DNA from: Trichocoleus desertorum ATA4-8-CV12
Lineage (GTDB): Bacteria > Cyanobacteriota > Cyanobacteriia > FACHB-46
Length of the DNA: 64,000 nt
Assembly: GCA_019358975.1 (NCBI GenBank)
Contig: JAHHIL010000004.1
Coordinates: forward strand, 124,001 to 188,000
Direction of reading: 5' to 3'
A program made the translations under genes and the position numbers. The notes under the pieces are model-generated. The model searched no databases and was not told the origin of the DNA. It was given only the letters and a program-made list of their open reading frames with translations. Below, in pieces: positions 1-64,000 of the stretch; positions within the stretch are counted from its first letter, which is position 1; each line of letters opens with the position of its first letter.

Positions 1-61
1 AGGAGCTTAAGGCGATCGCCAGGATACATTGACATTCACAATTTTGTGTAAAGGAAAAATC

Positions 62-370
62 ATGAATAAGCAATTCAAAGTTCTAGTTTCAGCGTTTGGC
101 TTAGCTCTATTTCTAGCTGCTTGTGGCACTGGTGGCGGCACTGGTGGAGATACAGGTGGTGGTGCAGGTGGCACAGGTGGCACAGGTACCACCGGAACAG
201 AGGGTGGTACGGGTACAGGTACCACCGGAACAGGTGCAACAGGGACAGGTGGCACAGGAACCACTGATACTGGAACTACCGGGACAGGTGGCACAGGTGG
301 CACAGATACAACAACTACAACAACCTCTCCTAGCCCATCTCCTAGCCCATCTCCTACCACTTCTCCATAA
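62..370 (+). CDS. Gly/Thr-rich lipoprotein of unknown function
   Basis: A 102-residue protein with a lipoprotein signal: a basic start (MNKQFK), a hydrophobic stretch and a lipobox LFLAAC, so the mature protein should begin at a lipidated Cys at about residue 20. Everything after that is low complexity: Gly/Thr-rich repeats (GGT, GTGT, TTGT) followed by a short Ser-Pro-Ser-Pro tail. The ATG was chosen because it follows AAGGA at 51-55; the frame is open upstream from a TTG at 29 but has no ribosome site there. No domain is recognisable, so it may be a spacer-like surface protein. The coding repeats are also DNA repeats and could vary in length between strains. Confidence 0.7.
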   Translation: MNKQFKVLVSAFGLALFLAACGTGGGTGGDTGGGAGGTGGTGTTGTEGGTGTGTTGTGATGTGGTGTTDTGTTGTGGTGGTDTTTTTTSPSPSPSPSPTTSP

Positions 371-401
371 AAATTTAGCGTTGACTGAAAGCCCAACGCA
401 T

Positions 402-445
402 AAGCCTCTTCTCATGATTGGGAAGAGGCTTTTTGGTTTTATTTT
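402..445 (+). terminator. Rho-independent terminator after the lipoprotein gene
   Basis: A perfect 10-bp stem, AAGCCTCTTC (402-411) with GAAGAGGCTT (422-431), has a 10-nt loop and is followed by a T-rich run (432-445). It ends the lipoprotein transcript. The opposite strand has no T-run, so it does not serve the converging minus-strand genes. Confidence 0.85.
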
Positions 446-469
446 TTGGTTTTACTGAGAACTAGCCAT

Positions 470-673
470 TTATGGCTTTGATTCTTCCTCAACGTTGGCT
501 TGGCCAGGGGATTCCGGATCTGATGTCATGGCAGGAGCAGCCTGATGAGCATTTGGATCGTTAGCATCTGTATCTGAATCAGCCTGAACACTATTAGAAC
601 CGGGTGATGCTTCTAATTCCGCTTGGGGCAGTTGTTCAACTCCAAGAGATTCATCCTTTTGTTCGTCTAGCAT
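470..673 (-). CDS. Small acidic disordered protein, possibly a detached C-terminal tail
   Basis: A 67-residue open frame rich in Asp, Glu, Ser, Pro and Ala with no hydrophobic core, so probably unstructured. It lies directly after the hemerythrin-like gene and in exactly the same reading frame, separated from it only by a TAA and one ACC codon. There is no convincing ribosome site before its ATG. It may be translated by re-initiation, or it may be the former tail of the upstream protein cut off by a nonsense change. No family was recognised. Confidence 0.4.
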   Translation of the reverse strand: MLDEQKDESLGVEQLPQAELEASPGSNSVQADSDTDANDPNAHQAAPAMTSDPESPGQANVEEESKP

Positions 674-676
674 GGT

Positions 677-1252
677 TTAACTCTGGATCACTTCGTCAGT
701 TTGGTCATATATTTCTTGCATGTGCTCGTAATAAGGACGCAACGCTGGATAAAGCACCTGCTCCTCAGCCAAACCGTGAATACTAACGTCTTTGTAGAGC
801 TGTCCAAAATACTCCTGAACTTTCTCAGGATCATCGCTTTCTAAAAGTTCGCTGAATAAAACATCCGATTTCGTATGATCAGCCAGCAGCAAGTCACGAA
901 TACTCATCTCTTCATTAACTCGCGTCATCACACTCCCTACAACGCCAGTTAAAGCAGCGGCAGCATCCTGAACCCGCGCTTTCAGCCCCTGAGCTGGATC
1001 TTCTCCTGTAAGTTCGCGTATGCCTAAAACTTCTAAAATGCCTTTGAGCTGTTCTTGGTGGGCACGATTTTCAAAATTAATTGTATTAAGAGGGGTAATA
1101 GCCATTTCAATATCAGCACCCACCACTTGAGCCGCTTTATGAATTAGCAATCCTCTCATTGTCTGCCGATGCTTGAGCAGTTCCTGCGGAAATACTTGCT
1201 CAAACAATGTGAATTCTGCACTTGCCATGTAGTTCCGAACTTCTTCTATCAT
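677..1252 (-). CDS. Hemerythrin HHE-like protein, C-terminal portion
   Basis: A 191-residue helical protein. The first half resembles the N-terminal helical region of cyanobacterial hemerythrin-domain proteins (LLKHRQTM, AAQVVGADIE, NFENRAHQEQL). The second half has an HHE-type pattern, ADHTKSDVLF followed by IHGLAEEQVLYPAL, expected to bind a di-iron or similar metal centre. Its ATG overlaps the stop of the preceding gene (ATGA). The residues before that ATG in the same frame (ATT CGG GCA) continue the family sequence, so this looks like the larger part of one gene split by a frameshift at the A8 run at 1261-1268. As usually seen in cyanobacteria the family is a single longer chain. The possible role is oxygen, NO or iron sensing or storage, which is inference. 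Confidence 0.7.
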   Translation of the reverse strand: MIEEVRNYMASAEFTLFEQVFPQELLKHRQTMRGLLIHKAAQVVGADIEMAITPLNTINFENRAHQEQLKGILEVLGIRELTGEDPAQGLKARVQDAAAALTGVVGSVMTRVNEEMSIRDLLLADHTKSDVLFSELLESDDPEKVQEYFGQLYKDVSIHGLAEEQVLYPALRPYYEHMQEIYDQTDEVIQS

Positions 1253-1491
1253 TGCCCGAATTTTTTTTGTGGCTCGCTCTTAACTCCATACTGAACAATT
1301 ACAGTTTCAATAATACCCATATTTTTCTGGTCATCTTGGAGCATATTCTGTAATTGTTGATGAATTTGCTCATCAACTACAGTACTCAACAAGACGTGTT
1401 CGTTGGCAATCAGCAAATTTTGTAGAGCTTGCATATCTGCCAATTGAGATGCGATCGCGATACGCTTTGCGTCATCCAGCATTACTACCAT
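1249..1491 (-). CDS. N-terminal portion of the hemerythrin-like protein, ending at a frameshift
   Basis: 80 residues beginning MVVMLDDAKRIAIASQLADM, helical, with the block MLQDDQKNMGIIETVIVQYG that in related cyanobacterial hemerythrin proteins lies just before the part encoded by the next gene. The frame ends in KKFGQ and stop directly after a run of eight A (minus strand). Shifting back by one base there joins it without loss to the downstream frame (KKIRAMIEEV). A good ribosome site, AAAGGAG, stands about 8 nt before the ATG. Either this is a broken gene, an assembly error in a homopolymer, or expression depends on slippage. Confidence 0.65.
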   Translation of the reverse strand: MVVMLDDAKRIAIASQLADMQALQNLLIANEHVLLSTVVDEQIHQQLQNMLQDDQKNMGIIETVIVQYGVKSEPQKKFGQ

Positions 1492-2199
1492 TTTTTATTC
1501 TCCTTTACCCAGGTGATGACAACCTAGCAATTGTTGCTTATGCCATGACACTCAATGTATTTAGGTACGTCAGATATGTATCAGATATGTGTTAGATGCA
1601 GGCTCTAAAATCATCCATGCTATTTGACTAACAAATCAAGAAATAGCAGTCATTCCAACTTCTAGCTAAAGAGACAAATTATTGTTAAGTTGTTTCGGAT
1701 TCCTAAACACAGCTTTTAGGTTGTATTTATGGAAACAAGAATTTTTAATAAAGAACTGCTCTGAATCTAGTAGTGTCAGCTAGTTTAAAGGCTTCATAGT
1801 TTTTAAACTAATGTATTATCTGAGAATCCAAAAATAACGATTTAATATTTTAATGATATTCAAGAGATGTGACAAAGCTATCTCGGAAATTGTAGTATTT
1901 GAGATTACAATTTTGCTTAATAAAAGGCTTAATACAATTTCTACCTTTTGGTGAATTAGCTGAATTCCTTAGAGAGAAGCTATTCCAACAACAAAAGTGT
2001 CTAATCTTTATTAGGGCTAGGGAATCAAAGTCGATAAAAAATAGTACTGGGATTCCAAATAGTGTTTTAGAAGAGCTGTTTAGACCACTAATTGCTCTCA
2101 GAAGTTTCTATCTAATTTTTGACGGATGCGATCGCAAAACAGTCTATAGAATCGTATCCCTGCTATCAGCAAGTTGGCATGAATATTTTAGGAGATCAA
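1492..2199. other. AT-rich intergenic region without a supported gene
   Basis: About 0.7 kb, AT-rich and poor in HIP1 sites. It holds the divergent promoters of the hemerythrin-like locus and the glycosidase-RmlD gene. One clear inverted repeat, TAGTTTAAA (1781-1789) with TTTAAACTA (1802-1810), could form a hairpin. An open frame from a TTG at 1899 overlaps the next gene, has no ribosome site and no recognisable domain, and is not called. Confidence 0.6.
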
Positions 2200-4389
2200 A
2201 TGCTTTCAAACGCTAAGTCCCTTCCACCACTAGAACTGTGGGGCGGCATTGAATGTACGGTGAATCGAATTCATGACCAGTATTTTGATCAATTAAAGCG
2301 TAATGGTCATGAAACTCGCATTAGTGACCTTGATCTGTTTGCCGCATTGGGCATTCAGGCGATCCGTTATCCAGTACTATGGGAAAAAATTGCGCCGAGT
2401 GGACTAGAGCAAGCAGATTGGTCTTGGCCAGACCAGCGATTAGCTAGGTTAGATGATTTGGGCATTCGTCCGATTGTGGGTTTAGTGCATCACGGTAGCG
2501 GTCCCCGTCACACAAGCTTAATTGACCCTACCTTTCCAGAAAAGCTGGCTGAGTTTGCCCGTGCTGTTGCAACTCGTTATCCCTGGGTTAGCCATTACAC
2601 ACCTGTTAACGAGCCGCTGACCACTGCTCGCTTTAGTGGCCTGTATGGTCATTGGTATCCTCATGGACAAGACGGATATACCTTTGCTCAGGCTTTGATC
2701 AATCAATGCCGAGCGATCGCGCTGTCAATGCAAGCCATTCGAGAAATCAATCCCCAGGCGCAACTCGTACAAACAGAGGATTTGGGCAAGACGTACAGTA
2801 CACCCCTATTGGCCTACCAAGCTGAGTTAGAAAACGAACGTCGGTGGCTCAGCCTGGATTTATTGTGTGGGCGCTTAACTCCGGATCGCCCGATGTGGGA
2901 TTATCTGCGTTCTTTTGGCGTGGAAGAAACGGCCCTCACCTGGTTTCTGGATCATCCTTGTCCCCCAGACATTATGGGGATTAATCACTATCTCACGAGT
3001 GAGCGATTCCTCGATGAACGACTAGAACGATATCCTGTTTCAGCTCATGGTGGTAATGAGCACCATCAGTATGCCGATATAGAAGCGGTTAGGGTTAGGG
3101 TCTGTGAAGAACTGGCGGGACATAGAACGTTGCTACGAGAAACCTGGGATCGGTATGGACGAGCGATCGCTGTCACAGAGGTTCATTTAGGTTGCACTCA
3201 TGAGGAGCAGTTGCGCTGGCTGAAGGAGGTTTGGGACGCGGCTCAACACTTACGCACCGAAGGGATAGATATTCGGGCAATCACGGTATGGTCACTTTTA
3301 GGCGCTTATGACTGGAATACCTTAGTGACCCGGATCGATAATTTCTATGAGCCTGGTGTGTTTGACTTGCGAAGTCCTTCGCCTCGGCCTACAGCGCTAG
3401 CCTCCATGCTGCGTCACCTAGCAGAAGAACGTGAATATAACCATCCAGTTTTAGAAGTACCCGGTTGGTGGCGGCGGCCAGAGCGATTGTTTTATCCTCC
3501 AGCTCCCCCCGCTTCCTTTGCTTCCTCCGTCTCCTCCGCTGGCTCCTCAACTCCTTCCGCGATTCTCATTACTGGTGCCACCGGAACCTTGGGCCAAGCC
3601 TTTGCCCGCATGTGTGATATCCGAGGTCTCCCCTATCACCTGTTGACTCGTCAAGAGATGGACATTACCAATCCATCCTCTGTCGATCAGGTACTGACAG
3701 AATTGCAGCCTTGGGCGGTCATTAATGCCGCTGGATATGTGCGGGTAGATGATGCAGAGCGGGAGCCTGATCTGTGTCGTCGTATCAATGCTGATGGAGC
3801 AGCAATCCTGGCAGAGGCTTGTATTCAGCATGCTACCTCATTTGTCACTTTCTCGTCCGATTTGGTGTTCGATGGCGATCGCGCTAATCCTTATTTAGAA
3901 AGTTCTGAAGTCGCACCTTTAAACGTTTACGGGCGCAGCAAAGCGATAGCAGAGCAATGGGTACTACAAAAAAATCCTTGCTCTTTGGTCATCCGCACTA
4001 GCGCCTTTTTTAGCGCTTGGGACGAATACAATTTCCTCACGATCGCCCTAAGAACTCTTGCGTCAGGGCAGCGATTTCTAGCCGCATCAGATGGAGTAGT
4101 TTCCCCTACCTATGTGCCCGATCTGGTCAACACCACGCTGGATCTGATGATCGATGGGGAGTATGGTGTCTGGCATTTGGCTAACTCAGGCGCGATCGCT
4201 TGGGCAGAACTGGCACGGCATGTTGCTGACTTAGCAGGACTAGATTCTCAGCAAATTGAGGCTAGACCGAATAAGGATTTGGGTTTTAAAGCGGTTCGTC
4301 CTGCTTACAGTGCCCTCAGTAGTGAGCGAGGCATCTTGTTACCCTCCTTAGAAAATGCGATCGATCGCTACCTTGGCCAGCGGGTTTAA
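2200..4389 (+). CDS. Glycoside hydrolase family 1-like / RmlD-like sugar-nucleotide reductase fusion
   Basis: A 729-residue two-domain protein. Residues about 10-415 are a GH1-type TIM barrel: the acid/base motif NEP at 137-139 and a candidate nucleophile Glu327 in VTEVH (family norm TENG, so the motif is altered). A Pro/Ser/Ala-rich linker (about 431-453) leads to an RmlD-type short-chain reductase: the NAD(P) motif GATGTLG at 459-465, SSDLVFDG and the catalytic Tyr577-x3-Lys581 (YGRSK). dTDP-4-dehydrorhamnose reductase reduces a nucleotide sugar to dTDP-rhamnose; what the fused pair does is unclear, possibly building or trimming a deoxyhexose glycan. The ATG at 2200 follows AGGAG at 2190-2194. 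Earlier in-frame starts (TTG 2119, ATG 2179) lack a ribosome site. Confidence 0.85.
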   Translation: MLSNAKSLPPLELWGGIECTVNRIHDQYFDQLKRNGHETRISDLDLFAALGIQAIRYPVLWEKIAPSGLEQADWSWPDQRLARLDDLGIRPIVGLVHHGSGPRHTSLIDPTFPEKLAEFARAVATRYPWVSHYTPVNEPLTTARFSGLYGHWYPHGQDGYTFAQALINQCRAIALSMQAIREINPQAQLVQTEDLGKTYSTPLLAYQAELENERRWLSLDLLCGRLTPDRPMWDYLRSFGVEETALTWFLDHPCPPDIMGINHYLTSERFLDERLERYPVSAHGGNEHHQYADIEAVRVRVCEELAGHRTLLRETWDRYGRAIAVTEVHLGCTHEEQLRWLKEVWDAAQHLRTEGIDIRAITVWSLLGAYDWNTLVTRIDNFYEPGVFDLRSPSPRPTALASMLRHLAEEREYNHPVLEVPGWWRRPERLFYPPAPPASFASSVSSAGSSTPSAILITGATGTLGQAFARMCDIRGLPYHLLTRQEMDITNPSSVDQVLTELQPWAVINAAGYVRVDDAEREPDLCRRINADGAAILAEACIQHATSFVTFSSDLVFDGDRANPYLESSEVAPLNVYGRSKAIAEQWVLQKNPCSLVIRTSAFFSAWDEYNFLTIALRTLASGQRFLAASDGVVSPTYVPDLVNTTLDLMIDGEYGVWHLANSGAIAWAELARHVADLAGLDSQQIEARPNKDLGFKAVRPAYSALSSERGILLPSLENAIDRYLGQRV

Positions 4390-4534
4390 TGCGAGTAATG
4401 TGGCAATGTTTGCTAGCGTTTACTATTGAAGCTAGGGTCGTTCAATTTCTTGCCGTTTAATTTCTTACCAAAGTTTTGTCGGTTAGATACATCCCCTGTT
4501 CCAAGTAGACTTCAATTTGCTGGTCCAAAGCTCA

Positions 4535-6472
4535 ATGAGTATCTTCACACTTCAGTCGGTTCAAAAAGACTTTGGCATCAAAGAAATTCTTAAAGATGCC
4601 AGTTTTAGCCTTAACCCCGACGACAAAGTTGGCTTAATTGGCACCAACGGCTCTGGTAAATCAACCCTGCTGAAAATGATTGCAGGGCTAGAACCGATTG
4701 ATAGTGGGCAAATTTTAGTCAACTCTGGTGTCAAGATTGTCTACCTACCTCAGCAGCCTGACCTAGACGAAAACCACACGGTTCTAGAGCAAGTCTTTGC
4801 GGACAGTGGCGAAGGAATGACGCTGGTACGGGAGTATGAGGAACTCTCGGACAAATTGGCGCATGGGCAGGGTGATGCCACTCAACTCATGGCTAGGTTA
4901 TCCGTCGTTTCTCAGCGCATGGATGCGGTCAATGCCTGGGAATTGGAGACCCAAGCCAAAATTGTTCTCACCAAACTGGGTATTGAAGATTTTGAAGCGA
5001 AGATTGGCTCTCTGTCTGGCGGATACCGTAAGCGGATTGCCTTAGCCGCTGCTTTGATGGCTAACCCCGATGTGTTGCTGATGGACGAGCCTACCAACCA
5101 CCTAGATGCGCTCTCGGTGGAATGGCTGCAAAGCTATCTAAACCGCTTTCGGGGGGCACTCCTACTCATTACTCACGATCGCTACTTTCTCGATCGCGTC
5201 ACTAACCGCATCATTGAAATCGACCGAGGAGATCTTTATAGTTATTCTGGCAACTATTCCTATTATTTAGAGAAAAAAGCGCTAGCTGAAGAGTCGGTGG
5301 TGAGTAGTCAGCGGAAGCACCAAGGAGTTTTGCGACGAGAACTAGAGTGGTTGAAGCGTGGCCCCAAAGCTCGCAGCACCAAGCAAAAAGCTCGGATTCA
5401 GCGCATTCAAGATATGCGATCGCAGGAATTCAAGCAAGGCCCAGGCAAAGTGGAAATATCCACCCCAGGCCGTCGCATTGGTAAAAAGGTAATCGATCTC
5501 GTCAATATCTTTAAAGCCTACGATGGTCGTACCTTAATCAAAGACTTTACCTACAACTTTAACCCTGAAGACCGCGTGGGCATTATTGGCGGCAATGGGG
5601 CGGGCAAGTCTACGCTGATGAACATCATCACTGGGCGGGTGCAGCCTGACGCAGGCACCGTCGAGATCGGTTCTACAATTCACATTGGCTATTTTGACCA
5701 ACACTCAGAAGAGTTGCTCACCGCTCTCAACGAAGACCAGCGGGTAATCGACTACATCAAGGAAGTGGGAGAGTTTGTTAAAGTCGCCGATGGCACCCAG
5801 ATTAGCGCCTCCCAAATGCTAGAGCGCTTTTTGTTTCCAGGTAATCAGCAATATGCGCCCATCCACAAACTTTCTGGGGGAGAAAAACGTCGTTTATTTC
5901 TACTGCGGATCTTGATGGGTGCGCCCAATGTGTTGATCCTGGATGAACCAACCAATGATTTGGACGTGCAAACACTGGCAGTTTTGGAGGAATATCTAGA
6001 GGACTTTAATGGTTGTGTGATTGCTGTTTCTCACGATCGCTATTTCCTCGATCGCGCCATAGACAGAATTTTTGCCCTAGAACCAGACGGAACTCTACGC
6101 CAATATCCTGGTAACTACTCAGTCTACTTAGACTTCAAGAAAAAAGAGGAAGAAGAGGAAACCAAGCAAGTTGCGGCTTCGAAAGCAGACCAGTCAGCGA
6201 CTCCAACGACCCCAGAGCAACCAACTGCCAAATCGTTGAATGGGGATAAGTCACGAAAAATCTCTTATAAAGAAAAACGCGAATTCGAGTTGCTGGAAAC
6301 CAAAATTCCTGAAATGGAAGCGGAGAAAGAAGCGATCGAAAAGACGCTCTACAACAACCCACCTTCTGGTTTTAGCGAGGTGCAGAGCTTGTCAGAACGC
6401 TTGGCAGAACTGACTCAAGCGATCGATGAGGCAACTGAGCGCTGGATGGAATTAGCAGAATTGGTTGCTTAA
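4535..6472 (+). CDS. uup: ABC-F family ATPase, Uup type
   Basis: A 645-residue soluble protein with two ABC ATPase domains and no membrane segment. Domain 1 has Walker A GTNGSGKST, signature LSGGYRKR and Walker B MDEPTNHLD. Domain 2 has GGNGAGKST, LSGGEKRR and LDEPTNDLD. The linker between them is Arg/Lys-rich and helical. After a Gln/Thr/Pro-rich spacer the C-terminal 70 residues form a coiled coil (SYKEKREFELLETKI), which is the Uup hallmark that binds DNA or ribosomes. ABC-F proteins act on ribosomes, and Uup also limits precise transposon excision in E. coli. The ATG giving MSIFTLQSV was chosen over a TTG 18 nt upstream because it fits the family start. Confidence 0.92.
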   Translation: MSIFTLQSVQKDFGIKEILKDASFSLNPDDKVGLIGTNGSGKSTLLKMIAGLEPIDSGQILVNSGVKIVYLPQQPDLDENHTVLEQVFADSGEGMTLVREYEELSDKLAHGQGDATQLMARLSVVSQRMDAVNAWELETQAKIVLTKLGIEDFEAKIGSLSGGYRKRIALAAALMANPDVLLMDEPTNHLDALSVEWLQSYLNRFRGALLLITHDRYFLDRVTNRIIEIDRGDLYSYSGNYSYYLEKKALAEESVVSSQRKHQGVLRRELEWLKRGPKARSTKQKARIQRIQDMRSQEFKQGPGKVEISTPGRRIGKKVIDLVNIFKAYDGRTLIKDFTYNFNPEDRVGIIGGNGAGKSTLMNIITGRVQPDAGTVEIGSTIHIGYFDQHSEELLTALNEDQRVIDYIKEVGEFVKVADGTQISASQMLERFLFPGNQQYAPIHKLSGGEKRRLFLLRILMGAPNVLILDEPTNDLDVQTLAVLEEYLEDFNGCVIAVSHDRYFLDRAIDRIFALEPDGTLRQYPGNYSVYLDFKKKEEEEETKQVAASKADQSATPTTPEQPTAKSLNGDKSRKISYKEKREFELLETKIPEMEAEKEAIEKTLYNNPPSGFSEVQSLSERLAELTQAIDEATERWMELAELVA

Positions 6473-6532
6473 ACTGTAGAAGCGCGATCGCCCTTAACTA
6501 TGTTTTCGGTAATTGAGAGGCGATCGCTGGCA

Positions 6533-7384
6533 CTATTGAAAAATTACTTCAGGCTCAAGCTCAAACACGTATTCGTAATCAAAACAAAAAGACTTTAAGT
6601 GGCGAATGATTGAGAAGCCAAAGTTAGTAACCACATCCGTCGTAAAGGTAGCCATCACCAACTCTATGAGTTTTTTCTCAGACACCTTGGGTTTTTGAAT
6701 AAAATGGTCGCGCTTGGCAAAGAACACATCTACATCTCTAGGAACAATAATCCCATTGATTTGATGAGCCTTTTGGATTGGCTTGATATAGGTTTTAATA
6801 AAAGCTTCTTGATTTCGTTGTAGCCGATATAGTTTTTCGTGCTCCCACCAGCTCATCCGAAACATCATTTTGAGTAATTCAAAACCCAAAATGTAATTAA
6901 AGACGTTATTTCTCTCTTCAATGTTAGTTACTAATTTAAGCGCAGATTCTAAATACAAATCTGGTTGCCGATGGGCATCCTGAGCCGAATGGATATAAAA
7001 CTGCCGAATGTAATTTCTTAATACTAATTCGCTCAGCTCTGTGTGAATCTGAAACTCATTGAGATAGTTCTTGACTCTTTCCTTGTTTTCCCGATCCTGT
7101 AAAACTCTACAGACCAAGCCATCAGCGGTATAGTCGTCCAGAAACTCGGCCTGCTTCTCTGGAGGAGTTGCACAGATCAAGTAGCAGAGGGACAACACAT
7201 AACGACGCTGTTCCCAGGGCAAGCTCTCAGCCCATTTTTGTACTTCTAAAGGCAGCTTATTCAAAATGCTTTCTGCTGTTTGAGGTGCAGCAGTTAATCC
7301 TCCTTTATGCTTTTGCTGAGTCATAAGCTGAAGCATGAGTGCGACCAAACTAACTAAAACGGATAAATCATTGTGAAACTGCAA
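6533..7384 (-). CDS. Conserved hypothetical cyanobacterial protein
   Basis: 283 residues, largely helical and charged, with one hydrophobic stretch at the very N-terminus (LSVLVSLVALMLQLM). The blocks LPWEQRRYVLSLCYLIC, FLDDYTADG and YIRQFYIHSAQD look like those of a conserved cyanobacterial family of unknown function whose members are sometimes mislabelled cobyrinic acid a,c-diamide synthase; no synthetase motif is visible here. It converges on uup and is divergent from ccmK3 across a 377-bp gap. The function is unknown. Confidence 0.7.
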   Translation of the reverse strand: MQFHNDLSVLVSLVALMLQLMTQQKHKGGLTAAPQTAESILNKLPLEVQKWAESLPWEQRRYVLSLCYLICATPPEKQAEFLDDYTADGLVCRVLQDRENKERVKNYLNEFQIHTELSELVLRNYIRQFYIHSAQDAHRQPDLYLESALKLVTNIEERNNVFNYILGFELLKMMFRMSWWEHEKLYRLQRNQEAFIKTYIKPIQKAHQINGIIVPRDVDVFFAKRDHFIQKPKVSEKKLIELVMATFTTDVVTNFGFSIIRHLKSFCFDYEYVFELEPEVIFQ

Positions 7385-7761
7385 AAACTAAGAGAAAAAC
7401 TAGAAAATTTTTCGACTTTATAGCGAAAACTTAGGTTACGGTCTGAAGCTGACCTTGATAGAGTTGATGGGTTTAGCTGATAAGAGAGTTAATAAAAACG
7501 AATCATTCAAAATTTTATATAGTTACTTATTCACTAACAAATCATGGTCTGTGTTGTATCTGTAAATACTCTGAGCATCAAGTCGCCTTAAGTGAATATG
7601 CTGACTTTTGTCAGTAAAAGCTCGGTTGACGATCGCTAGACCCAACTGGATTTGGCATTTCCAGGTTCGAGCCTAGGAAAAGGAGTCCCGCTATTTGCCC
7701 CAATTGGCATCGAAGCCTCGTACAATGAATGGCACGTATTCTGTGACTCAGGAGCTTAGCC
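7385..7761. promoter_or_regulatory. Intergenic region upstream of ccmK3
   Basis: AT-rich in its first half. It should hold the divergent promoters of the hypothetical gene and of ccmK3-ccmK4. A small hairpin CTGAC (7601-7605)/GTCAG (7610-7614) lies in the middle. No clear -10/-35 pair was recognised. The ribosome site of ccmK3, AGGAG, is at 7750-7754. Confidence 0.45.
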
Positions 7762-8073
7762 ATGCCAGCGGCAGTTGGCGTTATTCAAACACTAGGGTTT
7801 CCAGGGGTGCTAGCAGCAGCCGATGCGATGGTCAAGGCAGCGGCAGTGACCTTGGTGTATTACGGTCTGGCCGAAAGAGGTGAGTTTCTAGTTGCTGTGC
7901 GGGGACCAGTCTCAGAAGTGCAACAAGCAGTAAAGGCTGGAATTGCATCGGCAGAGCAAGTATTTGGGGCTCAAGTAGTGAGCCATTACATTATTCCCAA
8001 TCCTCCGGAGAATGTAGAACAGGTGCTCCCCATTCATTACACCGAGCAAGATGAGCCGTTCCGCATGTTTTAA
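7762..8073 (+). CDS. ccmK3: Carboxysome shell protein CcmK3
   Basis: A 103-residue single BMC-domain protein that would form hexameric facets of the beta-carboxysome shell. The body [20 protein letters not shown] is a canonical CcmK fold. The pore-side segment LVYYGLAERGEF and the ending IPNPPENVEQVLP match CcmK3 of Synechocystis rather than CcmK1/2, whose pore loop is a KIGSGR-like motif. CcmK3 usually works as a heterohexamer with CcmK4, encoded 79 bp downstream. AGGAG precedes the ATG. The pair sits away from any main ccmK2K1LMN operon, as a satellite locus does in many cyanobacteria. Confidence 0.93.
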   Translation: MPAAVGVIQTLGFPGVLAAADAMVKAAAVTLVYYGLAERGEFLVAVRGPVSEVQQAVKAGIASAEQVFGAQVVSHYIIPNPPENVEQVLPIHYTEQDEPFRMF

Positions 8074-8152
8074 TCAAGGCGGGATGAAGCTCCACCTTTT
8101 CATGGCAGTTTTTAGCTCTCTTACTTAACTTTTTAATTCAGGAGATTTGGCA

Positions 8153-8512
8153 ATGCCTCCACAGGCGGGTAGTTCAGCACAAGCTATTGGATCAATTGAG
8201 ACGAAAGGCTTTCCAGCAGTACTGGCAGCAGCCGATGCCATGGTTAAAGCAGGTCGTGTCACATTAGTCGGTTATATTCGGGCTGGTAGCGCTCGTTTTA
8301 CCGTTAATGTGCGGGGCGATGTGTCCGAAGTTAAAACTGCTATGGCAGCTGGTATTGAAGCAGTAGAAAGTGTTTATGGTGGTGCTTTGGAAACTTGGGT
8401 GATTATTCCTCGCCCTCACGAAAACGTGGAAGCAGTGCTACCCATCGGCTACACCAACGAAGTGCAACAGTACCGCGATGCCGTTAATCGCCCCATTGCG
8501 CCCCGGAGCTAA
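8153..8512 (+). CDS. ccmK4: Carboxysome shell protein CcmK4
   Basis: A 119-residue BMC-domain shell protein. [20 protein letters not shown], the pore-region [17 protein letters not shown] and [16 protein letters not shown] are characteristic of CcmK4. It would co-assemble with CcmK3, changing metabolite permeability of the carboxysome shell. AGGAG (8140-8144) precedes the ATG at 8153; a TTG two codons earlier is a less likely start. The same order, K3 then K4, is known from Synechocystis, and the genes are probably cotranscribed. Confidence 0.94.
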
Positions 8513-8655
8513 GCTTCCACCAGCTTTACTAATTCGTTATGTTAGTTTGAGCGGCTGCCATCTGAGGAATTTTGCTGTAGGTCTCCAGAGTTTGAGAAAC
8601 TAGCAGCGATCTCTATGGCTGGCCGCTATTTTATTTATTGCGATCGCTACACCGC

Positions 8656-10458
8656 ATGCCTAAGCCGCCCCAAAAAGCTTCCTCGCAGCACCCCCTGCAA
8701 CGCCTTTTCCAGTATGGCCATCGTTACCATGCCCAGATCCGTTGGGCGATCGCCTACTCCATCCTGAACAAAATTTTTGATTTAGCCCCCCCTGCTCTGA
8801 TCGGAGCGGCAGTAGATGTGGTGGTACAAAAACAAAATTCTTGGCTGGCCCAATTCGGTGTGCAAGATGTCTTTGGGCAATTGGTGATTCTGTCGGTGCT
8901 CAGTGCTGTGATTTGGGCCTTAGAGTCAGCTTTTGAATATGCCTATGCTCGGCTCTGGCGCAACCTGGCCCAAAACATTCAACATGACTTGCGCCTAGAT
9001 GCTTACGGACACCTGCAAGACTTGGAACTGGCTTTTTTTGAAGACCGCAGTACTGGCGGCTTAATGTCAATTCTCAGCGACGACATTAACCAACTAGAGC
9101 GGTTTTTAGATTTCGGAGCCAACGAGGTGCTCCAAGTTGCCACTACAGTCGTGATCATTGGGGGAGCCTTTTTTATTCTGGCTCCGAGCGTAGCTTGGCT
9201 CGCCATGTTGCCTATGCCCTTGATTCTGTGGGGGTCGATCGCCTTTCAGAAGCGGCTAGCCCCCCGCTATGCCGAGGTGCGAGAAAAGGTTGGCTTACTC
9301 AACGGTCAACTTTCTAACAACCTCAGCGGCATTACCACGATCAAAAGCTTTACCACTGAGGGCTATGAGCGATCGCGGATTGCGGCAGAAAGTGAAGGCT
9401 ATCGTCGTAGCAACCATCATGCCATTCAGCTCAGTGCCGCCTTTGTCCCTTTAATCCGCATGATCATCTTGTTTGGCTTTATTGCCATTCTGTTATTGGG
9501 TGGCATGGAAGCGGTGGCGGGTAGGCTGTCGGTGGGGAGTTACAGCGTCATGGTGTTTTTGACCCAACGTTTGTTGTGGCCGCTAACTCGCCTGGGTGAA
9601 ACTCTAGACCAGTACCAGCGGGCAATGGCTTCCACTAACCGGGTGATGAATCTGCTAGACACCCCGATTGAAATTCATTCGGGCCATTTATCGCTGCCCG
9701 TGAAGTCAGTGCGCGGCGAAGTGGATTTGCAGCATGTTACGTTTGCCTATCGCGATCGCCAACCCGTTATTGCAGATTTATCGCTACACATTCCTGCCGG
9801 AAGAACCATCGCCATTGTCGGTTCTACAGGCTCTGGTAAAAGCACCTTGGTCAAATTGCTGCTGCGATTGTACGAAATTCAGGCTGGAACAATTACCCTC
9901 GATGGCATTCCTTTACAGGATTTGCAGTTACAAGACTTGCGCGGCGCGATCGGCCTAGTCAGTCAGGACGTATTTCTCTTCCACGGTACAGTCAGAGAAA
10001 ATATTGCCTATGGTAGTCCCACATCAAGCTCGGACGAAATTATTGCCGCAGCCAAGGTGGCAGAAGCTCACGACTTCATCATGCAATTGCCTCAAGGTTA
10101 CGACACGATTGTGGGTGAACGGGGTCAAAAGCTATCTGGAGGGCAGCGACAACGTTTGGCGATCGCCCGTGCTGTCCTCAAAGATCCGCCGATTTTGATT
10201 TTGGATGAAGCCACCTCTGCCGTAGACAACGAAACTGAAGCCGCGATCCAAAGATCCCTCGAAAAAATTACTCAAAACCGTACCACCATCGCGATCGCCC
10301 ACCGCCTATCTACTGTACGGAACGCTGACTGTATCTACGTGATGGAGCAGGGTCGTTTAGTCGAAAAAGGGCGACACGAACAGCTCATCGATCGCTCAGG
10401 CATTTATGCCAGCTTGTGGCGCGTTCAGACTGGCCTAAGCCCTAGCGAGCTAAACTAA
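8656..10458 (+). CDS. ABC exporter, fused permease-ATPase (MsbA/MdlB type)
   Basis: A 600-residue half-transporter. The N-terminal ~330 residues contain six membrane helices and the coupling region [10 protein letters not shown]; the C-terminal ATPase has Walker [10 protein letters not shown], signature LSGGQRQR, Walker [13 protein letters not shown] and the switch His in AHRLS. It should act as a homodimer or heterodimer exporting a lipid, peptide or drug; the substrate cannot be read from the sequence. The start was placed at ATG 8656 (MPKPPQ) rather than the TTG at 8638, since neither has a strong ribosome site. It follows ccmK4 by 143 bp with no obvious functional link. Confidence 0.9.
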
Positions 10459-10645
10459 CGTCGTGAAAGACCAAACTTGCACTTTCGTTGAGATAGGTTG
10501 AGGTAGGTCTAGGGTGAATTCTTGAGACTGTTAGCTTAAGAACAGTCTTCTCATCGGGAATAGCTAAAATTATATCTAGAGGGGATGACGACCCACCCCT
10601 TACGCAAGTTAACCTATCAGAGTTAGTTAGAAAACTAAGCCCTTT

Positions 10646-10843
10646 ATGGAATCAGGTGGCCAATCCGCCAACCCTCCGGATCGACCTAGTCATAGGTTAG
10701 CCGATGTTGTTGGCACTGTAATAGCCTTGTTGACCTTAACCTTACCGATTTACGTGATTGCTCATTATTCACCTAGCACCTCAGAGTCCTTGCAACCGAA
10801 GCCGACTTATTCACTGCCCAAGGCAAGGAACCAGGAGAACTGA
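10646..10843 (+). CDS. Small single-pass membrane protein
   Basis: 65 residues with one hydrophobic helix (VVGTVIALLTLTLPIYVIAHY, about residues 20-41) between a polar N-terminus rich in Asn/Pro and a short polar tail. Similar tiny one-helix proteins are common in cyanobacteria, where many associate with photosynthetic or transport complexes, but no specific family was recognised. The ATG at 10646 was used; there is no strong ribosome site. An inverted repeat AGACTGTT (10525-10532)/AACAGTCT (10541-10548) lies upstream. Confidence 0.55.
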   Translation: MESGGQSANPPDRPSHRLADVVGTVIALLTLTLPIYVIAHYSPSTSESLQPKPTYSLPKARNQEN

Positions 10844-11001
10844 TGTAAGTAACGTAAATCACTTTAAGTTGTTTTGGGCAACCCGGATAGCAGTTTTTAG
10901 AACCACTTCAAATCATGAGCCCCCGTATTAGCAGTTCGGCATTAACCGTATTCCCCTAAAATGCTAAGTAACTAGTTTGAACTGGTTACTGAGTTGGGTG
11001 G

Positions 11002-11044
11002 AAGTAAAGTGAAGAGTTTTATTGCAAGACTCTTCACTTTACTT
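11002..11044. repeat. Perfect 16-bp inverted repeat upstream of ppa
   Basis: The arms at 11002-11017 and 11029-11044 are exact complements (AAGTAAAGTGAAGAGT and its reverse), with an 11-nt loop. There is no T-run on either strand, so it is not a standard terminator. It lies about 100 bp before the ppa start in a 304-bp gap (10844-11147) that otherwise shows no gene. It may be a transcript-end hairpin for the small membrane protein or a leader structure for ppa. Confidence 0.7.
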
Positions 11045-11147
11045 GTGCTTATCTAGTTTGGCTAGCTCAGCTAATTTACAGGTGTCTATCGGACATCTAA
11101 AACTTCCTTTAGATCGCCTCTGTAGTCTGTTAACTTGGAGAAACACT

Positions 11148-11690
11148 GTGGACTTATCACGCATTCCTGCACAGCCTAAAGCAGGTTTGATCAACGTCCT
11201 AATCGAAATTCCTGCGGGTAGCAAAAACAAATACGAGTACGATAAAGACCTGCAAGCTATGGCGCTCGATCGCGTCCTCTATGCCTCTGTCCAGTACCCA
11301 TACGACTATGGCTTCGTGCCTAACACGTTGGCAGATGATGGCGATCCCCTCGATGGCATGGTGATCATGGATCAGCCCACTTTTCCAGGGTGTGTCATTG
11401 CGGCTCGTCCTATTGGGATGCTAGAGATGATTGATGGCGGCGATCGCGACGAAAAAATTCTTTGCGTTCCTGACAAAGACCCACGTTATGCTCATGTGAA
11501 GTCTCTTAAAGACATTGCTCAACACCGCCTAGACGAGATTGCCGAGTTCTTCAGAACTTACAAGAATCTGGAGAAAAAAGTCACCGAAATCTTAGGCTGG
11601 AAAGATGTAGATCACGTGATGCCCTTAGTTGAAGAGTGCATTAAAGCAGGTAGTGAGAAAGGCAGAGACTCTGACTCAAGTACTCACTAA
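11148..11690 (+). CDS. ppa: Inorganic pyrophosphatase (soluble, family I)
   Basis: A 180-residue enzyme that hydrolyses PPi to two phosphates and drives biosynthetic reactions in the cytoplasm. The family signature is present: [13 protein letters not shown], the active-site block DGDPLDGMV (Asp residues for Mg2+) and DKDPRY. The length matches bacterial family I enzymes. The start is the GTG at 11148, which has GGAG 7 nt upstream (11137-11140) and gives [10 protein letters not shown]; the open frame continues to 11022 but that extension lacks the family pattern and overlaps the upstream hairpin. Confidence 0.94.
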
Positions 11691-11730
11691 GAATTACGGA
11701 GGCAGCAATGCCCAAAATTTCTAACCTGAG

Positions 11731-11856
11731 CTGACCTCTTCTCCGTCCCCTCTCCTGTAGGCTACGGTGTATACACAAGTTAAATAGAACGATCGAGCTG
11801 TGTATAAACGGTAGCTCCTCCAGGAGAGGAGTGCCGCCGTTGGGGTGAGGTTTGGA
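11731..11856. repeat. Imperfect foldback repeat (MITE-like)
   Basis: Lies in the 348-bp gap between ppa and panD. CCTCTCCTG (11749-11757) pairs with CAGGAGAGG (11821-11829), and inside it GCTAC plus TATACACA pair with their complements, giving a long interrupted stem. The right flank has the CACTCC/GGGGTGAGG wording typical of dispersed palindromic repeats of cyanobacterial intergenic regions. No coding frame is supported in the gap. Confidence 0.6.
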
Positions 11857-12038
11857 TATTAGATAGGCAATCAAAGCAAGTGAACTACCGCTCCTAGTAT
11901 TTACCTAGAGCACCCTAAAATCTTCCCGACTTTAATAACTTGTGCCAGTATAGACGAAAGGGGAGTGTACATAATTAATTAAGGTGTTTGGGTGACCTCA
12001 GGCTTTAAACTTTTTCCTTTAGAAGACTTTTCCATACT

Positions 12039-12446
12039 ATGCATCGGACGCTTCTCTTAGCCAAAATTCACAGTTGCACCCTCACTGCTGCCAATCTCAA
12101 TTATGTGGGTAGCATCAGTATTGATGAGGTTTTATTAAATGCAGCAGGGATTTTACCCTATGAGCAAGTGCAAGTAGTCAATGTGGCTAATGGCGAACGA
12201 CTCATCACCTATGCAATCCCAGCCCCAGCTAATTCTGGAGCGATTGAACTTAATGGTGCTGCTGCTCGTCTCGGTATGAAAGGCGATCGCGTCATTATTA
12301 TGACCTACGCACAGTTTGATACGACAGAAGTCGAAACTCACTGTCCTACGGTTGTTTTAGTAGATGAGCGCAATCGACTAGCAGAAGTGCTCCGATACAA
12401 TCACATGCTACCAAGGTCTGGTTTGATTGAAGATGTCAGAGTCTAA
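12039..12446 (+). CDS. panD: Aspartate 1-decarboxylase precursor
   Basis: 135 residues. PanD converts aspartate to beta-alanine for pantothenate and coenzyme A. It is made as a pro-enzyme that cuts itself between Gly and Ser to create a pyruvoyl group: the site is visible in YVGSISID (Gly24-Ser25). Other family blocks are [10 protein letters not shown], the [10 protein letters not shown] strand, the [11 protein letters not shown] loop and [10 protein letters not shown]. The final 14 bp overlap the next gene, so the two are probably cotranscribed. Confidence 0.95.
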
Positions 12447-13359
12447 TTCACCCGCTCAAAACCCACAGTCTGTTCATGAGCCACAGTCTGTTCATGAGAT
12501 TGCTCTCCAGGCCACAGGGGTTGGTTCCGACCAATTCTTGGTGCAATTTTGGGGTGTCCGGGGCAGCATTCCTGCTCCTGGGTCTGAAACAGTTCGTTAT
12601 GGTGGCAACACATCCTGTGTTGAAATGCGAGTCGGCGGTAAGCGGCTGATTTTTGATGGTGGCACTGGTCTGCGTGTGTTAGGCCGTGAGCTATTGCAAG
12701 AAATGCCAGTAGAAGCCTACATGCTATTTACCCACTCCCACTGGGACCATATTCAAGGCTTTCCGTTTTTTACGCCAGCTTTTATTCCGGGCAACTGTTT
12801 TCACATCTACGGGGCGATCGCACCGAATGGGGCTACGATGAAGCAGCGTTTAAGCGATCAAATGCTGCACCCTAACTTTCCGGTGCCGATTCAGGTGATG
12901 CAGTCAGACCTCAAGTTTTATGACTTGACACCCGGAGATGCGGTGGCCCTAGACGATATCGCGATCGAAACAGGTTCCTTGAATCACCCTAATACTGCGA
13001 TCGGTTACCGCATTACTTGGCAGGGACGCACAGTGGTTTACGCCACGGATACCGAGCATTTTCCCGATCGCTTGGACGAAAATCTCCTGCATCTCGCCCG
13101 TGGTGCAGATTTGCTAATTTACGATGCCTGCTACACCGACCAGGAATACCACGATGTCAAAACCCCCAAAGTAGGCTGGGGCCACTCAACTTGGCAGGCA
13201 GGGGTTGAGGTGGCTAAAGCCGCAGGGGTAAAGCGTATTGCTATGTTCCATCATGACCCCACTCACGATGATGACTTTTTAGATGAAGTGGGTGAGCAAC
13301 TAAAAATTGTATTTCCTACCGGATTCCTAGCCCGCGAAGGCATGATCTTGGAGATCTGA
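12433..13359 (+). CDS. Metallo-beta-lactamase-fold hydrolase
   Basis: A 308-residue soluble protein. After a disordered start containing an exact repeat (PQSVHE twice), the MBL fold shows [12 protein letters not shown], the zinc motif [17 protein letters not shown], and the later ligands YATDTEH and [10 protein letters not shown]. The GVRGS opening and GNTSC place it with MBL proteins often called cAMP phosphodiesterase-like or 'MBL fold, FWGVRGS type'; the substrate is unknown. The ATG at 12433 lies inside the 3' end of panD, indicating coupling. The 3' end overlaps the converging TrpD-like gene by 33 bp. Confidence 0.85.
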
Positions 13360-14415
13360 GGCTAGCTCTGCTACTGCCTGTTGTACTTTTTGTAGTTGGG
13401 CGGCTGCTTGTCCTTGCGTGAGTGAGACTTCGGCTTGAGTTAAGCCTGTGGCTAAGTCAGCACAGGCTCCACAGCGCCAGAGATAAAATCCACCGTTCCA
13501 GATTGCCGATCGCGCCAGTTCAGAACTCTGCCCCTGCAAAACAGCCTGCATATCAGCAATGAGTTGAGCAGTTTCGCCTAAAGGCACATCGACTCCAGCC
13601 AAGTCATAGTCCCGGGGAGCTAGCAACAAACGCTCTAAGGAGAAGTTAGCGCCCCCTTGCCCCAGCCCGATGATGGCTGTGCGATCGCGCGGTAAGTCGC
13701 AACTGCCTTCTAGCCCTTTGACCGTGGTGAAGCTCGCAGGAAATCCCCGTAACTGGAAGGCATCTTGTAACATCACTTCAGTGGGTGGGTGGACAAACCC
13801 AGACACCACATTGGTGCTGCCTGCGTAAGGAGCCCAAAGTAGCTCTAGAGTGGCGAAGGGAGGACGCTTGCCAATTTGGTCACGGTAAGGCACCAACCCA
13901 TGCGCTTGGGGAAAATGATGGGGCAAATAGACAAAACCCAGTTGAGTGGTGGCTAACACTTGCTGTACTTGCTCTAGGGTCAGCCCTGTCCAGTCAACGC
14001 CTAGCCCTTGCCAAACTTCGATCAATGGTAAGCCCTGCTTGGTGGGCATGCGATCGCCGCCATGTAGGATCACTGGGTAACCCGCTGCCGACACAATGAG
14101 CGCTGTTAATGGGCTAATGGGAGCGGTGCGCGATCGCCCGTCGTAAGGGGCGCTAAATACGAGTACGGTTTGCTCTGAGTCTAAAGGCTGCACCTGGGGG
14201 CCCAACTCCGCATAAGCATCCAGCATGCCTGCCAGTTCTTCTCCGGTAGGTCGCTTAATACGGTGGGCAATCATGAAAGCTCCGATCTGAGCGGGTGTTG
14301 CTTCCTGCTGCAACATCATGCGTGTGGCGGCGGCTGCTTCTGAGCGATCTAAATTCTTCCCGGTATGGGGGCCACTGCCAACTTTTTGCAGTAGTTCTCT
14401 AAAGGCATCGCTCAT
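13327..14415 (-). CDS. TrpD2-like anthranilate phosphoribosyltransferase-family protein
   Basis: 362 residues of the nucleoside-phosphorylase/TrpD fold: helical N-terminal domain (TRMMLQQEATPAQIGAFMIA, IKRPTGEELAGMLDAY) and an alpha/beta domain with ILHGGDRMPTKQG. The canonical TrpD glycine loop GTGGD is replaced (FSAPYDGRSRT), as in the TrpD2/YbiB branch, so it probably does not make tryptophan precursors; YbiB binds nucleic acid. It lies 79 bp downstream of the ntcB-like gene on the same strand. A TrpD-like gene near nitrate-assimilation regulators is a recurring arrangement in cyanobacteria, which suggests but does not prove a nitrogen-related role. Confidence 0.8.
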   Translation of the reverse strand: MSDAFRELLQKVGSGPHTGKNLDRSEAAAATRMMLQQEATPAQIGAFMIAHRIKRPTGEELAGMLDAYAELGPQVQPLDSEQTVLVFSAPYDGRSRTAPISPLTALIVSAAGYPVILHGGDRMPTKQGLPLIEVWQGLGVDWTGLTLEQVQQVLATTQLGFVYLPHHFPQAHGLVPYRDQIGKRPPFATLELLWAPYAGSTNVVSGFVHPPTEVMLQDAFQLRGFPASFTTVKGLEGSCDLPRDRTAIIGLGQGGANFSLERLLLAPRDYDLAGVDVPLGETAQLIADMQAVLQGQSSELARSAIWNGGFYLWRCGACADLATGLTQAEVSLTQGQAAAQLQKVQQAVAELASDLQDHAFAG

Positions 14416-14494
14416 GGTCGCAGCTCAAATAAAACGGTCTTGGGAGTTTTCTCTGGTGTTTCGCTCAAAATGGTTTGGAAACACCGCTAAAGCA

Positions 14495-15451
14495 TCATAC
14501 CGCTTGCAGCGAGCCTGTGGAACCCAGTCCTAAAGTGCTGTCAGGAATCCCTGCAATGTGATCTCGAATTAATTGATAAACTAACTCACGAAATCGCTGG
14601 ATGGGAGGAATTTGCAAGCGATCGCGGGTGGTAACTAAGACTACCTGACGGATTAGCATCGGTTCGTCAGTGGGTCGGATCGCCAAAGTTGGGTCAATAT
14701 GAGCATCAAAAATGGCTGCTTTAGGCAACAGAGCAATTAGCTTTCCTTGGCGCACAATTCCACGAAACGCATCCAAGGTGTTTAATTCTAAAGCCGCGTT
14801 TAAGGTGGCTCCTTGGCGCTGGAACTGCTCTTGCACCAACCGCTGCATGCCGTAGCCGTCTTTGAATACCACTTGGGGATAACGCACCAACTCTGCCCAA
14901 GGCACCCGCTCATATTCGGTTAGAGGATGATCTGCGCCCATCAAAATTTCGATCGATTCATCATAGAGCGGATCAACCACGACTTCTGGCCCCGTCGTCA
15001 GCAAACGGTTGTTCATCACGATCGCCAAGTCTACCAAGCCATCTTTCAAGACTTTGAGGGCGCGATCGCTACCTAGAGAAGTCACCCGTAGCTGCATGTC
15101 TGGGTAGTCCTGACAAAATCGTTGTAGAACCGGAGGTAGATAGTGGGCACAAACCGAATGAATCGCAGCGATGCAAAGTTCTGGTTGTTTCCCCGCCATT
15201 AAATCGGCTAGCTCATTGGCCGCTAATTCCCATTCTTGACAAATTTTGCGCGCCCGTGGCAGCAATCGCTCGCCCCCTAAGGTAAGACGCGCCTGAGCAG
15301 TGCGGTGAAATAGCAACAAGCCCAAGTCGGCTTCCAGCGCCTGAATTTGGCGACTGATGGTAGATTGGGTGACTCCACATCGACGGGCAGCTTGCTGAAA
15401 ACTAGTCGTCTCAGCCACGGCCAAAAAAGCTTGCAACTGCTCCAGGCGCAT
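14495..15451 (-). CDS. ntcB: LysR-type regulator, NtcB-like
   Basis: 318 residues. The N-terminal winged helix-turn-helix (MRLEQLQAFLAVAE, FQQAARRCGVTQSTISRQI) is followed by a periplasmic-binding-type effector domain (ELCIAAIHSVCAHYLPPVLQ, DLAIVMNNRLL). Overall wording is very close to NtcB, the activator of cyanobacterial nitrate and nitrite assimilation genes; CbbR-type or other LysR proteins are alternatives. The open frame extends upstream to 15643, but the family starts at MRLEQ, so 15451 is used; an ATG two codons earlier (15457) is also possible. A perfect NtcA-type palindrome stands immediately upstream. Confidence 0.8.
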   Translation of the reverse strand: MRLEQLQAFLAVAETTSFQQAARRCGVTQSTISRQIQALEADLGLLLFHRTAQARLTLGGERLLPRARKICQEWELAANELADLMAGKQPELCIAAIHSVCAHYLPPVLQRFCQDYPDMQLRVTSLGSDRALKVLKDGLVDLAIVMNNRLLTTGPEVVVDPLYDESIEILMGADHPLTEYERVPWAELVRYPQVVFKDGYGMQRLVQEQFQRQGATLNAALELNTLDAFRGIVRQGKLIALLPKAAIFDAHIDPTLAIRPTDEPMLIRQVVLVTTRDRLQIPPIQRFRELVYQLIRDHIAGIPDSTLGLGSTGSLQAV

Positions 15452-15454
15452 AAT

Positions 15455-15474
15455 CATGTAGCCTAAGTTACATG
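15455..15474 (-). promoter_or_regulatory. NtcA-type palindrome at the ntcB start
   Basis: CATGTA (15455-15460), 8 nt, TACATG (15469-15474): the core GTA-N8-TAC is the consensus of the nitrogen regulator NtcA. The hexamer ATGTAG also recurs at 15456, 15472 and 15480, so a LysR self-binding site is equally possible. It abuts or overlaps the start codon, which would suit repression or a role on another promoter better than classical activation 41 bp before a start site. Confidence 0.5.
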
Positions 15475-15575
15475 TAGAGATGTAGCCGATCTGCCCAATC
15501 AGTTTGGTAAGGCTTGATACATACTGAGTGCGATCGCTCAACTGGTAGCCCCAGATTCCTGAAGATTCTAGAAAA

Positions 15576-16532
15576 CTAGGCGATCGCTCTAGCAGGCGGT
15601 AGAGACTGAGTATTTGAGCCGTAGAGAGTGACAAACCGCCCAAACAGCCACATGGTTTCGTGGGTGGGGACTCGATTGGAGTTAAACAACCGTTCTAGAT
15701 TTCTCTGTGTCAGTCGGTGCAAATAGGGTAGATCCTCAAACAAAGTCAGGAAGGCGGAGACATGTAACAAGGCTTGCAAAAGGGGTTTAGGCCAGGGCAA
15801 GTCACTGTAAATGTCGATGAGCAATTTATGTTCAGAGTTGCTGAGGGGAATGGCGTTAAATAGAACCGTGATTCTTTTTTCGTTATAAACCGGGATGCTT
15901 AACTCAACCGTGTAAGGGCTATGTAAGATCAAATCGACTTCCACAATGGGTTGCCGCCAGATTCTTAGGACATTAAAGGGAGATGCCAAACTAGTTTGAA
16001 ATTTAATGTGACCTCCAATGGAAGTTGGCTGAGCATGACTTACTTTCAGAATTCTGAGGTTATTTAAACTGAAACTATGAACATTTTCTAAATGCTTCAG
16101 GTTTAGCAAATGATAGATCTGGCAAAGCTGGGGAAATGGCAGATCATATTCCTGCCTGATCATATGCTGATCGGCTAGCTCAGTCATTCTGGCTTGAGCA
16201 GTCTGAAGAAAAAGCTCATGGGGTGACAACTCCGAACTTGACTCAACTTCGCTCAGCGCTTCAAGAGGAACTTTCTGCAATGCCTGTTCTGGCTTTAAAC
16301 ATAACCAACTGACAAAGAACACTGAAGCCATAGACAAATGTAAAATTTCAACGGCTGAAAAGCAGCTATCAGCCAAAGCTGAAAAGCTTCTATCAACAAT
16401 TGCAAACAGCCAGGAAGGAATGCCGAGTAACCAAATTCCGTTTCTAAAGTTGTCTAAAAGTAGCGAAAATTCTGTAACCTTTGTATTGTTAAGCAGACCT
16501 ATGGGGTCTCGGAGAGAAATATTTTCCGACAT
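15576..16532 (-). CDS. Hypothetical protein with N-terminal membrane segments
   Basis: 318 residues. Two hydrophobic stretches near the N-terminus (GIWLLGIPSWLFAIV and LHLSMASVFFVSWLCL) suggest membrane anchoring; the rest is a soluble alpha/beta region without a recognised motif. The ATG at 16532 (MSENISL) was preferred to a TTG six codons upstream. It lies 124 bp upstream of ntcB on the same strand. No function can be assigned. Confidence 0.6.
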   Translation of the reverse strand: MSENISLRDPIGLLNNTKVTEFSLLLDNFRNGIWLLGIPSWLFAIVDRSFSALADSCFSAVEILHLSMASVFFVSWLCLKPEQALQKVPLEALSEVESSSELSPHELFLQTAQARMTELADQHMIRQEYDLPFPQLCQIYHLLNLKHLENVHSFSLNNLRILKVSHAQPTSIGGHIKFQTSLASPFNVLRIWRQPIVEVDLILHSPYTVELSIPVYNEKRITVLFNAIPLSNSEHKLLIDIYSDLPWPKPLLQALLHVSAFLTLFEDLPYLHRLTQRNLERLFNSNRVPTHETMWLFGRFVTLYGSNTQSLPPARAIA

Positions 16533-16910
16533 GGCAATAACTTCAAGCAAGAGAGAGTTTTAATGTAGTTGGGCACGCAAACTTGCTTGCAAAGCTTTAC
16601 CAGTTAGATGAAATAGAGCGAGAGGTTAGATGGTAGAATTTGGACAACCATCAGAAATTGTAAGCTAAGATACTGATGGCTGTTTTTCTTGGCAGTAACC
16701 CCTCGAAAAATATCTTTCCGGAATTAAGTTGTGTGCTTAATTCTTAAGCTAACACTCCCAATTTGAAGCACCCTCTATCGCAAGTTGAGACCAGTTGAGG
16801 CTGTTTTTCTGTCAAAGTAAGGGGTTGATCAAACCCAACCTGGATTTTGACCTAGCCTACAAGCCTAGCCTACATGAGGTTGGTAGGTTCAAGCTAGATT
16901 TAAGCTGGGT
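16533..16910. other. Intergenic region, no gene seen
   Basis: 378 bp carrying the promoter of the preceding minus-strand gene. It contains GCTTAA-TTC-TTAAGC (16735-16749) and a direct repeat CCTAGCCTACA (16851 and 16864). No open frame or RNA gene is supported. Confidence 0.5.
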
Positions 16911-17150
16911 TCAAACTATTTGATCATCCGTATCGAAAGTATTAGATAACGTGATTCCTAAGCGGCTCTGTAGTGCTCCGATTACCTCATCCGCCGCTGT
17001 AGGATCTAAAATTCTTAAGTCTTCTTCGGTGTAGTTCTCTAAATCAGCGATCGCATGAATTTGAGTTCGCTTCAAAAAACCGTAAGCTTGCATTGAAAGC
17101 TGTAATTCTTCAATCGGAATTTGAGGTAGAGAATCCATGTGATGGCTCAT
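16911..17150 (-). CDS. Free-standing RNA polymerase alpha-CTD-like protein
   Basis: A 79-residue protein that is essentially one helix-hairpin-helix domain: IPIEELQLSMQAYGFLKRTQIHAIADL, YTEEDL and EVIGALQSRLGITL align end to end with the C-terminal domain of the cyanobacterial RNA polymerase alpha subunit. The positions that contact DNA in E. coli alpha are changed: the Arg265 equivalent is Gln21 and Asn268 is Gly24, and the GKKS turn is replaced by TAADE. It therefore probably binds protein rather than promoter DNA, for example competing with or bridging alpha-CTD partners; that is inference. It stands alone, 125 bp from the next gene. Confidence 0.75.
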   Translation of the reverse strand: MSHHMDSLPQIPIEELQLSMQAYGFLKRTQIHAIADLENYTEEDLRILDPTAADEVIGALQSRLGITLSNTFDTDDQIV

Positions 17151-17275
17151 TGCTGCAATTAATGTCGTCTAATATTAGGGTCAGCCTTGACCATCATGCC
17201 ATACTAGACGGACACAGAAGCTGATCAGCAGTGAGCCGCCACGAACTGATTATGCAACAGAGTTACAGAACAGAA

Positions 17276-17470
17276 TTACGCAATTTTGTGACCTGTCGCA
17301 GAAATCAACTGCTTAATGGTTTCGTCTGATGCATCAGTTTCTACGGTGACTGTCTTTGCTTCTACATCTACTTCAACTTTGGCATCAGGCTCAGTCGTTT
17401 TGATGGTTCTCTTGATATCCTCAACAGAATCAGGGCCAGAAATGGTTGGGACATTGAGTTTGAGCGTCAT
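17276..17470 (-). CDS. HMA-like domain lacking the metal-binding cysteines
   Basis: 64 residues with the beta-alpha-beta-beta-alpha-beta layout of Atx1/CopZ copper chaperones: KLNVPTISGPDSVEDIKRTI, VEVDVEAKTVTVET, TIKQLISATGHKI. The usual MxCxxC loop reads TISGPDS, so both cysteines are replaced (Gly12 and Ser15) and Cu(I) binding in the usual way is impossible. The start is ATG 17470; an upstream extension of the frame does not fit the family. It may be a partner or decoy for a metal ATPase domain, or a protein-interaction module. Confidence 0.75.
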   Translation of the reverse strand: MTLKLNVPTISGPDSVEDIKRTIKTTEPDAKVEVDVEAKTVTVETDASDETIKQLISATGHKIA

Positions 17471-17795
17471 AGTTTTTTCCAGATTAATGATTATAGGATG
17501 ATGACATTTTCTGCTTCTATCGCCCTCTTTTGCCACTCCTCTGAAGACTTATCTTTTCTGATTTTAGGCTGTTTCTAAGGTTAACTAAAGATAGAGCAGG
17601 AGATGGACGCCATGAGGCTGCGATCGCCCTAGTCATAAGCCTTGCAGCCCTTAAAAAAGCCTTGTGAAACACTTGGCTCTGTCTGAGTTTGATTAGTTTG
17701 GGCTATATCTATGTACTTATACTTTTTTGTAGAGTGAGGATTTGCGGCTGTTCGTTAGAGTGACAAATACATCAGACTGTATACCTTCTTTCCCC
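17471..17795. other. Divergent promoter region
   Basis: 325 bp between the HMA-like gene (minus) and topoisomerase IB (plus). The open frame of the latter continues upstream to a TTG at 17742, but no family residues are encoded there. No RNA gene or clear promoter was recognised. Confidence 0.4.
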
Positions 17796-18920
17796 ATGCA
17801 ACTGCAACGTCAGCGTTCCAAGCGATCGCGTCGGCAAAAATTTTTAGCTGCGCTGATCACCGATCCAGTCCAGTCGGCTCAAGCGGCTGGGTTACGCTAC
17901 GTGAATGACAACGTTCCTGGGATTCAGCGTCAATCTAGGGGTAAGGGATTCGTCTACATTGATCCAGAGGGGCAAAAAATCAGCGATCGAGCCGACATTC
18001 AACGAATTGAGTCCTTAGCCATTCCACCTGCTTATCAAGAGGTTTGGATTTGTCCCGATGCTAATGGTCACATTCAGGCAACAGGGCGGGATGCGAAGGG
18101 GCGCAAACAGTATCGCTATCACCCGTTGTGGCGGCAGGTGCGAGATCAAACCAAATTTACCCGGATGATCGCCTTTAGTGATGCTCTGCCTATGATTCGT
18201 GAGCGTGTGGATCATGACCTGGGTTTACGCGGTTTGCCTTGCCAGAAGGTGCTGGCGACAGTCGTACGACTTCTAGAAACCACCTGTATCCGGGTGGGTA
18301 ACGAAACCTATGCCCGAACGAATCGCTCTTTTGGTCTTACAACCATGCGCTGTCAGCATGTCGATGTTTCTGGCACCACGCTCCGATTCAAGTTTCGGGG
18401 CAAGAGTGCGGTAGATCATGACATTCAAATCAGCGATCGCCGCCTAGCCCGCATCATTAAGCGTTGCCAAGAAATTCCAGGCCATGAGTTGTTTCAATAT
18501 CTCAATGATGAAGGTCAGCGCCAGTGTATCGACTCTGGGGCTGTTAATACCTACTTGCACGAAGTCACCCAGCAAGACTTTACCGCCAAAGACTTCCGCA
18601 CCTGGTCAGGCACAGTCATGGCGGCTTTAGAACTAGCAGAAATTGGCCCTTTTCAGTCACAGACCCAAGCGAAGAAAAACATCAATCAGGCGATCAAAAA
18701 CGTGGCGGCTCATTTAGGCAACCGACCTGCAACTTGCCGCAAGTACTATGTCCACCCTGCCATTCTCGATGCTTATCTAGACGGTTCTCTGGAGCCGACT
18801 TTAGAAAAGGTTATGCGACGACCTGCGACAGAATCTTCTTATGCCTTGAAGCCCGAAGAAATGGCTATTGTAGAGATTTTGGAGCAGCAGCTCGAAGCAC
18901 AGCAACCCGCCGCTAGCTAG
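17796..18920 (+). CDS. DNA topoisomerase IB
   Basis: 374 residues of the bacterial/poxvirus type IB family, which relaxes supercoils through a 3'-phosphotyrosine. The N-terminal domain has GLRYVNDNVPGIQR, KGFVYIDPEG and YQEVWICP; the catalytic domain has RVGNETYARTNRSFGLTTMR, KFRGKSA, the AKDFRTWSGT block and the candidate nucleophile Tyr in RKYYVHP. The catalytic Arg, Lys and His positions appear kept. ATG 17796 is used; the longer TTG start adds no conserved residues. It converges on cph2 with 28 bp between them. Confidence 0.93.
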   Translation: MQLQRQRSKRSRRQKFLAALITDPVQSAQAAGLRYVNDNVPGIQRQSRGKGFVYIDPEGQKISDRADIQRIESLAIPPAYQEVWICPDANGHIQATGRDAKGRKQYRYHPLWRQVRDQTKFTRMIAFSDALPMIRERVDHDLGLRGLPCQKVLATVVRLLETTCIRVGNETYARTNRSFGLTTMRCQHVDVSGTTLRFKFRGKSAVDHDIQISDRRLARIIKRCQEIPGHELFQYLNDEGQRQCIDSGAVNTYLHEVTQQDFTAKDFRTWSGTVMAALELAEIGPFQSQTQAKKNINQAIKNVAAHLGNRPATCRKYYVHPAILDAYLDGSLEPTLEKVMRRPATESSYALKPEEMAIVEILEQQLEAQQPAAS

Positions 18921-18948
18921 ACAGTCCTGATGCTAAATTCAAGGGTGA

Positions 18949-21900
18949 TTATGGTAGATAGGTGTTCATGCAAATAGTGCGATCGCGTCCGATGGCTTTG
19001 GCTCGATACAGGGCTTCATCAGCGACCGCAATTAATCCTGCCTCAGATCGCTCATTGCTAGGAATGAAGCTAGCCACTCCTAAGCTTAGGGTGATGCACT
19101 GATAAATTGCATGGGCGTGAGGAATGCCTAAAGCTCGAACCTGAAGACGCACTTTTTCGGCTACTTGATAGGCTGCTTCCAAGGAAGTTTCTGGCAGAAT
19201 GATGGCAAACTCTTCTACCCCGTAGCGAGCTACTAAATCCGCCGGACGTTGTACCGAGGCGCGAATTGCCTGGGCCACTTGCTGTAAACAGCGATCGCCT
19301 GCTTGATGCCCGTAGGTATCGTTATAGAGCTTGAAGTCATCGATATCGCACAAGATCAAAGCTAGCGGCGTTTGCTGTCGCTTGAGTCTGCGCCACTCCT
19401 GATTGAGATACGAGTCAAATCGATAGCGATTGGCTATTTTAGTTAAGCCATCACAGCCAGAAAGCTCTTGCAGTTCTCGATTGGCCGATTCTAGTTGCTG
19501 ATACAGTTCACCTTGGTTAATCGCGATCGCAGCTTGGGTCGCCAATTGACTCATTAGACTGATTTCATACTGTCGCCATTGCCGAGTTTCCCGGCAGTGA
19601 TGAGCAATCAACAGGCCCCATAGCTGGTCTCGATACATCACAGGGACGACTAAATTCGCCTTGACTTCGTAGTTGGTCAGCAACGCTTTGTGACAATCAC
19701 CTAACCCCGCACTTTGTACATCGGCGATCGCCCGCACACGGCCTTGGCGATAGTACTTAACGTAGTTTTCGCGGAAGCAAGGATCATCAATCGTAAATCC
19801 CATAATCGATAAGCAATCGGTTGCTACCGACTCTTGCACCACGTCTCCGCTCCAGTCGGGTCTAAAGCGATACAGAATGACGCGATCGGTCTGGAAAAAC
19901 TGTCGAATCTCATTGACCGTGGTGCTCAGGATTTCTTGTAGATCCAGAGACTGCCGAATCCTCTGAGCAATTTCTGCTACCAAATGCTCATGTTGAGTTT
20001 GCTGCTTCAACTCCTGCTTTAACTGCTCATACTCCAAAATTTTCTTGGTTAGTTCTCGGCGTTCTTCTACCACCGGGGCAGTGGCGATCGTTTGAGTGGC
20101 AGTCTCTTCCGTGGCAGTTGTCTCTGTGCCAGAGGGTAGGGCAGCGGCATGGCTAATCGGTTGGTAATGAATCCGATAAGGACTAGGGCAGGGTTGTCGA
20201 TATTTAGGGGATGCGATCGGACGTTCTAGCAACCAGTGCGTCATGGCATCGCTAGCCAAGGGCCGACTAATCAGATATCCCTGGATGCGTTCACATTGAA
20301 TTGCTCTCAGAAACTCCAACTGCTCCTTTGTTTCTACTCCTTCCGCAATTACTGGCAAATTCAACCCTTTGCCTAGGGCAGTAATGGCTTTGACGATCGC
20401 GGCTCCACTGGCATCACTGAGCGCATCCCGAATAAAAGACTTATCAACCTTAAGCGTATGAATCGGTAGCTGCCGGAGCGTATTGAGAGAAGAGTATCCC
20501 ATGCCAAAATCATCAATGGCGATGCGAATTCCCGCTTGGCTCAATTGTCGCAACGTAGCCAGAGTTTGGTTATAGTCTTGGATCGCCGTGTTCTCAGTAA
20601 TCTCCAGCTCAAGATAACCCGCCTCCATCTCTGCTACTTGCAATATTTGGGCGATCGTTGTACTCAAGTCAGGCTGCTGAAATTGCTGAGCCGAGAGATT
20701 CACGGCAATTTGAATCGGCGGAATCCCAGCTAATTGCCAGACATGGTGTTGTTGGCAAGCGGTTCGGAGAACCCATTCCCCAATTGGCCTGATCAATCCT
20801 GTTTCCTCGGCAAGAGGAATAAACTGATCAGGTGCGACCAAGCCCAATCGGGGGTGCTGCCACCGGATCAGCGCCTCTAGGCCAACGACATAGCCTGTGG
20901 CGAGATCCACTTGGGGCTGGTAGTAGAGCAAGAATTCATCTCGTTCCAAGGCTCTGTGGAGATCAGCTTCTAAGAATAAACGGGTAAAGCTCCCCGCACT
21001 CATAGACGGCGAGTAGATCTGATACTGGTTTTTGCCGCAGCTTTTAGCCTGGTGCATAGCCACTTCAGCATGCTGGATCAAAATCTCTACGGATTCACCG
21101 TCGTAGGGTGCCAAAGCAACTCCTAAACTAGCGGAGAGATATACTTCTTGCCCTTGCACATAAAAAGGTGTTTTGAAGATTTCCAAAAGCTGATGGCTGG
21201 CTTGATTGGCTTCGGCAATGCCATTGGCTTGTGGGAGTAATAAAGCGAATCCATCCCCGTGCCAGCGGCTTAAAAAGGAGAGCCTAGTTTTAGCGCCACC
21301 ACAGTGCTTTAATCCTTCTTGCAGTCTTGACGTGACCTGCTGCAATAAGTAATCGCCTACGGCATGTCCGAGGGTTTCATTGACGCCTTTAAAGCGGTCG
21401 AGATCTAAGATGCCAACAGCCACCACCTCGCCTTGTTGCAAGGTCCGAATTAAGGTGAGAGATAACTGTTTTTTAAACAGCAACCAATTGGGCAACTGAG
21501 TCAACACATCATGGGAAGCTTGGTGCTCCACCATCTGCTTCACCCATTGCTGCACGATCGCCATATAGAGTTGTAGACCCAACTGCTGAGCCAGACGAAT
21601 TTCTTCTGGGTTCCAATCGGGTACTTCTTGCCGAGTTTCCAACCAAGCTGCAAAAGATTCTCTAGGTCTTTGACGGCGAGGATCAGGCGGTTGTTGACCA
21701 GCCCAAGAGATCTCTATGGTTTGCGCCTGTCGAAAGCAAGTGAGATAGCCCACCACTTGGTCTTGCGACTGAAGCGGTACTACCATCATCGATTGGATGG
21801 CTGAATCTGCAAATGCCGCTGTCAACGCTGGGAGCTGAAGGTCTGCTATGGCTTGGAGAATAATATGAGGAGCCGCCTGAGACTCCGTTGCTGGAGCTGC

Positions 21901-22797
21901 ATCACACTCAGTCTGGTTTTGAAGCACACAAGCTTGTAATTCTCCTTCAGAAAGCTGGGTTTTAGGAGAGGCTGCTTGAATAAACTGCTGCCATGCAGGT
22001 GCTTCTTCTAAGCGATCGCCCTGTGGTTGGAGGCCACAAGTGTAGACTTGGGCGGGGCTGCCTGTGGCATCAGCCGTGATATATAGTCTGCCTCCATCGG
22101 CTTTGAGAGCGGCGACACTCTCTTGCAAAATCATGGGCCAAAGCTCGGCTGGATCTTGAGCTGCACCAAAGAACTGACTGATGTAATGTACCAGGGCTTC
22201 TCGCTGAGCCTGCTGTTGCGCTTTAGCGATCAGGGCTATTTGGCTGAGGGCCACAGACACTTGACTAGCCCACAGTTGCACAGTCTGGAGTTCATGCTCA
22301 GAAAAGTGACGGGATTCACTGTGATGAATGGCTAAGAGTCCCCAGAACTGCTGCTGATGAAAAATGGGGACGCTGAGGGAGGACAACACACCCATCGACA
22401 GCAGGTATTGAATGTGACAGGGATCAACCGGGGCATAACGGATATCATCGTTGCCGTCAATTCCGGTTGAATTCAATACTTTGCGTTTGGAAGCAACATC
22501 TACAATCACCCGCTGACGCGCATTAATAAACAGTTCTCTGGCTCGTGGCGGAATGTCACTGGCGGGAAAGTGTAACCCCAACAGGGAAGGGAGACGGTCT
22601 AGCTGCACAGATTCAGCAATGACTGTGCCGCTGCAATCCGCCTCAAACCGATACAGTTTAACTCGGTCAACCTGCAAGAATGTGTGGACCTGTTCCACAA
22701 TGGTGTTGAAGATTGCTTGCAGATCAAGAGAACCATTCAGAGGATTGGTAATCTGCTGTAGCAATAAGCCTTGTTGAATTAATTGTTGAACAACCAT
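18949..22797 (-). CDS. cph2: Cph2-type phytochrome / c-di-GMP signalling protein
   Basis: 1282 residues with the Cph2 order GAF-GAF-GGDEF-EAL-GAF-GGDEF, close to the 1276 residues of Synechocystis Cph2. GAF1 (about 20-190) has the phytochrome PxSDIP block and the bilin-binding Cys127-His128 in VDPCHIQYL. GAF3 (about 960-1110) is a DXCF-type cyanobacteriochrome with DDPCF and a second DCH cysteine, which suggests blue or green sensing. The EAL domain is intact (EALIRW, VNLSA, ITEN, DDFGMGYSS, KVDKSFI, AEGVE). Both cyclase motifs are altered: HGDGF in the first and GVEEF in the second. Phototaxis control through c-di-GMP is the known role; here hydrolysis may dominate. Confidence 0.92.
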   Translation of the reverse strand: MVVQQLIQQGLLLQQITNPLNGSLDLQAIFNTIVEQVHTFLQVDRVKLYRFEADCSGTVIAESVQLDRLPSLLGLHFPASDIPPRARELFINARQRVIVDVASKRKVLNSTGIDGNDDIRYAPVDPCHIQYLLSMGVLSSLSVPIFHQQQFWGLLAIHHSESRHFSEHELQTVQLWASQVSVALSQIALIAKAQQQAQREALVHYISQFFGAAQDPAELWPMILQESVAALKADGGRLYITADATGSPAQVYTCGLQPQGDRLEEAPAWQQFIQAASPKTQLSEGELQACVLQNQTECDAAPATESQAAPHIILQAIADLQLPALTAAFADSAIQSMMVVPLQSQDQVVGYLTCFRQAQTIEISWAGQQPPDPRRQRPRESFAAWLETRQEVPDWNPEEIRLAQQLGLQLYMAIVQQWVKQMVEHQASHDVLTQLPNWLLFKKQLSLTLIRTLQQGEVVAVGILDLDRFKGVNETLGHAVGDYLLQQVTSRLQEGLKHCGGAKTRLSFLSRWHGDGFALLLPQANGIAEANQASHQLLEIFKTPFYVQGQEVYLSASLGVALAPYDGESVEILIQHAEVAMHQAKSCGKNQYQIYSPSMSAGSFTRLFLEADLHRALERDEFLLYYQPQVDLATGYVVGLEALIRWQHPRLGLVAPDQFIPLAEETGLIRPIGEWVLRTACQQHHVWQLAGIPPIQIAVNLSAQQFQQPDLSTTIAQILQVAEMEAGYLELEITENTAIQDYNQTLATLRQLSQAGIRIAIDDFGMGYSSLNTLRQLPIHTLKVDKSFIRDALSDASGAAIVKAITALGKGLNLPVIAEGVETKEQLEFLRAIQCERIQGYLISRPLASDAMTHWLLERPIASPKYRQPCPSPYRIHYQPISHAAALPSGTETTATEETATQTIATAPVVEERRELTKKILEYEQLKQELKQQTQHEHLVAEIAQRIRQSLDLQEILSTTVNEIRQFFQTDRVILYRFRPDWSGDVVQESVATDCLSIMGFTIDDPCFRENYVKYYRQGRVRAIADVQSAGLGDCHKALLTNYEVKANLVVPVMYRDQLWGLLIAHHCRETRQWRQYEISLMSQLATQAAIAINQGELYQQLESANRELQELSGCDGLTKIANRYRFDSYLNQEWRRLKRQQTPLALILCDIDDFKLYNDTYGHQAGDRCLQQVAQAIRASVQRPADLVARYGVEEFAIILPETSLEAAYQVAEKVRLQVRALGIPHAHAIYQCITLSLGVASFIPSNERSEAGLIAVADEALYRAKAIGRDRTICMNTYLP

Positions 22798-22905
22798 TGT
22801 GTTGCCCCTCCATTGCAGAGTTCCCTAATGGGAGCGTACCTACTTTCAGAGTGGTCTATCGAGTAGCATAGATAACAAGTAGGCAACAAAAGTATAGTGA
22901 AATTT

Positions 22906-24810
22906 TCATGAACTTGAGCTTAGATGGCAAGCTGACTGCAACCACTCAGCTTCATCAGGACTAAGCGTGGGCGCTAGTTTCTTTACCACTTGGGTGTGAT
23001 AACGCTCTAGCCACTCTCTTTGTTGTGGGCTGAGGCGATCGCGATCGATCAAACGCTGGTCAAACGGAATGTAGGTCAGCGACTCGAACTCATACCAAGT
23101 GCCTTTGGGAGATGCACCGTTGTTCTCTGTCACGACTTCTTTGACCACATAAAGGTTTTCGATGCGGATGCCCCCCCACCCTGGCTCGTAATAACCAGGT
23201 TCGACACTCGTTACCATTCCTGGTTCTAGCGGTTCTTGGGCGCGCTTGTTAATGCCATTCGGCCCTTCATGCACATTCAGGAAGGCTCCCACGCCATGAC
23301 CTGTCCCATGTCCGTAATCGAGTCCCGCTTGCCACATAGCAGAGCGCGCAATCCCGTCAAGTTGGCATCCGGGTGTGCCTTTGGGAAAGCGTTGCATGGC
23401 ACAGTTGATATGGGCTTTCAGGACTTCGGTATAGCGAGCAATTTGCTCTGGGGTTGGTTCTCCTAACACAAAGGTGCGGGTGTCATCAGTGGTGCCAGAA
23501 AGAAATTGCGCCCCTGAATCGAGCAGTAATAGCTGACCTGATTGCAACTCTACATCGGGGCTAGGTGTGCCGTAGTGAACGATAGAACTGTTGGCTCCTG
23601 CACCGGAGATGGTATTGAAACTCAAGCCTTGGAAGCCTGGTTCCGCTTGGTAGAACTGGGCGATCGCCTCTGCCACATCAAACTCAGTCACGCGATCGCC
23701 TGCTGCCCAGCGGTCAGAAAACCATTTCCAAGCTCGAACCTTGGCCCGACTCGCTTTGAGGTTGGCTTGTTGCATCTGCTCGATTTCGATCGCATTTTTG
23801 CGAGCTTTCATCCCCTCCACCGGATTCGGCGCTTCTACGATCTGGGCTTTGCCAGCCTTGGAGCTTTCCTGAACTAGCTCGTAGGTGCCCATCGTGGTGT
23901 GTTTGGCATCGATCCAAACCCGCAACGGTCGGGGTTGATTCAGCAAAGACTGCAACGTCTCCGCGTACTGCTCGTAAGGCAGCAAAGTAATGTGAGGCTG
24001 GAGTGCTTGCTGGATCTCGGTATCAATTCGCTCCAGATTGGTAAACAGGAAGGCTTGGTCAGCGGTGACAATGGTGTAGGCAATAAACACCGGATTGTAG
24101 GGGACATCCCAGCCCCGCAGGTTCAACAACCACGCAATCTGATCCAGTTTAGTAATCGGCAGGATATCCGCTTGCGCCTTCTGCATGGCCTGTCTGACCC
24201 GCTCCAGCTTTTGCGTGACGGTTTCTCCGGTTAAGGCTTCTGGCACGGCAAACAACCGCGAGGCAGCGTAACTGGCAGGAGTTTGACCATCTGCCCAAGC
24301 TGCTGATTCTCGCACGCGATCGACTAAATTTTCGGGTAGGCTCACCAGCACCACCCCATCTGGAGCCAGCCGCTTTTGTAACTCGCGACACTGGTCAACC
24401 GCTACCGTAAAGGGGTCAACTCCTAAGCGAAAGGTTTGCTGGGCCGCGATCGCAGCTTGTCCTAGCGCTTCTAGGGTTTCGACTAAGGTTTTGTGGCCTT
24501 CCAAGCCCAACTTAGAAACTTGGATGGCTGCGAGATCCACCTGTAAATCGGCTTGTTCGTAGTAGCGAGAGTCTACAAACAACCAGCTTTGCTCGGTCCC
24601 TACCAGGAAGTCCCCTGCCGACCCTGTAAAGTCGCTGATCCAAGTCCGACGCTGTTTCGCTTCTGGCAAATACTCGTTCAAGTGCTCATCTGCCGAGGGA
24701 ATTAGGTAGCCATCGAGTTGATAGGCGGCCATCCAAGCCCGCAAATCGGCTAATTTGGCTTCAGTCAGAGCTTGCTGAGCTTGTTGCTGGACGAGGTCTA
24801 GGGGTGACAT
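22906..24810 (-). CDS. Xaa-Pro aminopeptidase P, long form
   Basis: A 634-residue cytoplasmic metallopeptidase (M24B) that removes N-terminal residues preceding proline. It has two creatinase-like N-terminal domains (DGYLIPSADEHLNEY, DSRYYEQ) and a C-terminal pita-bread domain carrying five metal ligands: LLLDSGAQF and TTDDTRTF (two Asp), GHGTGHGVG (His), SVEPGYY (Glu) and IRIENL (Glu). The C-terminal YIPFDQRLID block marks the three-domain eukaryote-like form. ATG 24810 (MSPLDLV) is used rather than a TTG 12 codons upstream. It follows the TetR gene by 45 bp and may share its transcript. Confidence 0.93.
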   Translation of the reverse strand: MSPLDLVQQQAQQALTEAKLADLRAWMAAYQLDGYLIPSADEHLNEYLPEAKQRRTWISDFTGSAGDFLVGTEQSWLFVDSRYYEQADLQVDLAAIQVSKLGLEGHKTLVETLEALGQAAIAAQQTFRLGVDPFTVAVDQCRELQKRLAPDGVVLVSLPENLVDRVRESAAWADGQTPASYAASRLFAVPEALTGETVTQKLERVRQAMQKAQADILPITKLDQIAWLLNLRGWDVPYNPVFIAYTIVTADQAFLFTNLERIDTEIQQALQPHITLLPYEQYAETLQSLLNQPRPLRVWIDAKHTTMGTYELVQESSKAGKAQIVEAPNPVEGMKARKNAIEIEQMQQANLKASRAKVRAWKWFSDRWAAGDRVTEFDVAEAIAQFYQAEPGFQGLSFNTISGAGANSSIVHYGTPSPDVELQSGQLLLLDSGAQFLSGTTDDTRTFVLGEPTPEQIARYTEVLKAHINCAMQRFPKGTPGCQLDGIARSAMWQAGLDYGHGTGHGVGAFLNVHEGPNGINKRAQEPLEPGMVTSVEPGYYEPGWGGIRIENLYVVKEVVTENNGASPKGTWYEFESLTYIPFDQRLIDRDRLSPQQREWLERYHTQVVKKLAPTLSPDEAEWLQSACHLSSSS

Positions 24811-24855
24811 AGACAAAACTTTGAGACGATAGAAAAGGCGAGGCAAGTGATAGCT

Positions 24856-25488
24856 CTATGGTACAGCCCTCGTCTCGTTTGCTGGACGGATGATCAGATG
24901 CAGCAAATTATCGAGCAGGCGATCGCGCTCCATTGGCACCAAATCACCGCTATGCATAAGTTCTTGCAGAATTACAAAATGTACGATCGTTCCGATAAAG
25001 GCACGAGCGGCCACTTCTGGATCGGGCAACTGGAGTTCTGGGCGAGAGGCGAGGTATTGGGTCAAAAGTTCAATCGTGGGCTTCTGGACATTTTGCACAA
25101 AGGCTCTGGCCAACCCTGGAAAGCGTCCCGACTCCCCAATAATTAAGCGGACAAAGGTTAACAGGTGCGGATCGGCGTGAATCTTATCGAGCATTTCCAG
25201 AGCAAAAGACCTAAGTACTAAGGCTGGATCGTCCTGGATGGCTTGCAGTTTTTCTGGATTAAACAGTTCTTTTTGGCAAGCTAAGCGTTGAATTAAAGCC
25301 GTGAATAAAGCTTCTTTATCTTGAAAATGGCTATACACCGTCGCTTTAGAAACGCCAGCCGCCGCTGCCACGCGATCCATGCTGGTTGCAGCGTAACCTT
25401 TGACCAAAAATTCTTGCATCGCTCCATCCAAAATGGCGGCGGTCTTCTCGGGGGATAGGTCACGGTTGGCACTTTTAGTTTTTCTCAT
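24856..25488 (-). CDS. TetR/AcrR-family repressor of devBCA
   Basis: 210 residues. The N-terminal TetR helix-turn-helix (AILDGAMQEFLVKGYAATSMDRVAAAAGVSKATVYSHF) is typical, and the C-terminal ligand domain is of the AcrR/TetR_C type with a short FVRLIIGES motif. It is divergent from the devBCA-type exporter, and two copies of a 15-bp palindrome fill the 159-bp gap, so it most likely represses the exporter and itself until an effector binds. The effector is unknown. Confidence 0.9.
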   Translation of the reverse strand: MRKTKSANRDLSPEKTAAILDGAMQEFLVKGYAATSMDRVAAAAGVSKATVYSHFQDKEALFTALIQRLACQKELFNPEKLQAIQDDPALVLRSFALEMLDKIHADPHLLTFVRLIIGESGRFPGLARAFVQNVQKPTIELLTQYLASRPELQLPDPEVAARAFIGTIVHFVILQELMHSGDLVPMERDRLLDNLLHLIIRPANETRAVP

Positions 25489-25568
25489 GGTCAGGCTTCA
25501 AACGGGCTAACAGACATAGCACCCTAAATCAAATCAGATTGTTTGTTTTAAGCATACCTCTTGACGAT

Positions 25569-25583
25569 ACTAAACTGTTTAGT
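25569..25583. promoter_or_regulatory. Operator 1 for the TetR regulator
   Basis: ACTAAAC-T-GTTTAGT, a perfect 7-bp-arm palindrome. It is placed 32 bp centre to centre from a second copy, about three helical turns. A TTGACG at 25561-25566 with a weak TTAGCT at 25584 would put this operator exactly between -35 and -10 of the devB promoter, though that promoter call is weak. Confidence 0.8.
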
Positions 25584-25600
25584 TTAGCTTGGTTTATAGA

Positions 25601-25615
25601 ACTAAACAGTTTAGT
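25601..25615. promoter_or_regulatory. Operator 2 for the TetR regulator
   Basis: ACTAAAC-A-GTTTAGT, identical in both arms to operator 1 and followed like it by TTAG. It lies 32 bp before the devB start codon and upstream of the ribosome site TGGAG at 25636-25640. Confidence 0.8.
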
Positions 25616-25647
25616 TTAGGTGCAACTAATTTTTCTGGAGCTTGCTC

Positions 25648-26862
25648 ATGTTGCCAAATGCGCCCGCTGACCTTTCTTCTCCTAAATCCCAACGCTGGAC
25701 TCAGTTAGCGATCGCGGCTCTCTTTTGCGTCGGTGGTGTGTCTGCTTATCAGGTTTGGCAGCTCCAAGCTCCAGCCGCGCCAAAAGCTGAAGTTGCTGTA
25801 GTGACTGTGCCACGCATCAAGACGGTAACGGCCCTAGGGCGACTGGAACCGCAAGGAGAAGTGATTAAACTATCAGCCCCTACCTCTAATAACGGCAATC
25901 GAGTCGAGCAATTGCTGGTGAACGTCGGCGATCGCGTGCGGACAGGCCAAGTAATTGCGGTGTTAGACAGTCGCGATCGCTTACAAGCCGCTCTAGAACA
26001 AGCCCAAGCCGAGGTGGAAGTGGCTCAAGCACAGCTAGCGATCACCCAAGCGGGAGCTAAACAGGGAGAAATTTCAGCGCAGCAGGCAGAAATTGTCCGT
26101 CTGGAAGCGAAACGCCAGGGAGATGTTCAAGCTCAGAACGCCACGATCGCCCGCTTAGAGTCAGAAGTACGGAACGCCCAAACCGAATTTAATCGCTATC
26201 AATCTCTCTATCAGGAAGGGGCGCTCGCTGCTTCTGCTCTCGACAGTAAACGCTTAACTCTCGAAACGGCCCAAAGAAGTTGGCAAGAAGCCCAAGCGGT
26301 ATTAACCCGGATTCAATCGACCAGTCCTGCCGAACTGAATCAAGCCAGAGCGAACCTAGATCGGATTGCGGAGGTGCGTCCGGTGGATATTCAAGCGAAG
26401 CAGGTAGAAGTGAATCGGGCGATCGCGGCGATGAAACAAGCCAAAGCCAATTTGGAGCAAGCTTATGTGCGAGTGCCTGAACGAGAGACGGCGGTAGGGT
26501 CTCAAGTCTTTGAGATTTTAGCGATTCATGCCTATCCCGGTGAGGTGGTCTCAAATGAGGGCATTGCCGAGATTGGGCAAACTCAACGGATGAAGGCGAT
26601 CGCTGAAGTGTATCAGAGTGACATCAGCAAAGTGCGAGTCGGGCAGCGCGTCAAAATCACCAGTGATTCGATTCCTGATGATCTGCTAGGCACCGTGGAG
26701 CGAATTGACTCGCAAATCCAGCGGCAAACCATTGTCAACACAGATCCGAGCGCCAACATCGATGGCAGGGTGATTGAAGTGCATGTGGCTTTGGATACCG
26801 CATCGAGCCAAAAAGCAGCCAAGCTGACCAATTTGCAAGTGACCACGGTAATTGAACAATGA
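25648..26862 (+). CDS. devB: DevB-like membrane-fusion protein of an ABC exporter
   Basis: 404 residues: a short cytoplasmic start, one membrane anchor (QLAIAALFCVGGVSAYQVW), a lipoyl half (TALGRLEPQGEVIKL, VNVGDRVRTGQVIAVLDS), a long coiled coil (about 110-255, repeated Gln/Ala/Glu heptads) and the second lipoyl/beta-barrel half (VRVPERETAVGSQVFEILAIHAYPGE). It links the DevCA inner-membrane pump to a TolC-like outer-membrane channel. In heterocyst formers DevBCA exports glycolipids; paralogs like this, under TetR control, may export other lipids or drugs. ATG 25648 follows TGGAG. Its stop overlaps the devC start (ATGA). Confidence 0.9.
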   Translation: MLPNAPADLSSPKSQRWTQLAIAALFCVGGVSAYQVWQLQAPAAPKAEVAVVTVPRIKTVTALGRLEPQGEVIKLSAPTSNNGNRVEQLLVNVGDRVRTGQVIAVLDSRDRLQAALEQAQAEVEVAQAQLAITQAGAKQGEISAQQAEIVRLEAKRQGDVQAQNATIARLESEVRNAQTEFNRYQSLYQEGALAASALDSKRLTLETAQRSWQEAQAVLTRIQSTSPAELNQARANLDRIAEVRPVDIQAKQVEVNRAIAAMKQAKANLEQAYVRVPERETAVGSQVFEILAIHAYPGEVVSNEGIAEIGQTQRMKAIAEVYQSDISKVRVGQRVKITSDSIPDDLLGTVERIDSQIQRQTIVNTDPSANIDGRVIEVHVALDTASSQKAAKLTNLQVTTVIEQ

Positions 26863-28064
26863 TGGGCTTAATTCAACAGTTGCAGCGCCGCACGCCTTTG
26901 GGATGGCTGCAACTGAGTCACGAAAAAAGTCGGTTGCTCGTCGCACTGTCGGGCATTGCCTTTGCCGATGTTTTGATGTTTATGCAGTTGGGTTTCCAAA
27001 GTGCCCTGTATGACAGCAATACCAAACTCAGCCGCAGCTTAAACGCAGATATTGTTCTGGTCAGCCCACAGGCTCGCAATACCCAAAACTTATCTACCTT
27101 TTCTCGCCGTCGTCTGTTTCAAGCTAAAGATGTAGATGGAGTCGAGTCGGCAGAAGCTTTTTACTCCAACATCATTACGTGGAAACATCCCGATACCCGC
27201 AAGGAAGCCTCGATTCAAGTGCTGGGGCTGAATCCTGATCAACCAATTCTCAATTTGCCAGAAGTCAACCAACAGCTAGACAAGATTCAGCTACCCGATC
27301 AGGTGTTGTTCGATCGCAACTCTAGAGGTGATTACCAAAAAGCGATCGCCCAGATTGAGCAAAACCAACTAGACCAAAACCAACCCGACCAGAACCAAAC
27401 CGTTACAACGGAAGTAGAACGACGCACGATCGCGATCGCAGGTCTGTTCTCCCTCGGAGCTTCCTTTGGCGCTGATGGCATCCTGATTGCCAGTGATCAA
27501 ACTTTTCTGCGCCTGTTTCCCCGTCGAGATGCTGGCAGTATCAATTTGGGCTTGATTCGCGTAGAGCCTAATGCTAACCCCGAACAAGTGGCGGCAGCGC
27601 TCAAAACCCATCTCTCTGATGATGTGCGAGTTCTGACGCATCCCGAATACATCGAGTTTGAGGAAAGTTACTGGAAGAAGGAAAGCCCGATTGGTTTCAT
27701 CTTTGGCTTAGGAACCAGCATGGCCTTTGTCGTGGGCGTGGTGATCGTTTACCAAGTGCTCTCCACCGATGTCAATGCTCACATGAAAGAGTACGCCACC
27801 TTCAAGGCGATGGGATATCGCAATCAATATCTCCTAGCCGTGGTGTTTGAAGAAGCTTTGATTCTGGCGTTTTTGGGCTTTATTCCTGGAATGGTCTTGC
27901 CATTGGGACTTTACCAGTTGGCAGCTAACGCTACAGCTCTACCGATCGCGATGAAACTGTCACGCGCCTTAACCGTTCTGTTCCTCACAGTTGCTATGTG
28001 CAGTATTTCGGGAGCGATCGCCACTCGCAAGCTGCAATCTGCCGATCCCGCCGATATGTTTTAG
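26859..28064 (+). CDS. devC: DevC-like ABC exporter permease
   Basis: 401 residues of the MacB/FtsX-like class: one N-terminal membrane helix (VALSGIAFADVLMFMQLGF), a large periplasmic domain with DVDGVESAEAFYSN, and three C-terminal helices (IGFIFGLGTSMAFVVGVVIVY, YLLAVVFEEALILAFLGFIP and the last near LTVLFLTVAMCS). The periplasmic part contains a Gln/Asn/Asp-rich run (EQNQLDQNQPDQNQ), a repeat within the codons. It overlaps devB by 4 bp and is followed 8 bp later by devA, so the three are one operon. Confidence 0.92.
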   Translation: MMGLIQQLQRRTPLGWLQLSHEKSRLLVALSGIAFADVLMFMQLGFQSALYDSNTKLSRSLNADIVLVSPQARNTQNLSTFSRRRLFQAKDVDGVESAEAFYSNIITWKHPDTRKEASIQVLGLNPDQPILNLPEVNQQLDKIQLPDQVLFDRNSRGDYQKAIAQIEQNQLDQNQPDQNQTVTTEVERRTIAIAGLFSLGASFGADGILIASDQTFLRLFPRRDAGSINLGLIRVEPNANPEQVAAALKTHLSDDVRVLTHPEYIEFEESYWKKESPIGFIFGLGTSMAFVVGVVIVYQVLSTDVNAHMKEYATFKAMGYRNQYLLAVVFEEALILAFLGFIPGMVLPLGLYQLAANATALPIAMKLSRALTVLFLTVAMCSISGAIATRKLQSADPADMF

Positions 28065-28072
28065 GGTTTGTC

Positions 28073-28774
28073 ATGTTTCAACCTGTCATCTCTATCCAGA
28101 ATCTGAATCATCACTTTGGCCACGGCCAACTCCGCAAGCAAGTTCTGTTTGACATCAACTTACAAATTAACGCAGGTGAGATCGTGATTATGACAGGGCC
28201 TTCTGGTTCTGGTAAAACTACACTACTAACTCTGGTTGGTGGTCTGCGATCGGCTCAGTTTGGCAGTTTGCAAGTGTTGGGCCGAGAACTCTGCGGAGCC
28301 AAGGACAAAGAACTGACGATCGCGCGACGACAGCATGGTTATATCTTTCAAGCTCACAATTTACATGGCAGCTTGACAGCCCTGCAAAACGTCAAAATGG
28401 GTTTAGAACTGCATGCTCATTTATCACTATCCGAGATGGAAGCCCAATCTGCCCAAATGCTAGAGCAGGTTGGCTTAGGTCAGCGGCTCCACTACTACCC
28501 GAATGATCTCTCTGGCGGTCAAAAACAACGAGTGGCGATCGCTCGTGCCTTGGTCAGTCATCCTAAAATTGTTCTGGCAGATGAACCCACTGCTGCCCTA
28601 GACAGTAAATCAGGCAGGGATGTCGTCACCTTGATGCAAACCTTAGCCAAGGAACAAGGTTGCACCATTCTCTTGGTTACCCATGACAACCGCATTTTGG
28701 ATGTGGCCGATCGCATTGTGCACATGGAAGATGGCCGACTCACCAGCAATACGGTTTTAAGTGCAGCGGCGTAA
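28073..28774 (+). CDS. devA: DevA-like ABC exporter ATPase
   Basis: A 233-residue ATPase of the LolD/MacB type: Walker A GPSGSGKTT, Q-loop FQAHNLHGSLTA, signature LSGGQKQR, Walker B IVLADEPTAALD and the switch His in VTHDNRI. It powers the DevC permease. ATG 28073 (MFQPVISI) is used, eight bases after the devC stop; an earlier in-frame start inside devC adds no conserved residues. Confidence 0.93.
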   Translation: MFQPVISIQNLNHHFGHGQLRKQVLFDINLQINAGEIVIMTGPSGSGKTTLLTLVGGLRSAQFGSLQVLGRELCGAKDKELTIARRQHGYIFQAHNLHGSLTALQNVKMGLELHAHLSLSEMEAQSAQMLEQVGLGQRLHYYPNDLSGGQKQRVAIARALVSHPKIVLADEPTAALDSKSGRDVVTLMQTLAKEQGCTILLVTHDNRILDVADRIVHMEDGRLTSNTVLSAAA

Positions 28775-29033
28775 CCTGATCTGCCGCGAAACGAGCATAG
28801 CCATAATGTACTGGATGAATGAATCCGCGATAAGTTTTGTCGAATACATTTGCTGAAAACTTAATCGGAATTGGTTATATGCGGTCGTATTCGTCTCAAT
28901 AAAAAATCACCAGTAAACGCTGTAAAAGCACAACATTACTACTAGTGATTAGAAGATTTATTACTATCTAGCGCCAGCCCTAAATCTGGGTGGTTTCAGA
29001 GATTTTCAAAGTTTTTAAGATGGGTTTTTTGAA

Positions 29034-30086
29034 CTATTTAGAGCTACTTTGGGGCGTTTGATAGTAAACCTTACTGCCTTGATCTGGTACAAAGTAACAA
29101 GTTCGATAAGCACGCCATAACGATTTCCAAATCGGTTCCTGGGAGGATCGATAATGCTCCCCTAAAACAGGTTTTATGGCTTCTGTGGCTTCCTTCAAGT
29201 GATAGTGAGGAACGGTGATGAAAATATGATGAGCTACGTGAGTGCCAATGTCGTGATGAATTGGATTAAAAATTCCGTAGTCCCGATCAATAGTGGAGAG
29301 AGCACCTTTGAGGAAATACCAATCTTTGCCTCGGTACCAAGGAATATCGGCATCCGTATGGTGGAGAAAAGTAACTAAATCTAGCCAGATGACAAAAACT
29401 ACATAAGGCATGAGATAGTACTTAAACAAAAACCCAAAGCCATAATGCACACCCAAGCCTACCAAGAAGGCGAGCATCACTGACAAACAAAGGGTGCTGG
29501 TGAGGACTGCGCGTCTCTCATGAGGCCGAAACAATGGGCTGTCGGGAAGAAAGTGAGACCCTTGCTTTCCGGGCGATCGCCGGAACAGATACAACGGGTA
29601 GACAAACAAAATCAAGTGAAATCGGGCCAACCTCTCGTACCAGGGCATATTGTCGTAGTAGCTCTCGGTAACGGGATACCAACTCTCATCGGTTTCGATG
29701 TTGCCCGTGTTGGCATGGTGGGTACGGTGGCTAATGCGCCAGCCATGAAAAGGAACCAGAATCGGAGTGTGGCTGAGATGACCCACCAAATTGTTGAGCC
29801 AACGGTAGCGAGAGAAAGACCCATGACCGCAATCATGTCCAATCACAAACAAAGCCCAAAACATGGTGCCTTGCATTAACCAGAAGCAGGGAAAAAACCA
29901 AGCGCTATCAATGCGGGCCGCGAGCCAATATAGACCTGCCACAATACCCAGGTCTAGAACAAAGTAGGAGAGCGATCGCCAAAGGTTTGATTGAAAACAG
30001 TGGCCTGGGATAGCCGTTCGGACATCTTGAAGCGTAAAAGGTAGAACTTCACGCGCAGGAGGACGAGTAGTTAAGTTAGAGGTCAC
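29034..30086 (-). CDS. desB: Omega-3 (delta-15) acyl-lipid desaturase
   Basis: 350 residues, an integral membrane di-iron enzyme that puts the omega-3 double bond into membrane glycerolipids, often in response to cold. The three histidine boxes are HDCGH (84-88), HRTHH (120-124) and HVAHH (283-287), with the DesB-specific surroundings HTPILVPFHGW and DIGTHVAHHIF. The start is a GTG at 30086; no ATG is available in frame before the first box. It uses ferredoxin as electron donor, and a ferredoxin gene lies divergently 210 bp away. Confidence 0.95.
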   Translation of the reverse strand: MTSNLTTRPPAREVLPFTLQDVRTAIPGHCFQSNLWRSLSYFVLDLGIVAGLYWLAARIDSAWFFPCFWLMQGTMFWALFVIGHDCGHGSFSRYRWLNNLVGHLSHTPILVPFHGWRISHRTHHANTGNIETDESWYPVTESYYDNMPWYERLARFHLILFVYPLYLFRRSPGKQGSHFLPDSPLFRPHERRAVLTSTLCLSVMLAFLVGLGVHYGFGFLFKYYLMPYVVFVIWLDLVTFLHHTDADIPWYRGKDWYFLKGALSTIDRDYGIFNPIHHDIGTHVAHHIFITVPHYHLKEATEAIKPVLGEHYRSSQEPIWKSLWRAYRTCYFVPDQGSKVYYQTPQSSSK

Positions 30087-30296
30087 GTTTTCTCAGTTAT
30101 TGAATGAGATAGCAAAATATAGGGCAGCTGCACGAATGGTTTGACCTGAGTCGCATCCAGCACCTGCCCATAGCTGCATTATTGTAGGGCTTAACGTTAT
30201 GTGATGAGTAGGGGGAACCGCTGAAATCCTATGTTCTTTAGGAGTTAACTTAGGGAGTAGCGAGATACAAAAACTTTTGGAGCCAGACCAGAGACT

Positions 30297-30638
30297 ATGG
30301 CTATTTATCAAGTGCAATTGATTAACCCAGATACCAACCTGGATCGCGCGATCGCTGTACCTGATGACCAATACATTCTAGACATCGCGGAGGAAGCTGG
30401 AATCCGCTTGCCATCTGGGTGCAAGCAAGGAGAATGCTCTGCTTGTGTTGCCAAGCTGATGAGTGGTGAAGTTGACCAAAGTGAGCAGAAATTTTTGCGA
30501 CCTGAAGAAGTGCAAGCTGGGTATGTTGTCACTTGTGTGACTTATCCTTTGTCTGACTGCACCTTGCACACTCATCAGGAAAAAGTACTCTATCAGTCAT
30601 CGCTCTATCTCAAGTCCGACTCCATCAAACCCGAATAG
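30297..30638 (+). CDS. Plant-type [2Fe-2S] ferredoxin
   Basis: 113 residues. The cluster ligands are Cys42, Cys47, Cys50 (SGCKQGECSAC) and Cys80 (VTCVTYP). The loop differs from the photosynthetic PetF1 (YSCRAGACSTC), and there is a C-terminal extension of about 15 residues after the usual end, so this is a minor ferredoxin rather than the main photosynthetic one. Its position divergent from desB makes it a candidate electron donor for the desaturase. No strong ribosome site is visible. Confidence 0.9.
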   Translation: MAIYQVQLINPDTNLDRAIAVPDDQYILDIAEEAGIRLPSGCKQGECSACVAKLMSGEVDQSEQKFLRPEEVQAGYVVTCVTYPLSDCTLHTHQEKVLYQSSLYLKSDSIKPE

Positions 30639-30688
30639 ATCTGCTGATTGCTTTACCGCAGGCTTTTAGCTGAGCTTACAGGCTGAGC

Positions 30689-31195
30689 TTAGAGATTGAC
30701 ACACAATTCTTGCTCCATTCTTCGCTTTGCTTGTTGAGTCCAAGCTTCAGTGGCAAGAGAACGGCTGGTAATGTTGAAAGTTACCGGATGAGGTGGTTCC
30801 TCGACTCCAGAAATCAAGCCTTTGGCTTTGACTAAGCTGACTACCCAGGGTAAAAACTCTAAAATTTCTTCTGGCAATACAGTCAACTCAAAGTACCATT
30901 TCCGATTCAAGCCTCGGCAAGACGGCCCTTTTCTGGCGACTGAGATATCACCTGCTCCCCTGTTGATGGTCAGTCGCAGAATGAAAGGCCGCTCCGACTG
31001 CAAGGCATCTGGTGCTGTGTAAGCGTAGATGTTGACGTAGTTCAAATGTTGGCTGTCATCGGTCCAAGAAGCAACTAAAGAGCTACTGTTGTAAGAACTG
31101 CCACTGATCTTCACAGGGACACCCATTTCAGCAACAAATAGAGAGTAAAACTCCTGTCTCAAGTTAGAAATGATCCGGATTGTTTCTGGCGTCAC
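30689..31195 (-). CDS. Hypothetical protein
   Basis: 168 residues, no membrane segment or signal peptide, alpha/beta composition. Blocks such as NRKWYFELTVLPEEILEFLPWVVSL and PHPVTFNITSRSLATEAWTQQA are unfamiliar. The start is a GTG at 31195. It lies 60 bp downstream of rpsU on the same strand, so it may be at the end of the rbp-rpsU transcript. No function is proposed. Confidence 0.6.
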   Translation of the reverse strand: MTPETIRIISNLRQEFYSLFVAEMGVPVKISGSSYNSSSLVASWTDDSQHLNYVNIYAYTAPDALQSERPFILRLTINRGAGDISVARKGPSCRGLNRKWYFELTVLPEEILEFLPWVVSLVKAKGLISGVEEPPHPVTFNITSRSLATEAWTQQAKRRMEQELCVNL

Positions 31196-31255
31196 AGTTG
31201 CTGTACCTCTATTATCTCGTTGCTTGTGGCTCTCTAATTCATCGCCAACAAACAG

Positions 31256-31447
31256 TTATCTGGAATGAGAACGCTGTTTACGCTGTCTGTGTTTTGCCAA
31301 AGTCTTACGCTTTTCTTTCTCCAACGGCGTTTCAAAGTGCCGCTTTTTCTTCATATCTTGGAAGATACCTGCTTTAGAAACTTGCCGTTTAAATCGGCGT
31401 AAAGCAGACTCAATGCCTTCGTTTTCGCCCAAAACCACTTGAGCCAT
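31256..31447 (-). CDS. rpsU: 30S ribosomal protein S21
   Basis: 63 residues, very basic: [18 protein letters not shown] and a Lys/Arg tail are the S21 family pattern. S21 sits on the small-subunit platform and aids initiation. GGAGG precedes the ATG. It lies just downstream of an RNA-binding protein gene with a terminator-like hairpin in the 120-bp gap, the arrangement known as rbpA-rpsU in cyanobacteria. Confidence 0.95.
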
Positions 31448-31490
31448 CTTTATTCCTCCCCGTCTGAATCGTCAACGGCTAAACAGTAAA

Positions 31491-31540
31491 CAAAAAAGTC
31501 TCTAGCAGAATAGAGCACTTGCCTTGATCTGCCAGAGACT
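31491..31540 (-). terminator. Terminator or attenuator between rbp and rpsU
   Basis: Read on the minus strand, a 13-bp stem with one G-U pair (31540-31528 with 31509-31497) is followed by six T (31497-31492). This is a strong Rho-independent terminator and would make rbp transcripts exceed rbp-rpsU readthrough transcripts. Confidence 0.85.
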
Positions 31541-31567
31541 CTAAATTTTTAAGTTGAAGCTGATGGT

Positions 31568-31882
31568 TTAATAACGGCGATCGCTACGACGGTTATTGCC
31601 CCAACCACCGCCGCCGCCACCACTGGAGGAGCTTCTATCTTCACGGGGTTTTGCTTTGTTCACTTTGAGGTCACGCCCCATCCATTCTGCGCCATCAAGC
31701 GCTTCAATCGCAGCAGCTTCTTCTGCTTCTGTGCCCATTTCTACGAATGCAAACCCCCGAACACGACCTGTTTCGCGGTCAGTGGGCAGCTGAACCCGGT
31801 TAACAGTGCCGTATTCTGCAAATGCATGCTTGAGGTCTTCTTGGGTAACCTCGTAAGACAGATTACCAACGTAAATCGACAT
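31568..31882 (-). CDS. RNA-binding protein, RRM with Gly-rich tail (RbpA-like)
   Basis: 104 residues: a single RNA recognition motif with RNP2 IYVGNL and RNP1 RGFAFVEM, then a Gly-rich, Arg-ended tail (SSSGGGGGGW). Cyanobacterial Rbp proteins of this kind are cold-induced RNA chaperones. The leader of about 200 bp upstream is AT-rich, as for other cold-regulated rbp genes, although no structure was defined. GGAGA precedes the ATG. Confidence 0.93.
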   Translation of the reverse strand: MSIYVGNLSYEVTQEDLKHAFAEYGTVNRVQLPTDRETGRVRGFAFVEMGTEAEEAAAIEALDGAEWMGRDLKVNKAKPREDRSSSSGGGGGGWGNNRRSDRRY

Positions 31883-32100
31883 GAATTATCTCCAAAATCA
31901 AAGAATGTAGAGAAGTTAGATCCGGAGAAACACTTGTCGGTAAAACAAAAGCGGGTTTCAAAGCCGAAAATAATCCTTACCCTGTGACTATAGCATAGCG
32001 ATTCAGCAGGATGGGGTGTAAATCTAGCAAATGGTGGAAATTTAGCCAAAAATTTCTCTGATTGTATCAATTTTAACAAGTAGTTGATGAATGTGGAATG

Positions 32101-33714
32101 TTATCTGAAAAAATCCTTTAAATAATCCATGCAATAGTCAAGATCTGCTTGTTTTTGAGCTTGGTTCCAATGCAAGGTGTGCCCCAGCAATTCCAGTACA
32201 CGGGGTAAAGCAGCTTGAGCAGCTTCGGAATTCAGGAAACTAAGGCGAGTGCGGCGGGATAACATGTCAGAAGCACTCCGGGCTGATTCATATCTTGCGC
32301 CATAAACTACTTCAGCTTCCAAGTAAGGATAATTTTCTGCCAAGCGCTGCCCATATCCTGCTAGCGCTAATTCAGCCACTAAAGCAGCGTGATCGCCATA
32401 AGCATGATTAAGATGACTCGCGACATCCGGTGCCAAACCATAGGCGCTTTGTAACTGTGCGTCTCCTTGAGGGGAGTACTTCTCTGCTCCTACTAGCTTG
32501 AGGTTTTCGGTTTGAGAGGGGCGATCGCAGTTCAGGTTGCCTAATGTCAGTGCGGCATTGACGGCATCTAAAGCCATCTTGCGATAGGTTGTCCACTTGC
32601 CACCTGTGATAGTGAGCAACCCCGACTCACTAATGTTAATCACATGGTCACGGGATAGTTTGGCGGTATCGGCGGCTTTAGGATCGCAAACAAGGGGCCG
32701 CAATCCTGCCCAAGCCGCTCGGACATCTCCTTGCGTGACAGAAATAGAGAAGTACTTTTGCAAGTGGCGCAGAATATAGTCTATATCTTCCTGAGTCGCT
32801 AGTGGACGAGTTGACAGCGTGGCGGGATTGTCCGTGGTGCCGACCAACGTATGTTCTAGCCAAGGTAAAATGAATAGGACTCGACCATCTTCTGTTTTGG
32901 GGATCAATATCCCTGTGGCGGGTAACGAGAATGGCTGATCGAGCACCAGATGCACGCCAGAACTTAACCGCAGCATGGGGGTGGCCTTCGGTTCATCTAA
33001 CTGGCGAATCGCATCGGTAAACGGGCCAGTGGCATTGATCACAACTTTGGCTACTATTTCCCAACTGTCTCCGCTCAAGCGATCGCGTACAGTGGCACCG
33101 CAAAGTTTACCGTTGGCTTTATTTAATGCCACTACTTCTATATGATTGGCGACTACTGCCCCTGACTCAGCGGCGGTGAGTGCTAAAGCCACATTCATCC
33201 GAGCGTCGTTGAATTGCCCATCATAATAGAGAACGCCGCCCCACAATCTCTCGGATCTCAACATGGGCAGGCGATCGCGGATCTCCTTGGCACCGAGAAA
33301 CTGACTAGGAGCTAGGTTTGCTTTTCCGGCGAGGGCGTCATACAACTTCAGCCCGGTGAAGAAGTACGGGATTTGCAGCGGGTTGTACAGCGGCATAACA
33401 ATGGGTAAAGGCTGGCTGAGGTGAGGCGCAATCTTTAACAAGACTGCCCGCTCCTTCAGGGCATCGCGGACTAAATTAAACTGACTGCGATCGCGCCGCA
33501 ACACTGCCTGCTCTAGATAACGCACCCCGCCATGAATTAACTTAGTGCTGCGACTACTGGTTCCAGCCGCAAAGTCATCTCGCTCTACGAGTGCCACTGT
33601 CAAGTTGCGAGTGGCGGCATCTAGGGCAATTCCGGTTCCGGTTGCGCCACCCCCAATGACTAGCAAATCAAAGGTTTCAGACTGTAAGCGGGTGACGTGC
33701 TCTTCTCGGTTCAT
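32101..33714 (-). CDS. glpD: Glycerol-3-phosphate dehydrogenase, FAD type
   Basis: 537 residues, membrane-associated, oxidising sn-glycerol-3-phosphate to dihydroxyacetone phosphate and passing electrons to quinone. The FAD motif LLVIGGGATGTGIALDA opens the protein; ERDDFAAGTSSRSTKLIHGG, GGVLYYDGQFNDARM, INATGPFTD and TGGKWTTYRKMA are family signatures. The C-terminal helical domain (about 400-530) is present. Its 5' flank carries a 16-bp tandem repeat array. Confidence 0.94.
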   Translation of the reverse strand: MNREEHVTRLQSETFDLLVIGGGATGTGIALDAATRNLTVALVERDDFAAGTSSRSTKLIHGGVRYLEQAVLRRDRSQFNLVRDALKERAVLLKIAPHLSQPLPIVMPLYNPLQIPYFFTGLKLYDALAGKANLAPSQFLGAKEIRDRLPMLRSERLWGGVLYYDGQFNDARMNVALALTAAESGAVVANHIEVVALNKANGKLCGATVRDRLSGDSWEIVAKVVINATGPFTDAIRQLDEPKATPMLRLSSGVHLVLDQPFSLPATGILIPKTEDGRVLFILPWLEHTLVGTTDNPATLSTRPLATQEDIDYILRHLQKYFSISVTQGDVRAAWAGLRPLVCDPKAADTAKLSRDHVINISESGLLTITGGKWTTYRKMALDAVNAALTLGNLNCDRPSQTENLKLVGAEKYSPQGDAQLQSAYGLAPDVASHLNHAYGDHAALVAELALAGYGQRLAENYPYLEAEVVYGARYESARSASDMLSRRTRLSFLNSEAAQAALPRVLELLGHTLHWNQAQKQADLDYCMDYLKDFFR

Positions 33715-33736
33715 TCGGGGCTTAGAATGTGAGTTT

Positions 33737-33832
33737 GGTCTGAATGGCCTGAGGTCTGAATGGCCTGAGGTCTGAATGGCCTGAGGTCTGAATGGCCTGA
33801 GGTCTGAATGGCCTGAGATCTGGATGGACTGT
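33737..33832. repeat. 16-bp tandem repeat array upstream of glpD
   Basis: Five perfect head-to-tail copies of GGTCTGAATGGCCTGA (33737-33816) and a sixth copy with four changes (33817-33832). It lies between glpD (minus) and the membrane gene at 33903 (plus), so it is part of both upstream regions. It is too short and lacks spacers to be CRISPR. Confidence 0.95.
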
Positions 33833-33902
33833 GATTGAGTCAGGCTGACTGACTGTTTGTGCTAACTGTTTTGACCGTCGTCAGCCTTAAGGAAACTGCT
33901 GC

Positions 33903-34460
33903 ATGTTGTCGATCGCTTGGATGATGTTTTTGCTTTTCTTTCCTGCTTGTCTAGGATTATTGTGGCAGGTGATTGAGGGAGATGAATTATCCACTCAGTT
34001 GTTGGCGCTTGGCATTTTCTTGCTTTGTGTTGATCAAGCCCGCATGGCAGTGGTAGATCTAGTGCAGGTAGCCGAGGCACGGCAACAAATTTCAGATGCT
34101 CGTCTGAAGCGTTTTTACGAAGCGACGGTCAGCACCATTGCTTTAGAACTGTTGGGCTTTTATGCCGCTACCCTTTGGCTGGGTTGGGGATCGATCGTGA
34201 TTTTGCTAAGTCAAATCTGGTTCAATCTATGGGCAGGGATTCAACTCCCCTCGGCTGAAAAAGTAACGATTCAAACATGGGGCATCCCCCAACGGCTTCC
34301 GGTCTTAGGCGCTGATGCGATCGCTCTGGTTTTGGTCAGTTTGTGGATGCTGAAAATTGCGCCACTAGCGATCGCCACCGGACTGTTGGGGCTGGTCGTC
34401 CTTTATGGCTGGATGAAGTATGGATTCTCTATTAAGTCAGTCGGTGAAGCTTCTAGTTGA
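33903..34460 (+). CDS. Multi-pass membrane protein of unknown function
   Basis: 185 residues with about five hydrophobic helices (MMFLLFFPACLGLLW, LLALGIFLLCV, IALELLGFYAATLWLGW, ADAIALVLVSLWML, IATGLLGLVVLYGW). No family motif was recognised. AAGGAAA precedes the ATG. Its TGA stop coincides with the TTGACAC boundary of the transposon relic that follows, so the original C-terminus may have been longer. Confidence 0.65.
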   Translation: MLSIAWMMFLLFFPACLGLLWQVIEGDELSTQLLALGIFLLCVDQARMAVVDLVQVAEARQQISDARLKRFYEATVSTIALELLGFYAATLWLGWGSIVILLSQIWFNLWAGIQLPSAEKVTIQTWGIPQRLPVLGADAIALVLVSLWMLKIAPLAIATGLLGLVVLYGWMKYGFSIKSVGEASS

Positions 34461-35000
34461 CACTCCCACGGCTAAAGCACGTGGGATTCTTGGCTCTACG
34501 AAACCACTTAACTTAGAGTCCTTGCGTCATCTAGCCAGAGGTGGGATTCTCCCCAAGCGTTACTTCGGGTATGCCCTACCCTAGTTGCATTGCTGCAAGT
34601 CCTGTTGAGATTGAAACGCATTGGTTTCAAAAACTGATTCGCCTAGTTCCTGTAAATCTTTTACCTGCTGCCAGGAGGAAGCTAGAACAATGCAGCAGAA
34701 CCGCATAGATTTAATTGCCAAGGTTCAGCCCGTCTTTCGACAGCCAGGTTTTTTGAGTGGTTGATTACCTTTGCCACCAGAATGAGTATAGCATTTACCT
34801 ACACAAATGAGCGGAAGACAGTTAAACATTAGACTCCCAGAGCACGAAATTAAGATGCTTGAGTGCTATGCCAAGAAAACGAAAAGAACCAAGACAGATG
34901 TGATTCGAGAGTTCATTAGGTCGTAGCCTACCTAGCTGTTCGTCTTCGACTCACCGCCTTATATCCCACCGCTAAAGCATGTGGGTTTTACGGCGATTTC
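34458..35000 (-). mobile_element. Relic of an IS200/IS605-type element
   Basis: Two similar hairpins 500 bp apart, CCCACG-GCTAAAGCA-CGTGGG (34465-34485) and CCCAC-cGCTAAAGCAT-GTGGG (34965-34985), share the loop GCTAAAGCA and resemble the subterminal hairpins of cyanobacterial IS200/IS605 elements. Read on the minus strand, the first edge (GAATCCCACG ... GTGTCAA) looks like the right end that in intact copies follows tnpB. No tnpA or tnpB frame remains; only a small ribbon-helix-helix gene on the plus strand survives. The exact ends are estimates. Confidence 0.65.
34807..34926 (+). CDS. 39-residue ribbon-helix-helix protein inside the IS relic
   Basis: MSGRQLNIRLPEHEIKM opens a CopG/Arc-type ribbon-helix-helix: a beta strand (QLNIRLP), helix 1 (EHEIKMLECYAKKT) and helix 2 (TKTDVIREFIRS). 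It would dimerise and bind DNA. It is transcribed opposite to the presumed tnpB direction, close to the element's left end, where it could regulate the element or mark its ends. There is no strong ribosome site. It is short enough to be missed by gene callers. Confidence 0.6.
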   Translation: MSGRQLNIRLPEHEIKMLECYAKKTKRTKTDVIREFIRS

Positions 35001-35072
35001 TATAAAATAGCATCAAGCTTAAGAGAATCAGCGATCGCCTGCCACCTGATGGAGTGTTGTGTTAAGTTGAAG

Positions 35073-35097
35073 ATACTTGTTTAACTTAAACAAGTAT
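35073..35097. promoter_or_regulatory. 25-bp perfect palindrome upstream of the IF-3 gene
   Basis: ATACTTGTTTAA (35073-35084), one C, and the exact complement TTAAACAAGTAT (35086-35097). It ends 31 bp before the start codon, so it would be an operator near the transcription start or a tight hairpin in the leader. Confidence 0.65.
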
Positions 35098-35128
35098 TGA
35101 CCTACTTTAAAGTTTAAAGGAGCTTATT

Positions 35129-35617
35129 ATCGTAGCCCAGAAACAGCTAATTAACCGTCAAATCACGTCCCCTCAGGTCTTCCTAATTGACCATGAAAAT
35201 AACAATCGTGGCTTGATCGATACCAATGAAGCCCTAAGGCTGGCTGAGAGTTTAGAGCTTGACCTAGTAGTGGTCTCGCAGGGTAAGGACGCTCCAGTCG
35301 CTAAGATTTTAAATTACGGCAAGCTGCAATATCAACAGAAGAAGCGGCAGAGCCAAGGTTCTCGACCAACCGTCAAAGAAGTCAGGCTTCGTCCGAATGT
35401 GGGCGTGTCTGATTACAAGCTACGGATTGATAATGCTATTGAGTGGTTGGGTAAAGGCGACTCAGTTAAGTTCATGATTCGTCTGCGGGGTCGAGAAAAT
35501 CAATTTCGCGATCGCGCTGGGGACTTACTAGATCGGATTGCAGCAGACCTCAGTCAAGTTGGTAAAGTACAGTCGCTTGATAAACGGTCACTGATTGTTC
35601 AGGTCGTTCCTGCCTAG
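35129..35617 (+). CDS. infC: Translation initiation factor IF-3 with a non-canonical start
   Basis: 162 residues. The N-terminal domain reads KQLINRQITSPQVFLIDHEN and GLIDTNEALRLAESLELDLVVVS; the C-terminal domain has KEVRLRPNVGVSDYKLRIDN, GDSVKFMIRLRGRENQ and KRSLIVQV. No ATG, GTG or TTG lies in frame before the conserved N-terminus: the first is a TTG at 35213, which would delete 28 conserved residues, and a stop at 35108 closes the frame. The start must be ATC at 35129 (6 nt after AGGAG at 35118-35122) or ATT at 35126. Rare AUU/AUC starts let IF-3 limit its own translation, as in E. coli. The KILNYGK wording differs from the main cyanobacterial IF-3 (RIMDYGK), so this may be a second copy. 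Confidence 0.88.
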   Translation: MVAQKQLINRQITSPQVFLIDHENNNRGLIDTNEALRLAESLELDLVVVSQGKDAPVAKILNYGKLQYQQKKRQSQGSRPTVKEVRLRPNVGVSDYKLRIDNAIEWLGKGDSVKFMIRLRGRENQFRDRAGDLLDRIAADLSQVGKVQSLDKRSLIVQVVPA

Positions 35618-35650
35618 GCCTGCCTAAAGACTTAGGAATAATTTTTGGTT

Positions 35651-35686
35651 GTAGGGGCACCCGTCACAGGGACCCCTACTGTTTTA
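35651..35686 (+). terminator. Terminator after the IF-3 gene
   Basis: GTAGGGG (35651-35657) pairs with CCCCTAC (35673-35679), with a further CCC/GGG pair inside the loop, followed by TGTTTTA. It separates infC from the converging por gene. Confidence 0.7.
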
Positions 35687-35718
35687 TGTGTAGATAGCCA
35701 ATGCCGCACGTTGTTTGG

Positions 35719-36723
<1,005 letters not shown>

Positions 36724-36966
36724 CTAGGATCTCATACCAGTGAACCCGCGATGCTTATTTCTCGATTGGGTGCTAAGGGGACTGCTCGACACAAAATTGA
36801 CCGATCGCGATCGCTGGAATTAAGTTCTCATGCGGTTTGTAGACAAAAATAAATTATCGAAAAGCTTAGTGTTTAGCTCGTTGCTGAATATAAAGGTTTG
36901 TGTGGATCTATTAAGTGCTGGGGCAAACCGTTCCAGCGGGTCTTTAAGCCGAACTGGGTAGAAAAA

Positions 36967-37506
36967 TCAAATTTGTAGCACGAAGCTATCCCGGCGGTGG
37001 AAGTCAGCTTCTGAGCCCGTGTGAGCCAAAGCCCAGTAAGTGACCTCACTCTCGTTGGTTTTAACCACTGCGGTAATCGCTACTTCTAAAGGTTGCTCGT
37101 CGGGTACGATCGCCGCCAAATTTAGCTCAAGAGAAAGCGTGGGGGCTTCCGGTTGAGTTTCTACTGCAAAGGGCAGCACTGTAAAAGCTGTTTCCTCTTG
37201 CATTTTTTGACGATAGCCATCGAAGCGATAGACGTTCCAGTCACCAGATGGGGAGAGATTGAATTCCCAGTAGCGATCGCTGCCCTTTTGTCCCAGAAAG
37301 AACTCAAAACAAGTCTCCTGCCACAGCTCATGTTGCCGAGTTGGGATGTCTGTTGGAGCGGCGATCGCAATTTTAGACAGATCGCCAGAGAGTGCATAAC
37401 GGATATGGAGTGTCTGTGCTTGACGAGTAAGGGTACCTGTAATCTGGAGATTTGGAGGTGAATTGGGATCAGGAAAGGGTTGCAGAGAGAAAGCTTGGCT
37501 CTTCAT
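36967..37506 (-). CDS. DOMON-like domain protein
   Basis: 179 residues, mostly beta strands. LWQETCFEFFLG, YWEFNLSPSGDWNVYRFDGYR and LELNLAA form the pattern of the cyanobacterial DOMON-like family, related to CBM9 and heme- or sugar-binding DOMON domains. There is no signal peptide. Its ATG overlaps the stop of the upstream sugar-kinase-like gene (ATGA), so the two are translationally coupled. A sugar-binding role would suit that partner; this is inference. Confidence 0.75.
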   Translation of the reverse strand: MKSQAFSLQPFPDPNSPPNLQITGTLTRQAQTLHIRYALSGDLSKIAIAAPTDIPTRQHELWQETCFEFFLGQKGSDRYWEFNLSPSGDWNVYRFDGYRQKMQEETAFTVLPFAVETQPEAPTLSLELNLAAIVPDEQPLEVAITAVVKTNESEVTYWALAHTGSEADFHRRDSFVLQI

Positions 37507-38642
37507 CGCAAATCGGAGATCAGATTTTGGAGAGTGGTGGCTTGAGATTCGATACTTTCAGTTAGCTTGAACTGCACCAAAGCTCTAGCTAGGTTATGTT
37601 CTGGGTGTTTGACCTTGAAATAAACATTCCCTGCCAGGTGATCGCTCAAGAACCGCAGCCCTAACTCAAAAGCGAGCAGACGGATGGAGTCGTACAGGTA
37701 GTCATAGTCTGATTCAGTCAGGAAGTCTTGGGCGATCGCTAGATATCCTTTAAGGATGCCTTGGCACAGATCCATGTCAAACTGCACTGTTTCCCATTGT
37801 TGAGTTTCTTCTCCTGCTGGATTGCAACCCGATCGCAGGCAATCTCCAATGTCGTAATGGACCAAACCAGGCTTAACGGTATCGAGATCAACGATGCTGA
37901 CTGCTTTTCCGGTCGTGATATCAAACATCACATTATTAATTTTGGGATCTCCGTGCATGAGGCGGAGTGGCAGCTTACCCTGGGCTTTGGCATCTTCCAG
38001 GACATGCGTTAAAGCTTGGCGATCGCGAACAAATTTTAAGCAGTAAGAGACTTCGGCTGTAGAGCTAACGTTGGTTTGAGCCAGCGCTTGCTCGTAGTGC
38101 TGCCAGTAACTAGGAGTGATGTGGAAACCTTCTAAGGTATCGGCTAGCTGAGCGGGAGGGAGATCACTAATCAAGCTGTGAAACATGCCCAAGGCGTAAC
38201 CCACCTCTTGAGCCTGGTTTACGTCTTGCATCGTGTCGAAAGAGGTAGAGCCTTCAATGAAGCTAATCGCACGCCAGAAAGAGCCGTACTCATCAATCCA
38301 ATGATCTTGTGCGTCTTGGGTGAGGAGGACACGCGGAATTTCCCAGCGACGGTTGAGCGGGGTACGTTGTAGGCGATCGCACACATGCTCGGTGAGGATG
38401 CGCATGTTTTGCATCACCAAGTCTGGACGACGAAAAACTTGAGTGTTGATGCGTTGTAGGACGAAGCGGGTTTGGTCAAGATCATCCAAGGCGACGAGAA
38501 AGGTGTCATTAATATTGCCGTTACCAAAAGCTTGGACGCTGGTAATTTTGCCTTGGTGGGCAAATTGGTCGGCGATCGCCACATGGGGATCTAAGGTGTT
38601 TCTGGGGGTGCGATCGCTGGTCATATCTGCCCTGGTTGACAT
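37503..38642 (-). CDS. Aminoglycoside-phosphotransferase-fold kinase (NahK-like)
   Basis: 379 residues of the APH/choline kinase fold. FGNGNINDTFLV is the nucleotide loop, FVLQRINTQVF holds the ATP-binding region, LRLMHGDPKINNVMF is the catalytic loop (Asp and Asn) and SIVDLDTVKPG the Mg2+ site. The NINDT, QRIN and HGDPK wording matches N-acetylhexosamine 1-kinase and related sugar kinases. The first ten codons and the promoter are present a second time at 39546-39699. Confidence 0.82.
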   Translation of the reverse strand: MSTRADMTSDRTPRNTLDPHVAIADQFAHQGKITSVQAFGNGNINDTFLVALDDLDQTRFVLQRINTQVFRRPDLVMQNMRILTEHVCDRLQRTPLNRRWEIPRVLLTQDAQDHWIDEYGSFWRAISFIEGSTSFDTMQDVNQAQEVGYALGMFHSLISDLPPAQLADTLEGFHITPSYWQHYEQALAQTNVSSTAEVSYCLKFVRDRQALTHVLEDAKAQGKLPLRLMHGDPKINNVMFDITTGKAVSIVDLDTVKPGLVHYDIGDCLRSGCNPAGEETQQWETVQFDMDLCQGILKGYLAIAQDFLTESDYDYLYDSIRLLAFELGLRFLSDHLAGNVYFKVKHPEHNLARALVQFKLTESIESQATTLQNLISDLR

Positions 38643-38765
38643 AGGAAACTCTGCTCACTACTCGCCATGACACAGTGTACGGCGTTGCTACTCCCTAATC
38701 CACAAACTTGGGTCGCTATAGCGGTTATCCTGTAATATACCGACCCAAGTTAACCAGGTCAGACA
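38613..38765. repeat. Direct repeat, copy A
   Basis: About 153 bp including the first codons and promoter of the kinase gene. Copy B is at 39546-39699 in the same orientation. Shared stretches include ATCGCTGGTCATATCTGCC, CATGACACAGTGTA, TGTAATATACCGAC/CGTAATATACCGAC and CCAGGTCAGA. The two copies bracket the vapBC pair. Confidence 0.85.
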
Positions 38766-38767
38766 AG

Positions 38768-39181
38768 TTAGGGTAATAACTCAAAATAATTGCAGTGTCT
38801 TGGACGAACCATTGTGAAGTCGCGTTGGTCAAGAGTTAGTACACGAGTAATATTCCCCCTCTCAGCCAGTGCAACAATGGCTGCATCTGTAAAGTCAAGG
38901 TGACTATCAGCGTACTGCTCTAACACTTCATTCGCTCGGACTAAGTCCTCCAGTAAAGAGGATTCAATTTGAACGTCACTGGCTAAAAGCTTGGATAGAA
39001 AAACGCGCATTGCCTTATGCCCTAGCCTAGATGCCACCAAGTAACAAACTTCCGGGAGAACCACGGTAGGCAAAATTAGTGGTTCATTAAGAGTTTGAGC
39101 AACAGTTAAAACTCGATGGTGATTGCGATCGCTTTGATCTGTAAGCGCAAAAAGGAAGCTGGTATCGAGTATGGCGGTCAT
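38768..39181 (-). CDS. vapC: PIN-domain toxin, VapC family
   Basis: 137 residues. The PIN nuclease acidic residues are Asp6 (ILDTSFL), Glu44 (LPEVCY), Asp99 in DFTDAAIVA and Asp118/Asp121 (LTLDQRDF). VapC toxins cut specific tRNAs or rRNA and stop translation unless bound by the antitoxin. Its ATG overlaps the stop of the antitoxin gene by four bases, the usual coupling. Confidence 0.88.
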   Translation of the reverse strand: MTAILDTSFLFALTDQSDRNHHRVLTVAQTLNEPLILPTVVLPEVCYLVASRLGHKAMRVFLSKLLASDVQIESSLLEDLVRANEVLEQYADSHLDFTDAAIVALAERGNITRVLTLDQRDFTMVRPRHCNYFELLP

Positions 39182-39450
39182 GGAGAATTATTCGGCTTCA
39201 AACTCCAGCCTTGAATCGGATCAATCTCTTGATGCAAAACTTCTTCATCCCGCTCTGAAAGATCCTGTTCGCCAGAATCTCCTAGTCCTGCGATCGAGAG
39301 CAAGAAGGATGAGCCTTGCTTTCTTTCTTGAGATTGAGCTGATTTGTAACGGAGATAGTCAACGAAGCTGGCAAGTTCAACCAATACTTCATCCGGAAGC
39401 GTACTAACTGCTTGAATGAGTTTCTGACGCTCTGCCATTGGTGCATCCAT
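39178..39450 (-). CDS. vapB: VapB-like antitoxin
   Basis: 90 residues: a helical N-terminus (LIQAVSTLPDEVLVELASFVDYLRYK, resembling DUF2281-type antitoxins) and an acidic, poorly structured C-terminus (LSERDEEVLHQEIDP) that would wrap around the toxin. It may start at ATG 39450 or at 39438 (MAERQ). It lies first in the operon, as antitoxins usually do. Confidence 0.8.
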   Translation of the reverse strand: MDAPMAERQKLIQAVSTLPDEVLVELASFVDYLRYKSAQSQERKQGSSFLLSIAGLGDSGEQDLSERDEEVLHQEIDPIQGWSLKPNNSP

Positions 39451-39545
39451 TGTTCAAGTGTTCAAGAAGGTAAGAATGTTCTAACTCATTTTACTTCTAC
39501 TTTAAAGGGCTCTGATTATTGTGAGCTAACTGCGCTACCAGGGCA

Positions 39546-39699
39546 ATCGCTGGTCATATCTGCCCTGGTTAACATGGGAAACTCCGCTCACTACTCACCA
39601 TGACACAGTGTAAAGCGTTGCTGGTTCCTAATCCATAAGTCAGAGCCAGCTATCGTTGCTTCCCCGTAATATACCGACTCAAATCAGCCAGGTCAGAAC
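39546..39699. repeat. Direct repeat, copy B
   Basis: Matches copy A (38613-38765) with roughly one change in ten at its kinase end. Read on the minus strand it still encodes MLTRADMTSD, close to the kinase start MSTRADMTSD, then runs into a stop. It lies in the 450-bp gap 39451-39900, the rest of which (39700-39900) is AT-rich with no gene seen. Confidence 0.85.
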
Positions 39700-39900
39700 A
39701 GTTTCAGAATAAAGGTTTGGGTAATAGCCAAAATTTGAGCTATGGTTGCGATCGCTTTAAATAAGTGCACCCACTTGTGCTTACAAGAAATAAAAGCATA
39801 CAGCACACAAAGATTCATTACTGCAAGAGAGCTTTACCTATGAATAATTCTGTCACGCTAACCAGGAGACAGGCATAACTTAATACAATTAGTGCTCATG

Positions 39901-41637
39901 TTACGTAGTTTGAACAAGGATTTCATCAATTCGAGTTTTTGCATTACGAGTTTTAAGAAAAGCAACCTCCGAAAAGTTATTCTGCCTACTGAAAGACCTC
40001 TCCAAATTCATTGCCTTTCTTAAAATTTCTAAAGCTTCATCATAAAACCCTTGAATTTTCTGAAGGTTTTCAAAACGAAATTCGATAGAGCGCTGACGGG
40101 AAAGTTCATGTAAAATGTACAAAATATAATATGAGCTATGTAAAACAAAGGATTTTTCTGGCTGAAATGATAGGTTACGTCTTACAACTTTTTTCTCTAG
40201 CTCAATTTTTTCACATAGTTTGTAGGGTAGCAATATTTTATCTGCGTTTATATCGTCATTGAATATTTCCTCATAGTATTTCTCAGTAAAGATAAATTTT
40301 TTCCTATCCTTCGCTTCTAAAGGCATTTTGTTGTAGAAAGCCATTAAGAATTGACCTGCTTTTTCAGCATCTATTCTCTTATGCTTAGGCTTGCCAAAGT
40401 GTTGGTTATGTTTGCGTTCATAGTAATAGTCCATAGCTAAAAATTCTTGTTCTATTTTCTGTTGAACAAAATCTATAGAGCGAACATCTCGGTTTTTGAC
40501 AGGATTTTGGCTGTTAGTGTATTCAGCTATACTACTACTCAAGGAAGGCTCCTTGGTTTCATATATACGACACAGAAGCTGGATGTTTGTTAACTTGCTT
40601 GAATCTTCCAAAAAAGCCTCGTACAATGCATGGATTGTTTGGCTTCCATTTACTATTTGAATATTTTCAATCTCTATAGTAGTAGCTCGTCTATTTTGAT
40701 ATTTGACCTTATCGCAAGTAATAGTAATCCTATTGCTAAAATAGAAAAATCTATAGTTCTCGTCTGACAAAGCTGTTTTCTTTATGCTTTTATTAATCTG
40801 AGATTTTTTCTGATAAATCCTTACATTATCCTCAAAAATATCCTCAAGAATTGAGTATTTCTTCAAATCCTCATATCCTTCTTCATCTAGATCAACCTTA
40901 TTTCTAATACTTTCATCATCTAAAACAATTCGGATCAGCTCTCTAGCTTCAACGTTGGCAATCAAAGCACTCAAATCTCCATCGGTCTTTCCAAAGAAGT
41001 TATCATCAACAGCCTTTAGCTTTACATTTACTCTTCTTTTCTTACCTTTCGTAATTAGCTTAACTAAATCATCTATTAGATGGCATTCAATTTCAACATT
41101 GGAGTATTTACTAATTCCTCTCTCGAATCTCTTTCTCTCATTTTCTGGAAGACCATTACCAAAGTTAGCACAGAGGTGTATAACAAAGCTTGGATATGAA
41201 CCGAAAAGGTTCCATATCTCCTCGACTTTTGAATATAGGATAGGGTTGACAGTTGTATTAAACGCCTCGCCCTTGTTCATTAAATCTTCTAAAAAGCTGA
41301 GTATTTTATCAATCTCACCTGATGGATAGTGAGTGCTTGCTATCTTTTTGTCGTTGTCCGTATATTTGCAATTGAATAGATGCACTCTGGGATTTTCGTC
41401 ATTCTCTAGTTCTTCTATGTAAACAGCATCAATCTCTCGATCATGGCCACTATTTTTACCAGATTTTTTCAGATAATTACTGTCAGTGATTGAGTCTTCT
41501 ACTTCGTCATCTTGCAATCCTAAGATTAAATCAAAAACGAGATGATAAAAACCATTTGAGCTTTCTTGAAAGCCAAAATCAGCAGCATACTTTTTGACCT
41601 TGGTATGAATTAGAGAAAAGTCTTGGTAGGAAGGCAC
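39901..41637 (-). CDS. AIPR-family abortive-infection protein
   Basis: 578 residues. The C-terminal two thirds hold the AIPR pattern: IENIQIVNGSQTIHALYEA, IAEYTNSQNPVKNRDVRS and YYYERKHNQHFGK. The N-terminal part has a PD-(D/E)xK-like layout, HDREIDAVYI then VHLFNCKY, with Asn in place of the second acid. The family is linked to abortive infection and to restriction loci. The gene is clearly more AT-rich than its neighbours and has few HIP1 sites, suggesting recent transfer. A GTG at 41637 with GGAG about 8 nt upstream is the start. No restriction-modification partner is adjacent. Confidence 0.85.
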   Translation of the reverse strand: MPSYQDFSLIHTKVKKYAADFGFQESSNGFYHLVFDLILGLQDDEVEDSITDSNYLKKSGKNSGHDREIDAVYIEELENDENPRVHLFNCKYTDNDKKIASTHYPSGEIDKILSFLEDLMNKGEAFNTTVNPILYSKVEEIWNLFGSYPSFVIHLCANFGNGLPENERKRFERGISKYSNVEIECHLIDDLVKLITKGKKRRVNVKLKAVDDNFFGKTDGDLSALIANVEARELIRIVLDDESIRNKVDLDEEGYEDLKKYSILEDIFEDNVRIYQKKSQINKSIKKTALSDENYRFFYFSNRITITCDKVKYQNRRATTIEIENIQIVNGSQTIHALYEAFLEDSSKLTNIQLLCRIYETKEPSLSSSIAEYTNSQNPVKNRDVRSIDFVQQKIEQEFLAMDYYYERKHNQHFGKPKHKRIDAEKAGQFLMAFYNKMPLEAKDRKKFIFTEKYYEEIFNDDINADKILLPYKLCEKIELEKKVVRRNLSFQPEKSFVLHSSYYILYILHELSRQRSIEFRFENLQKIQGFYDEALEILRKAMNLERSFSRQNNFSEVAFLKTRNAKTRIDEILVQTT

Positions 41638-41983
41638 TTGTATTACTCCAAATTTTCGAGAGTGTAACTACATATTATCCCATTAGCTTTTCGAGTCATT
41701 GGCTTAACTTTTAGTCTGGTTATACTTGGCAAGTTATTAAAGAGTACACCTCTTTATGAAAATCCTAATCAAGCCCAAGATGTATGAAATATTGATGGCT
41801 GTTATTCTAGGTATTCCCTACTGGTTGCCACCCTCAAATTTAGCTCCCCTCTTTTATTCTTCGAGCGCCTCTTTTGGTAAAAATCTATTGCGATCGCATC
41901 TTCTACAAAACTAGTGAACATGCCGCTATCATAGGACTTATCCATAGTTCCTTCTGGCAATTTTTCGTTAGTTGCGATCGCAG
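41638..41983. other. AT-rich intergenic region
   Basis: 346 bp between the AIPR gene and the Uma2 gene, holding their divergent promoters. No open frame, hairpin or RNA gene of note was seen. Confidence 0.45.
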
Positions 41984-42547
41984 ATGACTCCTGCCCTGCC
42001 TCAAACCCTCACCCTCGAAGAATTTCTCAAGTTACCAAATCTTGAGGAATCTCCCGCTTGGGAGTATGTAGGGGGACGGGCAATTCAGAAACCCATGCCC
42101 AAAACTCGACACTCCATCCTGCAAAAACGCCTCATTGCTGCGATCGACAACCATAGTGATACTTATACAGCCCTGCCAGAGCTGCGATGCACATTTGGCG
42201 GTCGCTCTATCGTACCGGATATTGCAGTGGTTGCTTGGAATCGGATTCCACTCAAAGAAACTGGAGAACCAGAGGACGACTTTTTGACAGCACCTGATTG
42301 GTCTATCGAGATTCTGTCACCTGACCAAAAAGCCAATCGCGTGATTGACAATCTTTTACACTGTCTTCAAAACGGTTGTCAGTTAGGTTGGTTGATTGAC
42401 CCAGATGATTATTCCGTTTTAATCTTTGCCCCTCAGCAAGAACCCAAAGTTAGTCGAGGAGATCAATCGCTGCGTGTATTAGCAGGGATCGATTTAGCAT
42501 TAAATGCTTCACAGATTTTTGCTTGGTTGCAGCTAGGAAAACGATGA
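41984..42547 (+). CDS. Uma2-family (DUF820) putative endonuclease
   Basis: 187 residues of the PD-(D/E)xK-fold family that is greatly expanded in cyanobacteria. LTLEEFLKLPNLEESPAWEYVGG, the acid in RSIVPDIAVVA and the WSIEILSPDQKANRV block (Glu-x-Leu ... Lys) are the family's active-site elements. The role is uncertain; many copies are tied to mobile DNA. ATG 41984 is used rather than a TTG four codons earlier. Confidence 0.88.
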   Translation: MTPALPQTLTLEEFLKLPNLEESPAWEYVGGRAIQKPMPKTRHSILQKRLIAAIDNHSDTYTALPELRCTFGGRSIVPDIAVVAWNRIPLKETGEPEDDFLTAPDWSIEILSPDQKANRVIDNLLHCLQNGCQLGWLIDPDDYSVLIFAPQQEPKVSRGDQSLRVLAGIDLALNASQIFAWLQLGKR

Positions 42548-42594
42548 AACTCTCTCAGAAACTAGCGATCGCTCTTCTACTCTAAGCAATTCGA

Positions 42595-43968
42595 TCAGAG
42601 TCGTGTTCTGACAGCCTGACGGATTTCATTCATGCGCTGGTAGAGAGTACCGGGACACCCTGTAGCCACGCGATCGCGATGTCCAATAATTCGAGGGAGT
42701 TGTCGAACCACCATCCCTTCTACCAAAGTACCGACTGGTGTAGTGGGGTCAATAATCCGCATACGTTTGCAGAGAATGGTACAGATAGCAACAACCGAAT
42801 CAAACTGCTGTGGGGTAACGCGTCTCAGGTTTTGGAAGTCGCCATCAACCGCCACTCCAAATCCATCATTAATCACATCATGCGCCCCTTTCTTTAGACT
42901 CGATCGGCCCTCATAGACCCTACCACTCGGCATCACGATATAGTGATAGCCAATATCAGAATAGCCGCTACTTTTGAGATGGATATCCAAGATAAAGCGC
43001 ATTCGTTGAATTTCCTGAGCCTGAGTTGCATTCGCAGGTAAAGCAGCGATGACCGTATGATGCAGTGTGATCCGCTGCGGATTGATCAAATCCGGAATGA
43101 TATCAGGCGTTGGGGTTGAAGTCCAAAGCGTGTAAGGAAAGATTTGTAACGTGGGCTGTGGGTTATCTACTGTGAGTTCAATTTCTACCTTTTCTTGGTC
43201 AGACGCAATTAACTCAACTAGACGCTTGCCTCCTTGATTGAAGAAAAGCGTTGCTTGCCAGCGTTGATCTTGAACAATCGGGCGCGAAATCACATATTGT
43301 TTGTCTACTCGAATCACTAGCTGTTGACCATTCTCGAACCCTTTTGCCTCCCCTTGGAGCACAAATCCTTCTCCCACTTGAAGCGATGAACTAGGTGGAG
43401 TGATGCTCAAACGTAGTGCCGCAGAAGCAACAGCGATCGTCACAGTTTCGCTGAGGATAGGATTACCCGTGGCATCGTCTGTAGAAGCCGTCATCCGGCG
43501 TGTACCAGGCTGTAGAAACTGAAACTGCGTTCGCCACGAGCCATCCGTCGCGACAATGCCACCGTTAATTTTGAATTGATTGTCAATCGTTAAGACGACG
43601 GACTTCCCCTCAGATCCCAGTGCCGTCCCACTCAGCGCAAATAGCTCTCTCGCTACTACCTCTTGGGGAGCCGATGTGATCTGAATAGTTTTAGGAGGAG
43701 CATCAATCACATTAATCGCGATCGGTTGGCTCCGGATCGTATTTCCCTGTGCATCCTTAATCGCAAATACCAGACGACGAGTTCCGAGTTGGGTAAAGCG
43801 AAAACGCAGGCTCCAGGTACCGTTTGCTGCCACGGCACCCGCTCCATTCTCAAAGCGATCGTCAAAGATCACGGTTAGGGGTCTGCCTTCGTAGCCCACA
43901 GCAGTACCACTGATGACTAAGAACTCTTCATTTCTAACCTGGCTTGGAAAGGATGTAATTTGAATCAT
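42595..43968 (-). CDS. N-acetylmuramoyl-L-alanine amidase (PGRP type) with Ig-like repeats
   Basis: 457 residues. Three Ig-like beta-sandwich repeats (each about 90 residues, with the echo VAANGTWSLRFRFTQLGTRR / VATDGSWRTQFQFLQPGTRR) precede a PGRP/amidase_2 domain: zinc His in ITLHHTV, GYHYIVMPSGRVYEGR, and HRD plus Cys in GHRDRVATGCPG. It would cut the amide between MurNAc and the peptide of peptidoglycan. No signal peptide is visible, so export would need another route or it acts on release. ATG 43968 (MIQITSF) is used instead of an upstream TTG. Confidence 0.85.
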   Translation of the reverse strand: MIQITSFPSQVRNEEFLVISGTAVGYEGRPLTVIFDDRFENGAGAVAANGTWSLRFRFTQLGTRRLVFAIKDAQGNTIRSQPIAINVIDAPPKTIQITSAPQEVVARELFALSGTALGSEGKSVVLTIDNQFKINGGIVATDGSWRTQFQFLQPGTRRMTASTDDATGNPILSETVTIAVASAALRLSITPPSSSLQVGEGFVLQGEAKGFENGQQLVIRVDKQYVISRPIVQDQRWQATLFFNQGGKRLVELIASDQEKVEIELTVDNPQPTLQIFPYTLWTSTPTPDIIPDLINPQRITLHHTVIAALPANATQAQEIQRMRFILDIHLKSSGYSDIGYHYIVMPSGRVYEGRSSLKKGAHDVINDGFGVAVDGDFQNLRRVTPQQFDSVVAICTILCKRMRIIDPTTPVGTLVEGMVVRQLPRIIGHRDRVATGCPGTLYQRMNEIRQAVRTRL

Positions 43969-44080
43969 AATCTCTGCCAACTAAAGATACAGCACAGGTT
44001 CTGCGGCCCGGAGTGATGCCAAAAGGATGATAAGTGCCCTTTGTATGCTGATACTATCCGATCAGCCTGTCAAGTTAAGG

Positions 44081-45262
44081 TTAAATGGAGTTGGCGCTTA
44101 GCTGCTCGAACTCCCGATGACACAGGTATAGCGCCCGTGGGACGTGGAAGCAGCCTTTCCATTTGCCGCCTTTAAGATTCAACAACACTTCTCCGCGACG
44201 GTTAAGATAGCCGAACCACTCGCCGTAGTCTGGATCGGCAAAATGGGACCAAGTGTAATCATGCAACTTTTGGTACCATTGCCAGCACTCGTCGCGTCCT
44301 GTTAAGCGATAGCCCATTGCTAAGGCCACCAATGATTCTAGATGCACCCACCATAGTTTTTGATCCCACTCTAGCTGTTGGGGAGGGTGCCCCTCTGCGT
44401 CCATGAAGTAGTACAAGCCGCCATGCTCTGTATCCCACGCAAAGTCGAGGATATTGAGCACTACATCCACGGCTTGGTGAATCGTGGCGGTATCCTGGCG
44501 GCGATCGCTAATATCCATGATGAACCACATGGCCTCAATGCCATGCCCCGGATTGATCAGCCGTCCCTCAAAAGAATCCACAGGGGAGCCATCTGGCGCG
44601 ACGTTTTCGTACATCAACCCGCGATCGCGATCCAAGAAATCGGTCATCACTTCCTGTACTGTGGCCTTTAAGACTTGATCCAATTTCTCCTGAGGCAACA
44701 GCCATTCCATCTCTAAAGAGAGATTAGCTAAGATCATAGGCACCGCTAATGATTTCAGTGGACGAGTACCGGGATAGGTTTTGTTATATTTGCCCTTGGG
44801 GTTCTCCTTGCGGCGCAATACGTTGTTGTAAGCCTGTAACGCGATCTCCTTAGCGCTCTCTGCGCCAGAAGCTAACGCATATTTGCTAAAGGCCATTGCG
44901 GCAAAGCAGTCAGAAAAGATGTTGTAAGGTTGCACCAAAGGATTGCCGAGGCGATCGATCGCGAAGTACCAATTTCCCTCGGCATCTCGACCGTGCTGAG
45001 CCAGGAAATTCGCTCCATGTGCTGCAATCTTGAGCCAATCAGAGCGCTGTTCCAATTGGTTATACAACATCGAGAAAACCCAGACTTGGCGATTTTGCAG
45101 CCAGATAAACTTATCGGTGTCATACACTTGACCTTCACGATCGAGGCAGGTAAAGTAGCCCCCTTGCTGCCAGTCGATCGAGTGCTGTTCCCAGAAAGGA
45201 ATGACATTGTTGAGGAGCGCGTTTTTATAGAGTGCTGCCAGTTGCTTAAAATCGTGCTCCAT
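44081..45262 (-). CDS. N-acylglucosamine 2-epimerase family protein
   Basis: 393 residues forming an alpha6/alpha6 barrel. [55 protein letters not shown] and YLNRRGEV contain the conserved Arg, His and Glu of AGE enzymes, which interconvert GlcNAc and ManNAc. It is close in wording to the characterised Synechocystis AGE (slr1975). Start at ATG 45262 (MEHDF), with GAGG upstream; an ATG five codons earlier is possible. Confidence 0.9.
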
Positions 45263-45339
45263 CTTCAATTCCCTCATCTTTTCAAACTTATTATTGCTTA
45301 CAGTAGACTTCCTGCATGAATCGAATTTTGCCCCCCTAA

Positions 45340-45357
45340 CCCCCCAATTCTGGGGGG
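45340..45357. repeat. C/G-rich palindromic intergenic repeat
   Basis: CCCCCCA-ATTC-TGGGGGG, a 7-bp stem with 4-nt loop, inside a C-rich then G-rich stretch (about 45331-45430) of the type dispersed through cyanobacterial intergenic DNA. It lies between the epimerase and prmA. Confidence 0.8.
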
Positions 45358-45490
45358 AACTTTAATGGAGCTTCTCCCTTTCTGGAATGCCCGTTAGGGC
45401 TATGAGTTGGGGGACGGGAGGGGGCTTTTATTAGTCGTGCAGGAGGTTTAGTGAGCGACTCAAGGAGAAAGGAGAAGCGATCGCGCTTGG

Positions 45491-46462
45491 CTAAAGCTGA
45501 TAAGCCAAGGCCACCCACTCGTCAAAGCGTTCTGAGTCAATGACGGTAAAACCTACTGCTGTAAGGGCTGCTGTTACTTCTGCTTCATGATCTGTGGTAA
45601 AACCAGCCGTAATTAGCCGTCCTCCTGGGGCATGAGTCTGTCGTAGCGCTTGTCGGTAGTCCTCTGCTAAAACGACATGCACCCGCGCCAAGATATTTGC
45701 CATAATCAGGTCGAATTCTGCTGCCCCCTGCACCGTGGGGATATGGTCGCTAATGTCTCCGCCCATCCAATGCCCTAGCGCGCTGCCACCCCCTAAGCTG
45801 CCTTCCATCACTCTGACTCGCTGCTGCACCCCATTGCGCTCAACTGCATCCTGAGTAGACTCTACAGCCACCCGATCGTTATCTAAGGCCAAGACATGTC
45901 CGCCTAGCTTCGCGATCGCCACACTCAAAATTCCTGAGCCTGAGCCTAAATCGAGAGCCTGCATTTCAGGGACAACATGCCGCTCTAGCAATCGGAGACT
46001 GAGCCTGGTGGCTGGATGGAGACCACTGCCAAACGCAAGGCTTGTCTTTATCCTTAAAGTGATTTCATCTGCTGTTTCAGGTTGGTAAGGGATATCTCCT
46101 GGCAGCACAACAAAGCGATCGCCGATGCGGTGAACCAGGGAACTCAGCGCCTCTGAGAGGACAGGTTTCTCCTCCACGATCGCAGTCTGTAACTCCGTGG
46201 TCAGCCCAGTGCGATGGAGAGGCGAGAGCACAGACTCAATTTCGGCGATCCGAGTTCTCACCCGGATATCGTAGGGGAGATATAAACAGATCGTGAATGC
46301 CCACTCAGGGACTAGAGTTTCTGGCTCTTGGGGGCAGCGAGACTCTAACTGGCTATAAGCCGTGACTTGGACATCCCCTTGATAGTCTGTACCTGCCAGC
46401 AGTGTCTGAACCCAATCCACTGCCTCTGGTGTGGTATCAAGGCTCAATTCAATCCACGACAT
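45491..46462 (-). CDS. prmA: Ribosomal protein L11 methyltransferase
   Basis: 323 residues. An N-terminal substrate-recognition domain (SWIELSLDTTPEAVDWV) leads to a class I methyltransferase with FGSGLHPATRLSLRLLE, the SAM motif LDLGSGSGILSVA, a later LDND acidic loop and FDLIMANILA, all PrmA signatures. It methylates ribosomal protein L11. It is slightly longer than usual, with an insertion rich in Gly after VMEGSLGGG. Confidence 0.93.
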   Translation of the reverse strand: MSWIELSLDTTPEAVDWVQTLLAGTDYQGDVQVTAYSQLESRCPQEPETLVPEWAFTICLYLPYDIRVRTRIAEIESVLSPLHRTGLTTELQTAIVEEKPVLSEALSSLVHRIGDRFVVLPGDIPYQPETADEITLRIKTSLAFGSGLHPATRLSLRLLERHVVPEMQALDLGSGSGILSVAIAKLGGHVLALDNDRVAVESTQDAVERNGVQQRVRVMEGSLGGGSALGHWMGGDISDHIPTVQGAAEFDLIMANILARVHVVLAEDYRQALRQTHAPGGRLITAGFTTDHEAEVTAALTAVGFTVIDSERFDEWVALAYQL

Positions 46463-46510
46463 ACTTACTTCCCTAAAGCGCTCATTCTATCTTGGCTTAT
46501 GTACCTTGGC

Positions 46511-48262
46511 TTACGGCAGCTCGATCAACTCCAGTTGTTCTTGACGGAAAACCAACGGTTGCCGTATCTGCCAGGTTTTGTCTTGGGAGAGTTGCAATAC
46601 TTGCTGATGATGATTCGCTAAATTGGGGCGATGTCCTACGCTCAAAAAAGTTGTACCCATTGCTTGAAGCGCTTGGTAGAGGCGTTCCTCATTGTCAAGA
46701 TCCAAGGCGCTGGTGGCTTCATCTAAAATGGCGTATTTGGGTTGATTTACGAGTAGGCGAGCAAAGGTGAGACGCTGTTGTTCTCCTAGAGATAGAACCT
46801 CTGCCCAATCGCGCTGGGCCTCAAAACCCCCAAAGCGTTCATCTAAATCCGCTAAGTTGACCTGTTGCAGTACGTGTTTTAAGGATTGGTCATCAACTTC
46901 AATATGAGTATTGGGGTAAAGCAGTTGGTCCCGCAGCGTTCCCATCACCATATAGGGGCGTTGGGGCAGAAACAGAATTTCGCCTGCTTCTGGACGCAAA
47001 ATGCTGCCACGACCCGCGTTCCATAATCCTGCGATCGCGCGTAGCAGCGAACTCTTGCCGCAACCACTCGGCCCCATCACCAAGAGTCCTTGCCCGGTCG
47101 ATAAGTCTACCGAGAGATCTTCGATCAAGATTCGTTGATGGTTAGGGGTTTCTAAGGTGAGATGTTCTACCGCAAGGCGATCAGCGGCGATGGTCTGAAT
47201 GGTTGTCTGGGGAGATGAGCTAAGAGCAGCAGTATCAGCAGTTTGGCTGGTTTCTGTCTGTTCTAGAAACTCAGCAAAGGTATACAAACGATTAATGCCC
47301 GCGCCAAAAGTAGTTAGCGCTTGGAAACGAGCCACTACCACATTCAGCGAGAAGAAGACCCGGACAAAGGCTCCTTGCGCTTCACTGACTTTACCTACCT
47401 CCATCTCTCCCGCAAAGATCGCTGGCGCTACAACCAGAGCTGGCAGCACGAAAGGGATGAATTCATAGGCGTTCGTCAATACATTCAAATTTAATTCCCA
47501 AATTAGCAGCCGCTTCACATTGTCGAACACTTCCAGAAAGCGGTGTTGGATCTGTTGCGACTCCTGCTCCTCTCCTCGATAGAAGGCGATCGCTTCGGCA
47601 TTTTCCCGAATTCGCACCAAACTAAAGCGAAAGTCGGCTTCTTTTTTGAGTTGTTCAAAGTTGAGCCGTACCAGTGGTTTGCCAAATACAAGGGTGGTCA
47701 CTACGGTACCGACCAAAGCGTAAAGCACCAGGAAAAGTACTAGAGGGCGAGAAATTCCCCAAAGGACGCCACTAAATGCAATCACTGAGAGCACAGACTC
47801 CACTAGCACTAACAAGAAGGTCAGAGATTCTTGGGTGAAACTTCTGACATCTTCCGCAATCCGTTGATCCGGGTTGTCGATGTCTGTGTTGGAGGTGTTG
47901 AGGTGATAGTAGGCGCGATCGCTAAAGTAGTTCTCTAAAAAGCGATTGGTCAGCCAACGCCGCCATTGCAAACTCAGGCGATCGCGCAAATACCGATAAC
48001 CTGCGAGTAGGGGAGCGTAGATGACGAGAACGGCAATAAAGATAGTGACGGTTTGCCAGAATCGGGGTTCATCTTGAGCCGAAAGTGCTGAGATTAACAC
48101 TCCTCGCTTGTTGTTGAGCACCACGCTCAGCCCTGTGTAGGCCAGCAAAAATAGCACCACTCCCAGCAATAAGCCTCTGGCTTGCCATTTCTCATCTCCG
48201 AACCAGTAAGATTTGGCGATCGCCCAAAATTGCTGCAACACTTTGAAGTTCAATCGATCCAT
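46511..48262 (-). CDS. SbmA/BacA-like fused ABC transporter
   Basis: 583 residues. The membrane part (about 1-330) carries the ABC_membrane_2 / SbmA-BacA pattern RWRRWLTNRFLENYF, YYHLN and NPDQRIAEDVRSF; the ATPase has Walker A GPSGCGKSS, a SLGEQQR signature variant and Walker [12 protein letters not shown]. Relatives (YddA, peroxisomal ABCD) move peptides, vitamin B12-like compounds or acyl-CoA. ATG 48262 (MDRLNFK) follows AAGGAAA and is preferred to a TTG 13 codons upstream. Confidence 0.9.
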   Translation of the reverse strand: MDRLNFKVLQQFWAIAKSYWFGDEKWQARGLLLGVVLFLLAYTGLSVVLNNKRGVLISALSAQDEPRFWQTVTIFIAVLVIYAPLLAGYRYLRDRLSLQWRRWLTNRFLENYFSDRAYYHLNTSNTDIDNPDQRIAEDVRSFTQESLTFLLVLVESVLSVIAFSGVLWGISRPLVLFLVLYALVGTVVTTLVFGKPLVRLNFEQLKKEADFRFSLVRIRENAEAIAFYRGEEQESQQIQHRFLEVFDNVKRLLIWELNLNVLTNAYEFIPFVLPALVVAPAIFAGEMEVGKVSEAQGAFVRVFFSLNVVVARFQALTTFGAGINRLYTFAEFLEQTETSQTADTAALSSSPQTTIQTIAADRLAVEHLTLETPNHQRILIEDLSVDLSTGQGLLVMGPSGCGKSSLLRAIAGLWNAGRGSILRPEAGEILFLPQRPYMVMGTLRDQLLYPNTHIEVDDQSLKHVLQQVNLADLDERFGGFEAQRDWAEVLSLGEQQRLTFARLLVNQPKYAILDEATSALDLDNEERLYQALQAMGTTFLSVGHRPNLANHHQQVLQLSQDKTWQIRQPLVFRQEQLELIELP

Positions 48263-48358
48263 CTGCTTGCTTTCCTTGAATTGCTCTGCTAGCGGTGCCA
48301 ACCACGACTCAAAGGCTAAACCGACTCAAGCCAGTTGAAATCTGCCCGATAGCCGATT

Positions 48359-48931
48359 CTACAGTGCAAAGTGCCGATGTGAGGCTGATCCATACTCCCA
48401 GGCTTCTTGTGTCAACCGCCATTCAACTTGTTGCCAACCCTGGGCTGTCATCCAATCGGGGCTGGGACGTTGGCCCACTTCAATAAACCCATAGCGCTTG
48501 GCCAAACGAGCGACCCGCAGATTTGCACTAACAGAAACACCTAAAATCTCTTTTAATCTCAGCTCTCCAAATCCAAACTCAATCAAAGCTTGGCCAATCT
48601 CAATGGCATAAGCGTAACGCCCCCAAAACTGAGGAGCCAACTCAATGCCTAGTTCTGCTTGATTGGCGTTATAACCTTCGCTGCGTAAGCCACCGCAACC
48701 AATGAGCTCTAGTGATTTGCGGCGATCGAGGATAGCAAGCTGATAGTTGCGGCGGGGAGATTCGGTTGCCCATTGGCTGAACAGACGGAGCAGTTCCTGA
48801 GTCTGGTTGGGTGTGACTTCTTCGGGCGCACAGAATTCGGCATATCGTGGATCGGCATGATAAGCCAAGAACGGAGGCTCGTCTTCCTGAGTAAAGTCTC
48901 GCAGCAGAAATCTCTTCGTGAGGATTTCCAT
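48359..48931 (-). CDS. GNAT acetyltransferase (RimJ/RimL-like)
   Basis: 190 residues. RFLLRDFTQEDEPPFLAY at the start, ELGIELAPQFWGRYAYAIEI as the acetyl-CoA region and VSVSANLRVARLAKRYGFIEVG at the end are the Acetyltransf_3 pattern. The substrate is unknown. It lies 96 bp upstream of the SbmA-like gene on the same strand. Confidence 0.88.
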   Translation of the reverse strand: MEILTKRFLLRDFTQEDEPPFLAYHADPRYAEFCAPEEVTPNQTQELLRLFSQWATESPRRNYQLAILDRRKSLELIGCGGLRSEGYNANQAELGIELAPQFWGRYAYAIEIGQALIEFGFGELRLKEILGVSVSANLRVARLAKRYGFIEVGQRPSPDWMTAQGWQQVEWRLTQEAWEYGSASHRHFAL

Positions 48932-49058
48932 AGTTTTATCTTCTACAGTAGCCTGAAGGCGATCGCCCTATATTGTGAACTTAAAAGATTTTTCCGAGAA
49001 AAACCTTCCCTTTGTTGAAGTTGGATGACTAGATAGAGATAGTGTTTAGTTATACCGT

Positions 49059-49718
49059 ATGTTCGATCAGCGAGAATTGTATGCGCTAGAAGAGGGAGGA
49101 CCGTTACGCCTCGACATTTCTTGGGGATTCTTCAGCCCCAAAATTGTGATTCGGCTCGATGGCGAGGTCATTAGCAAAATCCCTAAAAGCCAACTTACTG
49201 AGCTGCATACGTTTCTCCTTAATGACGGCTCCCAGTTAGAGATTCAGCAGGTTGCCAGCTTCAAAATTTTGGGTATGGTGTTTCAGCCCTACTTGCACAT
49301 CACCTTAAACGGGCAAGCTTTACCGGGGGTCATAGTCAACCCCGAACAACGTCAAGAGGATGCTAGCGGTTGGGTTCTCTTTATTGCCTTAATGAAGTTT
49401 GTTCAGGGGATACTGGCACCTACCAAAGCCCTCACGTTCCCTTTACCCTGGAAATTCCAAGAGTTGGTGGAGTGGCAACAGAGCTTTACAGGTGCGATCG
49501 CGACTGGCCTCATTTTGCTAGGACTTTGGTTTCTAACCAAGCGCTACAGCAAAATGGTTTTGACTGCGGCCCTGGTGATTATTTTGGGCAGCTTCCTATT
49601 GGAGCTCGCCTGCACCCTGATTTGTCGCCAACCTCGAACCTTTGTCCTAGCCGCGATCGAAGGTCTGGCCGCGATCTCGCTCTATCAAGCTTTAAAGACG
49701 GCTCCCAAAAGTCAATAG
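49059..49718 (+). CDS. Hypothetical membrane protein
   Basis: 219 residues. The N-terminal ~100 residues are beta-rich and soluble (PKIVIRLDGEVISKIP), and the C-terminal half has four hydrophobic helices (WVLFIALMKFVQGIL, GAIATGLILLGLWFL, MVLTAALVIILGSFLLEL, FVLAAIEGLAAISLY). No family was recognised. It converges on the rlmI-like gene with 7 bp between stops. Confidence 0.7.
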   Translation: MFDQRELYALEEGGPLRLDISWGFFSPKIVIRLDGEVISKIPKSQLTELHTFLLNDGSQLEIQQVASFKILGMVFQPYLHITLNGQALPGVIVNPEQRQEDASGWVLFIALMKFVQGILAPTKALTFPLPWKFQELVEWQQSFTGAIATGLILLGLWFLTKRYSKMVLTAALVIILGSFLLELACTLICRQPRTFVLAAIEGLAAISLYQALKTAPKSQ

Positions 49719-49725
49719 GCCAACC

Positions 49726-50913
49726 TCACCTGACTCGCCCGACTACAAACTTGAGATAGCGTCCTTCTGGAAAGTGAGCGGGGACAGGATGATCGAGGGG
49801 TTGACCTGCTTCATGGATGATTTGCACTCGTCGTCCTGCCGAAGCCCCTGCTGCCGCGATCGCTTCCTTAAAGGCTTCGGGGCTGACCTGACTCGTACAA
49901 CTGCCGCTTACCAGTAATCCACCAGGAGCGACACAACGCAGAGCTAGTGCATTCAGTTTGACATAAGCTCGTTGTGCAGCATGACGATTTTGCTTGCTCT
50001 TGGCAAAACTTGGTGGGTCAAGAATTACTAGATCAAAAAAGCGCTTTTGCTCCACATAGCTATTGAGCAGATTGAAACAGTCTTGGGTCACAAAGGTATG
50101 TCGCTCAGGTTCCAGACCATTGAGAGCGATATTGGTGTTTGCTGCTTCTGCCAGCCCCTTGCCAATATCGACGCTGGTGACATGCCGTGCCTGACCCCGC
50201 AACGCATATAGCGAGAAGGCTCCTGTATAAGCAAAACAGTTGAGGACATCACGCCCTTGGCTTAGGTCTTGGACAAAGCGGCGGTTTTCGCGATGGTCTA
50301 GAAATAGCCCTGTTTTTTGCCCAGAATACAAATTTACCTGAAACGCCAGTCCGTGCTCTTTCACTACCAAGTCATCCGGTGCAGGCTGACCCCACAAGCG
50401 TTCGATCTTGCTATCACATTTGCCCTCAGCTGGTTCATCCGAGGCTCTATGCTGAGTGCGTAGGAAGATGCCCTGTAGGGGTTTGGCGGCTCTGAGGGCA
50501 TCCACTAGCCAATCGAGGAGCACAGCGGCTCCTTCCATGTAGGTTTGCACCACGGCAAAGTCGTTATAGAGATCGACCGTTATCCCTGGCAGGCCATCTC
50601 CTTCGCCAAACAACCACCGATACGCAGTACAACCTTTTTCTCTGAGTGGAGAGCGCAAGTCCCAAGCGGCCTGTACCTGTTCCCGCAGCCACCGAGCATC
50701 CGGAACTTGCTCCTCCGAAAAAATCCGGATCGCGATCGGGCCATTGGTATCCCAAAGACCATATCCTGTCCAATTGCCACAGCGGGCTCGCACCCAGGTT
50801 CCGGATGGGAAATGCAGGTTAGATGGGACATGGTTACGGTAGACCCAAGGATGCCCTTGCAGGAGCCGCTCTTTGAGAGCTGTTGGAAGTTGAATGTGGG
50901 GCAGCTTTGCCAT
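49726..50913 (-). CDS. rlmI: RlmI-like 23S rRNA cytosine methyltransferase
   Basis: 395 residues. An N-terminal PUA domain (GHPWVYRNHV, YGLWDTNGPIAIRI) binds RNA, then a central domain and a class I methyltransferase with QKTGLFLDHRENRR, VLNCFAYTGAFS, VTSVDIG and LDPPSFAKSK. RlmI methylates C1962 of 23S rRNA in E. coli; specificity here is inferred from the family. Confidence 0.88.
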   Translation of the reverse strand: MAKLPHIQLPTALKERLLQGHPWVYRNHVPSNLHFPSGTWVRARCGNWTGYGLWDTNGPIAIRIFSEEQVPDARWLREQVQAAWDLRSPLREKGCTAYRWLFGEGDGLPGITVDLYNDFAVVQTYMEGAAVLLDWLVDALRAAKPLQGIFLRTQHRASDEPAEGKCDSKIERLWGQPAPDDLVVKEHGLAFQVNLYSGQKTGLFLDHRENRRFVQDLSQGRDVLNCFAYTGAFSLYALRGQARHVTSVDIGKGLAEAANTNIALNGLEPERHTFVTQDCFNLLNSYVEQKRFFDLVILDPPSFAKSKQNRHAAQRAYVKLNALALRCVAPGGLLVSGSCTSQVSPEAFKEAIAAAGASAGRRVQIIHEAGQPLDHPVPAHFPEGRYLKFVVGRVR

Positions 50914-51057
50914 GATTTCAGTTAAACAGCCGTTCTTTGTTCGCTGCGCCTAAAAAGAGTCCTTTTCAACTATACAATTGCGATCGCTCAAATACCGATC
51001 CTAATGATGGAGCGATCGAGCTTTTAAGCTGTCAGAAATGTAAGCGGACACAAGCAA

Positions 51058-51459
51058 TCAGGAGTTGGGTACGTGGTGGCCTCGCCAGTGGAGGAAGGCA
51101 GCAGCTTGTGCCTTGCGAAGCATGAAGCGGTCAGACTGCGATCGCAGTTCTATCAACTCCAGTTGTTCTGCTTGAGATAAGGTTCGGTTCTGGTTGCGAT
51201 CGAGTAACTCGTCGTATCGTGCCATCTCTTCAGCAGTTTTTCGAGCTGAGGCAATTTTCCACAAAGCCTCGTCTTCAAGGCGATCGAGTGCTGCTAAGTC
51301 CGTCTTGAATTCATCTGGTACATTATCCCAGTCTGGCGGACTGCCAACTTTGAGGGCATGCAGCATCACTTCTTCGAGCGATCGCCCAGTTGCGTTAGCA
51401 GTATTGACCAACCGCTGATAGATTAGGTCTGGAATTTGTAGGGTAACAGTGGCAACCAT
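51058..51459 (-). CDS. Ribbon-helix-helix antitoxin-like protein
   Basis: 133 residues. The start TVTLQIPDLIYQRLVNTANA and SLEEVMLHAL fit a ribbon-helix-helix, followed by a helical, charged C-terminal part (LELIELRSQSDRFMLRKAQAAAFL). Similar proteins are common in cyanobacteria and often lie before a toxin or HNH-type gene; here no partner frame follows in the 144 bp before rlmI, so it looks orphaned. Confidence 0.7.
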   Translation of the reverse strand: MVATVTLQIPDLIYQRLVNTANATGRSLEEVMLHALKVGSPPDWDNVPDEFKTDLAALDRLEDEALWKIASARKTAEEMARYDELLDRNQNRTLSQAEQLELIELRSQSDRFMLRKAQAAAFLHWRGHHVPNS

Positions 51460-51511
51460 TGAGATTCAACGTTCAACTTCTAGTAAAAGAATGTTTAGCA
51501 AGTCTACGGAG

Positions 51512-54500
51512 TTATGGCTTAGACGCAGGAGGAAGCTGAAGTTCAATGCCTAGTTTGCTGCCTAAATCTATGGCGTTATTGGCAAAATCGGTGCCGCTTG
51601 CAATCTGTGTAGCAATCATTGCACCGATGGCTGCTAAAGCAAACAAGCGCTTTCTCAATCGGGTTAAATTGCGCTGATTTTCAGGTTTCTTGATTTCCAC
51701 TTCTACATCATCAATGTCAACCAAGGCATCATCCTGGATTTCCTGAGGGAATTGCGCGGCGATTTGGCGCATGTTGGTGATGAGTTGTAAGAGTTCAGCA
51801 GTGTTGGCACCGCTGGTTTGGCTAAAGTTGGATGCTGTCACTTGAGCGCTATCTTTAGCTTCATTGACGAAGTTTCCGATGTTTGCGCCTTGGTTATTGT
51901 TTGTATACTGAGAACCTTCTGACATTGCTCTTGCCTCTGCTTTGTTGTTGTTGATAATAAATATATTCTTGTATGCTTTCTCACCCATGCTTCCTTTCTC
52001 ATCAATTTCGTGTTTTTGCCGCAGTTCGATCGGTTCGTAACCCTCTAGAAGTTGGCGCAGATTCACAATGATACCTAGCCTGCCGATTGGATGATCTCGA
52101 ATTCCCATCTTTTCGAGTCCCAAGAGTTCCTGGTAGTTAAGGGGTGGATGGTTGGGATAGTCAGGAACAGGCACCCACTCAGTTGCTTCAGGGTTGGCGA
52201 AGGTGCCGTGAATTCGGTTGAATACATCGCGGATCATCACCAGGAACGATCGCCGAGTTGTTTCACGACCGCTGATAGAGATGAAGATTTTCTTATCTTC
52301 TAGGTCAGCTTTAATGCGGGCAATGTTGTAGGTTTCGCTACCTTCGGTATAGGCAAGCATGACTCCGCTGCGCCAGTAAGTGTGGCTATAGATTTTGTCG
52401 TGGGTAAGAACAATGAAGCGGGAGAGGATGCTTTCGGGTAGAACGCGATAGTGATACTGAAACTCTAGGGTGTCGCCTTCGAGGTTAGTATCTTTGGGTT
52501 CCTCTTTCGAGAGGAGTCCGGGGATGAGGAAGGTATCTGTAGCGCAGTTATGGATTTGGAAACAGAGCTGAAATTCTTTCATCAGCTCGATTAGGTAGTG
52601 ATGACGATTGGTAGGGTAGCGTTGGGAGTTAAGAACGCGGCTGAGGTCAGCGTAGGTAAGAATGCCTTTGGTTTTAGTTTTGAGGATTTCATCACTGAGG
52701 AGGGCGTAAATACCCTCAGTTACCCAATCAGGGTTGAGGACGTTGGTGGATTGCAGAATCGGGTGATCGCGGAAATTAAGTACCAGTCCTAGGTTGTGCA
52801 GGAGGTCAATTAGTTGTTCTTGGTTCGTTTCTTCGGTGACAGTTTTGGCAGCACAGATGCAAGCGTATTTGCCATAGCTGATAAAGTCTTCATCCATGCT
52901 CTCAAGCTGTTCTTTCACCTCAAACCAGGAGAGTGGTAGGAGGTTGTAAACATCGTTGAGTTGGCCCACTTCACGGGTAATGGCGCTGCGGAGATCGTTG
53001 ATTCCCTCGTTGGTGTCGCAAGATGTTTCAATAATGTCTTTGATGTTGGGGTATTTATCGCGTAGAGCTTTGCGGTTGATGTCGAAAGGCTGCTCGTCCT
53101 TTTTGTTGCCCACGATGATGACGGGAGATTGACCGCCAAAGCTTTCGATCAGTTTGAGCCAGTATTCAATGCGGTTTTCCTCTTCACTGGTGCGGCAGTT
53201 GCACACCAAGAGGTAAAGAGATCGCTTGGTTAGGAAGAACTGGTGAGTGGCATGGTAAATTTCTTGTCCACCAAAGTCCCAGACGTTGAGCCGCACATCT
53301 TTGCTGTTGACGTGAATATTCCAGGTTTCGATGTTGAGGCCATCTGTTTGAGATTCGTGGCGATTAAATCGGTTGTAGAGGAGACGGTTGATCAGAGAGG
53401 TTTTGCCGACACTACCTTGACCGATGAGGAGTAGTTTGGCTTCATTCAACGGGCGGACTTCGCCACTACGGAGTTGACGGCAGTAATTGAAGATAGCCTC
53501 AACAGAACCAGGATCTTGATGAAGGTCTGGTGGGCCAAGAATTTCTGGGGAAATGGGTAGCGGATTTTGACGCAGATCTAATTTATTGAGATTGGGTAGT
53601 TCTTCGAGCCAACTGGGTATCTCAGTAATTTGATTGTTATAGAGGTGAAGCTTAGTGAGATTGGTGAGTTGTGCGATCGCTTCTGGAACTTGCGTGAGCT
53701 GGTTGCCAGAAAGGTCAAGCTTAGTGAGATTAGTGAGTTGTGCGATCGCTTCTGGAACTTGCGTGAGCTGGTTGCCAGAAAGGTCAAGCTTAGTGAGATT
53801 AGTGAGTTGTGTGATCGCTTCTGGAACTTGTGTGAGCTGGTTGTCAGAAAGGTCAAGCTTAGTGAGATTAGTGAGTTGGGCGATCGCTTCTGGAACTTGC
53901 GTGAGCTGGTTGCTAGAGAGGGTAAGCGTAGTGAGATTAGTGAGTTGGGCGATCGCTTCTGGAACTTGTGTGAGCTGGTTGTTAAAGAGGGCAAGCGTAG
54001 TGAGATTGGTGAGTTGGGCGATCGCTGCTGGAACTTGTGTGAGCTGGTTGCTAGAGAGGGTAAGCGTAGTGAGATTGGTGAGTTGGGCGATCGCTGCTGG
54101 AACTTGTGTGAGCTGGCTTCTAGAAAGGTGAAGCGTAGTCAGACTTGTCAGTTGTGCGATCGCTTTTGGAACTTGCGTGAGCTGGTTGTTAGAGAGGTCA
54201 AGCGTAGTGAGATTGGTGAGTTGTGCGATCGCTTCTGGAACTTGTGTGAGCTGGTTGCTAGAGAGGGTAAGCGTAGTCAGACTTGTCAGTTGTGCGATCG
54301 CTTCTGGAACTTGTGTGAGCTGGTTGTTACGGAGGTAAAGCGTAGTCAGACTTGTCAGTTGTGCGATCGCTTCTGGAACTTGTGTGAGCTGGTTGTTACG
54401 GAGGTAAAGCGTAGTCAGACTTGTCAGTTGTGCGATCGCTTCTGGAACTTGTGTGAGCTGGTTGTATGAGAGGTCAAGCGTAGTGAGATTGGTGAGTTGG

Positions 54501-55021
54501 GCGATCGCTTCTGGAACTTGTGTGAGCTGGTTGTATGAGAGGTCAAGCGTAGTCAGATTGGTGAGTTGGGCGATCGCTTCTGGAACTTGCGTGAGCTGGT
54601 TGTTAGAGAGGTCAAGCGTAGTGAGATTGGTGAGTTGGGCGATCGCTTCTGGAACTTGCGTGAGCTGGTTGTTAGAGAGGTCAAGCGTAGTGAGATTGGT
54701 GAGTTGGGCGATCGCTTCTGGAACTTGCGTGAGCTGGTTGCTAGAGAGGTGAAGCGTAGTCAGATTGGTGAGTTGGGCGATCGCTTCTGGAACTTGCGTG
54801 AGCTGGTTGCTAGAGAGGTGAAGCGTAGTCAGATTGGTGAGTTGGGCGATCGCTTCTGGAACTTGCGTGAGCTGGTTGCTGGAGAGGTCAAGCGTAGTCA
54901 GATTGGTGAGTTGGGCGATCGCTTCTGGAATCTGCGTGAGCTGGTTGTTAGAGAGGGAAAGCTCTGTCCAACCTTCTTCGGCTGCTTGATCAATTAGCGC
55001 TAGCAACTCCTCTCGCGTCAT
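51512..55021 (-). CDS. ROCO protein: leucine-rich repeats, Roc GTPase, COR
   Basis: 1169 residues. Residues about 18-500 are some 21 leucine-rich repeats of 23 residues, most reading TNLTTLDLSxNQLTQVPEAIAQL-like. The Roc GTPase has G1 GQGSVGKTS (about 533), G3 DFGGQE, G4 GNKKDE and a later SCDTNEG; the COR domain follows (SWFEVKEQLESM to about 940). The C-terminal ~130 residues hold a Gln/Asn-rich stretch (YTNNNQGANIGNF) and a helical segment with a hydrophobic run (LFALAAIGAMIATQIA), a module seen at the end of several cyanobacterial NTPase proteins. It is related in layout to LRRK2. The role is unknown, perhaps a signalling scaffold or immune-like switch. Confidence 0.93.
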   Translation of the reverse strand: MTREELLALIDQAAEEGWTELSLSNNQLTQIPEAIAQLTNLTTLDLSSNQLTQVPEAIAQLTNLTTLHLSSNQLTQVPEAIAQLTNLTTLHLSSNQLTQVPEAIAQLTNLTTLDLSNNQLTQVPEAIAQLTNLTTLDLSNNQLTQVPEAIAQLTNLTTLDLSYNQLTQVPEAIAQLTNLTTLDLSYNQLTQVPEAIAQLTSLTTLYLRNNQLTQVPEAIAQLTSLTTLYLRNNQLTQVPEAIAQLTSLTTLTLSSNQLTQVPEAIAQLTNLTTLDLSNNQLTQVPKAIAQLTSLTTLHLSRSQLTQVPAAIAQLTNLTTLTLSSNQLTQVPAAIAQLTNLTTLALFNNQLTQVPEAIAQLTNLTTLTLSSNQLTQVPEAIAQLTNLTKLDLSDNQLTQVPEAITQLTNLTKLDLSGNQLTQVPEAIAQLTNLTKLDLSGNQLTQVPEAIAQLTNLTKLHLYNNQITEIPSWLEELPNLNKLDLRQNPLPISPEILGPPDLHQDPGSVEAIFNYCRQLRSGEVRPLNEAKLLLIGQGSVGKTSLINRLLYNRFNRHESQTDGLNIETWNIHVNSKDVRLNVWDFGGQEIYHATHQFFLTKRSLYLLVCNCRTSEEENRIEYWLKLIESFGGQSPVIIVGNKKDEQPFDINRKALRDKYPNIKDIIETSCDTNEGINDLRSAITREVGQLNDVYNLLPLSWFEVKEQLESMDEDFISYGKYACICAAKTVTEETNQEQLIDLLHNLGLVLNFRDHPILQSTNVLNPDWVTEGIYALLSDEILKTKTKGILTYADLSRVLNSQRYPTNRHHYLIELMKEFQLCFQIHNCATDTFLIPGLLSKEEPKDTNLEGDTLEFQYHYRVLPESILSRFIVLTHDKIYSHTYWRSGVMLAYTEGSETYNIARIKADLEDKKIFISISGRETTRRSFLVMIRDVFNRIHGTFANPEATEWVPVPDYPNHPPLNYQELLGLEKMGIRDHPIGRLGIIVNLRQLLEGYEPIELRQKHEIDEKGSMGEKAYKNIFIINNNKAEARAMSEGSQYTNNNQGANIGNFVNEAKDSAQVTASNFSQTSGANTAELLQLITNMRQIAAQFPQEIQDDALVDIDDVEVEIKKPENQRNLTRLRKRLFALAAIGAMIATQIASGTDFANNAIDLGSKLGIELQLPPASKP
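53590..54960 (-). repeat. 69-bp tandem repeats coding for the LRRs
   Basis: About twenty near-identical 69-bp units, each carrying GCGATCGC (HIP1) in the codons for EAIAQL. Neighbouring units are often identical, for example those at 54600-54720. The array makes long open frames on the opposite strand, which are artefacts of the repeat. Confidence 0.95.
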
Positions 55022-55360
55022 GCCTTGTCTCTCCGGATGGTGTTTCTAGTCTGACAAAGCTTTTAGAGAATGTCAGGGTTTCATTGCAGCGATGATTCAC
55101 CAACAATTACAGGTTAATGTTTTGGGTTTCACGCAAAGCTCAAAGTATTCTCGGTTACTGTTGATCAATTCACGACTGAATCTTTTCAACTCAAAGCTCA
55201 ATGATTTTGATTCAGCCTTGATGCTATTTTGTTCAGCTCTAAAGGATTCAGCTTCAACGATAAACCTGCGCCCTTTAGCCGCCAATGTACAACCTTTAGC
55301 TTTGAATGGTCACACTTCAGGTTTGGCAAAATTGCGATCGCCCCAGCTAAACGCGATCGC
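55022..55360. other. Low-complexity intergenic region
   Basis: 339 bp between the ROCO gene and the UbiB-like gene. It has loosely repeated words (AACTCAAAGCTCAATG, CAGCTCTAAAGGATTCAGC). Frames on both strands encode only heptad-like low-complexity peptides and one overlaps the next gene; none is called. Confidence 0.45.
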
Positions 55361-57010
55361 CTACCGCAACCTGCCTGACCTGAGAATACTAACGACAAGC
55401 CAAAGTCCTAGAAAACTAGCAACGACGAATAAGCCAATGCTGAGTTGAGAGAGCCTACCTGTGGGGGCATTGGAGGAGATGATCGCTGCGCCGATCGTCA
55501 AGCAACCCACAAGGATACTAAAAGAGAGACGGTTGGCGGAGTCGTCCATGCTGCGACGGAGCGGATCGAGGTCACGGATGGTGAGATTCCACTTTAGGGT
55601 CTCGGAGGTGACGCGATCGAGCAACAGTTCAATTTGGCGAGGCGATTGTAGGGAAAGACTTTTGATATCTAGAGCCGTGCGGAGTAACGCTTGGAGCGGT
55701 TGATCGCCAATTAACTGTCGCCGGAAGAGATCGGTGATCAAGGGTTTAATCTGCTCTAACAAATTGATTTCTGGATCAAATTGTCTAGCCACACCTTCCA
55801 AGTTAGCCAGTGCTTTGGCATATAACCCTAGGTTGCTAGGGAAACGAATTTTGTTGTTTCGAGCCGTTTGCAAAATCTCATAGAACACCTGACTAAAGTT
55901 GAGTTCCGAGAGATTGACATTGGCATACTTCCGCAACATGCGATCGTAGTCGGTTTCTAAGCGGGCTAAGTTCACCACGCTTTGGCTGGAAGTTCCAAGT
56001 TGTAGGGTCAGTTGCACACAACGCTGAGCATCCATATCCGAAATCGCCAAGATCATCTCGGTCAAAATTTGCTGAGTACGCGGATCCAAGCGTCCCATCA
56101 TGCCGCAGTCTAAAATTGCAACTCGGCCATCCTTGAGGTAGAACAAGTTTCCGGGATGGGGATCAGCGTGGAAGAAGCCATCAATGTAGAGCTGTTGGAA
56201 GAACACACGAAACAACAAAACTGTAATTTGCCGCCGTTCTTCTTCGGGAATAATAGTATCCGCACTAGGGCGAATCTCAGCGGATAGCAAAGGCACGCCA
56301 TCCAGCCACTGCATCACGAGCAGCTTTTCGCTGGTCAAATCCCAGTTAATTTCTGGAACGACTAAACGGGCGGGGTCAAACCAGCGACTACTAGAGAGAT
56401 TGCGGCGCAGTTGGTCAGTGTAGCTGGCTTCTTGGCAAAAATCCAATTCTGCTTGTAGCGCATTGGTAAATTCCTCAGCGATCGCTACGATGTCGTAGTC
56501 TTTGCCTAACTCGGTGCGGGCGGCTAAATCTGCCACTCCCCGAATCAAAGCAATATCTTGCTTAATCACTGCTTCCAAGCCCGGACGCTGGACTTTAAGC
56601 GCTACTTCCTGACCATTTGCCAACGTCGCGTGATGGGTTTGGGCGATCGAACCTGCGGCGACGGGGACTGCATCAATGGTGGCAAATACCTCATCCAACG
56701 GTCTACGGAGGGCTTGCCGAATCACCATTTCAATCGCAGGCCAAGCGACTGGAGGTACTTCGTCTTGGAGGGTAGAGAGTTCTTCAATATACTCAGCGGG
56801 CAGCAGGTCGGGGCGAGTGCTGAGTAACTGGCCGAGTTTGATGTAGACAGGGCCTAGATCTACCAAAATGTTTCGGAGGACAGCAGGAGGCGGCAATTTG
56901 GGCTCATCCGCCTTGCCTCCGGTGAGCAAGCGACGCATGAAGTCCCAACCGTTGCGGAGGACTACTTCAATAATTTCTCGCTGACGGGAGCTGGTTTGCG
57001 CTAAAAACAC
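55361..57010 (-). CDS. ABC1/UbiB-family atypical kinase
   Basis: 549 residues. The family motif VYIKLGQLLSTRPDLLP (KxGQ), the Ala-rich loop PVAAGSIAQTH, the ATP Lys in VALKVQRPG, EFTNALQAELDF and the catalytic GFFHADPHPGN are present; two hydrophobic segments close the C-terminus (LVGCLTIGAAII and LFVVASFLGLWLVV). These kinases support quinone and prenyl-lipid metabolism in membranes. The start is GTG 57010. Confidence 0.93.
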   Translation of the reverse strand: MFLAQTSSRQREIIEVVLRNGWDFMRRLLTGGKADEPKLPPPAVLRNILVDLGPVYIKLGQLLSTRPDLLPAEYIEELSTLQDEVPPVAWPAIEMVIRQALRRPLDEVFATIDAVPVAAGSIAQTHHATLANGQEVALKVQRPGLEAVIKQDIALIRGVADLAARTELGKDYDIVAIAEEFTNALQAELDFCQEASYTDQLRRNLSSSRWFDPARLVVPEINWDLTSEKLLVMQWLDGVPLLSAEIRPSADTIIPEEERRQITVLLFRVFFQQLYIDGFFHADPHPGNLFYLKDGRVAILDCGMMGRLDPRTQQILTEMILAISDMDAQRCVQLTLQLGTSSQSVVNLARLETDYDRMLRKYANVNLSELNFSQVFYEILQTARNNKIRFPSNLGLYAKALANLEGVARQFDPEINLLEQIKPLITDLFRRQLIGDQPLQALLRTALDIKSLSLQSPRQIELLLDRVTSETLKWNLTIRDLDPLRRSMDDSANRLSFSILVGCLTIGAAIISSNAPTGRLSQLSIGLFVVASFLGLWLVVSILRSGRLR

Positions 57011-57199
57011 GGGACTTCCTAGGGAATGAGATCAGGGGGCATGAGTCAGTGAGCCGCGATCGCTCATAGCCAGAGCTAGAGACCCTATCCACTGGCATTG
57101 ATTCGGTCACTGACTCTCTTTTAACGCTCAACGCTTCAGTTCGCCAAGTCCCCCAAGAGGGAGATTCCAGTCCAAATCCTATGGGAACCTAACCCCCAG

Positions 57200-57220
57200 C
57201 CCTTCCCTACCAGGGAAGGG
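57200..57220. repeat. Hairpin repeat between manC-like and UbiB-like genes
   Basis: CCCTTCCCT-ACC-AGGGAAGGG, a perfect 9-bp stem, set in AACCCCCAGCCC ... GGGGAGCC wording typical of dispersed cyanobacterial repeats. It may also act in transcript ends of the manC-like gene. Confidence 0.8.
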
Positions 57221-57253
57221 GAGCCAAGAGCAGAGCCAGGTTGGGGAAGGAGT

Positions 57254-58315
57254 TTAAAGTAGGTGTTCTAGATCAGGGCGATCGCGCAGTTTTCCGAGGG
57301 CTTGCTTAATTTCCTGGGTGCGGTCTTTTTTAACGACTAAAGTAACATTGCCATCTCGCACGACCACCACATCCTCTAGGCCAATTGTGACGATCACATC
57401 TTCGGGGTTGGTGGCATAGAGAATCGCTCCTGCGGTATCAATGCCGACATGGGTTGCCAACTCAACATTGGCATTCTCTCCTTTAAGCAAGCGCTCGATC
57501 GCCGTCCAATCTCCCAAATCATCCCAACCAAAGCCGACGGGCAAAACATAAGCCTTTTGGGTCTTTTCCATCAGCGCATAGTCGATGCTCTTCTTCGGCA
57601 AATTGGGATACGAACTGGGGCCTTGCTGTTCTAGGAGGTGCATCAGCTCTGGGGCGTGAACTCGCAGCTCATTGAGGGTGACGCCCGCTCGAAAGACAAA
57701 CATGCCGCTATTCCAGCTAAAGCGACCACTGGCCAGAAATGTTTCTGCGGTTTCGCGATCGGGCTTTTCGGTAAAGCGATCGACGCGGTACGCGGGGGAG
57801 CCTGCGTAGCTACCTGTATTTTCTCCCTGCTCAATGTAGCCGTACCCCGTGGAAGGATAGTTGGGTTTAATGCCCAAAGTGACGATCGCCTCTTGTTGGG
57901 TAGCTAGTTCCGCAGCAGCGCTCAGGGTTTGTTGAAAAGTAGCTTGATCCTCAATCCAGTGATCGGCAGGAAAAAAGCCAACAACCGCATCTTCTCCATA
58001 ACGCCGAGCGATTTCTAAAGTGCTCCAGGCGACCGCAGGGGCAGTATCACGGCCTTCCGACTCTACCAACAAATTCTCTAGAGGGAGATCGGGGAGTTGT
58101 GCTTTTACGCCGTCGGCTAAATGGGCAGCAGTGACCACCCAGAGATTTTCCCAACCTCCTGCTAAGGGCAACAAGCGATCGGCGGTGGCTTGCAATAGGC
58201 TTTTACCACTGCCATCTAAACTTAGAAATTGCTTGGGTCGTAGCTTGCGGCTCAGGGGCCAGAAGCGTTCGCCTTTGCCACCAGCCAGGATCACGGGGAT
58301 GAGGGAATTGCTCAT
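57254..58315 (-). CDS. manC: Mannose-1-phosphate guanylyltransferase
   Basis: 353 residues. The pyrophosphorylase signature AGGKGERFWPLSRK, the PKQF motif, EGRDTAPAVA, FFPADHWI and FTEKPD are present. It makes GDP-mannose for extracellular polysaccharide and glycoprotein sugars. It has only the guanylyltransferase part, not the fused isomerase of bifunctional enzymes. Confidence 0.93.
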   Translation of the reverse strand: MSNSLIPVILAGGKGERFWPLSRKLRPKQFLSLDGSGKSLLQATADRLLPLAGGWENLWVVTAAHLADGVKAQLPDLPLENLLVESEGRDTAPAVAWSTLEIARRYGEDAVVGFFPADHWIEDQATFQQTLSAAAELATQQEAIVTLGIKPNYPSTGYGYIEQGENTGSYAGSPAYRVDRFTEKPDRETAETFLASGRFSWNSGMFVFRAGVTLNELRVHAPELMHLLEQQGPSSYPNLPKKSIDYALMEKTQKAYVLPVGFGWDDLGDWTAIERLLKGENANVELATHVGIDTAGAILYATNPEDVIVTIGLEDVVVVRDGNVTLVVKKDRTQEIKQALGKLRDRPDLEHLL

Positions 58316-58485
58316 TGCTTAGATTGTCTCTGGATTAACAGCCTATGTTTCACCACACTGACAACGGTCTAGGGATGAGAGTTCCGTTGCCAGAAACGGT
58401 CTATTGACACCATAGTCTAAGTTGTAGGGTAGAACTAGGGCTGAACCCAATTGGTCACAAAATTGTTCGCTCCCTCACAAAGTCA

Positions 58486-59988
58486 TCACAAATGGGTTTG
58501 GAGCGGAAGGGTGACTGTAAAGGTTGTGCCCACTCCTAATTTGCTGGTGGCTGTAATGGTGCCGCCTTGCAACTCAGCAAATTTTTTGGCGATCGCTAAA
58601 CCTAATCCTGTGCCTGGAATCTGTTCCACATTACTACCGCGATGAAAAGTTTCAAATAAGTGGGGCAAATCTTCAGCAGGGATACCAATTCCTTGATCTT
58701 GAACCTGTAAAATAGCAACGTCATGCTGTTGCTGTAACTCAAACCAGATCTCGGTGTTTGCAGGTGAATATTTAATGGCATTGGTCAATAGGTTGCTCAA
58801 GACATGGCGCAACAGATCCTCATCCATCTCTACTTCTAAGTCGTCTCTCTCACACCTAAACAGGATTTGATGTTTCTTGCCACTGGTCAGTTGAAACTCA
58901 GTGATTAATTCTTGACAAAAGGCGATCAAATCCAGCGGAGCAGGCACAAATTGAAACTTACCGGATTCCGCCTTACCTATGACCAACACATCATCGACTA
59001 GATGCACTAAGCGTTTTGTCGCATTAAGAATGCGTTGAAAACATTCCTGCTGCTTGGTGAGATCAAACGCTTCAGAATGATCTCGCATCAGTTGAGCGGT
59101 CATCTGAATGGCTGTGAGCGGGCTGCGAAACTCATGGGACATCATGGAATAGAACCGAGACCGTAGCTCACTTAGCTCTTTTTCGGTTTCGAGGGCTTTT
59201 CGCATCTCCTCAGCTTGCTTGCGTTCGGTGCTATCGCGTGCATTCACAATAATCCGGGTCATACCGCCGGGTTCCACAAAATGTTTGCCACTGGCCTCTA
59301 GGACTCGCCAACTTCCATCTTGATGTTGGCACCGAAATTCAGTCGTCGCCGTCACTCCGGGCTGAGCAATGACATCCTGCAAGAGGTGCTGTACGTTAGA
59401 AACATCCTCAGGATGCATGTATTGAAAAATATTGGTGGCTGCGATCGCCTCTGAGTTATATCCTAAAAGAGATTTGCTAGAAGGACTGCTGTAGTGAATG
59501 GTGCCATCGATCGCCAAAACTACAATCAAATCGAGGGCATTCTCGATCAGCGATCGAAAGCGTTCTTCATTTTCTCGCAAGGCTTTTTGGGCTTGCCGCA
59601 GTGCTTCGCGTTCTTGGGCTTCTCGCAGTTCCCGCTCGATCGCTGGCACTAATCGCGCTAGATTCCCTTTAATCAAGTAATCATGCGCCCCTGCTTTCAT
59701 CGCGGCCACAGCAATATCTTCGCCAATCGTGCCGGAGACAATAATGAAGGGGATATCTAGATCTCTGGCTTGCAACAAAGCCAAAGCCGCTGGAGCACTG
59801 AATTGGGGCATGGAGTAATCACAAATAATCACATCCCAACTGTTCTGTTCTAGGGCTGCCTGCATCGCCTTGGTGGTGTCCACACGCTCGTAAATTGGGT
59901 CATAACCCTGTTGCTCCAGTTCTATGACTAATAACTCTGTGTCATCCTCAGAGTCTTCCACAATCAAAGCTCGCAAGAGCCGACCCAT
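58486..59988 (-). CDS. Receiver-PAS-histidine kinase
   Basis: 500 residues. Receiver domain (1-120) with phospho-acceptor Asp57 in VIICDYSMP and Lys in YLIKG; PAS domain (about 145-260, FRSLIENALDLIVVL); HisKA with MMSHEFRSPLTAIQ; HATPase with NLLTNAIKYS, DQGIGIPAEDL and GTGLGLAIAKK. It lies 26 bp after the response regulator gene. A receiver at the N-terminus means it can accept phosphate from the upstream kinase, so it is a likely relay step. Confidence 0.92.
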   Translation of the reverse strand: MGRLLRALIVEDSEDDTELLVIELEQQGYDPIYERVDTTKAMQAALEQNSWDVIICDYSMPQFSAPAALALLQARDLDIPFIIVSGTIGEDIAVAAMKAGAHDYLIKGNLARLVPAIERELREAQEREALRQAQKALRENEERFRSLIENALDLIVVLAIDGTIHYSSPSSKSLLGYNSEAIAATNIFQYMHPEDVSNVQHLLQDVIAQPGVTATTEFRCQHQDGSWRVLEASGKHFVEPGGMTRIIVNARDSTERKQAEEMRKALETEKELSELRSRFYSMMSHEFRSPLTAIQMTAQLMRDHSEAFDLTKQQECFQRILNATKRLVHLVDDVLVIGKAESGKFQFVPAPLDLIAFCQELITEFQLTSGKKHQILFRCERDDLEVEMDEDLLRHVLSNLLTNAIKYSPANTEIWFELQQQHDVAILQVQDQGIGIPAEDLPHLFETFHRGSNVEQIPGTGLGLAIAKKFAELQGGTITATSKLGVGTTFTVTLPLQTHL

Positions 59989-60014
59989 GACATGCTCCTG
60001 TCAAACTAAAGTGT

Positions 60015-60452
60015 TTATAGTGAGGGCGTTTCGTTTAGAAGCAACCAATAGACCCCTAGTTGGCGAATTGCTTCCATGAATTGATCAAAATCTACAGGTT
60101 TGCGAATGTAGCTGTTGCATCCCAAGCTGTAACTACTAATTAAGTCTTGCTCCTCTTTGGAGGTGGTTAAGACAATGACGGGTAAAACGTTGGTGCGATC
60201 GTTACTGCGGAGACGACGCAAGACTTCCAAGCCATCAATTTTAGGGAGCTTTAAGTCCAACAAAACGAGGGATGGCATAGGGTAAAGCTCGCGATCGCGA
60301 TAGATTCCTTGACCCAATAGGTAGTCTAGCGCTTCGGCTCCATCCCGCTTAACAATGACCTCGTTGGCAATCTGGCAGTCTTCAAATGCCAATAAAGTCA
60401 ACTCTTCGTCATCGGGATTATCTTCTACGAGTAAGATTCTTTTTTTGAGCAT
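60015..60452 (-). CDS. Single-domain response regulator (Rcp type)
   Basis: 145 residues, receiver only. Acidic pocket VEDNPDDEEL, phospho-acceptor Asp66 (LVLLDLKLP), Thr in LTTSKEEQDL and Lys in YIRKPVDF. The wording is that of phytochrome-partner regulators (Rcp1), which have no DNA-binding output. ATG 60452 (MLKKRIL) lies 10 bp after the stop of the ethylene-receptor-like kinase; a longer upstream frame overlaps that gene and does not fit. Confidence 0.93.
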   Translation of the reverse strand: MLKKRILLVEDNPDDEELTLLAFEDCQIANEVIVKRDGAEALDYLLGQGIYRDRELYPMPSLVLLDLKLPKIDGLEVLRRLRSNDRTNVLPVIVLTTSKEEQDLISSYSLGCNSYIRKPVDFDQFMEAIRQLGVYWLLLNETPSL

Positions 60453-60462
60453 GGCAGTTGTT

Positions 60463-62568
60463 TTAGACCGTTTCCTGATTCTCGGAAGAGAGGTTGCGCT
60501 CGGCTTTGGGGGACAGCGTAAAGTAAAAGCAAGCTCCTTGCTCCACGGCCCCTTCGGCCCACACCTTACCACCATGTCGGTGAATGATACGCTGTACGGT
60601 GGCTAAGCCAATGCCAGTCCCAGGAAACTCAGTCATCGCATGCAGTCGCTGAAAAGCTCCGAATAATTTGTGAGCATACTCCATATCAAAGCCAGTGCCA
60701 TCGTCACGGACAAAGTAAATGGGTGTGTCTGCTGAGGGTAAGGCTCCCAACTCAACCCAGGCTTGAGAATGTTTGGATGTAAACTTCCAGGCGTTTCTCA
60801 GTAAGTTGTCGAGCACAATGGTTAGTAGTTGAGTGTCACCATAGGCCATCAAGTCAGGGGCGATCGCCAACTCGACTTGACGCTCTGGCGGGCTCTGCTG
60901 TAGCTCGGTCGCGATAGACTGGGCGATCGCGCTTAAATCTACTGGCTGCCAGCTCATTTCGCTGCGAGTCACTCGCGACAAATTGAGCAAATCATCGATC
61001 AGTTGGCCCATTCGCTGCGTACCTGCCCGGACTCGTTGCAAGTAATGTTGCCCCTTAGCATCGAGTTGCTCGGCATGGCGCTCTAGTAGCGTTTGGCTGA
61101 AGCCATCAATACTCCGCAAAGGAGCACGCAAGTCGTGGGATACCGAGTAGGCAAAGGCTTCAAGTTCTTGGTTGATGGCCGCTAGTTGGGTAGTGCGCTC
61201 CGTGACCCGTTGTTCCAATTCCTGATTGAGCGCTTTAATTTCTTGCTCTGCTCGCCTGCGATCGGTGATGTCGCGCGTCACCTTGGAGAAACCCCGCAGT
61301 TGCCCAGTTCCGTCATTCAAGGCAGTCAGGATGACATGCGCCCAAAACTGCGACCCATCTTGGCGCATGCGCCAGCCTTCTTCTTCAAATCGGCCTGTCG
61401 TGGTAGCGATCTGTATTTCTTGCTGAGCTTTAGCCTGTGAGTTGCTGACATCGGGGTAAAAACGAGAAACTGATTGGCCAATAATCTCTGGTGCTTGATA
61501 ACCCATAATTCGCGCTGCACCGCTGTTCCAACTGGCGACTTGGCCCTCAGCACTCAGCATAATAATGGCGTAGTCTTGCACCCCTTCTACTAGCAAGCGA
61601 AAGCGCTCCCTGCTGTTCCTTAGGGCTACTTCTGCTTGTTTGCGCTCAGTCATATCGAAGCGAATGGCTAGGTACTGGAAGGGGTGCCCCGCCTGATCCA
61701 GAAACGGCACGATGGTCGTATCGACCCAGTAATAGCTGCCGTCTTTCGCTCGGTTCTGAATTTCTCCGTGCCATACTTTACCGCTGCTAATGGTGGCCCA
61801 CAGAACTTCAAAAAACAGAGCAGAATGATGACCCGAATTAATGATGCGATGGTTTTGGCCTAGCAATTCGGCTCTGGAGTATTTCGACAGCTCACAGAAT
61901 TTGTCATTGACGTAGTTGATGGTGCCGTGTTGGTCGGTTGTGGCTACGATCGCGGCTTTATCTAGAGCAAATTTAATATCAGATAGCTCTTTGAGCGATC
62001 GTCGCAGTTCTGTTTCGACTCGGCTGCGCTCAGCAATTTCACTTTTGAGCCGTTCGTTCGATTGTATTAAGGCGGCGGCTCGTTCACTCACTCGTTGCTC
62101 TAGCTCTGCATTTAGAGTTTGTACATGAGCTTCTGCTTGCTTACGCTCCACCACTTCATTAGATAAAGCTAGGTTGACCGCTGCAAGTTGCGCTGGACTG
62201 GTTAAAGCCAAGGCTTGAGGCAGTAAGTAAAATAACGAAGCGGCGGTTCCTACTGAAGCTAAAGCAGTAATCGCCTTAACCAGGCCAGCCAGCCAATACA
62301 CGGGATGCCATAGCGTCCAAATATTAATGACATGCGTTGTGCCGCAAGCCACAATAAACAGCCCAAACATCCAAAAAATCCAGTCAAAAGGAATATCTCG
62401 GCGCTTCCGCACGAAATACACCAGCATGAGCGGAATTGAGTAATAAGAGAGCGCTATCAGGGCATCTGAGACGAGATGCAGCCCTACTAGACCTGGCTTC
62501 CAAAGGTAACAGTGTCCGTGTGGGATAAATCCGCTGGAAACCAGCAACGTTTCGAGAAACTCCGACAT
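60463..62568 (-). CDS. Ethylene-receptor-like histidine kinase
   Basis: 701 residues. The N-terminal three-helix domain (about 25-115) matches plant ETR1 with a constant +10 offset: Asp35, Tyr42, Ile72, Cys75 and His79, the last two being the Cu(I) ligands that hold ethylene. Then a coiled coil, two PAS domains (about 195-310 and 325-440, ending in FDMTERKQAE and VTRDITDRRRAE), HisKA with VSHDLRAPLRS and HATPase with NAWKFTS, DDGTGFDM and GTGIGLATVQ. Unlike Synechocystis Etr1 it lacks a phytochrome-type GAF. AGGAAA precedes the ATG. It heads a three-gene phosphorelay. Confidence 0.9.
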   Translation of the reverse strand: MSEFLETLLVSSGFIPHGHCYLWKPGLVGLHLVSDALIALSYYSIPLMLVYFVRKRRDIPFDWIFWMFGLFIVACGTTHVINIWTLWHPVYWLAGLVKAITALASVGTAASLFYLLPQALALTSPAQLAAVNLALSNEVVERKQAEAHVQTLNAELEQRVSERAAALIQSNERLKSEIAERSRVETELRRSLKELSDIKFALDKAAIVATTDQHGTINYVNDKFCELSKYSRAELLGQNHRIINSGHHSALFFEVLWATISSGKVWHGEIQNRAKDGSYYWVDTTIVPFLDQAGHPFQYLAIRFDMTERKQAEVALRNSRERFRLLVEGVQDYAIIMLSAEGQVASWNSGAARIMGYQAPEIIGQSVSRFYPDVSNSQAKAQQEIQIATTTGRFEEEGWRMRQDGSQFWAHVILTALNDGTGQLRGFSKVTRDITDRRRAEQEIKALNQELEQRVTERTTQLAAINQELEAFAYSVSHDLRAPLRSIDGFSQTLLERHAEQLDAKGQHYLQRVRAGTQRMGQLIDDLLNLSRVTRSEMSWQPVDLSAIAQSIATELQQSPPERQVELAIAPDLMAYGDTQLLTIVLDNLLRNAWKFTSKHSQAWVELGALPSADTPIYFVRDDGTGFDMEYAHKLFGAFQRLHAMTEFPGTGIGLATVQRIIHRHGGKVWAEGAVEQGACFYFTLSPKAERNLSSENQETV

Positions 62569-62670
62569 ACCATGTTTCCTAGGGGCCTGTCTCTATTCTC
62601 AATGGTTCTTTGCTGGTTGACCGCGAAGGGATGCGAAGTTCACCCAAAATCAGTAGGAGGCATCAACACC

Positions 62671-63366
62671 ATGCCGATACCATTCTGTTTAAGAGAGCCA
62701 AATTTCCTGAAGGATGGTTGGTGTTTAAGGTTATTGATTTTAGGTTTCGCGATCGCCTTAGTAAGTTGCACTCCTGCCCCTGTACCTGTGATATCTGGGA
62801 CATCTGGGACATCTGGGACATCCGGGGCATCTGCACCTGGAGCATCTGTGACACCTGGGGCACAACCTCAAGCCGCCCCCTCTAGCTCTACCCAAACTAA
62901 ACTTCCTGATGCTTCACCTACCGAAATCGCCACCAGCTCATCTATTTCGTTTCAAATGTTGCCCATTGGACGCAATCCTTTATCAACCCGCTCTATTTCT
63001 GAGCCGCAACTTTTAGTATTTCGAAATCAGCAAGAATGGGCTAATTTTTGGAATTCTAATGCTTCGTCCGATGCAAATCCGAAAAAGACTGTGGTGCCTG
63101 CCGTTGATTTTCTCGACCAGCAGGCGATCGCAGTCACCTTGGGTTCGCGGCCTACAGGTGGTTTTAGTATACAAATTGACCAGATAGAAAAGTTAGCAAC
63201 ATCCCAGAGTCAAGAGTGGGTGGTTCGTTATACAGAGAAGGTTCCAGGTGCAGATTGTTTTGTGACTCAGCAGACAACAACCCCAACAATTTTTCTTTTG
63301 ACAGCCGCTTCCGATGCGCCTATTCGTATGCAAGGAAAGATACTCACAGACTCTTGTAATAGTTAG
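62671..63366 (+). CDS. PrcB-domain lipoprotein
   Basis: 231 residues. A lipoprotein signal (LLILGFAIALVSC) is followed by a Gly/Thr/Ser repeat (GTSGTSGTSG) and Pro/Ser spacer, then a PrcB C-terminal-like domain: QQEWANFW, QAIAVTLGSRPTGGFSIQI, VRYTEKVPG. PrcB-type domains are linked to surface protease complexes. ATG 62671 has AGGAGG 10 nt upstream; the frame is open further back from 62512 but overlaps the divergent kinase gene. Confidence 0.8.
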   Translation: MPIPFCLREPNFLKDGWCLRLLILGFAIALVSCTPAPVPVISGTSGTSGTSGASAPGASVTPGAQPQAAPSSSTQTKLPDASPTEIATSSSISFQMLPIGRNPLSTRSISEPQLLVFRNQQEWANFWNSNASSDANPKKTVVPAVDFLDQQAIAVTLGSRPTGGFSIQIDQIEKLATSQSQEWVVRYTEKVPGADCFVTQQTTTPTIFLLTAASDAPIRMQGKILTDSCNS

Positions 63367-63580
63367 CAACTTTCTTGAGAAATTCGAGAAACATTCCCCC
63401 TCAAGGTGGAGTCTGACAGACAGTGGTAATGAATTTAACTTGCGTTTTATTCACTGCCTCTATCGCAAGTTCGAAGAAATTAGCTTATATTAACTAGGGT
63501 TTGCATCGAATTACTCAGGCTGATCATTATTCTAGTTACATTCATCTAGCCACACTGTTTGGAGTGAGGAGACTTACGCA

Positions 63581-64000
63581 ATGACATCTGGACATACCCC
63601 TGCCTTCCTAATGCAAGGACTCCGGTATTTGGTTCGATTAGGAGGGCGGCACTGGTGGGTATCTGCCCTGATTTGGCTAGCCATGATCGCGCCTGCACGA
63701 GCTGCTCTGGACTTACGAGTTGCGATTGAAGAAGGAACCCAGCAAGTAGGCGTGGCTAGCTCTACCAAAGCCTTCATTAAGGATGGGGCGGGACGTACTT
63801 TAGGAGAGCTCCCTCCTGGTCAAGCTTTGAGTGCTGCCTTGAGTGCAGGTGGTGTGTCCCTACAAGGACAGTGGAAAGCAGGTCAGATTTGGGTAGAACC
63901 AACAGAAGGGGGATATGTCTGGATTGGCGATCGCCCAGAGCGCGGTAACTGGTATCGCGGACGAGCGTTCTTGGTGCCCACGGCTAAGGGGCTCACCGCT
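63581..64000 (+). CDS. SpoIID/LytB-domain protein, 5' part
   Basis: 140 residues, running off the window without a stop. A signal peptide (WWVSALIWLAMIAPARA) is followed by LDLRVAIEEGTQQVGVASSTKAFI and FLVPTAKGLTA, the start of the SpoIID/LytB family, a peptidoglycan-related fold common in cyanobacterial envelopes. GAGGAG lies 9 nt before the ATG. Confidence 0.75.
   Translation, partial: MTSGHTPAFLMQGLRYLVRLGGRHWWVSALIWLAMIAPARAALDLRVAIEEGTQQVGVASSTKAFIKDGAGRTLGELPPGQALSAALSAGGVSLQGQWKAGQIWVEPTEGGYVWIGDRPERGNWYRGRAFLVPTAKGLTA

Follow-up and report, generated by a model that had tools for sequence, protein, structure and literature searches.

The window analysed here, the whole 64,000-nucleotide stretch of Trichocoleus desertorum ATA4-8-CV12 DNA, contains near its left end two short reading frames that follow one another on the minus strand. 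The first, ORF1 (1491..1249), encodes 80 amino acids, has the C-terminal end GVKSEPQKKFGQ before its stop codon and is preceded by a Shine-Dalgarno-like AAGGAG upstream of its ATG, while the second, ORF2 (1252..677), encodes 191 amino acids, beginning with MIEEV and ending with DEVIQS before the stop. The two overlap in an ATGA (1249..1252, minus strand), in which the ORF1 stop codon TGA shares bases with the ORF2 start codon ATG at 1252, as the earlier note had observed. A run of eight A lies close to the end of ORF1 (C-A8-T at 1261-1268 on the minus strand, T8 on the plus strand) and places the heptamer A_AAA_AAA in frame at the frame break; from this run to the stop the ORF1 codons read CAA AAA AAA TTC GGG CAA TGA, and translation terminates 9 nt beyond the run.

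ORF2 ends in AGT TAA ACC (674..682, minus strand), which comprises its end, its stop codon and a 3-nt spacer to the ATG of the next gene, and which appears to be the junction at which a C-terminus was lost. This next gene (470..673, minus strand) is intact, small and acidic, encodes 67 amino acids (MLDEQKDESLGVEQLPQ...) and represents a small conserved cyanobacterial family that is separate from the hemerythrin gene, is marked by the motif DESLGVEQLPQ, has no Pfam or NCBIfam match and was found in 11 of 340 genomes searched in the class, mostly away from hemerythrin genes. In the members compared (window 470-673, L120 and L133-L142), the motif extends to DESLGVEQLPQxEL..SPG. The possibility that the 67-aa ORF is the hemerythrin tail was considered, given that 'MLDE' is common to both, and was rejected, as the ORF belongs to its own small family, other members of which begin alike (e.g., MPDEQHDESLG).

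Many cyanobacterial proteins match both frames, at 72-75% identity for ORF2 and 53-67% for ORF1, so the pairing of the two is not a matter of chance. Furthermore, ORF1 and then ORF2 align in order with the same two-domain (YciF-like plus hemerythrin) proteins, indicating homology over both domains. A one-base backward step at A8 joins the frames as QKKIRAMIEEV and yields a linker of exactly the family's length (e.g., GVKAEAKETTQKMIEE in L039), the peptide that spans the junction of the joined frames being EPQKKIRAMIEEV. Judged from these alignments, ORF1 and ORF2 are one family sequence split by a -1 frame break. The 80-residue frame, its -1 rejoining at A8 (KKIRAMIEEV) and the slippery A-AAA-AAA context, all described before, were recovered when the ORF coordinates and the reading were re-derived; the added claim that the step restores the family sequence holds for the linker length and fails for the full sequence, since the copy ends ~75-80 residues early.

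The family, iron-binding in type and common among cyanobacteria, consists of ~350-aa proteins in which a YciF/DUF892-like helical bundle is followed by a hemerythrin bundle. We used as a reference the intact relative from Mojavia pulchra (L035, a 353-codon frame), whose AlphaFold model (mean pLDDT 85) has a helical bundle at the N-terminus and a hemerythrin bundle at the C-terminus. The best Foldseek matches to this model were an HHE-domain protein and YciF/Dps-like proteins, none with E < 0.001, and the naming of the N-terminal domain as YciF/DUF892-like rests on fold similarity (TM-score to the target about 0.7) and a sub-threshold DUF892 match. Using the helix positions of the model, ORF1 corresponds to helices 1-2 of the N-terminal bundle, the frame break sits in the loop between helices 2 and 3, and ORF2 comprises the remainder of this bundle together with hemerythrin helices 1-3, the third one partial. 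ORF2 matched the Hemerythrin HHE domain PF01814 with 30 bits, above the curated cut-off of 25.3, though covering only profile positions 3-80 of 127.

The window copy thus departs from the single open frame of the family in two ways, the A8 break and an early stop. Its sequence breaks off within hemerythrin helix 3, at what is position 277 in the L035 frame of 353 codons, and its last ~75-80 residues (the last quarter) are absent, where relatives go on ...DEVIQMLDEIKPL... for 75-80 further residues. In the L035 model the lost part is the fourth hemerythrin helix, which carries the invariant His/Glu/Glu (ligand-type residues), namely the 100%-conserved H305, E309 and E310 (H299/E303/E304 when numbered from Met1), so that the window copy has neither a complete four-helix hemerythrin bundle nor all of its conserved ligand-type residues. 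A search of the 64-kb window for a remnant of the missing C-terminus found none at E 1e-3. The C-terminal loss is a second lesion of this gene, one that the earlier note overlooked. That note had held that nine A at the run would make an ordinary intact gene, which is wrong: with the C-terminal part gone as well, nine A would yield a truncated protein.

As to the frame break itself, the comparison with relatives that had been suggested as a check showed that all 80 related cyanobacterial loci are open across the linker where the window copy breaks. In two loci, each from a MAG, the gene is interrupted at another place: in the hemerythrin domain in L046 (861-1430) and in the N-terminal domain in L084 (around 5908). 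These may be real lesions or MAG errors. Two more loci (L063 and L099) run off contig ends. Of 94 genes of the family, 29 have 6-9 consecutive A in this linker, and several Nostoc relatives (L096, L104, L106, L109 and L113) carry A8 or A9 there in frame. The linker is thus A-rich across the family and tolerant, and an A run on its own does not serve recoding in these genes.

We then considered how the coding sequence has changed. A gene that has long been dead is expected to show a ratio of changes at codon positions 1+2 to position 3 near 1. On the terminal branch of the window copy in the protein tree (94 proteins, FastTree) this ratio was 0.25, compared to 0.06-0.33 in relatives, and it is to be read as a bound rather than a date, as third positions are possibly partly saturated. 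Similarly, of the positions conserved at 95% or more, none of 19 was changed in ORF1 and two of 70 in ORF2 (2/89 overall), which is within the range of intact genes. The gene therefore carries the disabling lesions of a pseudogene when set against intact homologues (frame break and C-terminal loss), and its terminal branch has a purifying pattern with no relaxation of selection, which would not be expected anyway if the loss is recent. Since the substitutions are still purifying, any damage is recent. The pattern is compatible with damage of recent date, with a base-call error at A8 and with continued use, and does not separate them.

The next most likely reading, though clearly a minority one, is that a base-call or assembly error turned A9 into A8, in which case the real gene would be one open frame of ~270 aa with the hemerythrin end still truncated. 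The assembly is a draft of 90 contigs, A8 is the window's sole A/T run of at least eight (Markov simulations predict 4-5 in the 64 kb), purifying substitutions persist in both frames and a single step gives back the exact linker length. However, the window genes that can be compared with the congener G002 are unsplit, arguing that the assembly is not generally frame-damaged: of the 34 G002 frames with window matches 32 were single, and the one listed as double was the untranslated start of a stop-to-stop frame. Frame errors in this assembly are thus rare, A8 being the likeliest place for one, and an error there would leave the missing C-terminus unexplained.

The heptamer also raises programmed slippage, either by the ribosome (-1 at A_AAA_AAA) or by the polymerase at A8, which would produce a fused protein alongside the 80-aa product, as in dnaX and some IS genes. 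An A_AAA_AAA run gave about 10% frameshifting in a tested cassette (PMC3711429), the heptamer here is in frame, and constraint is apparent in both frames. In many bacteria, selection against A/T runs becomes evident at about nine nucleotides (PMC1088944). Yet the break is shared by no relative, those with A8-A9 being in frame, and the fused product would still be devoid of hemerythrin helix 4. Moreover, the RNA downstream of A8 folded no better than shuffles (z -0.32, in a simple fold that does not reach pseudoknots) and no Shine-Dalgarno-like stimulator was found upstream near the run. Published criteria assign a lone frame break with homology support to indels or sequencing errors, not to programmed events (PMC3711429), and we regard programmed slippage as very unlikely.

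Two further readings are, in our view, barely plausible. In phase variation, the run would alternate between A8 (off) and A9 (on) within the population, and the linker, with its recurrent A runs, is a plausible indel hot spot; still, A8 is short for a contingency tract, and the C-terminus is absent in either phase. Alternatively, ORF1 and ORF2 could be two coupled genes, separately translated through the ATGA and assembling as a split bundle, as the overlap and a split falling in the helix 2-3 loop would allow, but no good ribosome site was found for ORF2, none of the relatives is divided at this point and the hemerythrin half is itself incomplete. A more speculative variant, which draws on the selection still visible on both frames, is that A8 acts as a slippage or phase switch that yields, alongside a short two-helix protein, a shortened ferritin-like/hemerythrin product with a new, helix-4-independent role; this we consider very improbable.

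The genome carries, besides the broken gene, two intact paralogues and one stand-alone hemerythrin gene, and no third full copy was found in either congener (G001 and G002). The broken gene lies within a 4.4-kb segment (11..4417) that neither congener has at the equivalent position; apart from the hemerythrin gene, this segment holds the small gene, a glycosidase-RfbD-type fusion gene and a lipoprotein-like ORF rich in Gly/Thr. In G002 the sequences matching both flanks of this segment (85-93% identical) almost adjoin, with 66 bp between them. G001 has the right flank; to the left of the ABC-F gene there, no match to the segment or to the left flank was found. Judged from these flanks, the 4.4-kb difference could reflect either a gain here or a loss in the congeners.

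Several features of this region were observed in passing. The lipoprotein-like ORF (61-370, plus strand) consists mostly of Gly/Thr repeats (GGTGGT...). The glycosidase-RfbD-type fusion gene (2119-4389, plus strand) is a second copy, the other (G000:C43:45558-46835) being 77% identical, and the congeners have one each; in several cyanobacteria such a fusion lies near a hemerythrin gene, a small acidic gene or both, as a loose common neighbourhood (L047, L145, L163 and window 470-4389). Another block of 2.5 kb (L161 7275-9749, to the left of the window), comprising an SDR and a second domain, occurs in this genome and is missing from the syntenic place in G002.

To summarize, the window gene is probably a spare third paralogue that encoded the cyanobacterial two-domain protein until its recent disablement, and it is located in a species-specific segment. 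Of the three options that the earlier note left side by side, a broken gene is hence favoured, an error at A8 comes second and slippage last. In the sequence of events that we infer, A8 is real DNA: a one-base indel in the A-rich linker would have produced A8 and the frame break, and a rearrangement would have removed the last ~75-80 codons, placing the stop at the start of the unrelated small gene. Low-level incidental slippage, or reinitiation at the ATGA, may occur in some ribosomes. Even a joined product would be without hemerythrin helix 4 and unable to build the complete metal site of the family. Presumably, no function remains. Three points count against decay: the coding sequence shows no relaxed selection, so the decay must be very recent; the assembly being a draft, its lone A8 may have been miscalled; and a putative C-terminally shortened protein could have kept some function.

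The A8 run is thus most likely a product of ordinary recent gene decay or of a base-call error and not a special slippage device. For annotation, a disrupted, truncated copy fits better than two genes or a recoded gene, with little import beyond this, and the case illustrates that a slippery heptamer with a perfectly rejoining frame is weak evidence of recoding until the rest of the gene is compared with relatives.

Compared to the intact two-domain proteins (e.g., L035 of Mojavia pulchra, L036 of Iningainema tapete and L038 of Microcoleus vaginatus), the window copy has the same domain order and linker length and is 67-70% identical across the joined 269 residues, but these proteins are single frames of ~340-370 aa with a complete hemerythrin bundle, whereas the window copy is frame-broken and ~75-80 residues short. 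In the protein tree it clusters (support 0.98) with hemerythrin and membrane-domain fusions (L006, L044, L047 and L049), which differ in bearing an extra ~150-aa C-terminal membrane domain that this genome carries as a gene of its own, to the left of the window. Fusions of this kind, ~500 aa in total, were seen in L006 (1252-2754), L044, L047, L049, L162 and L163, and the membrane domain is free-standing in this genome (G000:C4:120445-120937) and in the congener G002. That this free-standing gene is the lost tail of the window copy is unlikely, as G002 has a 95% identical stand-alone gene and does not have this hemerythrin copy.

With genes that use programmed -1 frameshifting or transcriptional slippage (dnaX and IS types), the window gene shares an A-rich slippery run of the A_AAA_AAA type; unlike them, it is a lone case, with no conserved site, stimulator or relative using the site. 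With the genes disrupted at homopolymers (Baranov 2005, PMC1088944; Antonov 2013, PMC3711429), it has in common a lone A-run break in a gene that is intact elsewhere, and its only notable difference from them is its still clean coding sequence.
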